Assembly (NCBI RefSeq): GCF_003086295.3
Contig: NC_092038.1
Span: 129,235,518 to 129,299,517, forward strand
From: Arachis hypogaea
Taxonomy: Eukaryota; Streptophyta; Magnoliopsida; Fabales; Fabaceae
DNA length: 64,000 nucleotides
Reading direction: 5' to 3'
The stretch's first letter is position 1; every line of letters starts with the position of its first letter. Shown in pieces: positions 1 through 64,000 of this stretch. The notes beneath the pieces are model-generated. The model ran no database searches, had not been told where the DNA came from, and was given only the letters and a program-made list of their open reading frames with translations. A program made the position numbers and the translations under genes.

Positions 1-199
1 CGAGAGAGATAAAAAAAAAAGAAAAGAGTTCTTTAATTAAAAAAAAAGATTTAATTTCAATCATAATAAAAAAAGATATGTGATGCATTTTAACTTTAAA
101 ATTAGTAATATATAATATACTACAATATCATAGTTATAGAAACTGAAAAGTAATTCTTAGAAGTAAGATAGATATACCAAACTAACATATAATACATTA
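1..199. other. AT-rich flank, no gene seen
   Basis: A/T-rich sequence with homopolymer A runs. I see no ORF of note, RNA gene or promoter-like motif before the foldback element that follows. Confidence 0.5.
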
Positions 200-216
200 T
201 ATAACATTAAATATAA

Positions 217-1791
217 TGATTCATGAAAATAAGTCTGGGAGCTCAAAATTACATAAATCAGCTAAATACAAAAATGATTCATGAATCAACTAAAAATACT
301 TATCTATATAGTTCGAATCAATCTAATTCGAACTTTATTTTCATGTAATTCAAATCACCCTGATTCGAACTACACATGCACACATTCACTAATTCGAATC
401 AACCTGATTTAAATTATACCATAGTAATTCGAATCAGCAACCTGATTCAAATTATACCACAGTAATTCGAATCAGGATGATTCGAATTACACACGTGCAT
501 ATAGTAATTCGAATTGGTCAAATTCAAATTACTCACGAGTTAATTTTGGCCATTTTTTATTAAAAAATTAATATTTTATTAAAAATTAATAATTTAAAAA
601 TTAAAAAATATATATTTTATTTCATGCATTAAAAAGAAGCTAACAAAATATTTAATTACGAGACTTCTTTAAAATATTAATGAGCTATCAATTCGAATTT
701 CATACAATGCTCTTTTGCCCATTTTTAATAACTCATGAATATTTTTTAATAAATTTATTTAAATTATACCACAAAAAATATTTTATTCTATATAAAATAA
801 TTAAAAAATGGCTTAAAAAATATTAGGAATACTATAAAAATTTGTAATGTTCTAATGACTTAGGATATTAAAGAAATACTCTACATAGATAATAATAATT
901 TAGAAATTAAAGAAAATATATTTTTATCATGTATTTACCTAAATTACTAGAATATTACAAACTTTTATAGTACTCATAACATCTTTTAAGCCATTTTTTT
1001 AAATTGTTTTGCATAGAAAATGGCTTAAAATGACTTTTATCCTATGCAAAATAATTTTTAAAAAAATGACATAAAAAATGTTAAGAGTACTATAAAAGTT
1101 TGTAATATTCTAGTAATTTAAATAAATACATGATAAAAATATATTTTCTTTCATTCCTAAATTATTATTGACTATGTAGAGTATTTCTTTAATGTCCTAA
1201 GTCATTAGGACATTACAAATTTTTATAATACTCCTAACATCTTTTAAGCCATTTTTTAAATTATTTTGTATAGAATAAAATATTTTTTGTGGTATAATTT
1301 AAATAAATTTATTTAAAAAATTTATCAAAAAATATTCATGAGCTATTAAAAATGGACAAAAGAATATTGTATAAAATTCGAATTGATAGCTCATTAATAT
1401 TTTAAAAAAGTCTCGTAATTTTTTGTTAGCTTTTTTTTAATGCATGAAATAAAAAATATATTTTTTAAATTTTAAATTATTAATTTTTTAATAAAAGAAT
1501 GGACAAAATTAACTCATAAGTAATTTGAATCTGACCAATTTAAATTACTATGTGTACGTAAGTATAATTCAAATCACTCTGATTCAAGTTGATTCGAATT
1601 AGTAGACGTGTATAATTTAAATCAGGATAATTCGAATTATATAAAAATAAAGTTTGAATTAAGTGATTTGAACTATATAAATATGTATCTTTAATTAATT
1701 CATAAATATTTTTGTATTTAGCTGATTTGTGTAATTTTAAACTTCTATCGACTTATTTCAATGATGTACCCTAAATAAAAGCCTTCATTTG
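217..1791. mobile_element. Foldback (long inverted-repeat) element, about 1.6 kb
   Basis: The left arm (about 217-1015) and right arm (about 1042-1770) are inverted copies of each other, leaving a loop of only about 26 bases near 1016-1041. The arms carry repeated variants of AATTCGAATCA / TGATTCGAATT at 300-520 and 1520-1680. The centre is itself palindromic: a block at about 806-860 recurs inverted at about 945-1000, and again on the other arm at about 1065-1130 and 1200-1260. The element is flanked by perfect 17-bp direct repeats, TATAACATTAAATATAA, at 200-216 and 1792-1808. There is no coding capacity. It is probably a non-autonomous Mutator-like or foldback transposon; the class is uncertain because a 17-bp target duplication is unusually long. 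Confidence 0.8.
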
Positions 1792-1808
1792 TATAACATT
1801 AAATATAA

Positions 1809-2530
1809 ATATAGTACGACATATGTATATAATGACGTGGATATTGAAAGTGTCGTTTTCGTGCATGAGAGAAACTCTATTTTCATGCATCGAATTGAGG
1901 AAATATTGAGCAGAAATTATTTCTCGTGTTCAGTTCGGTCCTTGTCGTTGAGAGCGCTCAGCTCTGTACATAGCCCAGAGTTTCCTCCATAATTTATATA
2001 ATATTACTATTATTTATTTTTGGACTTATCTAGTACCATTTTTTCTGTCTAATAACTAGATGTTACTTTCTCCTTTCATTTGCAAAATATCCCTTTCTTA
2101 CAGTCATTTAGAAATAGAATAGTTCATATTTGAGAATATTCCTTGCAATTTAACTCATGAGTGAATATAAACTAGTAATACAATGGCTTGACGCCTATCA
2201 TCATACATAGTAATACTAGTATAGTTTGGTACAATAATGATTTATTTATTTATAGGTGCTTCACGTGGTGTTACTATTGGGGGGTAAAATGGAGACAAAA
2301 CTATCATTTCATATTAATCACGAATGCCCCCACCACTATAACACAAGTAAACCCCACTTCTGTCTTCTTTTTGTTGGGCCTCTGATTCTCATTAACATCA
2401 ACATATATAAATAATATAATATGTAGATTTTTCTTTTATTTCTCATGCAAATTTGAAAACTTTACACACAATACTCATGTCATGAGATTTCATTTTTTTT
2501 TCTTAATGATTTTGGTCGAATATAGTAGTT
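1809..2530. other. Intergenic region upstream of the FAM133-like gene
   Basis: Moderately AT-rich sequence with two short ORFs (1789-1992 and 2188-2385) that match no family I know and look like chance. No repeat structure is evident. Confidence 0.4.
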
Positions 2531-2532
2531 AT

Positions 2533-2573
2533 TGGGCTTCGAGGTATACTTAGGCCCATAAAATCATTGGGCC
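2533..2573. promoter_or_regulatory. Cluster of site II (TGGGCY) promoter motifs
   Basis: Three TGGGCC/T-type motifs occur within 41 bases: TGGGCT at about 2533, GGCCCA at about 2553 and TGGGCC at about 2568. They lie about 310-350 bases upstream of the ATG at 2881. In plants such motifs bind TCP factors and typify promoters of constitutively expressed genes. The role here is inferred from spacing and clustering. Confidence 0.5.
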
Positions 2574-2880
2574 GGATCTGACGAATATGTGAGAACCCGA
2601 CCCGATCATGTGGGTAATGTGATTATGTGAATCTGGAGATGAAGGACAAACGAGAAAAGGAACAAAACAAAAGCCAGCTTAGCTGCGTTGCAATTTGCAA
2701 GCCATTCAGATTGGGAAGGAAGAAGAAACTGTGTCGATTCAAATCAAATTGAATCGAATCGAATCCCTATTTGTTGTTGCTGCTGGAATCGGAATCGGTT
2801 TGAAAGTGACAAGCAACGCACATCACATGATCATACAACAGAAACAGTAGTAACAACAACAGAAATCTAAAGGGAAAACA

Positions 2881-5697
2881 ATGGGGAAGAATCAAGCCTA
2901 CAAAGCTATGCAGAGGGCCAGGCTCGGCGGCGCCTCCGCCGGCCCCGACGAGATTGAAGACGGCATGGTTTGTACCCTTCCATACCACCCATCTATTTAA
3001 TTTTTCTCATTCCATTTAACCTAATCTTGCTTTTTGTGGATTTAGGGTTCTATTTTTTTTTTAAAAAAAATTCAGCATGTGCTTTTGTTCCTTTTATTTA
3101 CTATATGCTTTTCTGATTGTTTTTGGTGTATTCCCTAACAAAATCCTTTTCCTTATTCAAGACATTGAGTCATTTTGACCTTCATAGTTTATGCTTGGTT
3201 CTACACTCTCTAGACTCAGTTTGGTATGGTCTTATAATTAGGGAAAACATAAATAATAGGTGTGATTTTTCGTGAAAATTTCATTTTGGGATTTAGTTAC
3301 TTCGGGAGGCCGCCAAACTGGTCATTAGTGCCATCAGTTTAACGGTAAATTCATTATAAGTTGTATTAAAGGTGCTGATAACGGCACGAGGTTTGGAATT
3401 TATTCCTTGTGACTAATCTATTATGATAATGGACAACTTGATAAAATATAGCTGAACTCTACTACATTGGAACAGCAGGGTCATCAATGTTGACATGGAC
3501 AAACTAAACCTTTTCAGAACTAAGGAATAAAGAATTGACAGTTGATGCATATGTGTGCTGTGTACACATGGATACCTAATATTAGCAAGAATCACACAAC
3601 AGTACCCTGGATTTTTTATTTTTTCCTAGTAGCTTTCAATTTAATAACACTGTATTAGAAACTTTGTTGAAAGGAATGCTTCTTCCCTTGGCTCTCGGTT
3701 TTCTTATCTTTTTGTGTGTTATGGGTTTTTATGCTTTGTAATACTTGAATGTTAGATCTCTGTTTTTCTCGTGGACCTTTATTGATGAGGACAGTCGCAG
3801 GTGGATGGTTCATTTCATTCACCAGAGTGGCATGCTGCTCGTTTGGCTAGCCTTAACACTTCTCACACAATTACCTGGGAGGAGTTCAAAAAGAAACAGA
3901 AGGTAATCATTTCAGCACCTTTACAGCACCTTTATTATTTAATCTTATAAAGGAAGTACAAATCTCATTTGTTTCTGGGGACTGAGGCTACCTACTTTAC
4001 TTTTTTTCATCAGTGTTAGTTGAAAATAGGCCCATGAATTTTCTATGCTAATTAGTCTTTGAGCTTGCATATGCTATAACTCTTTTACCGTTACGAATCC
4101 GTGTCAGTGGTGAGGACTGTGATAATAAGCGTGGGACTGTAATAAGATCGTATCTAGCCACTAGAAAGTTGAACTGAGGAAACCTGTGGGGCAGGTAAAG
4201 GTGAATTACTTCTCTGGCCTACTAACTGAGGTGGTCATAGGCGAAGTTTTGACTTGCTTTTATACGGTATTTCTGACCCTGACCAATAGTTCTGTTTGTG
4301 ACTGTTGCTTGTTCCCCGGGGAGCTCTTCTGGATTTGCAAGTTTGTTTCTAGCTTGTGTCAATTTCCCAGGGCAATCACTCCATTAATTATCTTGTTTTT
4401 CTTTAATGTGTAATACATTTGATTTTATTAGAATTTAATTTAATAGGAAGAAGAAATGAGAAAAGGGGAGTTGGAAGCAGATGCAGATAGGATGATGAGA
4501 GAGTACAGAGCTCAACTAGATGCTGAAAGGGCCCGCAAACTTTCCCAAGGAAGGAACCATTCTGGTAGTAAGTCCAAACTCAAAGGTATGTGTGCTGAGG
4601 TTGCAAAAACATGGTGACTGGCATGTGTTTCTTGTATTTCTTTTCCCCACTCCCAACTTATAAACTGTTGCATGTTATCCCATGCAGTTAAGAAGGACAA
4701 AATTTCAAAGAAGCACAGCAGCAGAAAGCGAAAGGTGCTTTTTGATTTCTAAAACGTGTAGTTCTGAAATCTACTTTTCCCAGAGAAGAACTCGGTTTTT
4801 TATGCTAAAATTAATGGCTTTGTTTTCAATTCGAATAGTAATGTTAGTATGCTACTATCCCCTCAAATTTCGCATCACTGCTAAGTAGTGGCTATCTCTT
4901 TCCTCTTAGTTTTCAGTAAGGTTGATATTGGACCAATTATAGTGTGTTTAAATTATTGGCACAACAGGCATGTTGAAAATTTGGTGAAGGCTTGTATGTG
5001 TATCTCTGTTTTGAACTTCACTTTGTTCGAAACGTTGCTGCTTCCCTTTCCCTCTAGATAACTGATAAAATGTTTGAATGGATTTAAAGTTCATTATCTC
5101 TCGGCAAACATTTCTTTTTTTAAAAAGGAATAAGTTTCTGTTAATGAAATGGATAATCATATATAATGTACTTGTAGTCTTGTACTATCATTTGCTTTAC
5201 ATCAATGTCTTTGTTTTAAGGTATGAAAGTGCTTTTCTGACTGAAGTGATTGATTATTTATCTCGTAGGTTTTTATTGTTAGATTTTGCAAAACGATTGT
5301 TAAGTACTGTGGCATATTGTTTTGATTTATATGGGGTATGACTCGTCTATCTTATCCATATGATGAATTACTTTATTTGTAGTTGTTCAAATGAATCTAG
5401 CAATGTTGAATAGGGTATATATCTGTTTACTTTTGTTAATATTTGTATATTTTCTATGGCTTCTCATTGTAACTACTATTGTAGCATTCAAGAAGATCTT
5501 CATCTAGCTCCTCTTCATCATCCTCCTCATATTCTTCCAGTAGCGATGAAGAAAGAGGGTCAAGAAGATCCAAGTCCAGGTCCAAGAGATCAAAGAAGGA
5601 AAAGAAGGCAAAGTCAAGAACAAAGGATTCTGGAACTGATGATGAAGATGGTGGCCCAGTTCGCCTTTCAAAATTTTTTGGGAATGTCAAGAGTTGA
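2881..5697 (+). CDS. FAM133-like Lys/Ser-rich protein (5 exons)
   Basis: The exons are 2881-2967, 3801-3902, 4447-4585, 4688-4734 and 5485-5697. They total 588 nt and give a 195-aa protein, with all introns GT-AG. The start MGKNQAYKAMQRAR is followed by TWEEFKKKQ (about residues 54-62) and a charged helix rich in Glu/Arg/Lys (about 63-100). The tail is basic: Lys-rich, then an 11-residue serine run, an acidic SSDEE patch, RS dipeptides, and a conserved-looking RLSKFFGNVKS end. The MGK start, TWEE motif, charged helix and Ser/Lys-rich tail match the layout of FAM133 proteins. Those are poorly characterised, and the RS/Lys-rich tail suggests a nuclear, RNA-associated role (inference). The gene is convergent with MPK6. 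Exon structure is firm; the family call is moderate. Confidence 0.8.
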
Positions 5698-7069
5698 TAG
5701 GTGATTTATTCAATACTTGGTTGTGTATCATAAAAATTGTTCTATGCAAATAGTAAATTCTGGTCTGCTGCTTTCATGATCAACGTATTCTTTCTCTATA
5801 GATTTGTAATTGCATGTCATATTATGTATTCTCTTTCAGAGAGATTATTTTATTGTCTTGGGTTAACCTGTGAGATTGGAGTGACCATTGAGTATCAACG
5901 ACCAGACATCGAAAATCTTCTGATCTATTAGGAGCATCCTTAATGAAGACAAAGTGATAAGGGGAGATCTTTCGTTTTCTTTTTTTCCCGGGAAGAAAAT
6001 TACCTTTTTAAATATGGTAGGATTTTGTTACAAAATTAATTTACTTAAAAAAATGCTATTGTATACTAAAAATTAGTTATTATATATTTTATGTATAAAA
6101 TATATGTTTTGTTTTATAAATTCTAATGTGTATTTTATAATTCAACATATATTCAAGCAAGGTTGAATGAACTTTGTTGAGTTAATGAATTCTTCCCTAA
6201 GTTGAAACCAAAAGATTCTGTGTTCGTGGTAAACTGGGAATGTCACAAAAAAGAATGGTTAGTCAGAAGCTTTAAACTTCGTTTTTATCAGTTACCGTAA
6301 ATTGTAGGGATCATTCTAGCAAATAAGGAAAGAGACTTGGCATGATGCTGAATATCAGTCATCGATGTTGCTGAAAGATGAATAACAAGAAAGACCTCAA
6401 CAGAATAAAGTAAAACGCTTTTAGAAAAATGGATTTTTGGTTCCCAACTCACTCGTCTCTCGAGCCTCTAAAGGTCAAGCTTAAAAAGTAAAAATCCATA
6501 GAGAAATTCAACCACTGTTAAAACGGAAGCAGCTGCTATTAGCGTGCGCTCTCTTCTCTTTTCCTTTCCTTTTTTCTTTATCCTGAAAGAAAAACCTAAC
6601 AATGGCAAAAGGCGCCTATAAGTTCAAAATGAAGAAAATAATAATTATGACTTGTTGATCCTTGATGCAATTCTTACAAAAATAAAAGAAGATATAAAAA
6701 CAAAAGACTTCTTTGAAAAAATTATCAAGTGGAAAAGAGTACAAAAATACATTGTTCTGCTTCAAAATACAAAATCGGCAGGAGCACAAATTTGACAAAC
6801 AAGGATTTAATGGGTGAAGCCAATGAACTGGAGAATAATATGAAGCAAAATAAGCCATCCATGATCCATACAAGGTACATTGTTATGATTGTTGTTTGTT
6901 GCAGTCTGCCAATCATGCCTCTAATCCAAAATAATTTAACTCCAACAAAGGTCATCTGGTTTCAGATGATTAAATATTTTAAAATATATATACAGAAATC
7001 TCTATTGACACAGTCACCACACATTTTCTTTAAAACCCAAAGATAATATCTTCCAAATCACTATTGACT
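5698..7069. other. Intergenic region between convergent 3' ends
   Basis: This interval holds the 3' flanks of the FAM133-like gene and of MPK6. It is AT-rich, with several polyadenylation-like AATAAA-type stretches. The short ORFs at 5737-5931 and 6616-7046 have no recognisable domains. No repeat or RNA gene was found. Confidence 0.4.
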
Positions 7070-10304
<3,235 letters not shown>

Positions 10305-10650
10305 TCCTGTCTTTCTCTCTCTTCTCTTTCTCTTCTCCTTCTTCTGTGCTATGCCTATAAATGGGGTTTTGGTTTTTTGAGACAACAGAAAACAAAACCA
10401 AAATAAGGGTTAATAGGTAATATCCCTTATCAAATGAATTGGTTTGTGTATCAAATATATATTAAGTATATACAAAGAATAAATGTAAAAATGGAATATC
10501 ATAATATTAATATGTATTGGATTTTGATGAATAATATACGCAGGATGATGCAACTGCACTTATAAACATTGGGAGTTTGGTGTGAGTTGAAACCTGATCT
10601 TCTGTCTTGTTTTGTGTTTTTGGTCAAACAGATCTGTGATTTATCATATG

Positions 10651-10652
<2 letters not shown>
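10305..10652 (-). promoter_or_regulatory. MPK6 leader and promoter-proximal region
   Basis: Directly upstream of the MPK6 ATG the minus strand carries a purine-rich GA tract (about 10305-10345), typical of plant kinase 5' leaders. No confident TATA box was assigned. Confidence 0.4.

Positions 10653-10691
<39 letters not shown>
10653..10691. repeat. (CT)n dinucleotide microsatellite
   Basis: About 19 to 20 uninterrupted CT units lie upstream of MPK6. On the MPK6 coding strand they read as GA repeats. Confidence 0.95.
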
Positions 10692-10694
<3 letters not shown>

Positions 10695-10878
10695 GTGTGA
10701 TCTGCCCAAAGTTCTTCTCTTTATTGTAACGCATTGCTTAGTCCATGTGTATAACACTTCACTAATATTGTGATAGATTTTTAGCTTAATATATTTATGA
10801 TGTGCATTCAAAATGAAAAGGAAAACATTGAAGGAGCATTTTTTTTCCACTGAAGTTTATATGGTGTTTGTAATAAAT

Positions 10879-11202
10879 GAGCAGGAACTTGTATATTTGG
10901 TTTACTAAAATAGAATAAATTTTTAAAATATTATTTAATACAAATAAGATAATTAGATAAATATGCCAAAAATATAAATCTGCTAAATATGGCTATCTTG
11001 ATTTATATGTAGATTCTAAACTTTAATGACTTACTAAAATGAGCAGGAACTTGCATATTTGGTTTATTAAAATAGAATAAAATTTTAAAATATTATTTAA
11101 TACAAATAAGATAATTAGATAAATATGCCCGAAATATAAATCTACTAAATATGGCTATCTTGATTTATATGCAGATTCTAAACTTTACTGGCTTACTAAA
11201 AA
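10879..11202. repeat. Tandem duplication of a 162-bp unit
   Basis: The block starting GAGCAGGAACTTG near 10879 is repeated at 11041 with a 162-bp offset and only scattered substitutions. It is a simple two-copy tandem duplication in non-coding DNA. Confidence 0.9.
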
Positions 11203-14069
11203 AAATATCTTATTGCTTACCCAAAAGACACCTTACTAACCGTATTAAATTGTACTTCCTAGTACATTAAAAGGACAATTGCTTTGTAGTAGTTAACATA
11301 GTAAATACGTATCCTTTTTTTTTTCCTTTTCTTTTCTTTTGAGTTAGATAAGTACGTATCATAATTGAACGGCATTAATATCCAAAATACTGTACTAAAA
11401 TAGTAAAATTAAATTTCTACCCATGTTATCGTGATTAGAAAAAATAAAAAATAGACATCTAATGTTTCATGTAGTTTATGTCTGTTTTTTTTTAAATGCA
11501 TGAAGAGAATATTATTGGCTTTTTGATTTACTTCATTTTGCAACATATTTATTGGCTTCACTTAAATTAGCCACAGATAAAATTAAGTACTGTGCATTAA
11601 TAATGGTGATGTTTTTATGTCTAGACATTTTTAATAATTTAAGTTTAATTAAGTTGGTATAAATCTAAAAAAAATAAAAACACGCGTTTATCACGTGATT
11701 TTTTGTTTTTATGCTTTTTTCAGCACAAAAGTTATTACAAAGAATAAATATTTTGTTATAAAATATAAATTTTTACATACAATACAAAAAATTTTATACA
11801 TAACACGTAAATTTTTAAATATAACAAATTTTTGTACATAATACAACAATTTATTAATATAGTATATATATTTTTTATGGTGTGCATTAATTTTTTTGTA
11901 TTATATATCAATTTATGTGCTTATTATATTTGTTGAATATATATAGAAAAAGAAGAGGAAGAAAAAAAAAAAGAAAACGATGATGATGGATGAAAAAAAA
12001 AAGAATAAATTAAATAATAAAAAAATAATAAAAAAAGATGATAATAATTATGATAACAAAAGAAGAAGTAACAATGACAACAATTTTGTTACTTGATTGA
12101 AGACTTAATTTAAAAAATATTTTAAAGGCTTAATTTTATTGCATTAATAATAAATTTGAAATGAGTAAGTGAAATACAATTAAATAAAGCGTCATTAACT
12201 CAAATTTTATTTTTGTCACTCTCATAAAGTGAGCAGAATAGTTTTACTTCTACTAGGGACATAGGGTGTGTTTGAAAATTCGTTGGCAATTTTTTTCTCA
12301 TGAACGTAGAAGTGATTTTGTTGCCAAAACCACGTTTACAAGAAGCAACTATTTGTAGCTTCTGCGTTTTTTTAACTGGCTTTTAGCCATAGATACTAAT
12401 AATTTATTTACTTTTTACAAACTTTATCCTGTATATATGTTATTGTATTATTTATAAAATTCTTGTTATTTCTATTTGTATGAGTTCTATTTTCTATTAT
12501 TTATTATTTTTTTAACTATTTGTTTGACATTATACACTTTTATAATTATGATTTTTGTGGATTATGTTTGTTATTATATTTCTATAATATAATTTATTAA
12601 TTCTATTAGGTAAAGTAAATTAAACAAAAAATTAACTGTAAATAATAATAATAGTAAAAATTATAACATACTAAAAAACGAGTACTAAAAATACTAAAAA
12701 TATATTATATAAAAAGATCACCAAGAACTTTTAGATTTGTTTCAATCACTATAAAGTAAATATTTAATTTTTTTTATTATTTTCAATATTCTCTTTTATA
12801 ATTGTAATTCTCGTATACTATGTTTTAGACTTTTAGTGTAATTTTTTATAATATAGATTATGATTTCATTAAAAAAAGATAAATTAAATAAAAAATTAAT
12901 CATAAATAATAATAAAATCATAAACGTTGGATTCCAAATTAATATTAAGAATAAGATTATTGAGAGTACTAGAATAAGAGTACGATGTAAAAAATACTAA
13001 AATAACATTTAATACTTAAAAAATGTAACATATTTGATTAAATATTCTTTTATATATATATATAATTTATATTTTTTATTTTTATTTAAAAATATATTTT
13101 ATCTATTTTTATATGTTATTTTTATTTTAGTAAGTAAATATTAATTTTATTATAAAATTAACTAATAAGATGTATTTAAATATCTAAATTAAAATAATAG
13201 GATAATATAAAAAAAATTTAAATTAATGTATATTTTAGTAATTTTTTATCTAAAAGTGATTTTGAATGGTATAAGCCAAATAATATTTATTTTACTATAA
13301 TCTATTTTGATACAAAAATTACCAAATATAAATCACTTTAACACAAACTTACTTTTGATCAAAATCAAGTTTACAAAATTAATTTTATGCAAACTTTTAT
13401 TTACAAACTGTAATCCAAACACACATAAATGTACTTCAGGGTAAATCTATTAGGGAATTTGGTGTCATTATTTATTAAGTTTTTTGGCGATCAACTGAAT
13501 GACCATGGCACTTATATTTGTTGATAAGTTGACTAGATTTTAGTAACGGAAATATTTCAATTTCAATCATCTTGTCCTTGATTTTAAGGATTATTATTAG
13601 TCAATTTAACATATTCTTTTCTAGTGTATTTTTTTAGATTTGGCTTGAGCTACAAGACTGGCAACTCAACCATTCTTTCAAGTTTCAACGCCTCAAATGC
13701 ATGCATTCAGCTTCAAATGAACAAATGATTCTTATTATTTTATATCATCTACTCCGAAATATGTAGAATTGGGAATTGCTCAAATATTTCAAAATGTTTA
13801 CCACAAAAGGGAATTCGTTTGCATTTTTTTCCAATTAAAATATTATGTTACTTTCTAATATTTAAACTAAATATTAATTTTACTTGAATTAAATTTTAAT
13901 TATATTTCTAATATTTAAAATATTTTATTTTATCCAATTTTTTCTTTTAAAAATATATTTTATCCGCTATTATTATATTCTTCTTTCTCTTATTAATTAT
14001 TGTTTTGTCACTTTCACTATTAAATCACTATACTAACCGCTATTTAGAATAAAATGATAATGGAAGAAA
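11203..14069. other. AT-rich intergenic DNA, possible decayed TIR element
   Basis: No gene is visible. Ends reading GGGTGTGTTTG at 12264 and CCAAACACAC at about 13415-13424 are inverted copies, with weak matching continuing inwards. This suggests an old inverted-repeat transposon of about 1.16 kb, but no convincing target duplication was found. The rest is AT-rich low-complexity sequence. Confidence 0.35.
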
Positions 14070-14074
14070 AAAGG

Positions 14075-14609
14075 TGTTACGTTGGGTAGCCGGAGATTGA
14101 TGGACTGGACTCGCGTGGTTGGCCCAATCGTTTTGGAAAGAAGGCCTTCAGGCTTTCTTCCGCGTTTGATACCTTCGTCCGACTTGTGTTCGGGGGAAAA
14201 AGGGAGTGGTACCTGCAAAGACACTCCGATGCCTAAGTCAGTAGGGGGTCTAAGTGAGTTTAGAGAGTATGAGAAGTTAGAGATAACTGAAGGTTGTCAG
14301 TGTACTTATAGTGGTGAACCCATAACCACCGTTGGAGTGGTTCTACCTTTTAAGGAGGATAACTGTCCCTTTATCTTAGGGAGGTTGAGGTATGACTCCC
14401 GGAAGTGGGTTGAGAGATTTTAGGAGCAGTTACTTATTTTGAATAAGTGTTATCTGCCAGCTAATCTGACTTCCGACTTCCTTTTAATGGAGTTTGCATA
14501 GAAACCGACCTCTTCGATGGAAGTCGGTCGCGAGCGGAGGCCAACCTTCGGATTGGGCCTCTTTATCTTATTTGGTCCTGGACCTTAGTGTTGGGTCAGG
14601 GTATGAACA
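14075..14609 (-). repeat. 3' LTR of element A (with adjoining polypurine tract)
   Basis: This 535-bp terminal repeat matches 30673-31204. On the minus strand it is preceded by a purine-rich stretch, GAGTAGGGGCAC, at about 14610-14621, the expected polypurine tract for plus-strand priming. Confidence 0.9.
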
Positions 14610-14858
14610 GTGCCCCTACTCGAGTCCAAGCCATTTTAGGAGTTGGGCTCGAGTATACAACTCGGGGTTGTAGCCGACTTGCTGAAGAACCGATGTGATT
14701 TTCAGGAGCCGACGTGATTTAAATTTCCTTAACCGTCGCGTCTAATCAAACGTCGCGTTTCTTAGAGGTTTGAGCATTTATACGCGGGGGCAGTTACATT
14801 GGTAACGGTGCATCTCTTAAATGGTTGTGTCGTTTTACTTTTATGCCCCTAACGTGCT

Positions 14859-14866
14859 TATAAATA
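14859..14866 (+). promoter_or_regulatory. TATA box of the antisense unit in element A
   Basis: TATAAATA lies about 310 bases upstream of the antisense ATG at 15176, on the strand opposite to gag-pol. Element B has TATAAG at the corresponding place (50649-50654). It is followed by a likely leader intron, 14972-15144 (GT...TTTGTAG). Function is inferred from conservation between the two copies. Confidence 0.5.
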
Positions 14867-15175
14867 CTTTTCCTCTTCTTCCCTTGTTTTATTTCTGAAA
14901 ACTTACTTGCTCACTATGCACTAAAAGAAAGCTTCTTTTCTCTTTGATCAACTGCCTCTGATCCTTCGAAAGTAAAGGTCAGTTTTTTCTCTTATTCTTT
15001 TTTACAAATGCTTTTATTTGCATGTTTTTTTTTTAGTTTTGAGAGGAGTTCTGACCGTAGGTTTAATGATTTTGTTTTGTTGAGGATCTAACCCCAGGCC
15101 CCTTAGAAACCCTGTTTTTTATCCTTTTTATTTCCCCTTTGTAGGTTTCGCGATCCTTTTCTTTTTAGGAAAAAG

Positions 15176-17477
15176 ATGTCTTCTGTAGAATCCCTCGCTC
15201 AATGGGTAGATATTACGGTTCTTGGGGAAGAACCCCTTATGGATACTGACTATGTTACCGATCTTCGTACGCATCATAGGATTTGTGCGTCTGATGAGGA
15301 TGAGTCGAGATATGAACTGATAGCCTCGGGTCCGGAAGACTGGGTTTGCTTTGGAAGAGCTTCTGAGGGAGACCCCCATTTTATTTTTATGTATGAGAGT
15401 TTTTTCACCCGTTTGGGCGTTCTTCTTCCTTTTTCTGACTTTGAGATAGTCGTTTTATCTCATTGCCAGATAGCCCCTACCTAGGTTCACCCCAACTCTT
15501 GGGGTTTTTTGAAAATTTATCAATTCATCAGCCATGCACTAGATTTTTTGACTTCTTTGAGAATTTTCTGAAGGTTGTGGTAGGCTTAGAGAAGGGGAGT
15601 TGAATCTATACCTTCCTTTTAAGTTGCTATTATGACCCTTTTTAAACAAAGTTACAATTCTGATTCTGTTTGAACTCAGCAGCGAAAATTTATGAGACAG
15701 TTTATTTTTGTCTCATGAAAATCAAAAAACAGAACTCAGCAGAGAAGAGAAAAATGAACACCAGCATGTATCCTGGTTTGGTTGCCTTGTGCTATGCAAC
15801 CTACATCCAGTCTCCTCCACAACTATGGAAGAATTTCACTATAGTTAACAGTATTACATATACCAATTTCACTCTCAAGTTCTAACCTAACTTGACATTG
15901 GCTATGCTAACACCTAACTATTCATTTTAGTGCTAACCCAACTAAGAAGGGGGTACCAAAAGGTACAAGATACAAGACACTTAACCAACCTAAAGAAATC
16001 AGAAAATAACTCTAGGCTTTTACCTCAAGTGTTTCACTCAGCCTTTTTCAACTCATGGCTTTTACTTGAGTTTTCTCACAATGCCTTTTCTCACAGAAAT
16101 TACAGAAAGATAAACATAGAAAAGTACATTACAATCAGTAAAACATGAAGGAGATTGACTTCATCAGCAGCCTCTTTGCTATGTGCATAACCAGATTCGC
16201 AAACCTTAGATACAGTTCTTCAGTATTGGCCTAAGCATTATCCAAGTAGAGGAACTTCTCAGCAGAACACTGTTATCACTCTCTGGTTTTCTCTCCTTAC
16301 CTTTGAATGAACAAAAATTCTTCTTTTATCTCCTTGCATGTTGCTAGGTTCTTCTTCCAAGGTCAACACCTTGAGCCTTGAGCTTCACCTACCCACAGCT
16401 TCACTCTTTCACCTTAATCCCCAGAGTAGAAACTTTCCCTCTGACTTTCTCATCTTGACCGAAAGTCACAAAGCAGCAACCATGGAAATCTTCTCATGGT
16501 CAACTTGATCTTAGCCATTGAAAGACTACTTGGTCCCCAAGTATCACTTGTGACCGTAAATGTGAAGCAGAATAGGGCAGAGAACAACTTTTTCTTGAAT
16601 GCCATTTATGGATAGAGCAGAGAGTTGGAAAGAAGAGAAGAAAATTTGATGCAAGCAAGATGAGATGGATTACCTTTAACCTAAGCTTGATTTGGTTTGG
16701 ATTTTCTGATTAGATTTCTGTGTGTCAAGCTTAGCTTTTCTCTCTCTTGCTTCTTTGGTGTTTTGCTTGGTGAAGAAGCTCTTTCTCTTTCTTACTTTTC
16801 TGAAGATTTGATTTGACTTGATTTGAGAGGAGAGGAACGTTGCTTTGGTTAGAGCAAGATGGTGGGAATTGAAAATCAATTTGGGCTTGGATCAGGTTCT
16901 TCTCAAGTTCAGCCCGTTGGTGCCTTGCCTTGCTTCTTTGAAGAGTTTTTTTTGCTTGAGATGAATGATTTTGGGCTTGTCTTTATTTTTGCTTACCATT
17001 CAGCCCATTAGCATATTTCATTTGTTTGATGTTGGGCTGCTGCAACACTTGTTTTTAGCCTGCATCACTAATCAAAGATAATCAAAAACTAATTGGGTGA
17101 TTAGCCCACTAATCAAGTGTTTGTCATCATCAATTCTATTAATTAATTTCTTGACTCAACATTTTCTTCTTTCTCTTTCATATGACCAAGCCCTTTAGTG
17201 GGCAAAATAACAAATAGCAATGGGTGTCTTTCTGGGCCATACAAGGTCGGAGAGTTTTTACCCTTTTTGACGAATCTTTTCATCATTTCAAAAATTTCTT
17301 TTTTAAAGTGCGATCTGTTGAGGGTCACCACCCTTTCTTTCTGGACCAAAATTTTTCTCCTCACTTTCTCCTATACTGGCTGGAAGCATTTCCTTGTGAA
17401 AAATATAACTTGGACGATTTGGACGAGGTGGAAGTGGCCATTGTGGGGTTCCTCCAGGGGTCTCCGACCTTTGTCTA
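15176..17477 (+). pseudogene. Antisense ORF1, PF04195-like (putative gypsy-type transposon protein), broken
   Basis: The ORF opens with MSSVESLAQWVD and reads 102 codons to a stop at 15482-15484. Element B has Gln at that position in its QLHPNSW motif, so the stop is a mutation. The remainder is split by the solo LTR at 15569-17161 and resumes near 17162, through a PFFLDQN segment to the LQGSPTFV end at 17477. The MYES...TRLG and QLHPNSW signatures are those I associate with the plant family PF04195, of unknown function. It lies on the strand opposite to gag-pol, between integrase and the 3' LTR. Confidence 0.7.
15569..17161 (-). mobile_element. Probable solo LTR, SIRE/Maximus-like Ty1/copia
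   Basis: This 1593-bp insertion has TG...CA ends (TGAAGGTTG... and ...GACTCAACA) and perfect 5-bp duplications TTTTC at 15564-15568 and 17162-17166. Element B shows the uninterrupted site. Read on the minus strand it starts TGTTGAGTCAAG and contains a GATGATGACAAAC motif, which I associate with SIRE-type LTRs. There is no internal domain, second LTR, or long ORF, so a solo LTR left after unequal recombination is the simplest reading. A TRIM-like element is the alternative. Confidence 0.7.
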
Positions 17478-17963
17478 ATCCCAATTAGGTAGTGTCCTAT
17501 TTGTTTGTTTTTAGTCTGGTGATCGCCCGAGTTGTTTTACTCCGACTTGTTTATTGACTTTATTACCTAATGGTTTTTGCAGAGATGGCGAAGAAGAATT
17601 CTAGAGAATCTTACCAGAGAGTCTAAGAGGCCAAGACGAGGTCCCCCGCCAGGGCTGGCGGCGCCAAGGCTGCTGGCCCTCCCCCTCCTCCTGACAACCT
17701 GGGGACCCCCTCCCGACCTATTGTCATATCCTCATCAGCATCTTCTCTTCATTCCCCTCCTCCTCGACCTTCACCTGAGCTGGAGACGAAGAACTGCAAG
17801 ACTTCAAGGTCTAGCTGTTCTTTTGAAGGTGAGGCTAAGTCTGATGCGCCTCAGTTTGTTCGGAATTATATCTATCCTCATACTCGTATAAGTATGGATG
17901 ATGCTTCTGTTCGAAACCACCTTAATCTTCTGGTTCAGGGGAGTGTTAAGGCAGCGGGGGGTG

Positions 17964-19523
17964 TGACAAACCCCAAATTGACGGTTTATCTTGTATTGAT
18001 TTTAGGGGATTTTATAACCTTTTACCCACATTTATTCAATGAAATAGCATGGTTTTGTATATTCTCCTTTAATTGTGCTTAAGAGTGAAAACATGCTTTT
18101 TAGGCCTTAAAATAGCTAAATCTAATTCACCTTGATTCCATTAGATGCCTTGATATGTTTGTTAAGTGATTTAAGGTTTAGGAGGCAAAGATTGGATCAA
18201 GGGAATGAAGAAAGAAGCATGAAAAGTTGGAGAACTCATGAAGAAATGAAAGAACCGGAAAGCTGTCAAGCCGACCTCTTCGCACTTAAACGACCATAAC
18301 TTGAGCTACAGAAGTCCAAATGATGCGGTTCCAGTTGGGTTAGAAAGCTAACATCCGGGGCTTCGAAACGATATAAGATTTGTCATAGTTGCTACACGTA
18401 TGGTGGCGCGCACGCGCCGTTGCTGCCATCTGGTTCACTTAATGCAACATGTGGCCAGCGATTTTAGAAGCCTTGTGGGCCCAATCCAACTCATTTCTGA
18501 TGCTATTTAAGCCAAGGATTTAAGAGGAATCAACTAACTTTTAACCATTAGTCATAGTTTAGTTTTAGAAGTAGTTAGAACTAGTTTCTAGAGAGAGAAG
18601 CTCTCACTTCTCTCTAGAATTAGGATTAGGATTAGGTTTAGTTCTTAGATCTAGATTTAGATTCATCTCTTCTACTTCTATCTTCTCAATTTCTTGTAGT
18701 TACATTCATTCTTCTCCTACTCTTTTGGTGTAATCTCTTTTATGTTGTTCTTATATTTTGTTGTAGATCTAGTATTGTTCCTTCTACTTTCTTTCAATTC
18801 AATTCAAGGTAATTCATAATAATTGTGTTTCTTTTGATTGTTGTTGTTAACTTCTTTCAATAATTGTTGTTAGATTCTCTTCTTGTTGTCAAATTGCTTT
18901 GTTTTTCTTTTGTACCTTCCAAGTGTTTGATGAAATGCTTGGTTGGATTTTAGTGTAGGTTTTGTTCCTCTTGGCCTAGGTAGAGTAATTAGTGACTCTT
19001 GAGTTATCTAATTCCTTTGTTGATTGATAATTAGAAGTTGCTAATTGATTTGAATGCCTCTAAAGCTAGTCTTTCCTTTAGGAGTTGATTAGGACTTGAG
19101 GAATCAAATTGATTCATCCACTTGACTTTCCTCCATGGTTAGAGGTTGACTAAGTGGGAGCAATGGACAATTTGCCATCACAATTGAGGAGGATAACTAG
19201 GATAGGACTTCTAGTTCTCATATCTTGCCAAGAGCTTTGCTAGTTGTTAGTTTATTTTCTTTGCCATTTATATTTCTCGCCATTTATATTTCTTGTCTAA
19301 AATCTTAAAAAACACCAAATATAATTCACAACCAATAACAAGACACTTTATTGTAAATCCTAGGGAGAACGACCCGAGGTTTAAATACTTCGGTTTATAG
19401 ATTTTAGGGGTTTGTACTTGTGACAAACAAATTTTTGTATGAGAGGATTATTGTTGGTTTAGAGACTATACTTCAACGAGATTTCATTTGTGAAATTCTA
19501 AACCGTCAAAAATCCAATCGTCA
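17964..19523 (+). repeat. Left LTR of the inverted element
   Basis: 1560 bp, from TGACAAACCCC to CCAATCGTCA, then AAA and the primer site. The first 440 or so bases differ from the right LTR by about 2-3%. The interval at about 18395-18475 is largely unrelated, and the distal R/U5 part is clearly more diverged. Confidence 0.88.
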
Positions 19524-19526
19524 AAA

Positions 19527-19588
19527 TGGCGCCGTTGCCGGGGATCGAACCCGGGTCGTCCGCGTGACAGGCGGAAATACTTACCACT
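19527..19588 (-). other. tRNA-Asp copy (nt 14-76, with CCA) extending a primer-binding site
   Basis: On the minus strand this 62-base stretch reads as tRNA-Asp(GUC) from the D arm (AGTGGTAAGTATT) through the anticodon arm (GCCTGTCACGC) and T arm (GGGTTCGATCCCC) to GGCGCCA. It matches the plant tRNA as I know it with about three substitutions. Its 3' end is the primer-binding site next to the left LTR. Nucleotides 1-13 are missing, so it is not a functional tRNA gene. The encoded CCA shows it came from a mature tRNA, since plant tRNA genes lack CCA. A 15-bp inverted repeat (AAAAATCCAATCGTC and its complement at 19589-19603) flanks it. Confidence 0.9.
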
Positions 19589-19614
19589 GACGATTGGATT
19601 TTTTTTTTACCGAC

Positions 19615-20035
19615 GCGTGCGCGTCATGCACGTTTATACGTCGATGGGTATATTGGTCGAAGGACGCGTACGCGCCAGGTGCGCGCACGCGTGCATCGAG
19701 TTAGTCCGGAGGCATAATGTCGGCCCAAGTCTGGCACAACTCTCGGGTAAAAGTACCAGGAGTGTGGATCGTGCAATCGACGCGCGCGCGCACAGTGTGC
19801 GTGCGCGTGCATTGCCAATTTAAGATCATGTGCGCGTACGCGCCAGGTGCGCGCACGCGTGCATAGACTTGTGCCTTAGGCCCAATGTTCGCACAGCGCA
19901 GGCCTAACTCTCGGGTTTTTGGCTGGGGTAGAATTTTTGCATCCACGCGTATGCGTACAGTGCGCGTCCGCGTGGGTGGTCAAAAAAATGCTCCGGTGCG
20001 CGTACGCGTCATGTGCGCGCACGCGTGGATGGTGT
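19615..20035. repeat. CG-rich tandem block of alternating purine-pyrimidine motifs
   Basis: About 2.5 copies of a roughly 165-bp unit, each carrying GCGCGTACGCGCCAGGTGCG-like palindromic segments. Clear examples start near 19668, 19835 and 19998, with related ones near 19775 and 19943. It is strikingly CpG-rich in an otherwise AT-rich window. Short related segments also lie in both LTRs (about 18410-18422 and 23448-23490). Confidence 0.8.
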
Positions 20036-20303
20036 TCTGTTTTTTCAAAGAAAAATTTTTTTGCTATGTTTTTGCACCAAGCCAAGCATTCCAAACCTCC
20101 AAACAGCTACCAAAATACCATAAAACCTTATTTAACATGATAAAAAACTAATTAAACTCAACCAACTAATCTAAACATGCAATTAAACTAGTTCTACCAA
20201 TATGTACAAAAGAAAGAAAATGAAAAGAAGTTACCATGGTGGGGTGTCTCCCACCTAGCACTTTTGTTTATTGTCCTTAAGTTGGACTTATGGGGAGCTT
20301 CTC

Positions 20304-22214
20304 TCAAGGTGGCTTGTGCTTGTATTCATCTTGGAACTTCCACCAATGCTTGGACTTCCAATAAGCTCCATCATTCAAGATCAATATCTCCAAACTTTGA
20401 TGGGGTTCTTCACAAGCTTGTGGCTCCCAAAGTTGGTCTTCTTTTTGTGATCCGGGGTCCCACACTTTATTTTCACACCCGTCTTGAAGTTGATCATCAT
20501 TATTGGTCCATCCGGGTGGTGAACAAGATGAATTCTCTATATAGTGGCCAACAATCCTCCTAGACCCATCTATTTGAGCACTACTCCAACCTTTATATCT
20601 CATGTTTGATGCATCAACCATAATGAGCCTTGATTTGCAACGCCCACCACAAAACCTTTTCCGCTTACGCTTCATCCCACAAACTTCCCTAAGTTGGCCA
20701 TCCATTTCAAGTAAACCATATTCAAGTGGGATAATAAAGCTAATAGAAATGAATTTCACCCACTCAAATGAAGGTGTAGATGACAACCTAGGCAAAGATG
20801 CTTCAAAAGATCTTGACAAAGCATAACCAACCCCCGTTCTTCTATTTCTACGGACTTCCACCTCTTCACAAGATCTCTTAATCTCAATCCTTTGTTCAAC
20901 AATTTTATCTAAACCTTTTCCTTTACTCAAATCATAATAGGGAGGGTGAGAAAAATTTACCTCCTTAACGCTTTCAAATCCAACCGGAGAAGGTTCTTCA
21001 TGCTCAACGGATTCTTCACCACTAAGACTTGATGCTTGATCTTCATCACCAAAGGAACTCAATCCTTGCTCTATCCCATCCAAGTCTTCATATGGAGTAT
21101 GCCTTGGAAGGTGTGCACTTTCCTCCCTAGCATCAATTTCAATCATCTTGGAGGGGTTTTCTTCAACTCTATGTTCCCATGGAGGCTCCGTATCTCCTAA
21201 GTCTTCTACCACTTCTTCCTTGTCTTCAACAATTAAAGCTTCCTCCAATTGTTCCAATACAAAGCAACTTCCTTCATTTCCCACCAAAATTTCCAATCTC
21301 TCCTTCATGCTATGTTCTTCATTTGATTCTCCACATGTAGCCATGGGAGTTCCTTGAGTGTTCAAGCATTGGGAGGCTAATTGATTTGTTACCGCATCCA
21401 AGGCGGCCATGAAATTTTGCACATCCCTTTTCATCTCTTCTTGCCCTTGAACAAGAACACCAAGGGTTTCATCCATTAGAGGTTGGGGTGGATGGAAGGA
21501 TTCATCATGTTGGGGGAAGGGTTCATAGTAGGAAGATGATTGTTCTTGGTAGAATTGTGGTGGTTCTATGTTTTCCATTCTTTCCACTTGTTGCACAACA
21601 CACTCCATGGTTGCTTGAAATTGATCCAACGCTTCTTTGAGATGATCCCTTGGCTCTTGTTCCTCTTGGATAATATGATTAGGATCATGTGGCTCTTGGT
21701 TCAATGGATATGAGTATTCTTCCATGGGAGGTTGTAGTGGAAAGTAGAATTTATCTTGTGGTTGAAAATTTTCATTTATTGAGGGTGGTTCATCTTGGTA
21801 ATAATATGGAGGGGGTGGCTCTTGAAAGGGTTGATATTGTGGTGGTTCCATATATGGCTCATATAGCTCAAAAGTTGGTTGGTGTGATGGATATGAATTA
21901 GGGTCATATGAAGGTGGTTGGTAAGAAGGGGCTTGTGAGTATGGTTGAGAGTTATGTTGAAGGTATGGATCATAGGCATATGGTGGTGGTTCTTGAAAGT
22001 CACAAGGAGATTCACCAAAGCCATTTGATTGGTATGCATCATAGAATGGCTCTTCTTCATAGTGCATTGGTGGAGGTTGTTGCCATGAAGATTGATCATA
22101 TGCATATGGCTCCTCCCACCTTTGGTTATCCCATCCTTGATACACATCTTCATTATAGTCCTCATCACCTACAACATAATTGTAATCACACTCATAGCCA
22201 AAATGAGAATTCAT
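20304..22214 (-). CDS. Uncharacterised 636-aa ORF of the inverted-LTR element
   Basis: An uninterrupted ORF starting MNSHFGYECDYNY at 22214. The nine codons upstream in frame begin with TTG, so the ATG is preferred. The first third is Tyr/Pro/Gln/Glu-rich and probably disordered. A helical, acidic middle follows (EQLEEALIVEDKEEVVEDL, about residues 315-335), and then a basic patch, KRKRKRF, around residue 530. I recognise no gag, zinc knuckle, protease, RT or transposase motif. It sits downstream of the right LTR and its primer site, where gag would be expected, so a gag-like or packaging role is possible. Absence of stops over 1.9 kb suggests recent origin or past constraint. Confidence 0.6.
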   Translation of the reverse strand: MNSHFGYECDYNYVVGDEDYNEDVYQGWDNQRWEEPYAYDQSSWQQPPPMHYEEEPFYDAYQSNGFGESPCDFQEPPPYAYDPYLQHNSQPYSQAPSYQPPSYDPNSYPSHQPTFELYEPYMEPPQYQPFQEPPPPYYYQDEPPSINENFQPQDKFYFPLQPPMEEYSYPLNQEPHDPNHIIQEEQEPRDHLKEALDQFQATMECVVQQVERMENIEPPQFYQEQSSSYYEPFPQHDESFHPPQPLMDETLGVLVQGQEEMKRDVQNFMAALDAVTNQLASQCLNTQGTPMATCGESNEEHSMKERLEILVGNEGSCFVLEQLEEALIVEDKEEVVEDLGDTEPPWEHRVEENPSKMIEIDAREESAHLPRHTPYEDLDGIEQGLSSFGDEDQASSLSGEESVEHEEPSPVGFESVKEVNFSHPPYYDLSKGKGLDKIVEQRIEIKRSCEEVEVRRNRRTGVGYALSRSFEASLPRLSSTPSFEWVKFISISFIIPLEYGLLEMDGQLREVCGMKRKRKRFCGGRCKSRLIMVDASNMRYKGWSSAQIDGSRRIVGHYIENSSCSPPGWTNNDDQLQDGCENKVWDPGSQKEDQLWEPQACEEPHQSLEILILNDGAYWKSKHWWKFQDEYKHKPP

Positions 22215-22353
22215 GATAGCAAGAGAGGGCAAAAAAAACAAAAAATAGGAACAATTAAAGAGAACAAACTAAAAATTAACAAAGAAGCAAAAAGCAAACA
22301 TATTCACAATATTCACATATATACAATAACCAATAACACAACACCATTGCAAT

Positions 22354-22371
22354 TCCCCGGCAACGGCACCA
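22354..22371 (-). promoter_or_regulatory. tRNA-Asp primer-binding site of the right LTR
   Basis: On the minus strand TGGTGCCGTTGCCGGGGA follows the LTR end by three bases. It matches the 3' 18 nucleotides of tRNA-Asp with one mismatch. Unlike the left site, it does not continue into the tRNA body. Confidence 0.85.
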
Positions 22372-22374
22372 TTT

Positions 22375-23920
22375 TGACGAATGGATTTTTGACGGTTTAG
22401 AATTTCACAAATGAATTCTCGTTGCAAGTATAGTTTCTAAACCAAGCAATAATCCTTTCATACAAAAGATTGTTTGTCACAAGTAACAAACCCCTAAATT
22501 TATAAACCGAAGTATTGAACCTCGGGTCGTTCTCCCTAGGAATTACAATAAAGTGTCTTGTTATTGGTTTGAGTTGTTTTGGGGTTTTGGATAAGAGACA
22601 TGAAAGTAAATGGCAATGAAAATAAACTAGCAACTATAAAAGGCTCTTGGTAAGGTATGAGAACTAGAAGTTCTATCCTAGTTATCCTTCTCAATTGTGA
22701 TGAGAATTGTTCATTGCTACCACTTAGTTAACCCTTGCTAATAAAGGAAAGTCAAGTGGATGAATTGACTTGAGCCACAAGTTCTAGCCAACTCCCGAGG
22801 AAAGACTAGCTTTAGTGCACTCCAAACCAATTAGCAATCTCTCCAATTATCAATCAACAAAGGAATTAGATAACTCAAGTGTCACTAATTACTCTACCTA
22901 GGCCAAGAGGAACCAAATCTACACTAAAACTAAAAGAGACATTTCAACAAACACATAAAGTGCAATGGAAGTAAACATTATTAAATGCAAGAATTAAAGA
23001 GAGATCTAACTACAAAAGCAAGAGATCAACAATAGAAAAGCAAAGAAGAACAATTATTATGAATTACCTCTTATTGAATTGAAAGAAAATGGAAGGAACA
23101 ATAGTAGATCTACAACAAAGTATAAGAACAACATAAGGGAAATTACAACAAAGGAATGAAAGAATGTGAATGTAACAACAAGGAATTGAAAGGTAGAAGT
23201 AGAAGAAAGCAAAGATTAAAACCTAGATCTAAGAACTAATCCTAATCCTAATCCTAATTCTAGAGAGAAGTGAGAGCTTCTCTCTCTAGAAACTAATTCT
23301 AACTACTAAACTAAACTAATGGTAACTAGATGTCTCATCCCTCTTCAATCCTTGACTTAAATAGCATCAGAAATGAGTTGGATTGGGCCCACAAGGCTCC
23401 TAAAACCGCTGGGGACGATTTCTTTAAAGTGGGCCACGGACAGAATCGGCGCGTGCTCGCAAAGTGCGCGTGCGCGCCCCTGAACGCGAAGCAACATATG
23501 ACAAAATTTATATCATTTCGAAGCCCCGGATGTTAGCTTTCCAACCCAACTGGAACCGCATCATTTGGACCTCTGTAGCTCAAGTTATGGTCGTTTAAGT
23601 GCGAAGAGGTCGGCTTGACAGCTTTCCGGTTCTTTCATTTCTTCATGAGTTCTCCAACTTTTTATGCTTCTTTCTTCATTTCCTTGATCCAATCTTTGCC
23701 TCCTAAACCTTAAGTCACTTAACAAACATATCAAGGCAGCTAATAGAGTCAAGGTGAATTAGATTTAGCTATTTTAAGGCCTAAAAAACATGTTTTCACT
23801 CTTAAGCACAATTAAAGGAGAATATACAAAACCATGCTATTTCATTGAATAAATGTGGGTAAAAGGTTATAAAATCCCCTAAAATCAATACAAGATAAAC
23901 CGTCAATTTGGGGTTTGTCA
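22375..23920 (-). repeat. Right LTR of the inverted element
   Basis: 1546 bp on the minus strand, TGACAAACCCC...CCATTCGTCA. It is inverted with respect to 17964-19523 and not identical to it: near-identical U3 start, a replaced block at about 23410-23510, and a diverged distal part. Confidence 0.88.
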
Positions 23921-24608
23921 GGGTGTGCACTAAGCTTCTAGATATTTTTTAGAAGACTCCCCTCAGCTCTTTGGGTTCATCCCTGAGGGTTGAGGAGCTA
24001 GAAGGGAGGATTCTTTTATATCAAGAAGGGGGGAAGAGGTTGAAGGAGGAGGTCGACGAGTTGGAGGAGGAGAGGAATCGTCTTCGGGAGAAGGAGAGGA
24101 AGCTGCAGGCCTAGTGTGCCATGACAGAGGGTCTGAGGGAGAAGGCGGAGCAGAGTTATACAAGTTTGTTCGAGGACCTCGTGGAAGTGAAGAAGGATTT
24201 AGTGAAAGCTCGGAACGCCTACGTGGAGATGGAGGACTCTATTGCCGAAGGGCCGAGGAGGCGTGGGGGATCTTCAAGAAACAGGTCGGGGTTATTGCTC
24301 CCGACCTGGATCTTTCTCCCGTGGATCCTGATAAGATCGTGGTCAATGGGGCTATTGTTTCTCCTCCCCAACCTGTGTCCGAATCCGAGCTGAAGACTCA
24401 GAGACAGAGGATAATAGAATCCCCTCCCCGACCAAGAGATGTCCCGAGTTCCTCGAAGGCTTCCGAGAAGGATTCCGACCAACTTGCCCCGTCTTCCGTT
24501 GATGTTGCCCCAACTTCTCTCCCCAGTCCTGATGGTGCTCCAACTGCTCTCCCTGGCTTTGGCGATTATCTTCCTCTTGGTGGTGGTGACCTTCCTTCTT
24601 CTAACTAA

Positions 24609-25429
24609 TCTTATGATGGCTATATGGGGGCCCGGGTCCCCCGTTTTTAAACAATTTTTGTATTTATTATTTTTGTTGTGGTGGTTGTTTCCTAACATTT
24701 CTTGGCCCTTTGTGGCTGCAAACAAAATAAAAAATATCCTTTTTTGGATAAGGATTTTTAGGTTTACGTTTGCCTTCATGCTTTCTGTTTAGGTTTTGAA
24801 AAAACCTTTTTGATCTTTTTCCTTTGTTTTGGAAAATCCTTTGTTTTGGAAAAACTTTTACCTTGGTCAGCTGCCCTTTGTCTAAGTTATCTTGAACTTT
24901 TATTAAAGACTTGGGGACAGTTTCTGCCTTTGGTTTTTGATGGATTTTCCTATCTCTTTTTGGTATTCCTCGTACTCAATTTTCTTATTGAGTTTCTATA
25001 ACTTAGGTTATTTCTGCGATGCATTTCATTCTTCTCGGACTCTACGACTTGTAAGTCGACTAGGTTCTGATTTCTTTCATGATCCACTTTTATAACCTCT
25101 TTGCACCGACTTGTACCTCGTTGCTTTATCCTGACGACCATCTAGGTCGGTTCATGGGATTTTCACGTTTTGTCGAGCTTAAGTCGGTGTGTTTCGTAGA
25201 ATAATAACATATGAAGGAATTTCATAAAGAGATATTTTAAAGGAAGAGACCTTTTATTTATTTGCAGTGGTACCTTTTTGCTACTAAGGATTTTGACAAT
25301 TTTGTTGCCCCTAGTCCCCACTTTGATGCCTCGTTAAAAACCCTACTTCAAGAAAACCCTTTCTTTGGGAAAAAACCATGAAGTGGGGAAAAGAGTACAT
25401 CTGGGAGTGGAGTTCGCTTTTAGTTATAG
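24609..25429. other. Convergent spacer between antisense ORF2 and pol of element A
   Basis: Non-coding, T-rich on the plus strand, and homologous to 52838-53687 of element B. It lies between the two converging transcription units. Short ORFs here have no recognisable domain. Confidence 0.5.
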
Positions 25430-28400
25430 TACCTTTTTATGTTACAAGCATGCCACGACCTAGGCAGCTCGGTGCCGTTTAAGTCGGTCACTTTATAGTA
25501 GCCTTTTCCTAAGACCTCTTTAATTTTGTATGATCCTTTTCAATTGGCGGAAAGCTTTCCTTCCCCAGACTTGTTGACTCCTATGTCATTTCTGATCAAG
25601 ACCAAATCGTCTGGGGTGAAGCTTCTTCGAATGACCTTTTTGTTATATCTGTTTGTCATCCTTTGTTTCAATGCTGCTTCTCTAATTTGGGCTTGTTCTT
25701 GGACTTCGGGGAGTAGCTCAAGTTCTTCTTTGTGTCATTGTATGTTTCCAACTTCATCGTAGAAGCTCACCCTTGGGCTTTGCCCGTTGATTTCCACTGG
25801 TATCATGGCTTCTACGCCGTAAGCAAGTCGGAAGGGTGTTTCCCCTATGGCAGATTGAGGTGTAGTCCGATAAGCCCAAAGTACTTGTGGAAGCTCTTCG
25901 GCCCAAGCTCCCTTTGCGTTCTGCAACCTTTTCTTCAATCCTGCCAGTAAGACCTTTTTTGCTGTCTCAGCTTGTCCATTTGCTTGTGGATGTTCCACCG
26001 ATGTAAACTGATGTTTGATCTTCATGCTGGATACCAGGTTTTTGAAGGTTGAGTCGGTAAACTGATTGCCATTATCGGTAGTGATGGAGTGAGGTACTCC
26101 GTACCTAGTGATAATGTTTCTGTAGAGGAACCTTCGACTTCTCTAAGTGGTGATGGTGCCCAATGGTTCTGCTTCTATCCATTTTGTGAAATAATCCACT
26201 CCCACTATAAGGTATTTTACTTGCCTCGGCGCCTGGGGGAATGGTCCTAGCAAGTCTAACCCCCATTTTGCGAAAGGCCATGGGGAAGTTATACTAATGA
26301 GCTCCTCGGGGGGAGCTGCATGGAAGTTTGCATGCATTTGGCATGGTTGGCATTTCTTCACAAATTCTGTGGAATCTTTTTGCAAGGTCGGCTAGTAGAA
26401 CCCAGCTCGGATTATTTTTCTGGCTAATGACCTAGCCCCAAGATGGCTCCCACAGATTCCATTGTGAACCTCCTCTAGCACCTCGGTTGTCCTTGAAGTC
26501 GGGACGCACTTTAGTAGTGGTGTTGATATTCCCCTTTTATAGAGGATATTTTTCACCAGGGTGTAGTTTTGTGCTTCCCTCCGGATCTTTTTGGCCTCTT
26601 TTTCCTCTTTGGGGAGGATGTCGAATTTTAGGTATTCGACTAAGGGCTTCATTCACCTGAGGTCTAACCTGGTGACTTCAAGGACATCTTGAACAGCCTT
26701 TGTTTTGACCACAGAGGGTTCTAGGAGAGTTTCTTGGATTAGGCTTCTGTTGTTCCCTTCTGGTTTGGTACTTGCAAGCTTGGAGAGGGCGTCTGCCCTG
26801 CTGTTGAGGTCCCGAGTTATATGCTTGATCTCGGTCTCTTCAAAGCGCCTAAGATGCTATAAGGTTTTGTCTAAGTACCTTTTCATATTGGGATCTTTGG
26901 CCTGATACTCTTTGTCTATTTAGAAAGTCACCACCTGAGAGTCGCTGAATATCATTACTTTGGTTGCACCAACTTCTTCTGCCAGTTTTAACCCTGCAAT
27001 CAAGGCTTCATATTCTGCCTGATTGTTGAAAGCTGGAAACTCGAACTTGAGGGAAACTTCTATTTGCGTTCCCCCTTCGCTGACCAGTATTATGCCTGCA
27101 CCGCTTCCAACCTTGTTGGAAGATCCATTTACATATAACTCCCATGTAGTGGATTTTTCCTCTTGATCTCCGGCGTATTCTGCTATGAAGTCGGTGAGGC
27201 ATTGGGCTTTTATTGCCATCCGAGTTTCGTACTTCAGGACGAACTCAGAGAGCTCTATTGCCCATTGGACCATTCTGCTCGTAATGTCCGTCTTCTGAAG
27301 GATCTGCTTCATGGGCTGGTTCGTTCGTACATTTATTGTGTGTGCTTGAAAATAAGGCCGTAGCCGTCGTAAGGCTACTACTAAGGAATATGCAAACTTT
27401 TCAAGTTTTTGATACTTTAGTTCAAGGCCTTGTAGAACTTTGCCGGTGAAGTACACAGGATGCTACCCGACCTCATCTTCCCGTATTAAAGCTGATGCTA
27501 CAGCTTTGTCTGCTACTGACAGATACAGGACGAGTTCTTCCCCGACTATAGGTCGGGTCAGAATTGGAGGTTGGCTCAAAAACCTTTTGAACTCCTGGAA
27601 TGTTTCTTTGCATTCCAGAGTCCATTCGAACTGGCATCCTTTTCTCAGTAGAGAGAATAGTGGAAGAGATCTTAATGCTGATCCTGGCAGGAACCTGGAA
27701 AGGGCAGCAAGTCGGCCGTTCAGTTGTTGAACCTCTCTCAGGCAAGTCGGACTTTTCATTTCTAGAATAGCTTTGCACTTGTCGGAATTTGTTTCGATCC
27801 CCATTTGTGTTAGCATGAACCCTAGAAATTTTTTAGCCTCCACTGTGAAGGTACATTTTATGGGGATTAGTCACATCGCATGTAACCTTACGGTGTTGAA
27901 AACTTGCAAGAGATCTGTCAAGAGGTCGATTTTCTCCTTGGTTTTTACTAGCATGTTGTCCACGTAGACCTCCATTAAGTTCCTGAGGTGGAGAGCGAAC
28001 ACCTTATTCATCAACCTTTGGTATGTGGCCCCAACATTTTTCAATCCAAAAGGCATGACCACATAGCAGTAGTTCGCTCTGGATGTGATGAATGAGGTTT
28101 TTTCTTCATCAGGCTTATACATCGGGATTTGATTGTATCCCGAGTAGGCATCCATAAACGACAAGTATTGATACCCTGAGCTCGCGTCTACTAGAGTATC
28201 GATACTGGGAAGTGGATATGGGTCTTTGGGGCATGCCTTGTTCAGGTCGGTGTAATCGACGCACATCCTCCACTTGCCATTTTGCTTTTTGACCAACACT
28301 ACATTTGCCAGCCATGCCGGATACTTGACCTCCCTGATGAAGTCGGCCTCTAAGAGGGCTTGTACTTGCTCCTCCACCACTTGAGCTCGTTCTGGTCCGA

Positions 28401-29330
28401 GCTTACGCCTACGCTGCTATACGGGTCGTGATCCGGGGTGTACTGAAAGCTTGTGAGACATGAGTTAAGGGTCTATCCCTGGCATGTCGGAAGTTTTCCA
28501 GGCGAAGAGGTCAAAATTATCTCGTAGGAGCTTTATCAGCCTCGGTTTTAAATCTTCATCTAGACTAGCTCCTATGTTGGTATTTTTCCCTTCCTCTTCT
28601 CCGATTTGAACCTCTTCAGTGTTTTCCCCCAGGTGCAGCCACATCTCTTCTTTAGCTTTTACCCCCCGAGCTCTATAGTGTGAACTTCCTTGCCCTTTCC
28701 TTGGAGGTTCAAGCTTTCATTGTAGTACTTTCTTGCCAATTTCTAGTCTCCCCGCACCGTCGCTATTCCCTTAGGCGTTGGAAATTTCATGGTTGACACC
28801 ATCGCCCCGAGCCGATTTAGGGTGGTCCTGCCAATTAAGGCATTATACGCCGACCCAACATCGACGACTATAAAGTCGATGCTCAGAGTTTTGGAATTTT
28901 TCCCCTTTCCAAAGGTCATGTGGAGGGGGATGTATCCTAGTGGCTTTATTGGCATGTCTCCTAGTCCATACAGGGTGTCCGGGTAAACTTTTAGCTCCCT
29001 TTCATCCAACCCTAGTTTGTCGAATGTTGGCTTGAAGAGGATATCAGCTGAGCTCCCTTGATCCACCAAGGTTCTGTAGAGGTGGACATTTGCTAGGATC
29101 ATGGTTATCACCACCGGGTCGTCATGCCCGAGAATGATCCCTTGCCCATCCTCTTTGGTAAATGAGATGGTTGGGAGATCGGGAGTCTCGCTCCCGACTT
29201 GGTAGACCCGCTTTAGATGTCTCTTGCGAGATGACTTGGTAAGCCCTCCTCCTCCAAATCCCCCTGAGATAATGTGTATGTGTCTCTCTGGGGTCTGTGG
29301 TGGTGGGTCTCTTCGATCACTGTCATCTCA
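25430..29330 (-). pseudogene. pol of element A (protease, RT, RNase H, integrase), decayed
   Basis: Fragments in order on the minus strand: protease-like (LVDQGSSADILF) at 28743-29114, RT at 27871-28380 with FMDAYSGYNQ and YVDNM (a YVDD-box variant), RT end and RNase H start at 27463-27843, RNase H at 26920-27456 (LYVNGSS, where element B has YVDGSS), integrase zinc-binding part at 26392-26652, and integrase core at 25735-26385. Stops and frameshifts separate the pieces, and two catalytic aspartates (YVDD and the RNase H YVDG) have become Asn. The stop equivalent to element B's pol end is at 25430-25432. Confidence 0.88.
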
Positions 29331-30634
29331 CTTTCTTTTTCCATGACTGTCCGACCTTTCTACGAGATGCTTGTCGAGCCGGCATTCTCTGGCCAGCTTT
29401 TCTATCACGTTTTTGAGGTCATAACAGTCATTTGTAGGATGGCCATACATCTTATGGTATTCGCAGTAGTCGCCATGATTCCCCCCCTTTTTTGTTCTTG
29501 ATGGGCCTAGGGGTGGAAGCCTTTCTGTATGGCGAATTTTCCTATACACGTCGACTAGGAAAACTTTCAGAGGAGTATAGGAGTGATATCTCCTCGGCTT
29601 TTCTACGCCGATCTCCTCTTTCTTCTTGGGCTCTCTCTCTCTTTCTCTTTCGCCAGGTGAGAGTGCCCAAGCCGCCAACTCGATTCTCGTAGTCTAGCGT
29701 TTTCCTCCATGTTGATATACTTTTCAGCTCTTTCCTGTACGTCATTTAAGGATGTAGGGTGCCTTTTTGATATGGACTGGGAGAAGGAGCCTTTCCCGAG
29801 TCCATTTACTAGGCCCATGATTACTGCCTCCGTGGGCATGTCTTGAATTTCCAAGCACGCTTTATTGAACCTTTCCATGTAGTTTCTTAAAGGTTCTCCG
29901 ACCTCTTGTTTCACACCCAGGAGGCTCGGTGCGTGTTTAACCTTGTCTTTTTGAATGGAGAACCGCATTAGAAATCTCTGCGAGAGGTCGTCAAAGCTCG
30001 TGACCGATCTTGGGGGGAGGCTGTCGAACCACTTCATTGCTGCTTTCGACAAGGTGGTCGGAAAAGCTTTGCAGCGAGTGGCATCAGAAGCGTCGGCCAG
30101 GTACATCCGACTTTTGATGTTGTTCAGATGATGCTTTGGATCCATCGTCCTGTCATAGAGGTCTATATTAGGGCTTTTGAAGTTTCTTGGAACTTTTGCC
30201 CTCATTATGTCCTCACTGAACGGGTCGTCTCCCACCAAGGGCAAGTCTTTTCGGTCACTACGAGAGTTCCGGCTTTTAAGGGAAGATTCTAGCTTCAAGA
30301 GTTTTTCTTCTAACTCTTTTCGTCGCTCTATCTCTTCCCTTAGGTTCCTCTCCGCCTCTCTTTGTCGTTCTAATTCCTGTTCTAGCTGCTCCAAACATTC
30401 TTGGTGGTCGTGGACCAATCCCATTAGTTCAGCTGCATGGGGCGTTCCTTCCTTTCCTGATTCACGTCCTTCGAAAGAGTTTACTTTTGGGTTTTTTATC
30501 CCAGAGGTACCTTCTTTGTGTTGGTCATTTGCTTCCTGGTGGATGGTCATGTCCGCCTCATTGTTTCCTGTGTTCAGATTTTCTTATTCTGAATCAGTCG
30601 TGGCGTGGCCATCTTCGGGTGAGTTGTTCGCCAT
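29331..30634 (-). pseudogene. gag of element A, broken
   Basis: The original start is likely the ATG at 30634, but codon 17 is TAA (Gln in element B). An open stretch then runs 30550-29603 with a coiled coil and the retrotransposon gag core (KAFPTTLSKAAMKWFDSLPP, FNKACLEIQD). A frameshift near 29640 moves reading to 29328-29678, which carries a zinc-knuckle-like CEYHKMYGHPTNDC. The protein would form the virus-like particle; this copy cannot. Confidence 0.88.
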
Positions 30635-30653
30635 CAACGGATGATCTCTCGGG

Positions 30654-30671
30654 TCCCCGGCAACGGCGCCA
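30654..30671 (-). promoter_or_regulatory. tRNA-Asp primer-binding site of element A
   Basis: On the minus strand TGGCGCCGTTGCCGGGGA lies one base inside the 5' LTR. It is exactly complementary to the 3' 18 nucleotides of tRNA-Asp, which fixes the orientation of the element. Confidence 0.92.
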
Positions 30672-30672
30672 A

Positions 30673-31204
30673 TGTTACGTTGAGTAACCGGAGATTAATG
30701 GACTAGACTCGCGTGGTTGGCCCAATCGTCTTGGGAAGAAGGCCTTCAGGATTTCTTCTGCGTTTGATACCTTCGTCTGACTTGTGTTCGGGGAAAAAAG
30801 GGGGTGGTACCTGCAAAGACACTCCGATGCCTAAGTCAGCAGGGGTCTAAGCGAGTTTAGAGAGTATGAGAACTTAAAGATACCTGAGGGTTGTCAATGT
30901 ACTTATAGTGGTGAACTCATAACCACCGTTGGAGTGGTTCCACTTTTTAAGTAGGATAACTGTCCCTTTATCTTAGGGAGGTTGAGGTATGACTCCTGGA
31001 AGTGGGTTGAGAGATTTTAGGGACAGTTACTTATTTTGAATAAGTGTTATCTGCCAGCTAATCTGACTTCCGACTTCCTTTTAGTGGAGTTTGCGTAGAA
31101 ACCAACCTCTTCGATGGAAGTCGGTCGCGAGCGGAGGCCAACTTTCGAATTGGGCCTCTTTATCTTATGGTCCTGGGCCTTAGTGTTGGGTCAGGGTATG
31201 AACA
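30673..31204 (-). repeat. 5' LTR of element A
   Basis: 532 bp, TG...CA, matching 14075-14609. It is followed directly by the AAAGG target duplication at 31205-31209. Confidence 0.92.
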
Positions 31205-31209
31205 AAAGG

Positions 31210-31587
31210 TATTTTGGAAAAGAAAATTAAACTAGAAGACTAAAATAGAAAAAAATATTAAAACAAAAATAGGACATTAACATTAAAGATAAAATTCAAA
31301 AACATCGAACACAACCAATACTTTCTTTTTATCTTTATTATTATTATTATTTTGGGAGGTAAGTTTAGTTTCAACTTTCAAGTTGTAATATAGGTTTGTG
31401 CATGACAGGGAAAAATCTTTGACAATAATGATTGATAACACTAATTTACAATATAATGTTGGAGTACATGAAGATTTGTACTTTGTAACAATGGTCAATA
31501 AATCATACAAAATCTAAAGATCACATTTTGCGACTCTGATAAGTGCAACAACAGTGGTTCAGATTCATTTGCCATGATGATCTTGAT
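31210..31587. other. Short intergenic spacer, 3' flank of the HAD gene
   Basis: AT-rich sequence between element A and the HAD-like gene stop codon. It probably includes that gene's 3' UTR. Nothing else is seen. Confidence 0.4.
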
Positions 31588-34145
31588 CTACCACGAGAAT
31601 GAAGGCAATACATAAGATGGAAAAGCATCATATTTTGTTGCAAGTGCTTGCACAGAAGATGAATCTGCTACCTCCCCAAAACCATCGAGTCCAAGTTCGG
31701 TCGCGTGAATACCACCAGTGATAAATACTGATTCGATTCCGGTGGCATTGGCACCCTTTATGTCGTGATGGAGAGAATCACCCACGGCAATACATTCAGA
31801 AACATGTGTGCCAGCCATTGCCATGGCTGCTTTGTAGATTATCTGATAAAGGATGTATATGTCATGTTAATGCTAAACAAAAGATGATCTATTGAGGTCA
31901 ACAAAATTGTTAATCCAGTTATCATATGCATGCATATGCTGAAGCTCAAAAAATTAAAATAATGTAGTATTTTCAATTATCTGTGAAACAATGTGCAGAA
32001 ACGAGGGAAACTAGATTAAGAGAAGAATAATGTAGATAATTTATTCGATCCAATTAAAGTTAATGCACACAGCTTAGCTTGACCAAAATATTATTTAACA
32101 CTGAATTCACTTTTGCATGTTAAAACTGCAAGCACATTGCAAGGACTTGTATATTTGTAATAACTGGATACAGTTAACATGAAAATCACTGTCGGATTAA
32201 ACGTGCTGTTTAATCAATTTGGGAAGTAATTAACATTTTTGTTTGATACTTGTGTGCATGCAATCTTTAGCAGTCTAAGTGCTAAAAACCATTAATAACA
32301 CAGGAGAAAACAAGAATCACAGCGAATTTATTTTGGCAGAAACATTGTCACCTTGCCAGGTTTGCCCATCCATTTCACTTCACCCCCAAGCTTTTCATAT
32401 TTGGCTGCTAGTGTACCTATTAAGTTTAAGATACACGCAGAAGTATTGGTATCGAAAAGAAGGAAATGAAGAAACCCATAGCAATATCAAATTAAGAAAT
32501 TTTACAGAAAATAAGCACTATTCAGGGGCTATGCTAGATTAAATACAAAGGAAAAGGGAAAGCAAAGTCACCCGGCATCACACGCAAGTCCCTTGCTTCA
32601 ACAGTTACATAATCTGGATTGGCTACCACCATAGGGATTCCTTTGGAAGCACAAAGCTCCAATATTTTCTCGAGATCTTCAAGTTTCATTGAATGTGCAT
32701 CCCCATGGGGACTCCCCAAGGCTTCTGTGCCATGAGCCAAAACAAACTCAGCATCTTCAACGTTTTCCACAACTTGCAAATCTAAGCCCTACATGAAGTT
32801 ATAAAACACACAAAAGGATTTGAAAACCTTTGATGCATAGTATACCCTTTTGGCCATTATCTTTATATATTACATAATATAAGCATTTTGTACAAAAAAT
32901 ATACAATACATTATCCCTAGATTTATATTTTTAACAATTTGACAAGAAAAAAAAAGCTGACCTCAGTAATCTACAACAACATCAACAACCAAAGTATTTA
33001 CCCATAAGGTGGGATTGTCAACATGGATAGTGCAAATCAAATTCTCCTAACTCTGCACACCTTCAATGAGGTTAGAAGAAAGGGAAACCTCTCTAAGCAG
33101 ACTAATTAATTACATTGCAAACATGACAGCTCAAAAAAATAAAAGAATTAAAAAAAACAACCACTCCAAGAATCATACAATGTTATATTGAATAAGATGA
33201 CTGATATTTTGCAAGCAGCTACTGAATATGGTGAATAGCTAAATGGAAGCCAAAATGCATTTTAGTTCAAACACACCTCAAGAGATATTGCTCCGCGGCC
33301 CTTCCATGTGAAATGAATGCAAGACCTTCCCAATGCCGCAAACCAAGGATCATCTCTCCTGCTTGAAAGAAAATTTCAACAGAGAGTTAAAACTGCATAA
33401 ATAGTTAAATACATAAGCATGAAACTGTATATGATGAATAAGCATCTTTGAAGAAACTTAAAATCTGACTGCAAATGACCATCAAAGTACAACAGGTATG
33501 AATTAATGAAAGAAACTTTTCCAAGTGATGATGATATAGCATGCTACAACCTTTGCAAGTACTGATGAGTGAGCTCTCCGCTGGTGATGGCTCCGGCAAA
33601 AAGCGAGTCATCAAAGCCGAGACTCTTCACTTTTTCCATAGTGACAGATGAGCGCCTTGAGGAGTTGCTTATGATCACCATCTTACCACCACTCTTTGCT
33701 ATATTTTCTACTAAGAAACATTACAATTGAAAAATAATAAGAACACATAACATACAATACATACACCATATTTGAACACCAATAAGGTTGAGGTGTATAT
33801 ACCTAGCCCAATTCAGTTTCAATAAACATAGAATACAAGAATTCAAGTGTTACAAAAACACAAAATGCATGTTGTGTGTAAAGTAGAGAAGAATACACGT
33901 AGGGATAGCTGTAGGATAAGGTTGTTTTCCATCGTGGAGGACTCCGAACTGATCCAACAACCAAACCTAAAACACATCATAAAACAAAAACGCTCATCAA
34001 TCAAATAACGTGGAATTGAAACTGAGACTGGGGAAGAGTGAGGAGTGAGGAGCACCTTAAAACGACGCGTTTCAGCGAGCTGTCGGAGTCCATTCAAGCT
34101 CTGAAACTGAATCTGAGATGGCGGAACTGCGCATTTGGGAATCAT
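31588..34145 (-). CDS. HAD superfamily class IIA hydrolase-like protein
   Basis: Seven exons: 34056-34145, 33897-33966, 33551-33710, 33277-33358, 32572-32788, 32352-32416 and 31588-31842. They total 939 nt and give 312 aa, close to the plant family's usual length. Motif I is LLDQFGVLHDG with nucleophile Asp35; the usual second Asp is Phe37. Motif II is IISNSS (about 66-71). The cap region carries MVVANPDYVTVE. The motif III lysine is probably in WMGKPGK, and motif IV is GDSLHHD (Asp250, Asp255). Class IIA HADs mostly dephosphorylate small phosphometabolites; the substrate here is unknown. The motif I pattern resembles the TIGR01459-type subfamily. No transit peptide is obvious. Confidence 0.92.
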
Positions 34146-34279
34146 TCTGTGAATCGATAGCTCGCTACTTCACCAAACCTGCACAGTGCACACCCTCATT
34201 TCATCTGCTTCGCTTCTCTCCCTCTGCTTCAACCAAATATTCCTCCTCTTTTTTTTTTTTCCATATCAGTTTTTAAATA

Positions 34280-34324
34280 GGCCCAATTAATTTTAAGAAC
34301 CACAAAACACGATTATTTTGGGCC
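34280..34324 (-). promoter_or_regulatory. Site II motifs upstream of the HAD gene
   Basis: GGCCCA (34280-34285) and TGGGCC (34319-34324) lie 135-180 bases upstream of the ATG at 34145, like the cluster before the FAM133-like gene. A role in constitutive expression is inferred. Confidence 0.4.
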
Positions 34325-34380
34325 AACAGTTGACTTTACATTTTTACTTAAATCTTTAGGCAAGAAAAAAAAAACCAAGT

Positions 34381-34515
34381 TGGGTTGGTCTAATAGTTAG
34401 CTCAGTAGTCCGCTTAAGCAAGTGTCGGGATCCTTAAATGGACTTGTGCATGTAGCAACCCATTGATGGAGTTCAGTAACGCGACGGATGAGATACCGTG
34501 AGAAATAAAAAAAAA
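34381..34515 (+). mobile_element. tRNA-derived SINE, shortened copy
   Basis: It opens TTGGTCTAATAGTTAGCTCA, a box A-like segment, and continues CCGCTTAAGCAAGTGTCGGG. The body contains CTTGTGCATGTAGCAACC and GAGATACCGTGAGAAAT, and it ends in a short A-tract. This order is what I associate with tRNA-derived SINEs common in legumes. Box B and part of the body appear deleted. No clear target duplication was found. Confidence 0.6.
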
Positions 34516-35126
34516 TCTTTTGATTCAATTAATTGGTGATCGTTTATTCAGGAATTAATGAAATTATGTAACAGTTCACCTTGGATTAAGAAAATTGGTG
34601 AATTACATGGCAAGTAAATATGTAGTTTGGTACATTCAAATATATAGAATTATGGATCAAGGATGAGAGGTCATGACGTCCCAAGGAACCACCATCACAT
34701 CATGTTGAACCTTTTATTTTCTTAGAATGCAAGCACAAAGAAAGAACCGAGTTTCTACATCTGCTTTCATTAGGACAAAATTAATAAAGAGACGTTTGAA
34801 TAATTCGTATGAAATCATAATTTTAATTTCAGCACTATATATTTTTTCTTAACGGTTGCTTATGTATTAAGAAAGATAAGGGGCGTTAAACTTAAAATGC
34901 GTAAAGATGATAATTAAGACGTATTATTTATTATATTGAACATCTCAAACCATCAAATGATTTTCGATTATTACATAGTGACCTTCAACTATATTACAGG
35001 CGGGTTGATGTTGAATTTCTAACGTAGGGAAAATTGTAAAACGATAAAATGAGTAATTAAATTAAACAAGAACAGGATGAAAAAGGGAAGGGGTTAACAT
35101 TTTGTAAAGTATATTTATTGATGGGT
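34516..35126. other. Intergenic region without recognised features
   Basis: AT-rich sequence between the SINE and the stop codon of the small Tat-type protein gene. It includes the latter's likely 3' UTR. Confidence 0.4.
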
Positions 35127-35623
35127 TCATTCAGGTTGAGGTGCAGGTGGTGGTGGTGGCTCTTTAATAATGGGCTTTCCTCGCTCTCTAAGCCTGGCCA
35201 CTTCTTCTTTCATGGCTTCTTTCCTCCTCTTGCTAGCCAACACTTTTGCCTGAACACCACTCACGTTTGGATCCTTTCTCTCCTCTGGCGGAGGCGGCGG
35301 AGGCCTTCTTCCGGCAGCACTTGCTACGCGCTCGTCGCTCAAACTCAATCCCCCCAACACTAGTGCGCCACTTAACCCCATCAATGCCCTGCATCACCAA
35401 CCGTGTAGTCATGCGATACTGCATTGTATAGAGGAATTTAGCTGATCAGAGAAAATATAGATAGTTACCTGCGCCGAAGAGAATGGTGGTCATGCTGATC
35501 AGAGATGAAGTGGCAGCACACTCGTCCCTTCGTCCAAGAATTTGGGGAGCTTTTCCGGGGTTTTGAGGAAAGGCCTATTGGGGCGGTGGTGGTAGTAGGA
35601 GCAGGTGTCAGCAAATGAGCCAT
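35127..35623 (-). CDS. Small chloroplast protein with Tat-type lumen-targeting signal
   Basis: Two exons, 35469-35623 and 35127-35388, total 417 nt and give 138 aa. Residues 1-49 are Ser/Thr/Pro-rich and basic, like a transit peptide. Then come the arginines LRRR (49-52), a hydrophobic stretch ALMGLSGALVLGGLSL (53-68) and VASAA (73-77), a lumenal signal-peptidase-type site. This bipartite arrangement predicts Tat import into the thylakoid lumen. The mature part would be about 61 residues: GRRPPPPPPEE, a Lys/Arg/Glu-rich helix and a Pro-rich end. I do not recognise the family. The splice is GT-AG and restores the third arginine across the junction. Targeting is inferred from sequence only. Confidence 0.8.
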
Positions 35624-36478
35624 GATTTGGTCGGTTTCAAAAACCAGAAACCAACTACAAGTTAGGTAATATGACTCTTTTTATTTTTCCGTTTTAGGAT
35701 TAAATTGGAAATTAATGTTTTCCGTTCTCAGGGGTTATCTCAATTCTCATGTGTCAGGAGTCACGACACACATAACAGAAATGACAAGCAGCATAGCGGG
35801 GAGTTGGAATAGGAGTGGATATCGTTTCGAGTATCGGAAATGTGATTTGATTGTGGAAATTCATTGGTTCGTTTCGGATAAGGTTCAATCAACTTCGGTA
35901 CTGTGGCCCCTCCTCACAGGCATTCTTGTTTTTGAGCATCCAAATGGAACATTCCCCCCTTTGGTAGCCAAAACCACCAATAAAACATTATATAAGCTCA
36001 TTTAAGATCGATAACCTCATCCATTATCCATTCCTGACCAACTTTAGATAATTCATGAATGAGAAAGGATTGTATGATCAAACAAAACCACTGATAAACT
36101 GAAGATGTAAAGGGATTTTCTTTTATGATTAAGTGTCTGGAATGTTGCCAGTTCCACCATGATTAAACGATAAACTCAAATTGTAAAGAATCAAATTACA
36201 CTCCATAATCAAAAATGAAATTCACCATTTTGGTAGACTAAGTACTGAATTTGAACCTTCAAACTCACCTTTCTGCCTAGTTGGTTACAAGCTAAATGAA
36301 AAGTGGGTAAATAGAAAAATAAAATCCATCAAATACCAAGGTACTAATGCCATTTACTAACAGTAGAATCCTACACTATAATATTACATAAATGAATGGA
36401 CTTTACATGACATAATACAACAAAATTTGAAAAAGTTTACAAAATCGATATCAACAACCGAAGCACACTATCGTGTAA
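35624..36478. other. Intergenic region between the Tat-type gene and SAC9
   Basis: It holds the promoter side of the Tat-type gene and the 3' flank of SAC9. An ORF at 35715-36005 (+) has no recognised domain. No repeats were found. Confidence 0.4.
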
Positions 36479-45553
<9,075 letters not shown>

Positions 45554-45554
<1 letters not shown>

Positions 45555-45619
45555 CAGTTAGGGATGAATCGGCGGCAGCGGCAGCGGCAGCGGCAACGGA
45601 AGCTTGAGCAGCGTGGCAT
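45554..45619 (-). CDS. Short upstream ORF overlapping the SAC9 start codon
   Basis: A 21-codon ORF starting MPRCSSF contains four Arg-Cys repeats from a GCTGCC-type repeat and ends in TGA. The A of that stop is the A of the SAC9 ATG (TGATG). If the transcript starts upstream of 45619, ribosomes would have to reinitiate or scan past it. Whether it is transcribed or translated is unknown. Confidence 0.4.
45570..45597. repeat. GGCAGC-type hexanucleotide repeat in the SAC9 leader
   Basis: About four units of GGCAGC/GGCGGC on the plus strand. They produce the Arg-Cys run of the upstream ORF. Confidence 0.75.
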
Positions 45620-45886
45620 AAAGGGAGAACGGAATTGAATTGAAATGGAATTGCAGAAAGGAATTTGTGTCGGGAGAGAGAAGAATGATGATGATAATGG
45701 AGGATGGTTCGGACCCTGGCGGATCCGGTCCGTCCTGAAGGTGGTGCTTGTGGGGAAGAAGGAGGAGAAGAAGAGCGAGGAAGTTCCGTGACCGATGTTT
45801 GCAGTTTGCTTTTCCACTCGACTTTGGAAATTTGGAAAACCAGTTTTTTTTTTCTGCTTAAAAAACAAAAATAGTGCAAAAACACA
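45620..45886 (-). promoter_or_regulatory. SAC9 promoter-proximal region
   Basis: Between the upstream ORF and the Mutator-like terminal repeat there are only about 270 bases, so the SAC9 promoter core must lie here or inside transposon DNA. No clear TATA box was assigned. Confidence 0.35.
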
Positions 45887-45995
45887 GGATTTTTTAAAAT
45901 AAATATATTATTTACGAAAATAAACAATTTGCAGCATTTTTACGAAATTGCATCTTATTATTTATTTCGTTTATACTTATCAACATATTTCGTTA
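45887..45995 (+). repeat. Mutator-like terminal repeat, left copy
   Basis: It starts GGATTTTTTAAAATAAATA and includes TTTACGAAA and TTATTTCGTTTATAC. It resembles the ends at 47660 and 49405 (inverted). It lies directly upstream of the transposase remnant. Confidence 0.55.
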
Positions 45996-46202
45996 ATAAT
46001 ATAAATGAAATAAAACTGACATGCTGAGATGTGTTTATTTTGTTTAAGTGTAAATAAAATACGTAAAATATTATGACGTTTACAATGTAAACGATACATT
46101 ACGACAAATTTTTAACTACTATAAAGTATGTATAACTCTTTGTATTTTTTACACCAAATTTACTATTTCTTCTAAACCTTTTTCTTTCACAAATTAGTCA
46201 TA

Positions 46203-47530
46203 ATGTCTAGTAATAGTGGATATTTAGTTGTGTGTATCCCAATTGCCTTATGAAAAATGGTGATAATGGAGTCGTTTTTTAGCGTGAGAATCCCGTGTTG
46301 TTGCGTACACGGCGAGTTGCCTTGTTGTCAGAGTTGAAGAGTTTGATATTGAGTAACGTTGCGGTAGTGGAAAAAAAGTGATCAGATGGGTAGGGTATAG
46401 GCTGCTAGCACTGATAGGAAATGGAGTTTTTCGGTTTCGTTTGTTTTGGTTGCAAGGCGACAAGCATGTGCGGCTGATGTTTGACATCCATGGGAGAATC
46501 ATGGTCGAACAAGTGATGGAATTTTCTGCGGAAGTTGGTGATGTTGGTGGCGGTGAATCATGGTCGAACAAGTGATGAAGCTTTCGTCAGAAGATGACGA
46601 AGAGGAGGAGTTCGTGTCGGAGACTCCAGTGGAGCCATTACGTCGATATCTTCTGCCAGCCATGCACCCAATTCCAACGTTGTCATCGGTGCCTAGTCAC
46701 TATCATACATTGGACATGGATGCGATGCAAGAGGAAAATTCATTTTCCAACACAGGTGAAGACGATTACAACTTAGACGGTGGTCTGGAGTTCAAGGTAG
46801 GTCACAGATTCAAAAGTAGAGATGCAGTATTGCAGGGAGTGAAGAATTACAGCATCCGTAAAAGTGCAGAGTACCGAGTTCTAGAGTCGGATCGATTAAA
46901 GTACCATGTACGTTGCCGACAACACAAAGCAGGATGCCCTTGGAATCTCTGAGTTGCTCTTCGACAAAATCTCGGATATTGGTAAGTTTAACCATCATAT
47001 ATATTCTTAGTTATTACTTTTATGGTTGGTGTACATGTGAAACATGGTTGTTTTACTTGTTTAGTGAGGTTCGTAGGGTGGGAGGCGCGCATACGTGTCT
47101 ATCACCCACCATGTCTCTGGACCACCAACAGTTGGACAGCAGTCTCATTTGCCGTGTCATCCTCCCGTTGATACAATCCAACCCGTGTGAGGATATCTAC
47201 CCTACAGGGTGCAATTAGGCAAAGTTATCACTTCAAATCCTCATACAAAAAGGTGTGGATGACGAAACAAAAGGTAATTGCTCAAATATACGGTGATTGA
47301 AAGGAGTCATACAACAAGGTGTCGAGATTACTACAAGCACTGCAGAATTATTGTCTCGCTATAATATGTGATATCAGTATTATACCGTACTATAATGATC
47401 ATCTTTTAGTACGTGAATGCAGTATGTTTGACAAGATATTCTGGACCTTCCCTATCTGTGCGGAAGCTTTCAAGCACTGCAAGTTGTTCATATTCGTCGA
47501 TGGCACGCATCTGAGACAAGTTTTTAAATT
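46203..47530 (+). pseudogene. MuDR-like transposase N-terminal fragment
   Basis: Reading starts near ATG 46203 (MSSNSGYLVVCIP) but soon hits a stop. A 46560-46952 stretch encodes an acidic region, then FKVGHRFKSRDAV and CRQHKAGCPW, the MuDR N-terminal DNA-binding and zinc-type motif. Later fragments include GGAHTCLSP and FVDGTHLRQVF at about 47490-47522, the start of the DDE catalytic domain. Sequence ends right after this first Asp, so the transposase is truncated and also frameshifted. It cannot be active. Confidence 0.75.
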
Positions 47531-47659
47531 TTTTTCCCAAAATTTTAAAATTAAAATATAGATCAGACAAAGAAACACATATTTTATTTTATTTTTTAAA
47601 CAAAAAAGTGAAAAACATTAAAACAATGATAATAGCGGTAATTTGAATGTGGTAATCAC

Positions 47660-49405
47660 GGATTTTTTTTAAATAAATAAAATAAATATTTTAATTATGA
47701 AAATAGGTAATTTGTAGAATTTTTACCGATTTTCATAATCTTATTTATCTCGTTTACAGTATAACAAAATAAATATAACCATATCTCCTTTACATTGTAA
47801 ACGAGATAAAGCACAAACTTATTTACACATATCACGTTTATACATGTATTATGACACAGACTTTTATGGCTACATTTATTTCGTTTACACTGTAACTAAG
47901 ATAAGGTTAAGTCGCATGTATAAATAAAACTCGTGCCTCCTCACCTACTCTCCATCCCCCTTAACCCCCTATCTCTCTTTGACACATGCTTTCTTGATAT
48001 TTGTGAGTTTCCAGTAGTTATGGCACGCGGACGCACGAGAGCTTGACATCAACCACCTGAACATTAGTTGGCACATTGCAAAAGCAATAGATTTCGAAGT
48101 TATTGTCATTTTTATCGTTTAAATTAATAAGAGTATGTGATTATAGTTAGGGTGCTTTTATAGATTTATTCTTTTAACACATGAGTATGATGGATTATAT
48201 TTAAGTAACATAGAATAGGTTAGTTGGCAAGTTATTAATATTTGGTAGTGTATAATTTATTTATAGTAAAAGTTAATTTACTAATTAATTTGGTTTAATT
48301 TACGTAAACTCCACTCTTTTTCACGTAACACATATACAAACGTAATACATGTAAATGAGTTTGTGTCTTATCTTATTTACAGTATTGTAAACGAGATATG
48401 GCTATACTTATTTCGTTTATACTATAAACAAAATAAGAAAAGTTACGAAAATCGATAACAACTCTACAAATTATTTATTGAGTAAAGTATCGTTTTTGTC
48501 CCCAACGTTTGGGGTAAGTCTCAAAGTTGTCCCTATCGTTTGAATCGTCCTATTTAAGTCCCTAACGTTTCAAAATTAACTCAATGTTGTCTTGCAGTTA
48601 GGAATCCATTAACGAAATTAACAGCGGGATAAAATTGAGACGATTTTGAAACGTTAGGGATTTAAATAAGACGAACACGTTGGGGGCAAAAACGATACAT
48701 CGAAATAAATTTTAATTTTATTATTCGATAATATCAATTTTTTACGGTACATAGTTATTCAGTTATTTTTTAATCACATATAAGTAAATTACACTTAATC
48801 ACATTAATTTTATTCTAAATAAATTTATTTTTTTATAATTTTAGTCTTAAAAATTTTTTACTCATCATAAAATATTTGTAGAATGACTAGTACATAAACT
48901 TGTGGGGAAAAATAATACATATACAATAAAGTAATGTGATTCTAGTCATTTTTATAAACATTTAATGATAAGTAAAAATCTTTAAGAGAAAAATTATAAA
49001 AAAAAATAAATTTATTTAGAATCAAAGTAATATGATTAAGTGTAATTTACTTAAATGTGATTTAAAAATAATTGAATAACTATGTACCGTAAAAGATTGA
49101 TATTAGTGAATGATAAAAATTAAAATTTATTTCTATGTATCGTTTTTGTCCCCAACGTTTTCGTCCTATTTAAGTCCCTAATGTTTCAAAATCGTCTCAA
49201 TGTTGTCCCGCCGTCAATTCTGTTAACATATTCCTAACGGCAGGACAATATTGAGTCAATTTTGAAACGTTTCGGACTTAAATAGGATGATTCAAATGTT
49301 AGGGACAATTTTGAGACTTACTCAAACATTAGGGACAAAAATAATACTTTACTCTTATTTATTTTTATAATTAAAATATTTATTTTATGTATTTAAAAAA
49401 AATCC
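47660..49405. mobile_element. Mutator-type inverted-repeat element, split by a nested MITE
   Basis: The left end, GGATTTTTTTTAAATAAATA (47660), is inverted at the right end (to 49405). The arms 47660-47790 and 48395-48479 plus 49364-49405 pair once the nested insertion 48480-49354 is removed. The original length is about 860 bp, with no coding capacity. Target duplications are not clear. Confidence 0.65.
48480..49354. mobile_element. Long-hairpin MITE with 9-bp target duplication
   Basis: The ends read GAGTAAAGTATCGTTTTTGT and the near-perfect inverse ATACTTTACTC. The two arms pair over several hundred bases, including repeated CCCCAACGTTT / AAACGTTAGGG segments. A perfect 9-bp duplication TTATTTATT flanks it (48471-48479 and 49355-49363), as expected for Mutator-type transposition. 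There is no coding capacity. Confidence 0.88.
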
Positions 49406-49873
49406 TAGTAATAATAACATAGCATAAAAATAAATGAATAACCAAAATAAAGTAAAATAAATAATAATAAAAAGATATAGAATTTTATTTTTTGTTATAT
49501 AGTACAAAGATAATATAATAATATAATAAACTGTAATATTTTGATAAAAAAAAAACATAAAACTTAATATTATCCTTTCCAGGAGTTCTCTATCTTTTTA
49601 TTTTAATTTTGTTAAAAAATATTAATATCATTTAATTTTAAATTTTGACTCTCAAAATAAATGAAAAGATATGATCTTTTATATATTAGATAATTTAAAA
49701 AATTTAGTATAGAGGAAGTTAAAAATATTAAATATGAGAGAGGGAATTTTTTTAATCTATTAAATTTAAGTTATATCAAGTGATGATTAAAAAATGAATT
49801 AAAATTATAAATTTAAAATATTTTTTTTGTTTCTCTATATATAATGTTTCACTTTAAGTAACTATTTTTTATA
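49406..49873. other. AT-rich spacer before element B
   Basis: Very AT-rich with no ORF or repeat structure recognised. The element B target duplication begins at 49874. Confidence 0.45.
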
Positions 49874-49878
49874 AACGG

Positions 49879-50408
49879 TGTTACGATGGGTAACCGGAGA
49901 TTAATGGGTTGGACAAGTTTGGTTGGCCCAATCGTCTGAACGATGAGATGTCCAAGTGGGTTTGTGCTTCGAGACCCCCGTCCAACTTGTGTAAGGGAGA
50001 ATGGGGGGTGGTACCTGCAAAGACACTCTGATGCCAAAGTCAGCAAAGGGGTAAAACAGGTCTAGAGAGTATTGGGCTTCTGAGATACCTGAGAGGTGTC
50101 AGTGTATTTATAGGGGTGAACCCATAACCACCGCTGAAGTAGTTTCGCCTTTTGAGGTGGATAACTGCCCCTTTATCTTAGGGAGGTTGAGATATGGCTC
50201 CTGGAAGTGGGTAGAGAGATTTTAGGGGCAGTTACTCATTTGAATGAGTGATTATCTGCCAGCTAATCTTTGTCCCCGACTTCTTTAGGGTTAGTCGTGG
50301 TAAGAACCGACTTCATAGGGGGGAGGTCGGTATAAGATGAGGCTCAATCTTTTTGGATTGGGCCTTTTGTTGGGACCTGGGCCTTATCATTGGGCCAGGG
50401 TATGAACA
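49879..50408 (-). repeat. 3' LTR of element B (with polypurine tract)
   Basis: 530 bp, TG...CA. On the minus strand it is preceded by CTCGAGTAGGGGGCAC (50409-50424), the likely polypurine tract. Confidence 0.92.
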
Positions 50409-50648
50409 GTGCCCCCTACTCGAGCCCAATTTCTTTTAAGATTTGGGTTCGAGTATTCTACTCGGGGTCATAACCGACTTGTGAGGGAACCGACGTGATT
50501 GTTTGCAACCGACGTGACTTTTGATTTTCACAGTTACGTCTAATCAAACGTCGCGTCCGTTAGGGGTATGTGTAGGTATTAATTACCTTGGTAACGGTGC
50601 ATTCATTAATGTCTGCTTCCATTTTTACCATTATGCCCCTAAAGTGCT

Positions 50649-50920
50649 TATAAGTGCTTCCCCCTTCCTTCGTTGTTTCGTTTCTTCGATTTTTCAAATT
50701 TTTCCTTTCATCTGTTCGTGGAGCACTTTCGTCGAAGGCTTTCATCTTCCTCTACCCCTTTTCCGGTAAAGGTTGGTTCTTTCTTCCCTTCTTTTATTAA
50801 GTACTTTTGCATGCCTTTTATTTTCTTTGGAGAGGGAGAAGGTGACATCGTAGGCTTCTGTTAAATTCCATGCTCCCTTAGGAACTCTCGTTTTTTATTC
50901 TTTTTCTTTTTCCTTTGTAG
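50649..50920 (+). promoter_or_regulatory. TATA-like motif and leader intron of the antisense unit, element B
   Basis: TATAAG at 50649-50654 is followed by a likely leader intron 50766-50920 (GGTAAAGG donor, TCCTTTGTAG acceptor) and the ATG at 50944. The same signals sit in element A (14859-14866 and 14972-15144). This supports a genuine promoter on the strand opposite to gag-pol. Confidence 0.5.
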
Positions 50921-50943
50921 GTTTTCATCGTACCTTAGGAAAA

Positions 50944-51706
50944 ATGTCTTCTGTAGAAGTTCTTGCTCAATGGGTTGATGTTACGGTCTTAGGGGAGGAA
51001 CCCTTGGTTGATGCCGAGTTTATCACCAATCTTCGCACTCATCACCATATTTGTACTTCTGAAGAGGATGAGCCAAAGTATGAATTGGTGGTCCTGGGTC
51101 TAGAAGACCGAGTTTGTTTTGGGAGGGATACTGAGGAAGTCCCTCATTTTTTCTATATGTATGAAAGCATGATTACCCGTTTGGGTGTTTTTCTTCCATT
51201 TTCTGATTTTGAAATAGCTATTTTACGTCACTGCCGAGTTGCTCCTACCCAACTTCACCCCAATTCTTGGGGTTTTCTAAAAATTTACCAGTTTATCAGC
51301 CACGCCATAGATTTTCCGACCTCTTTGAGGATTTTCTTCTATCTTTTCCACATGACCAAGCCCTTCAGTGGGCTAAATAACAAGCAGCAATGGGTGTCTT
51401 TCTGAGCCATACAAGGTCAGAGAATTTTCACCCTTTTTGATGAATCCTTCCATGACTTCAAAAATTATTTTTTCAAAGTTCAAGGTGTAGAGGGTCACCA
51501 CCCATTTTTTTCTGGATGAAAATTCTGTTCCTCGCTTTCCTCTGTACTGGTTGGAGGCCTCCCCCTGTGAGAAATATAGTTTGGACGACTTGGATGAGGT
51601 GGAGGCAGCCATTGTGGGGTTCCTCCGAGAAGTGTGGGGGAGGGCCCCATATCTGGATACCAAAAAATTTCTCCAGGGGTCGCCGACCTTTGTCCAGACA
51701 CAATTA
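50944..51706 (+). pseudogene. Antisense ORF1 of element B, PF04195-like
   Basis: 153 codons are open to a TGA at 51403-51405. Element A has TGG (Trp) there, so the stop is acquired. The intact part includes MYESMITRLGVFLPFSDFE and QLHPNSWGFLK, the signature I associate with PF04195. Downstream, a one-base insertion in a T-run (near 51507-51515) shifts frame. The segment WLEASPCEKYSLDDLDE to FVQTQLG at 51551-51710 is the rest of the protein. Function unknown. Confidence 0.75.
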
Positions 51707-51792
51707 GGTAGCCTTTGTCTTTTCTGCTTTATTTTCGACTTGTTTTCCCGACTTATCTAACTTTTTTGGCTACTAATTTGTTTTTTGCACAG

Positions 51793-52837
51793 ATGGCGAA
51801 GAGGGATTCAAGTGAATCTTACCAGAGGGTCCAGGAGGCCAAAGCGAGGTCCCGTGCCAGGACCGGCAGCGCCAGGGTAGCTAGCTCTCCTCTTTCTCTT
51901 CCTCCCCCTTCTTCCCAAAATTTGGGGACCTCTTCTCTTCCTATTGTTGTTTCCTCCTCGGCCTCTTCTCAGCCGCCCCCCTTCCCCTCGATCTTTTCCT
52001 GAGCCAGACAAGAAGAAGCGCAAGACTTTAGAGTCTTCCTCTTCTTTTGAAGGTGAGGCTAAGGTGGATGCTTCTGCATTTATCCGGAAACACATCTATC
52101 TCCATACCCGTATAGGTATGGATAATGTTTCTGTCCGGAACCACCTCACTATTCTGGCTCAGAAAAATATCAGGGCGGCGGCAGTGTGCACTAAGTTTCT
52201 TGATATTTTTGAGAAGACTCCTCTTAGCTCTCTGGGTTCAACTTCGAGGGTTGAAGAGTTGGAGGAAAGGCTTCTCATGTATCAAAAACATGAGAAGGAG
52301 TTGAAGGAGGAGGTCGCTAAATTGAAGGAGGAGAGGGATGGCCTTCGGGAGAAGGGGAGCAAGTTACAAGCCCAATGCAATATGGAGGAGGGCTTGAGGA
52401 AGAAGGCGCAGGAGAGTTATTCGAGCTTGTTCAAGGACCTCGTGGAGGTGAGGAAGGACTTGTTGAATTCTCGGACTGCTTACGCCGAGTTGGAGGACTC
52501 TATTGCTGAGGGAACCGAGGAGGCTTGGAGGATTTTTAAGGAGCAGGTCGGAGTTCTTGCTCCTGATCTGGATCTCTCTCCTTTGGACCCTGACAAGATT
52601 GTCATTGATGGGGCCATTGTGTCTCCTCCCCGACCTGTGTCTGAGTCTGAGTTGAAGACTCGGGGTCAGAGAATCATAGAGTCTCCTCCCCGACCAGACG
52701 ACGCTCCGAGTTCTTCCAAGGCTCCCGAGACTTCTCTTCCAACTTCTGTGGGTGCTCCTCTCCCTGGTCCTGGTGGCGTTGCGGCTAATCTTCCTGATTC
52801 TGGTGGTGATTCGACTACTCCTGGTGGTGATGCTTAA
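51793..52837 (+). pseudogene. Antisense ORF2 of element B, coiled-coil protein
   Basis: It starts MAKRDSSESYQRV at 51793 with a Ser/Pro-rich segment. A shift in a C-run near 51975-51985 moves it to the frame that stays open to 52837. That frame encodes a basic KKKRK patch, MDNVSVRNHL, a long Glu/Lys/Leu coiled coil, LDLSPLDPDKIVIDGAIVSP and a Pro/Gly-rich tail. The layout matches the broken copy in element A. Apart from the single shift, it is largely intact. Confidence 0.7.
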
Positions 52838-53687
52838 AAATTTGTTGGCTATATGGGGGCCCAGCCTGTGGGTCCCCTCTTTTTAAACTCTCTCTTTTTT
52901 TTATATTGGTGGTGGTAGTTGACATTTTATTTGGCCTTTTAAGGCCGTAAACAAAATATTTTAGAAATACCCTTTTTTGGATAAGGGTTTAAGTTATCTT
53001 TCGTGTGCATGCTTTTCTGTTTTTGATACTTAGAAAATTTCTTCGACCTTTTCTTGAAAAACCTTTTTCTTTGGCCTGTCTGTCATTCTGAGCTTTTTTT
53101 GCTTTGAGGACTTAGGACAGTCTTTTGGCTTTTTTAATAGGTTTTTCGATCTCTTTTTCACTATTCCTTATACTCAACTTTGCGGTTTATTGAGTTTTTA
53201 TGACTTAGGTTATTTTTGCGATGTGTTTTTTCTTCTACTCAGTTTTTCATTTCGATTTATGGGTCGAAGTATTTCCGAGTTTCTCTACTCGGGTTTTCAT
53301 TTCGACTTATGAGTCGGAGTGTTTCCGAGTTTCTTACGATCAACTTTTATAACATCTTTACACCGACTTGTACCTCGTCGTTTTATCCTGACGACAATCT
53401 AGGTCGGTTCATGGGATTTTCACGCTTTATCGAGCTTAAGTCGGCGCGTTTCGTAGAAAAAGAAAATGAATAAACGAGAAGGAATTTTTTGTAAGAGATG
53501 TTTGTAAAAGATCTTTATTTATTTGGAAAGGTACTTTTACTGCTACTAAGGGTTTTTAGCAATTTATTCCCCTTAGGCCCTATTGTGATGCCTCGTTAAA
53601 AACCCTTCTTCAGAAAAAACCCTTTGTTTTTTTTGGGAAAAAATCGTGAAGTGGGGAAAAGAGTACATTAGGGAGTAAGGTTCGCTT
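52838..53687. other. Convergent spacer between antisense ORF2 and pol, element B
   Basis: Homologous to 24609-25429 of element A. Non-coding and T-rich on the plus strand, between converging units. Confidence 0.5.
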
Positions 53688-54630
53688 TTAACTATAGTAC
53701 CTTTTCATGTTGCAAGCATGCCACGACCTTGGTAACTCGGTGCCGTTTAGGTTGGTCACCTTATAATAACCTCTTCCTAAGACTTCTCTAATCTTGTATG
53801 GTCCCTTCCAATTAGCAGCGAGCTTTCCTTCCTCAGACTTGTTGACTCCTATGTCATTTCTAATCAAGACCAAGTCGTCTGTAGCGAAGCTCCTTCGAAT
53901 GACTTTCTGGTTGTATCTGTTCGCCATTCTTTGTTTTAATGCCGTTTCTTTAATATGGGCTTGTTCGCGGACTTCAGGGAGGAGCTCGAGTTCCTCTTTG
54001 TGTCCTTGTATGTTCCCGATTTCATCATGAAAAATCACCCTTGGGCTTTGTTCACTGACTTCCACCGGTATCATGGCTTCTATGCCATAAACAAGTCGGA
54101 AGGGTGTTTCGCCAGTGGCAGATTGTGGCGTCGTTCGATAAGCCCATAACACTTGTGGGAGCTCTTCTGTCCAAGCTCCCTTTCCTTCTTGTAGTCTTTT
54201 CTTCAGCCCTGCCAGTATGACTTTGTTGGCTGCCTCGGCTTGTCCATTGGCTTGTGGATGCTCCACCGAGGTGAACTGGTGTTTGATTTTCATGCTGGCC
54301 ACTAGGCTTTTGAAGGTAGAGTCGGTGAACTGGGTTCCGTTGTTTGTAGTAATGGAATAGGGTATTTCAAACCTTGTGATGATATTTTATAGAGGAACCT
54401 CCGACTTCTTTGGGCTGAGATGGTGGCCAATGGCTCTGCTTCTATCCACTTTGTGAAGTAGTCTATTCCAACGATCAAGTATTTGACTTGTCCTGACACC
54501 TGGGAAAAAGGACCTAACAAATACATTCCCCATTTTGCAAAGGGCCATGGAGAAGTTATGCTGATGAGCTCCTCGGGGGGGGGGGAGCCACGTGGAAATT
54601 TGCACGCATCTGGCATGGTTGTCACTTTTT
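53688..54630 (-). pseudogene. Integrase core and C-terminus of element B
   Basis: The upstream fragment at 54302-54625 carries GIDYFTKWIEAEPL with the first catalytic Asp. After a frameshift, 53688-54302 carries HPQANGQAE with the catalytic Glu, then WAYRTTPQSATGETPF, GPYKIREVLG and the end MKRYYS. These are Ty3/gypsy integrase motifs. The break near 54390 separates the catalytic residues into two frames. Confidence 0.85.
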
Positions 54631-54636
54631 CACAAA

Positions 54637-55584
54637 TTATGTGGCATCTTTCTCCAAGGTTGGCCAGAAGAATCCAGCTCGGATTACTTTTTTGGCTAAT
54701 GACCTGGCTCCGAGATGGTTTCCGCAGATCCCATTATGAACCTCTTCTAGTACTTCCGTGGTCCTTGAGGTCGGTACGCACTTCAACAATGGTGTCGATA
54801 TTCTCCTTTTATAGAGAATATTTTTCACCAGAGTGTAGTATTGTGCTTCCCTCCGGATTTTCTTAGCCTCCTTTTCCTCTTTGGGGAGGATGTCGAATTC
54901 TAGGTATTCGACCAAAGGATTCATCCATCCGAGGTTTAGCCCAGTTACCTCAAGGACATCTCGTTTGTCTTCTTCTTTTACTACAGAGGGTTCTTGGAGA
55001 GTTTCATGGATCAGGCTTCTGTTATTGCCTCCTGGTTTGGTGCTTGCTAACTTGGAGAGGGCATCTGCTCTGATATTGAGATCCCGATTTATATGCTTAA
55101 CTTCGGTTTCCGCGAAGTGCCCTAAGTGTTCTAGAGTTTTTTCCAAGTACCTTCTCATGTTTGGGTCTTTGGCCTGATACTCTCCATTTATCTGGGAGGT
55201 CACCACTTGAGAGTCGCTGTATATCATCACTTTCGTTGCACCGACCTCTTCTGCCAGTTTTAACCCTACAATTAGGGCTTCATACTCTGCTTGATTATTT
55301 AAAGCTGGGAATTCAAATTTGAGGGACGCCTCTATTTGGGTTCCCCTTTCATCGACTAGTATTATGCCCGTGCTGCTTCCTGTCTTGTTTGAGGATCCGT
55401 CTACATAAAGTTCCCATGTAGTTGGTTTTTCCTCTTGATCTCCCGCGTATTCCGCTATGAAGTCGGTGAGGCATTGGGCATTGATTGCTGTCCGAGTTTC
55501 ATACTTTAAGTCGAACTCGGAGAGCTCTATTGCCCATTGAACCATTCTCCCTGCAACATCCATCTTCTGGAGGATTTGCTTCAT
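54637..55584 (-). pseudogene. RNase H and integrase zinc-binding part of element B
   Basis: 315 codons open. RNase H carboxylates are visible in ELYVDGSSN, NNQAEYEAL, YSDSQVV and IRADALSKLA. The C-terminal part (LLKCVPTSRTTEVLEEVHNG...HLGARSLAKK) is the integrase HHCC-type region. It is a fragment of pol: the join to RT upstream and to the integrase core downstream is broken. Confidence 0.85.
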
Positions 55585-55874
55585 GGGTTGGTTCGTTCGG
55601 ACTCTTATGGTATGTGCTTGGAAATAAGGTCGTAGCCTTCGTGAGGCTATTACTAAGGAGTAGGCAAACTTCTCTAGTTTGTGGTACCTTAGTTCAGGCC
55701 CTGTAGAACTTTGCTGATGAAGTAAACTGGACGCTGTCCGACCTCGTCCTCCCTTATCAGGGCTGATGCGACAGCTTTATCTGATATTGACATATATAGG
55801 ACGAGATCTTCCCCGCTTAGAGGTCGGGTCAAGATTGGTGGTTGGCTCAAGAACTTTTTGAACTCTTGGAACGC

Positions 55875-56537
55875 TCATTCGCATTCTGGAGTCCATTCGA
55901 ATTGGTATCCCTTTTTTAATAAAGAAAACAGTGGAAGGGATTTGAGTGCTGATCCTGCCAAGAATCTGGAGAGGGTTGCTAGTCGGCCATTCAATTGTTG
56001 GACCTCTCTTAAGCAAGTCGGGCTCTTCATTTCAAGGATGGCTTTACACTTGTCGGGATTTGCTTCGATCCCTCTCTGTGTTAGCATGAATCCTAGAAAT
56101 TTTCCAGCCTCTACTGCGAAGGTACACTTTGTGGGATTTAACCTCATCCCGTGTAGCCTTATGGTGTCGAAGACTTGTGAGAGGTCTGACAAGAGGTCGA
56201 CTTCTTCCTTGGTTTTTACTAGCATGTCGTCTACGTAGACTTCCATTAAGCTCCCAAGGTGGGGGGCGAACACCTTGCTCATCAGCCTTTGGTATATGGC
56301 CCCTGCATTTTTTAATCCAAATGGCATGACCACGTAGTAGAAATTTGCTCGGGGCGTGATGAACGATGTTTTCTCTTGGTCTGGCTCATACATAGGGATT
56401 TGATTATATCCCGAGTAGGCATCCATGAACAACAAGTATTGATTCCCCGAGCTAGAGTCTACTAGAGTATCAATAATTGGGAGTGGATAAGGGTCCTTGG
56501 GACACGCCTTATTTAAGTCGGTATAGTCGACGCACAT
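55875..56537 (-). pseudogene. Reverse transcriptase of element B
   Basis: 220 codons covering the palm: MCVDYTDLNKACPKDPYPLP, FMDAYSGYNQ, PFGLKNAGA and the catalytic YVDD box (101-104), then KFLGFMLTQRG. Just upstream, TGG has become TAG relative to element A, so the domain is cut off from protease. Catalytic Asp residues are retained. Confidence 0.88.
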
Positions 56538-56692
56538 CCTCTATTGGCCGTTTTGCTTCTTGACTAGCACTACATTTGCTAGCCATGTTGGATAACTTCT
56601 CTGATGAAGCCGGCTTCTAGGAGTGTCTGTACTTGCTCCTCCACCACTAGGGCTCGTTCCGGGCCGAGCTTGCGCCTCTGCTGTTGTACAGG

Positions 56693-57688
56693 TCAGGATC
56701 CTGGATACACCGAGAGCTTGTGGGATATAAGCTCGGGATCTATCCCAGGCATGTTGGAGGCTTTCCAGGCAAAGAGGTCAGAATTGTCTCTTAGGAGCTT
56801 AGTCAACCCTTGCTTCAGGGTTTCCCCTAGGTTGGCTCCTATGTTGGTATTTTTTCCCTCCTCTTTGTCGACCTGTATTTCCTCAGTTTTTCCTCCTGGC
56901 TGCGGTCGCAACTCTTCTTTGGCCCTTGCACCGCCGAGTTCTATGGTGTTGACTTCTTTGCCTTTTTCCCTTGGGTTCAGGCTTTTATTGTAGCACTTTC
57001 TTGCCAATTTCTGGTCCCCACGCACCGTTGCTATTCCCGCTGATGTCGGGAATTTCATGCAAAGATGGGGGGTAGATACTACTGCTCCTAGTCGATTTAG
57101 GATAGCTCTGCCGATTAGGACATTATACACTGACCCCACGTCGATGACTATGAAGTCTACATTCAGAGTTTTGGATTTTTCTCCTTTTCCAAAAGTAGTG
57201 TGGAGGGGCAGGAAACCCAGTGGTTTTATTGGCGTATCACCTAGCCCATACAAAGTGTCGGGGTAGGCTCTCAGCTCCCTTTCGTCGAGCCCTAGTTTAT
57301 CAAACGCAGACTTGAAAAAGATGTTTGCTGAACTTCCTTGGTCCACCAGAGTTCTGTGGAGATGGGTGTTGGCTAGGATCATGGTTATCACCACCGGATC
57401 ATTGTGTCTGGGGATTATTCCTTGCCCATCTTCTTTTGTGAATGAGATGGTAGGAAGGTCGGGCAATTTACTTCCGACCTGGTAGATTCGCCTAAGATGT
57501 CTTTTGCGAGAGGACTTGGTGAGCCCCCCTTCCGCGAATCCACCTGAGATCATGTGTATATGTCTCTCCAAAGTCTGCGGTGGTGGGTCTCTTCTGTCCG
57601 CATCATCTCGCTTTCTCTTTCCATGATTGTCCGACCTCTCCATGAGATATCTATCAAGTCGGCCTTCTCTGGCCAACTTTTCTATCAC
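56693..57688 (-). pseudogene. Aspartic protease region of element B
   Basis: 331 codons. LVDQGSSANIFFKSAFDKLG is the active-site region (DxGSS type) and VLIGRAILNRLGA the second conserved segment. The linker DNSDLFAWKASNMPGIDPE leads to RT. It begins where the gag frame ends (57685), consistent with a gag-pol frame break at the zinc knuckle. Confidence 0.82.
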
Positions 57689-58911
57689 ATTTTTGAGTCG
57701 TAACAGTCGTTTGTTGAGTGACCATATATTTTATGGTACTCGCAGTAGTCGCTGCGACTCCCCCCTTTTTTATTCTTAATGGGTCTGGGAGGCGGCAGCC
57801 TTTCAGTATTGCAAATTTCTCTGTATACGTCCACTATGGAAACCTTTAGAGGAGTATAAGAGTGATATTTCTTGGGTCTGTCGAGACCGAGGTCTTCTTT
57901 CTTCTTTGGCTCCCTCTCTCTATCTTTTATCAAGGGGAGGTGTCCAGGTCGCCAGCTTGACTCTCTCAGTCTGGCGTTTTCCTCCATGTTGATGTACTTC
58001 TCAGCTCTTTCTTGTACATCACTCAAGGAGGTGGGGTGTCTTTTTGATATGGACTGTGAGAAGGGTCCTTCTCTAAGCCCATTTACCAGCCCCATAATGA
58101 CTACCTCGGTGGGCAAGTCTTGAATCTCTAAGCATGCTTTGTTGAATCTTTCCATATAATCCTGTAGAGGTTCTCCGACCTCCTGTTTTATTCCCAGGAG
58201 GCTCGGTGCATGCTTTACCTTGTCTTTCTGAATGGAGAATCGCATTAGGAATTTTCTCAAGAGGTATTCAAAGCTGGTGACCGACCTTGGAGGGAGACTA
58301 TCAAACCACTTCATCGCTGCTTTCGATAAGGTGGTCGGGAAAGCTTTGCAGCGTATTGCATCAGAAGCGTCAGCCAGATACATCCGACTTTTAAAATTGC
58401 TTAAATGATGCTTTTGGATCTGTTGTTCCATCATAGAGGTCCATGTCGGAGCTTTTAAAGTTTCTTGGAACTTTTGCCCTCATTACGTCCTCACTAAAGG
58501 GGTCCTCCCCTCCTGGGGGCGACTCTTCTCGGTCGCCATGGGAGTTCCGACTTTTGAGGGAGGATTCAGTTTTTCTTCTAACTCTTTTCGTCGTTTCATC
58601 TCCTCTCTTAAGTGCTTTTCTATTTCCCTTTGTCGCTCCCGCTCCTGTTCCAGTTGTTCCAAGCGACCTTGGTGGCCATGGAATAGCCCTATTAGTTCGG
58701 TTGTATGGGGTGGCCCATCCTTTTCCGATTCACGCCCCTCGGAGGAGTTCATTTTCGGATTTTTAAATCCGGAGGTGCCTTCCCTATGTTGGTCGTTGGT
58801 TCCCTGGTGAAGGGTTAGGTCTGCGTTATTATTTCCGGTATCTAGATTCTCTTGTTCAGAATCTGATGCCACATGACCATCTTCCTGTGACATGTCCGCC
58901 ATTACTGGTTG
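57685..58911 (-). pseudogene. gag of element B, two frameshifts
   Basis: The N-terminal part (58902 downwards) is acidic with a coiled coil (RERQREIEKHLREEMKRRKE). A deletion near 58560 and an extra A near 58415 shift frame. The core at 57685-58434 (KAFPTTLSKAAMKWFDSLPP, FNKACLEIQD) ends with a zinc-knuckle-like CEYHKIYGHSTNDC. It corresponds to particle-forming gag. Confidence 0.85.
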
Positions 58912-58921
58912 ATCTCTCGGG

Positions 58922-58939
58922 TCCCCGACAACGGTGCCA
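58922..58939 (-). promoter_or_regulatory. tRNA-Asp primer-binding site of element B
   Basis: On the minus strand TGGCACCGTTGTCGGGGA follows the 5' LTR by one base. It differs from the tRNA-Asp complement at two positions, consistent with mutation after insertion. Confidence 0.88.
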
Positions 58940-58940
58940 A

Positions 58941-59470
58941 TGTTACGATGGGTAACCGAAGATTAATGGGTTGGACAAGTTTGGCTGGTCCAATCGTCTG
59001 AACGATGAGACGTCCAAGTGGATTTGTGCTCCGAGACCCCCGTCCGACTTGTGTAAGGGAGAATGAGGGGTGGTACCTGCAAAGACACTCCGATGCCAAA
59101 GTCAGCAAAGGGATAAAACAGGTCTAGAGAGTATTGGGCTTCTGAGATACCTGAGAGGTGTCAGTGTATTTATAGGGGTGAACCCATAACCACCGCTGAA
59201 GTAGTTCCGCCTTTTGAGGTGGATAACTGCCCCTTTATCTTCGGGAGGTTGAGATATGGCTCTTGAAAGTGGGTAGAGAGATTTTAGGGGTAGTTACTCA
59301 TTTTAATGAGTGATTATCTGCCAGCTAATCTTCGTCCCCGACTTCTTTAGGGTTTGTCGTGGTAAGAACCGACTTCGTAGGGAGGAGGTCAGTATAAGGT
59401 GAGGTTCAATTCTTTTGGATTTGGCCTTTTGTTGGGACCTGGGCCTTATCATTGGGCCAGGATATGAACA
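58941..59470 (-). repeat. 5' LTR of element B
   Basis: 530 bp, TG...CA, paired with 49879-50408. Confidence 0.92.
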
Positions 59471-59475
59471 GACGG

Positions 59476-60752
59476 TATTTAAGTGATAAACAAAATAGTA
59501 AGAAGATTCGTATTAGATTATGAAAATTAATGTCATCCTTATAGTACGATCGCATGATTTTAAAACATTCAAAATAAAATAATAAAGTATAGTTTAATTA
59601 ATTTGCACAATAAAATAAACGGAAAATTTATATACAGCAATCAAATGTAAAAAAGTAATGATAGCCTTTTATTCCAAGGGACTATATTAATTTGCAACTT
59701 AAATTTATAATTATTAGTTAACAATTTATAATAATATACTATTTTTTATTATATTAGTTAAAAATAATATATTTTGAGATTATTTTTAAGAATTACTAAC
59801 ATCAAATTTTGATAATTTGAGCAAAAAATTTGAATGTTTTATGTCGTAAATTTTTTAATAGAATAATAAGACTACTTAACACGCACATAAAAAAAACTAT
59901 TGTTTTCATACATCTACATATTCAAAAGATACAAAAACGAATTCTTTTAACACTTCAACGACTAATAAAAGTTAACACAACGGATTATTATAAATCAAAG
60001 TGATAGACAAGATTGAAAGTTACAAAAATGATACTTAGTGATCATTAATTACGATCAGGTGAAAAGAAGATGCGAAAAGAAGAAAAACATGAAAAAGAAA
60101 AACAAGACAATAATAGTGTGTGATAAAAAATAATAGTAAAATAAAATAATAATGTGTGATACAATAAGAAAATATAATAAAAGTATAAAATAATAATTTA
60201 AAAAAAATAAAATTAAAGATAATTAATAAATTAAATATAAAATTAAAAAATAAAATAATTTTTATTTATTAAAATTATACATAAAAATTAAAAAATATTT
60301 TAAATATAAATTTATATCTTTATTTTAAATTAAATGCTGTTTAAAAAAATAAATTTTATAATATTTATAAATAATTACTTTGTATATATTTATCTTAATT
60401 TTATTATACATAATAATAATATAATGAGTTTTTTTAATATTTTATTTAATTTAAATTTATAATTTTTATATGTTCTAAAATTAAATAATTTATAAAATTT
60501 TTATATTTATTTTTAAATATTTGTTATTCTTCATTTTTAAATTATTTTATTAAATTTATAATTTTAAAAATAAAAATATAAAAATTATTTTTTTAAAATA
60601 ATAGAAAACTGCTCAAAAATATTATTAAAAATAAAAACGATAATCATCTCATATTAAAATTCTTAATGAATAATGAATAATATGATGGCGAATACTACGG
60701 TGTAGAAATGAAATCATTTCTACACGTATAGAAGGACAAGTGTCAATGCATT
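59476..60752. other. AT-rich spacer
   Basis: Extremely AT-rich, with runs of A/T and no gene, RNA or clear repeat unit. It resembles scaffold-attachment-type DNA, but that is only compositional. Confidence 0.4.
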
Positions 60753-60878
60753 ACTAATTCACGTAGTTAACTCTTAGTTGGAGAAGAATTAACTATAGCA
60801 TACAATTATTAATTTCTTTGACTTACAGTAAGAAAGAGAGTGTGTGAGGTGTGTTTGTGCTATAGAGACCACTTATTA

Positions 60879-61105
60879 AGTTTTTTTATTTTAATAAATT
60901 AAATAAATATTTTATTTATTGAAATAAATAATTTAAAAAATGATTACGAAAATTGAAAAAATACATATATTTCGATACGGACAAAATTATCTTGTTTACA
61001 GTATAAACAAGATAAGAAATACTGATATATTTTTGTAATCATTTTTAAAATTATTTATTTTAGGAAATAAAATATTTATTTAATTTATTAAAATAAAAAG
61101 TTCTC
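60879..61105. mobile_element. Short MITE (227 bp) in the left arm
   Basis: Its arms are near-perfect inverted copies around TTTTATTTTAATAAATTAAA. Flanking ACTTATTA repeats (60871-60878, 61106-61113) are the target duplication. The other arm of the host element lacks it. It resembles the Mutator-like ends at 47660. Confidence 0.75.
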
Positions 61106-62281
61106 ACTTATTATTTTATTTATTGTTAATAAATATGTGTATCACTAATCAAATTAGAATTAAGTCCATTATATGAAAAAAATTTTGAAAAAAAATTCTT
61201 TTAATATTAACCAAAATATTTTTCATAAAATTTAAAAAAGTAAAACATTTGGAGACTAACTTACTTTTACTCTTAAAATTATTACTATTAAAAATGAAAG
61301 AATGTATAATTTAGGTAATAAGTAATTATTACTATACATTTACCGTGGTTAACAAATTTAATTTGTTTTTATAATTATATGTCCTAAATATATTACTAAT
61401 TATTTTTATATATTTAATATTTTACATGTTTTAATTTATAAATTGAATTGATATTTTACTATTATTAAAGGTATTCCATTTTTTTAGAAGAAAATATTTA
61501 ATTTTAAACATAAGACTAAATTAGAACGACATAAAATGTTTTAGACGAAAATAAAATATTTCAAACATTAAGGATAAAATTAGAATTTAGTTTAAATATT
61601 ATGGACCAAAACAATATTTTTTTAGTTGTAAATTGTTATTTATTTTCAAATATTTAATAATAGGGTAAAATATACTTTTGTCTTTAATGTAATTTCTTTT
61701 AAACTATCTCTAATTTTTTATTTAATTTAATTTTATCTCTAACGTTTTCGATTCATTCAATTTTATTCCTAACGTTTTCGATTTGTGTCAACACTATCTT
61801 TAAAAGTTTTTAATTTTGTCCCTAATAAATACGTTAGAACAAAATTAAATGCAACTAAACATAAGAGTATTTTTAAAAAATATCATAAATATTAGGACAA
61901 AAAATATATTTTATTTTTAATAATATTATTGAAAAATAAATTAATTTTTTTTTAAATTAAATTTCATATAAAAGATCTTAACGTATTATAATAAATTAAT
62001 AAATATATTAAATTATTTTTAATTTAATTAATTAAATAGGTAAAACTATAATAGAAAGTAGAGACTGATATTTGTCTCTTATTGAAAAGAAAAACAGACA
62101 CCTTTAATAATAATAATTTATCAATCTAATTTATAAATTAAAAGTTTAAAACATGTAAAGTAATAAAAATAATTAGTAATGTATTTAGGACATATAATTC
62201 GAAAAACAAATTAAATTTGTTAACCACAATAAATGAACAGTAATTACCTATAACTATACATTCTCCCTTTTTTTTTTAATA

Positions 62282-63092
62282 GAGGAGTGCTACACATACA
62301 AGTCATTTGGTTTACAAGTCCTACAAGTTGGGAGAAACTTAACAAAAAACACGCTAGCCCATATACGATTTTCATGGCGTGCTTCGCGTTCCTCCTTCTC
62401 CTCCTCCCCCTCTTCCTTCTTCTTCTCCTACTCTTCTTCTTCTTCCTCCATGAAAATGAGTTTCTTGTTAAATTTGTTCGATCTCCTTCATGCGTTCTCT
62501 CTTTACCTTTTCATTCGTTGTTTTATCTGCGTTTATCATTGGTATTCTTGCTTCGTTTTTTTTTATTTTCATGGTTTCTGAAATCAAGTTTTGAAATCGT
62601 TTTGAAGATAATGGAACTTCAGAAATACACCCAAATGATTACATAAATACACTCAAACGGTTACAGAAATACACCCAAACGGTTACAGGAATTTACCCAA
62701 ACGATTATAGAAATACATCCAAATGATTACAGAAATACAACCAAAGGATTTAAAAAATACACCCAAAATTCGTTGAAGTACACCTTATGCATACTTCTCT
62801 TTTTCTTCCTCATCTTGTACTTATTCTTCTTCTTCATTTTCTTATTTCATATTCTTATAATTCTTTTTGGGAAAAAAATCAAACAAAAAAGAAAAAAATA
62901 CATAACGTTGCAAAATCAAAAGAAGAACGAGGAGAAATACGACGATGAAGATGAAATACTTCAAAAACAAAGAAGAAGAGGAGGCACGGAAAAAGAAGAA
63001 GAATGAGAAGAAAAATAGGAGGAATAAAGAAAGAAAAAGAAGATGAAATAAATGACTTGTATGAGAAAACGCTTGTATGTGGAGAATTCCTC
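62282..63092. mobile_element. MITE-like element (811 bp) with 9-bp target duplication
   Basis: The ends GAGGAGTGCTACACATACAAG and CTTGTATGTGGAGAATTCCTC are imperfect inverses. TTTTTAATA is duplicated at 62273-62281 and 63093-63101. The interior has C/T-rich and GA-rich low-complexity stretches and a short tandem array. The ORFs inside are simple-sequence artefacts. Confidence 0.85.
62607..62765. repeat. 22-bp minisatellite
   Basis: About seven degenerate copies of ACAGAAATACACCCAAACGGTT, 22 bases each, inside the 811-bp element. Confidence 0.88.
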
Positions 63093-63115
63093 TTTTTAAT
63101 AGTGATAACTTAAAA

Positions 63116-63665
63116 GGGTAAAGTACTAAATTGGTCCTTGCGTTTGGGCGTAATTTTGTTTTGATTTGTAAGGTTTAAAGTATCCTATTTGAATCCAAAA
63201 AAGTTTCATTTAGCTTCAATTTAGTCTCATTGTAAAATCAAAGTTAAATAATTAACAGAATGTCCTACATTACAACAGTATAAGAACAAGATCGATAATC
63301 TGGATAACAAGCATAAGCTCCAGAGGCACAAAATCAACCGTGGATGCATCAATACATTTATTTATCATTTTTTATAATTTAAATGAAATATTTTCTATAG
63401 AACTAAAAAAAATGATAAATAAATGTATTGATGCATCTACGGTTGATTTTGTGCATTTGGAACTTGTACTTGTTTTTTAAATTATCGATATTATTTTTAT
63501 ACTGCGGTAATATAGGATATTTCAGTAATTATTTAACTTTGACCGCACGGTGGGACTAAATTGAAGTTAAATGAAATTTTTTTGGATTCAAATAGGACAC
63601 TTTAAACCTTAAAGACTAAAACAGAATTCCGCCCAAACGTAAGGGATCAATTTAATACTTTACCC
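63116..63665. mobile_element. Hairpin MITE (550 bp) with 10-bp target duplication
   Basis: The ends GGGTAAAGTACTAAATTGG and the inverse AATTTAATACTTTACCC continue as long pairing arms meeting near 63385. TAACTTAAAA is duplicated at 63106-63115 and 63666-63675. No coding capacity. Confidence 0.88.
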
Positions 63666-64000
63666 TAACTTAAAAGAGTGAAAGTAAGTTAATTTTTAAA
63701 TATTTTTTTCTTTTTAAATTCTATGAAAAATATTTTGGTTAAGATTAAAAAAATATTTTTTATTTTTGTTTTTTAAAATTTTTTTATCTAATAGACTTAA
63801 TTCTAATTTGGTTAGTAATACACATATTTATTAACAATAAATCAAAATAAGTAGTCTTTAACACCAAAAAATAATAATAAGTAGTCTCTATGGTACACGG
63901 TACAGAGTCACAGACTCTCTTTTTTACTGTAAGTCAAAGGAATCAATAATTGTGTGCTATAATTAATTCTTCCCCATCCAAAAATCAACTACGTGAACTA

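Follow-up and report, generated by a model that had tools for sequence, protein, structure and literature searches.

The window, the whole 64,000-nt stretch of DNA analysed, contains an inserted unit of 5,957 bp (17964-23920) with two LTRs in inverted orientation. All coordinates are positions within the window, and the searched genome comprises 2.56 Gb. The unit has the 5-bp target-site duplication (TSD), the TG...CA LTR termini, and the primer site just inside the LTR that characterize LTR retrotransposons, but its LTRs are not direct repeats, and where such elements end in U3 on one side and U5 on the other, this one has U3 outermost on both. The U3 start, TGACAAACCCCAAATTGACGG, is found at 17964-17984 on the plus strand and at 23900-23920 on the minus strand. 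Three nucleotides inward of each LTR lies a tRNA-Asp primer site: TGGCGCCG... on the left, where it is part of a longer tRNA-Asp copy, and TGGTGCCG... on the right. A PPT directly ahead of a 3′ LTR is lacking as well: the motif AAGTGTGGGGAGGT, which precedes many 3′ LTRs, has no exact match within 17900-24000.

The flanks, joined with one GGGTG, align across the insertion point to host-type element B elsewhere in the window (487/640 identical, 3 gap positions), and the empty site is therefore real. The odds of a 5-bp duplication by chance alone are about 1 in 1,000, and the matching empty site outweighs the duplication as evidence. The original prediction of a single 5,957-bp unit bounded by exact GGGTG copies, with U3 ends outermost, a tRNA-Asp primer site inward of each LTR, and element B as the empty site, agrees with the sequence on each point. 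Its reading of one integration event with two U3 ends is likewise borne out by the TSD, the exact U3 tips, and the empty site.

Table 1. Features of the inverted-LTR insertion and its empty site (window positions).
Feature	Positions	Strand	Evidence
Target-site duplication GGGTG, left copy	17959-17963	.	Sequence; empty site in element B
Left LTR, subfamily A, 1560 bp, U3 outermost (TGACAAACCCC...CGTCA)	17964-19523	+	Alignments; full-length relatives 93-96% (best 40 genomic matches)
62-nt copy of mature tRNA-Asp (probable template)	19527-19588	-	62/62 match; minus strand is tRNA sense, nt 14 to CCA end
Inverted U5 terminus, 16 nt (TGACGATTGGATTTTT)	19588-19603	-	16/16 to left LTR; right LTR one base different
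Run of 10 T, junction of U5 A5 run and partner internal A run (A11 in L062)	19599-19608	.	Sequence comparison
Partner internal non-coding stretch, GC-rich repeats; breaks off mid-way in canonical internal region	19609-20303	-	Alignment to L062
Partner ORF, 645 aa, gag-like by position only	20304-22241	-	ORF; no Pfam match
Partner primer binding site, 18 nt, one mismatch to tRNA-Asp (TGGTGCC)	22354-22371	-	Alignment
Right LTR, subfamily B, 1546 bp, U3 outermost	22375-23920	-	Alignments; full-length relatives 93-97% (best 40 genomic matches)
Target-site duplication GGGTG, right copy	23921-23925	.	Sequence; empty site in element B
Empty site, matching stretch of host-type element B	51924-52562	+	Alignment to joined flanks

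The LTRs form an inverted pair in which the outermost 424 nt are 97% complementary and four more blocks are 80-89% complementary. They belong to two subfamilies, A and B, and thus two parent genomes are joined. Identity between them is 97-99% in the first 405 nt and 77-89% past LTR position 405. An alignment of 53 relatives shows both subfamilies to have a conserved outer U3, so the identity step alone proves nothing, and a template switch inside U3, read from the step from 97% to ~85%, was rejected for this reason. A private base at position 14 is common to both outer U3s and differs in 53/53 others; this does no more than suggest that the two tips had a common source, since the 12-site haplotype around this position also occurs in 11/53 others. 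This base and the close outer 170 columns are the weak evidence left from the identity step.

The cDNA had been predicted to be palindrome-like. That description holds only in part: the left arm is only an LTR and a tRNA copy, and the right arm is a 3′-truncated element of another subfamily. High outer-U3 identity does not prove a perfect palindrome because it is family-wide, and a perfect self-hairpin as the whole explanation is ruled out by arms that differ by subfamily.

Plus-strand DNA normally halts after the 18-nt primer site at m1A58 of the tRNA. At the left junction, the tRNA-Asp copy runs 44 nt past this site, and the U5 and primer site continue as primer-tRNA complement beyond A58, with CCA, as in over-extended strong-stop DNA. 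The left arm consists of a single LTR, complete from U3 nt 1, and the tRNA copy and nothing more, which is the composition of plus-strand strong-stop DNA. CCA is not normally encoded by plant tRNA genes, and the 58-nt body of the copy is identical at three genomic places that lack CCA; because the copy itself carries CCA, its template was probably a mature tRNA. ARAGORN calls no tRNA gene in the window, as expected for a partial copy. Searches with the A- and B-LTRs yielded 58 other LTR loci, and in 21 of these the LTR is immediately followed by the primer site; none of the 21 runs on into tRNA.

The inverted U5 piece starts exactly at the LTR end and overlaps the tRNA copy by its first T. Either A or, if one difference is allowed, B could be its source. 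The adjoining A run does not stem from a poly(A) tail, as the run is internal in family copies. Beyond it, window 22374 to 19599 aligns with positions 56-2870 of L062, a canonical family copy, at 91.4%, and the partner internal region matches 39 other genomic places at 89-94%. As regards the Ty3/gypsy superfamily, which is marked by a pol with RT before IN, the 645-aa ORF has no Pfam match, and the six frames of L062 contain only two reading frames above 150 aa, one of 652 aa and an overlapping one of 196 aa. Eleven other loci match the first 875 nt of the internal part at 86% or more, ten from the B search and one (L021) from the A search; the internal part is not strictly tied to B-type LTRs.

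CCA-bearing over-extended tRNA-Asp copies occur at 41 exact places in the 2.56-Gb genome, including the window case, while a reversed-pattern control gives 0. The copied tRNA length is 29-75 nt (median 65), and 5/41 reach tRNA nt 1. The sequence after the scar is an inverted LTR or element in 8/41, direct in 8/41, and unplaced in 25/41; inversion is therefore one outcome among several. At L067, the two arms match at 101/120 aligned bases with 13 gap columns and the 75-nt tRNA copy is perfect, so this locus, too, probably joins two different elements. At L091, the junction places CAACG on the primer site, like an annealing-primed extension. The original prediction had proposed a genome check for further insertions with U3 on both sides. 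L090 was sought as one and has an exact inverted U3 end, but GGAGGT, as in the PPT, stands before its LTR, and its far outer end was not found; among the 41 places, only the window case is verified from end to end, and no second complete U3/U3 insertion was confirmed. The original prediction did not include the scars, the 44-nt over-extension, the 16-nt inverted U5, the A/T run at which the sequence enters the partner mid-way, or the two LTR subfamilies.

These features are probably the product of a single integrase-mediated insertion of aberrant cDNA, for which two genomes of the same tRNA-Asp-primed LTR-retrotransposon family, packaged together, served as templates. As the sequence relic at the left junction shows, the plus-strand strong-stop DNA (U3-R-U5) of genome A overran the primer site and copied 62 nt of tRNA-Asp, probably in its mature form. 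The primer presumably had no m1A58 block, and the resulting 44-nt tRNA tail would not be extendable in ordinary second strand transfer. Next to the tRNA copy, the sequence shows 16 nt of inverted U5 terminus and, past the A/T run, the internal region of genome B back to the B primer site; in the presumed order of events, the 3′ end was first extended on a plus-sense U5 terminus, and A/T-run microhomology then led it into B. Ordinary primer-site-mediated transfer with B-type strong-stop DNA could have supplied the second exact U3 end. The U3/U3 product was inserted with the 5-bp duplication. According to a review, copying of a primer tRNA that lacks modification proceeds to the tRNA 5′ end, and in HIV-1 a mutated m1A58 methyltransferase leads to over-extension (PMC13191261). 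RSV integrase carries out concerted integration in vitro with donors whose only viral end is U3, in a gain-of-function variant (PMC3579926).

The original prediction named a template switch or cDNA joining of two RNAs. An abnormal join of two templates stands, with an A-type LTR on the left and a B-type LTR on the right; of the two routes, the evidence favours serial template switching without proving it. Under end joining, the over-extended LTR DNA of A and a separate linear B cDNA are ligated tail to tail, at the U5 end of the latter, a later or concurrent slip between two A runs deletes the PPT, U3, R, and most of U5 of B, and the two-U3 molecule then integrates. The inverted U5 piece does begin exactly at the LTR terminus, like a ligated linear end, the deletion has A-run microhomology, and there is a known circular MMLV DNA in which a tRNA lies between the LTRs (Colicelli and Goff 1986, described in PMC12220202). 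However, the A arm is a lone LTR rather than a complete cDNA, the U5 piece fits A at 16/16 and B with one base off, and the L091 junction resembles annealing-primed extension, which together make end joining unlikely.

Rearrangement after integration, in which inversion, recombination, or gene conversion with another LTR altered a conventional insertion, is very improbable. It could draw on A-type and B-type LTRs that are plentiful in the genome, and complex elements in Triticeae are mostly put down to recombination (20 versus 2 by template switching in ~7 Mb; PMC1950507), but it must bring a U3 end flush with the duplicated GGGTG and make a CCA-bearing tRNA copy, and the TSD encloses the entire unit and fits the empty site. 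It is just as hard to credit an assembly artefact that fused two elements. The family is very numerous, with ~10,000 first-look candidates in the A-LTR search, yet the flanks and empty site agree, similar scars lie at 40 other places, and the CCA-bearing tRNA copy and inverted U5 terminus at the junction are absent from all 21 sampled primer-site-bearing LTRs.

Sabot and Schulman (2007, PMC1950507) describe template-switching complexes of LTR retrotransposons, in which three LTRs and two cores are arranged in the ordinary way and the outer LTRs resemble each other. Each is ascribed to two packaged RNAs and was inserted once, with a 5-bp TSD on its flanks; the window unit likewise is a two-genome product inserted once within a TSD. 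Unlike them, the window unit has two inverted LTRs, U3 at both ends, a tRNA copy at the junction, and one truncated core; the third internal LTR and two complete cores are absent, and its outermost LTRs are not highly similar along their full length. In HIV-1, over-extended strong-stop DNA on an undermodified primer also passes m1A58, up to the tRNA 5′ end, but the examples described are reverse-transcription products (PMC13191261). The copies here belong to a plant element, involve tRNA-Asp and new joins, and survive as integrated relics. Known tRNA-containing retroviral DNAs are circular MMLV DNA, tRNA-mediated HIV-1 recombinants, and an HIV provirus with tRNA-Gly (PMC12220202). They share a nearly complete tRNA cDNA at the junction, and one HIV-1 recombinant has 63 nt of tRNA-Asp, but these are laboratory cases in which the tRNA is not the usual primer, and none of the cases considered has its LTRs inverted with U3 at both ends and a TSD (PMC12220202). 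Among the matches listed in the open-licence literature, the titles and abstract openings describe neither an inverted-LTR insertion with two U3 ends nor a collection of over-extended primer-tRNA copies in a genome.

The unit provides a natural-genome example in which the plus-strand stop on the primer tRNA appears to have failed, the strand jumps templates, and the outcome can be integrable two-U3 DNA. The 41 sites form a natural data set on what the m1A58 stop guards against, a subject on which the work found was on HIV-1. We tentatively propose, at somewhat less than even confidence, that inverted-LTR insertions arise repeatedly when the m1A58 roadblock fails. The over-extended strand would end in a copy of the tRNA 5′ acceptor strand, which resembles the tRNA 3′ end and could prime on the primer site of the second packaged genome, as the L091 join suggests, to yield two-U3 cDNAs that integrase accepts. 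If this route is true, plant genomes hold a dated record of primer-tRNA undermodification. Tools that assume direct LTR pairs will overlook such insertions.

The base opposite A58 is T at 41 and A at 2 of 43 places, while a control position has 1 variant place. There would thus be no signature of m1A misreading, as expected of an unmethylated primer, assuming that the reverse transcriptase of this family would misread m1A and that plant tRNA-Asp normally carries m1A58. The U3 pattern has no match in viral contigs, and the bacterial-looking tail at L103 has no plasmid match. Over-extended CCA-bearing copies of tRNA-iMet occur at 0 exact places in the genome, in which iMet-primed elements were not counted; the tRNA-iMet body without the CCA requirement has 7 matching places.

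The inverted-LTR unit (5,957 bp) sits in a longer host element. The host's own LTRs share 93.6% identity in an alignment of 535 positions. As the original prediction had claimed, a GGGTG duplication surrounds the whole unit, and both outer ends are U3, the outer part of the LTR: one and the same U3 terminus stands at 17964 and 23920 in opposite orientations. Element B, a host-type element in the window (51924-52562), does represent the empty site; the joined flanks align with it across the insertion point, with 487 of 640 positions identical. Given the duplication, the paired U3 tips, and the alignment of the flanks, the unit most simply entered a pre-existing element as one whole, in a single event. 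It is the sole case with both outer ends confirmed.

Features of the unit, and inverted sequence after the tRNA-Asp copy at seven further loci (identities to the locus's own upstream arm; gap columns not counted)
Feature	Position	Orientation	Details
Target-site duplication GGGTG	17959-17963 and 23921-23925		brackets unit 17964-23920
LTR, subfamily A	17964-19523	plus	then AAA
tRNA-Asp complement	19527-19588		62 nt, starting at CCA and ending at tRNA nt 14
TGACGATTGGATTTTT, left LTR's own U5 terminus	directly after tRNA copy	inverted	16/16 match
Run of 10 T	19599-19608		overlaps last 5 nt of the 16-nt U5 piece
5' part of B-type element	after T run to 23920	inverted	non-coding stretch, 645-aa ORF, primer site, LTR
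L067, U5	after tRNA copy	inverted	84.2% over 120 aligned bases
L091, U5	after tRNA copy	inverted	92.1% over 38 aligned bases
L102, U5	after tRNA copy	inverted	86.5% over 37 aligned bases
L071, L090, U3	after tRNA copy	inverted
L072, L074, internal sequence	after tRNA copy	inverted

The 16-nt piece of U5, the inner part of the LTR, shares its first T with the tRNA copy and is one base off the right LTR's U5 terminus. The inverted B-type part has a primer site reading TGGTGCCG... and a subfamily B LTR that ends in U3 at 23920. From 22374 to 19599 it aligns with positions 56-2870 of L062, a canonical family copy, at 91.4% alignment identity, and it breaks at an A run that is A11 in L062, where the internal region continues beyond the break point to the 3' LTR start at 5052. 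Among 40 genomic matches to 19600-20330 (the window's own included), 35 extend to the query's last base, 4 end one or two bases early, and 1 ends at 657 of 731; since most run to the query end, the A run is part of the element. A six-frame translation of L062 (C1:79893200-79900200) gives just two open frames above 150 aa, of 652 aa and 196 aa, which overlap. This one canonical copy looks non-autonomous and may draw its reverse transcriptase and integrase from a different family.

The two LTRs belong to different subfamilies, with full-length relatives at 93-96% (left, A) and 93-97% (right, B) among the 40 best-scored genomic matches of each. The LTR alignment comprises both window LTRs and 53 of the 58 other loci, with the incomplete matches L054 and L057-L060 omitted. 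Over the outer 405 nt, all 53 relatives are near the left LTR (89-99% at 1-150, 96-99% at 151-405); since they too are close there, the 97-99% identity of the outer U3 pair does not by itself point to one shared template. Both window LTRs carry A at position 14, where all 53 others carry T, and they differ once in the outer 170 columns, a closeness found in 4 of 696 A-B pairs. At 406-560, a few B-set members (L048, L050-L053, L056) look mixed. Eleven other loci match the first 875 nt of internal sequence at no less than 86%: the B search supplied 10 of them and the A search one, L021. The internal sequence is linked to B-type LTRs in most cases but not in all.

A primer site directly follows the LTR in 21 of the 58 other LTR loci, with tRNA sequence beyond it in none of the 21, unlike at the window's left LTR. 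A genome search with TGGCGCCGTTGCCGGGGATCGAACCCGGG, which joins the 18-nt site to the next 11 nt, finds 41 exact places, against none for its reversed control. All 41 scars, or over-extended CCA-bearing tRNA-Asp copies, were inspected: the window, 20 stretches of 351 nt and 20 of 159 nt. The search asks for exact matches and so misses mutated scars. The family-type LTR end TCAAAA precedes 21; what stands before the other 20 looks, on visual inspection, like LTR ends of other types. Copies span 29-75 nt (median 65), reaching tRNA nt 14 or further in 26 and nt 1 in 5, by a greedy match that may misplace the ends by a few bases. By eye, L098-L100 appear to go back to one event and L086-L087 to another, which reduces the independent scars to about 38. 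L098-L100 (C20:68.76-68.79 Mb, ~14.8 kb apart) share an identical 49-nt tRNA extension and following sequence, which suggests that an extended primer site was duplicated or inherited. In all, 7,531 places join TCAAAA to the exact 18-nt site, and the 21 scars that follow TCAAAA make up ~0.3% of them. The equivalent tRNA-iMet pattern has no place in the genome, an absolute count rather than a rate per iMet-primed element.

Eight genomic places match the 58-nt tRNA body of the window copy exactly: five scars (window, L074, L084, L090, L095) and three outside the 41, hence without CCA, which are taken as putative tRNA genes. By pattern counts on unread places, a non-T base stands opposite A58 at 2 further places, both A, and a non-A base at control position 23 at one. 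Reverse transcriptases usually stop at or misread m1A. On the simplest reading of these sequences, the copied tRNAs would have been without m1A58, and the copied primer was probably mature and undermodified. A review (PMC13191261) describes the m1A58 stop, which TRMT6-mutant cells lose, and over-extension on undermodified tRNA as already known in HIV-1; tRNA inserts in retroviral DNA are likewise known (PMC12220202). A literature search of partial coverage turned up no genomic collection of over-extended primer tRNAs.

Inverted element sequence follows the tRNA copy in 8 of the 41 scars (the window and the seven tabulated loci), direct sequence in 8 by eye (L068, L070, L077, L079, L083, L085, L092, L096), and unplaced sequence in 25. 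By eye, the LTR end at L077 (match at C11:115329880) and L085 (C17:33672224) runs into a tRNA-Asp copy of 58 and 75 nt, respectively, after which a second primer site and its downstream sequence appear; these seem to be over-extended strands back in normal transfer. At L091, the copy reaches tRNA nt 3 (...CAACG) and continues with GCGCCATTTTGATGA, the exact product expected if CAACG annealed to primer-site CGTTG were extended; the U5 entered differs from its own at 3 of 38 positions. The complement of the tRNA 5' acceptor strand resembles the tRNA 3' end and could therefore prime where the tRNA itself would, and this one join can be read as such a copy acting as primer in the tRNA's place. The inverted U3 at L090 has an exact terminus (...GGGGTTTATCA), followed by GATAACTG; on the opposite side, GGAGGT precedes an LTR with an imperfect start, and two GATAA + U3 searches of the genome gave 3 and 22 places, none at L090. 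L103 (match at C20:123968047) carries bacterial-looking sequence (by eye) after a 47-nt copy; this tail has no match in a plasmid collection and is possibly an assembly join.

The left arm, a single LTR from U3 nt 1 plus a tRNA copy, is built like plus-strand strong-stop DNA. The 44-nt unmatched tail should keep the 3' end of such a strand from being extended at the minus-strand primer site, as the usual second transfer requires. Instead, this end would be extended by 16 nt on a plus-sense U5 terminus; the T run would then have carried synthesis onto the A run of a B-type genome. Copying B as far as its primer site would restore a normal minus-strand 3' end, which could enter an ordinary transfer with strong-stop DNA of B itself and so acquire the exact second U3 terminus. 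This order of events is inferred. A serious alternative is that two DNAs were end-joined, with slippage at the A run. The original prediction of a template switch or cDNA joining between two RNAs is supported in that the A-type LTR and the B-type part show two parents, with the extension route favoured over end joining.

For integration of the extended product, PMC3579926 reports that donors with a single U3 end, a gain-of-function U3 variant, supported concerted integration by RSV integrase in vitro. A retroviral integrase can therefore, chemically, accept a U3/U3 pair. Template-switching complexes flanked by target-site duplications are known in cereals (PMC1950507), but those have a third LTR without inversion, whereas the unit has two LTRs, inverted. 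A literature search of partial coverage turned up no description of an integrated element with inverted LTRs and U3 at both ends. Elsewhere in the window, further long inverted repeats (82-92% complementary) involve 63136-63644, 794-1266, 654-1420, 48707-49127, 61328-62244, and 61114-63846, and a 162-nt unit is tandemly duplicated (94%) at 10875-11198.
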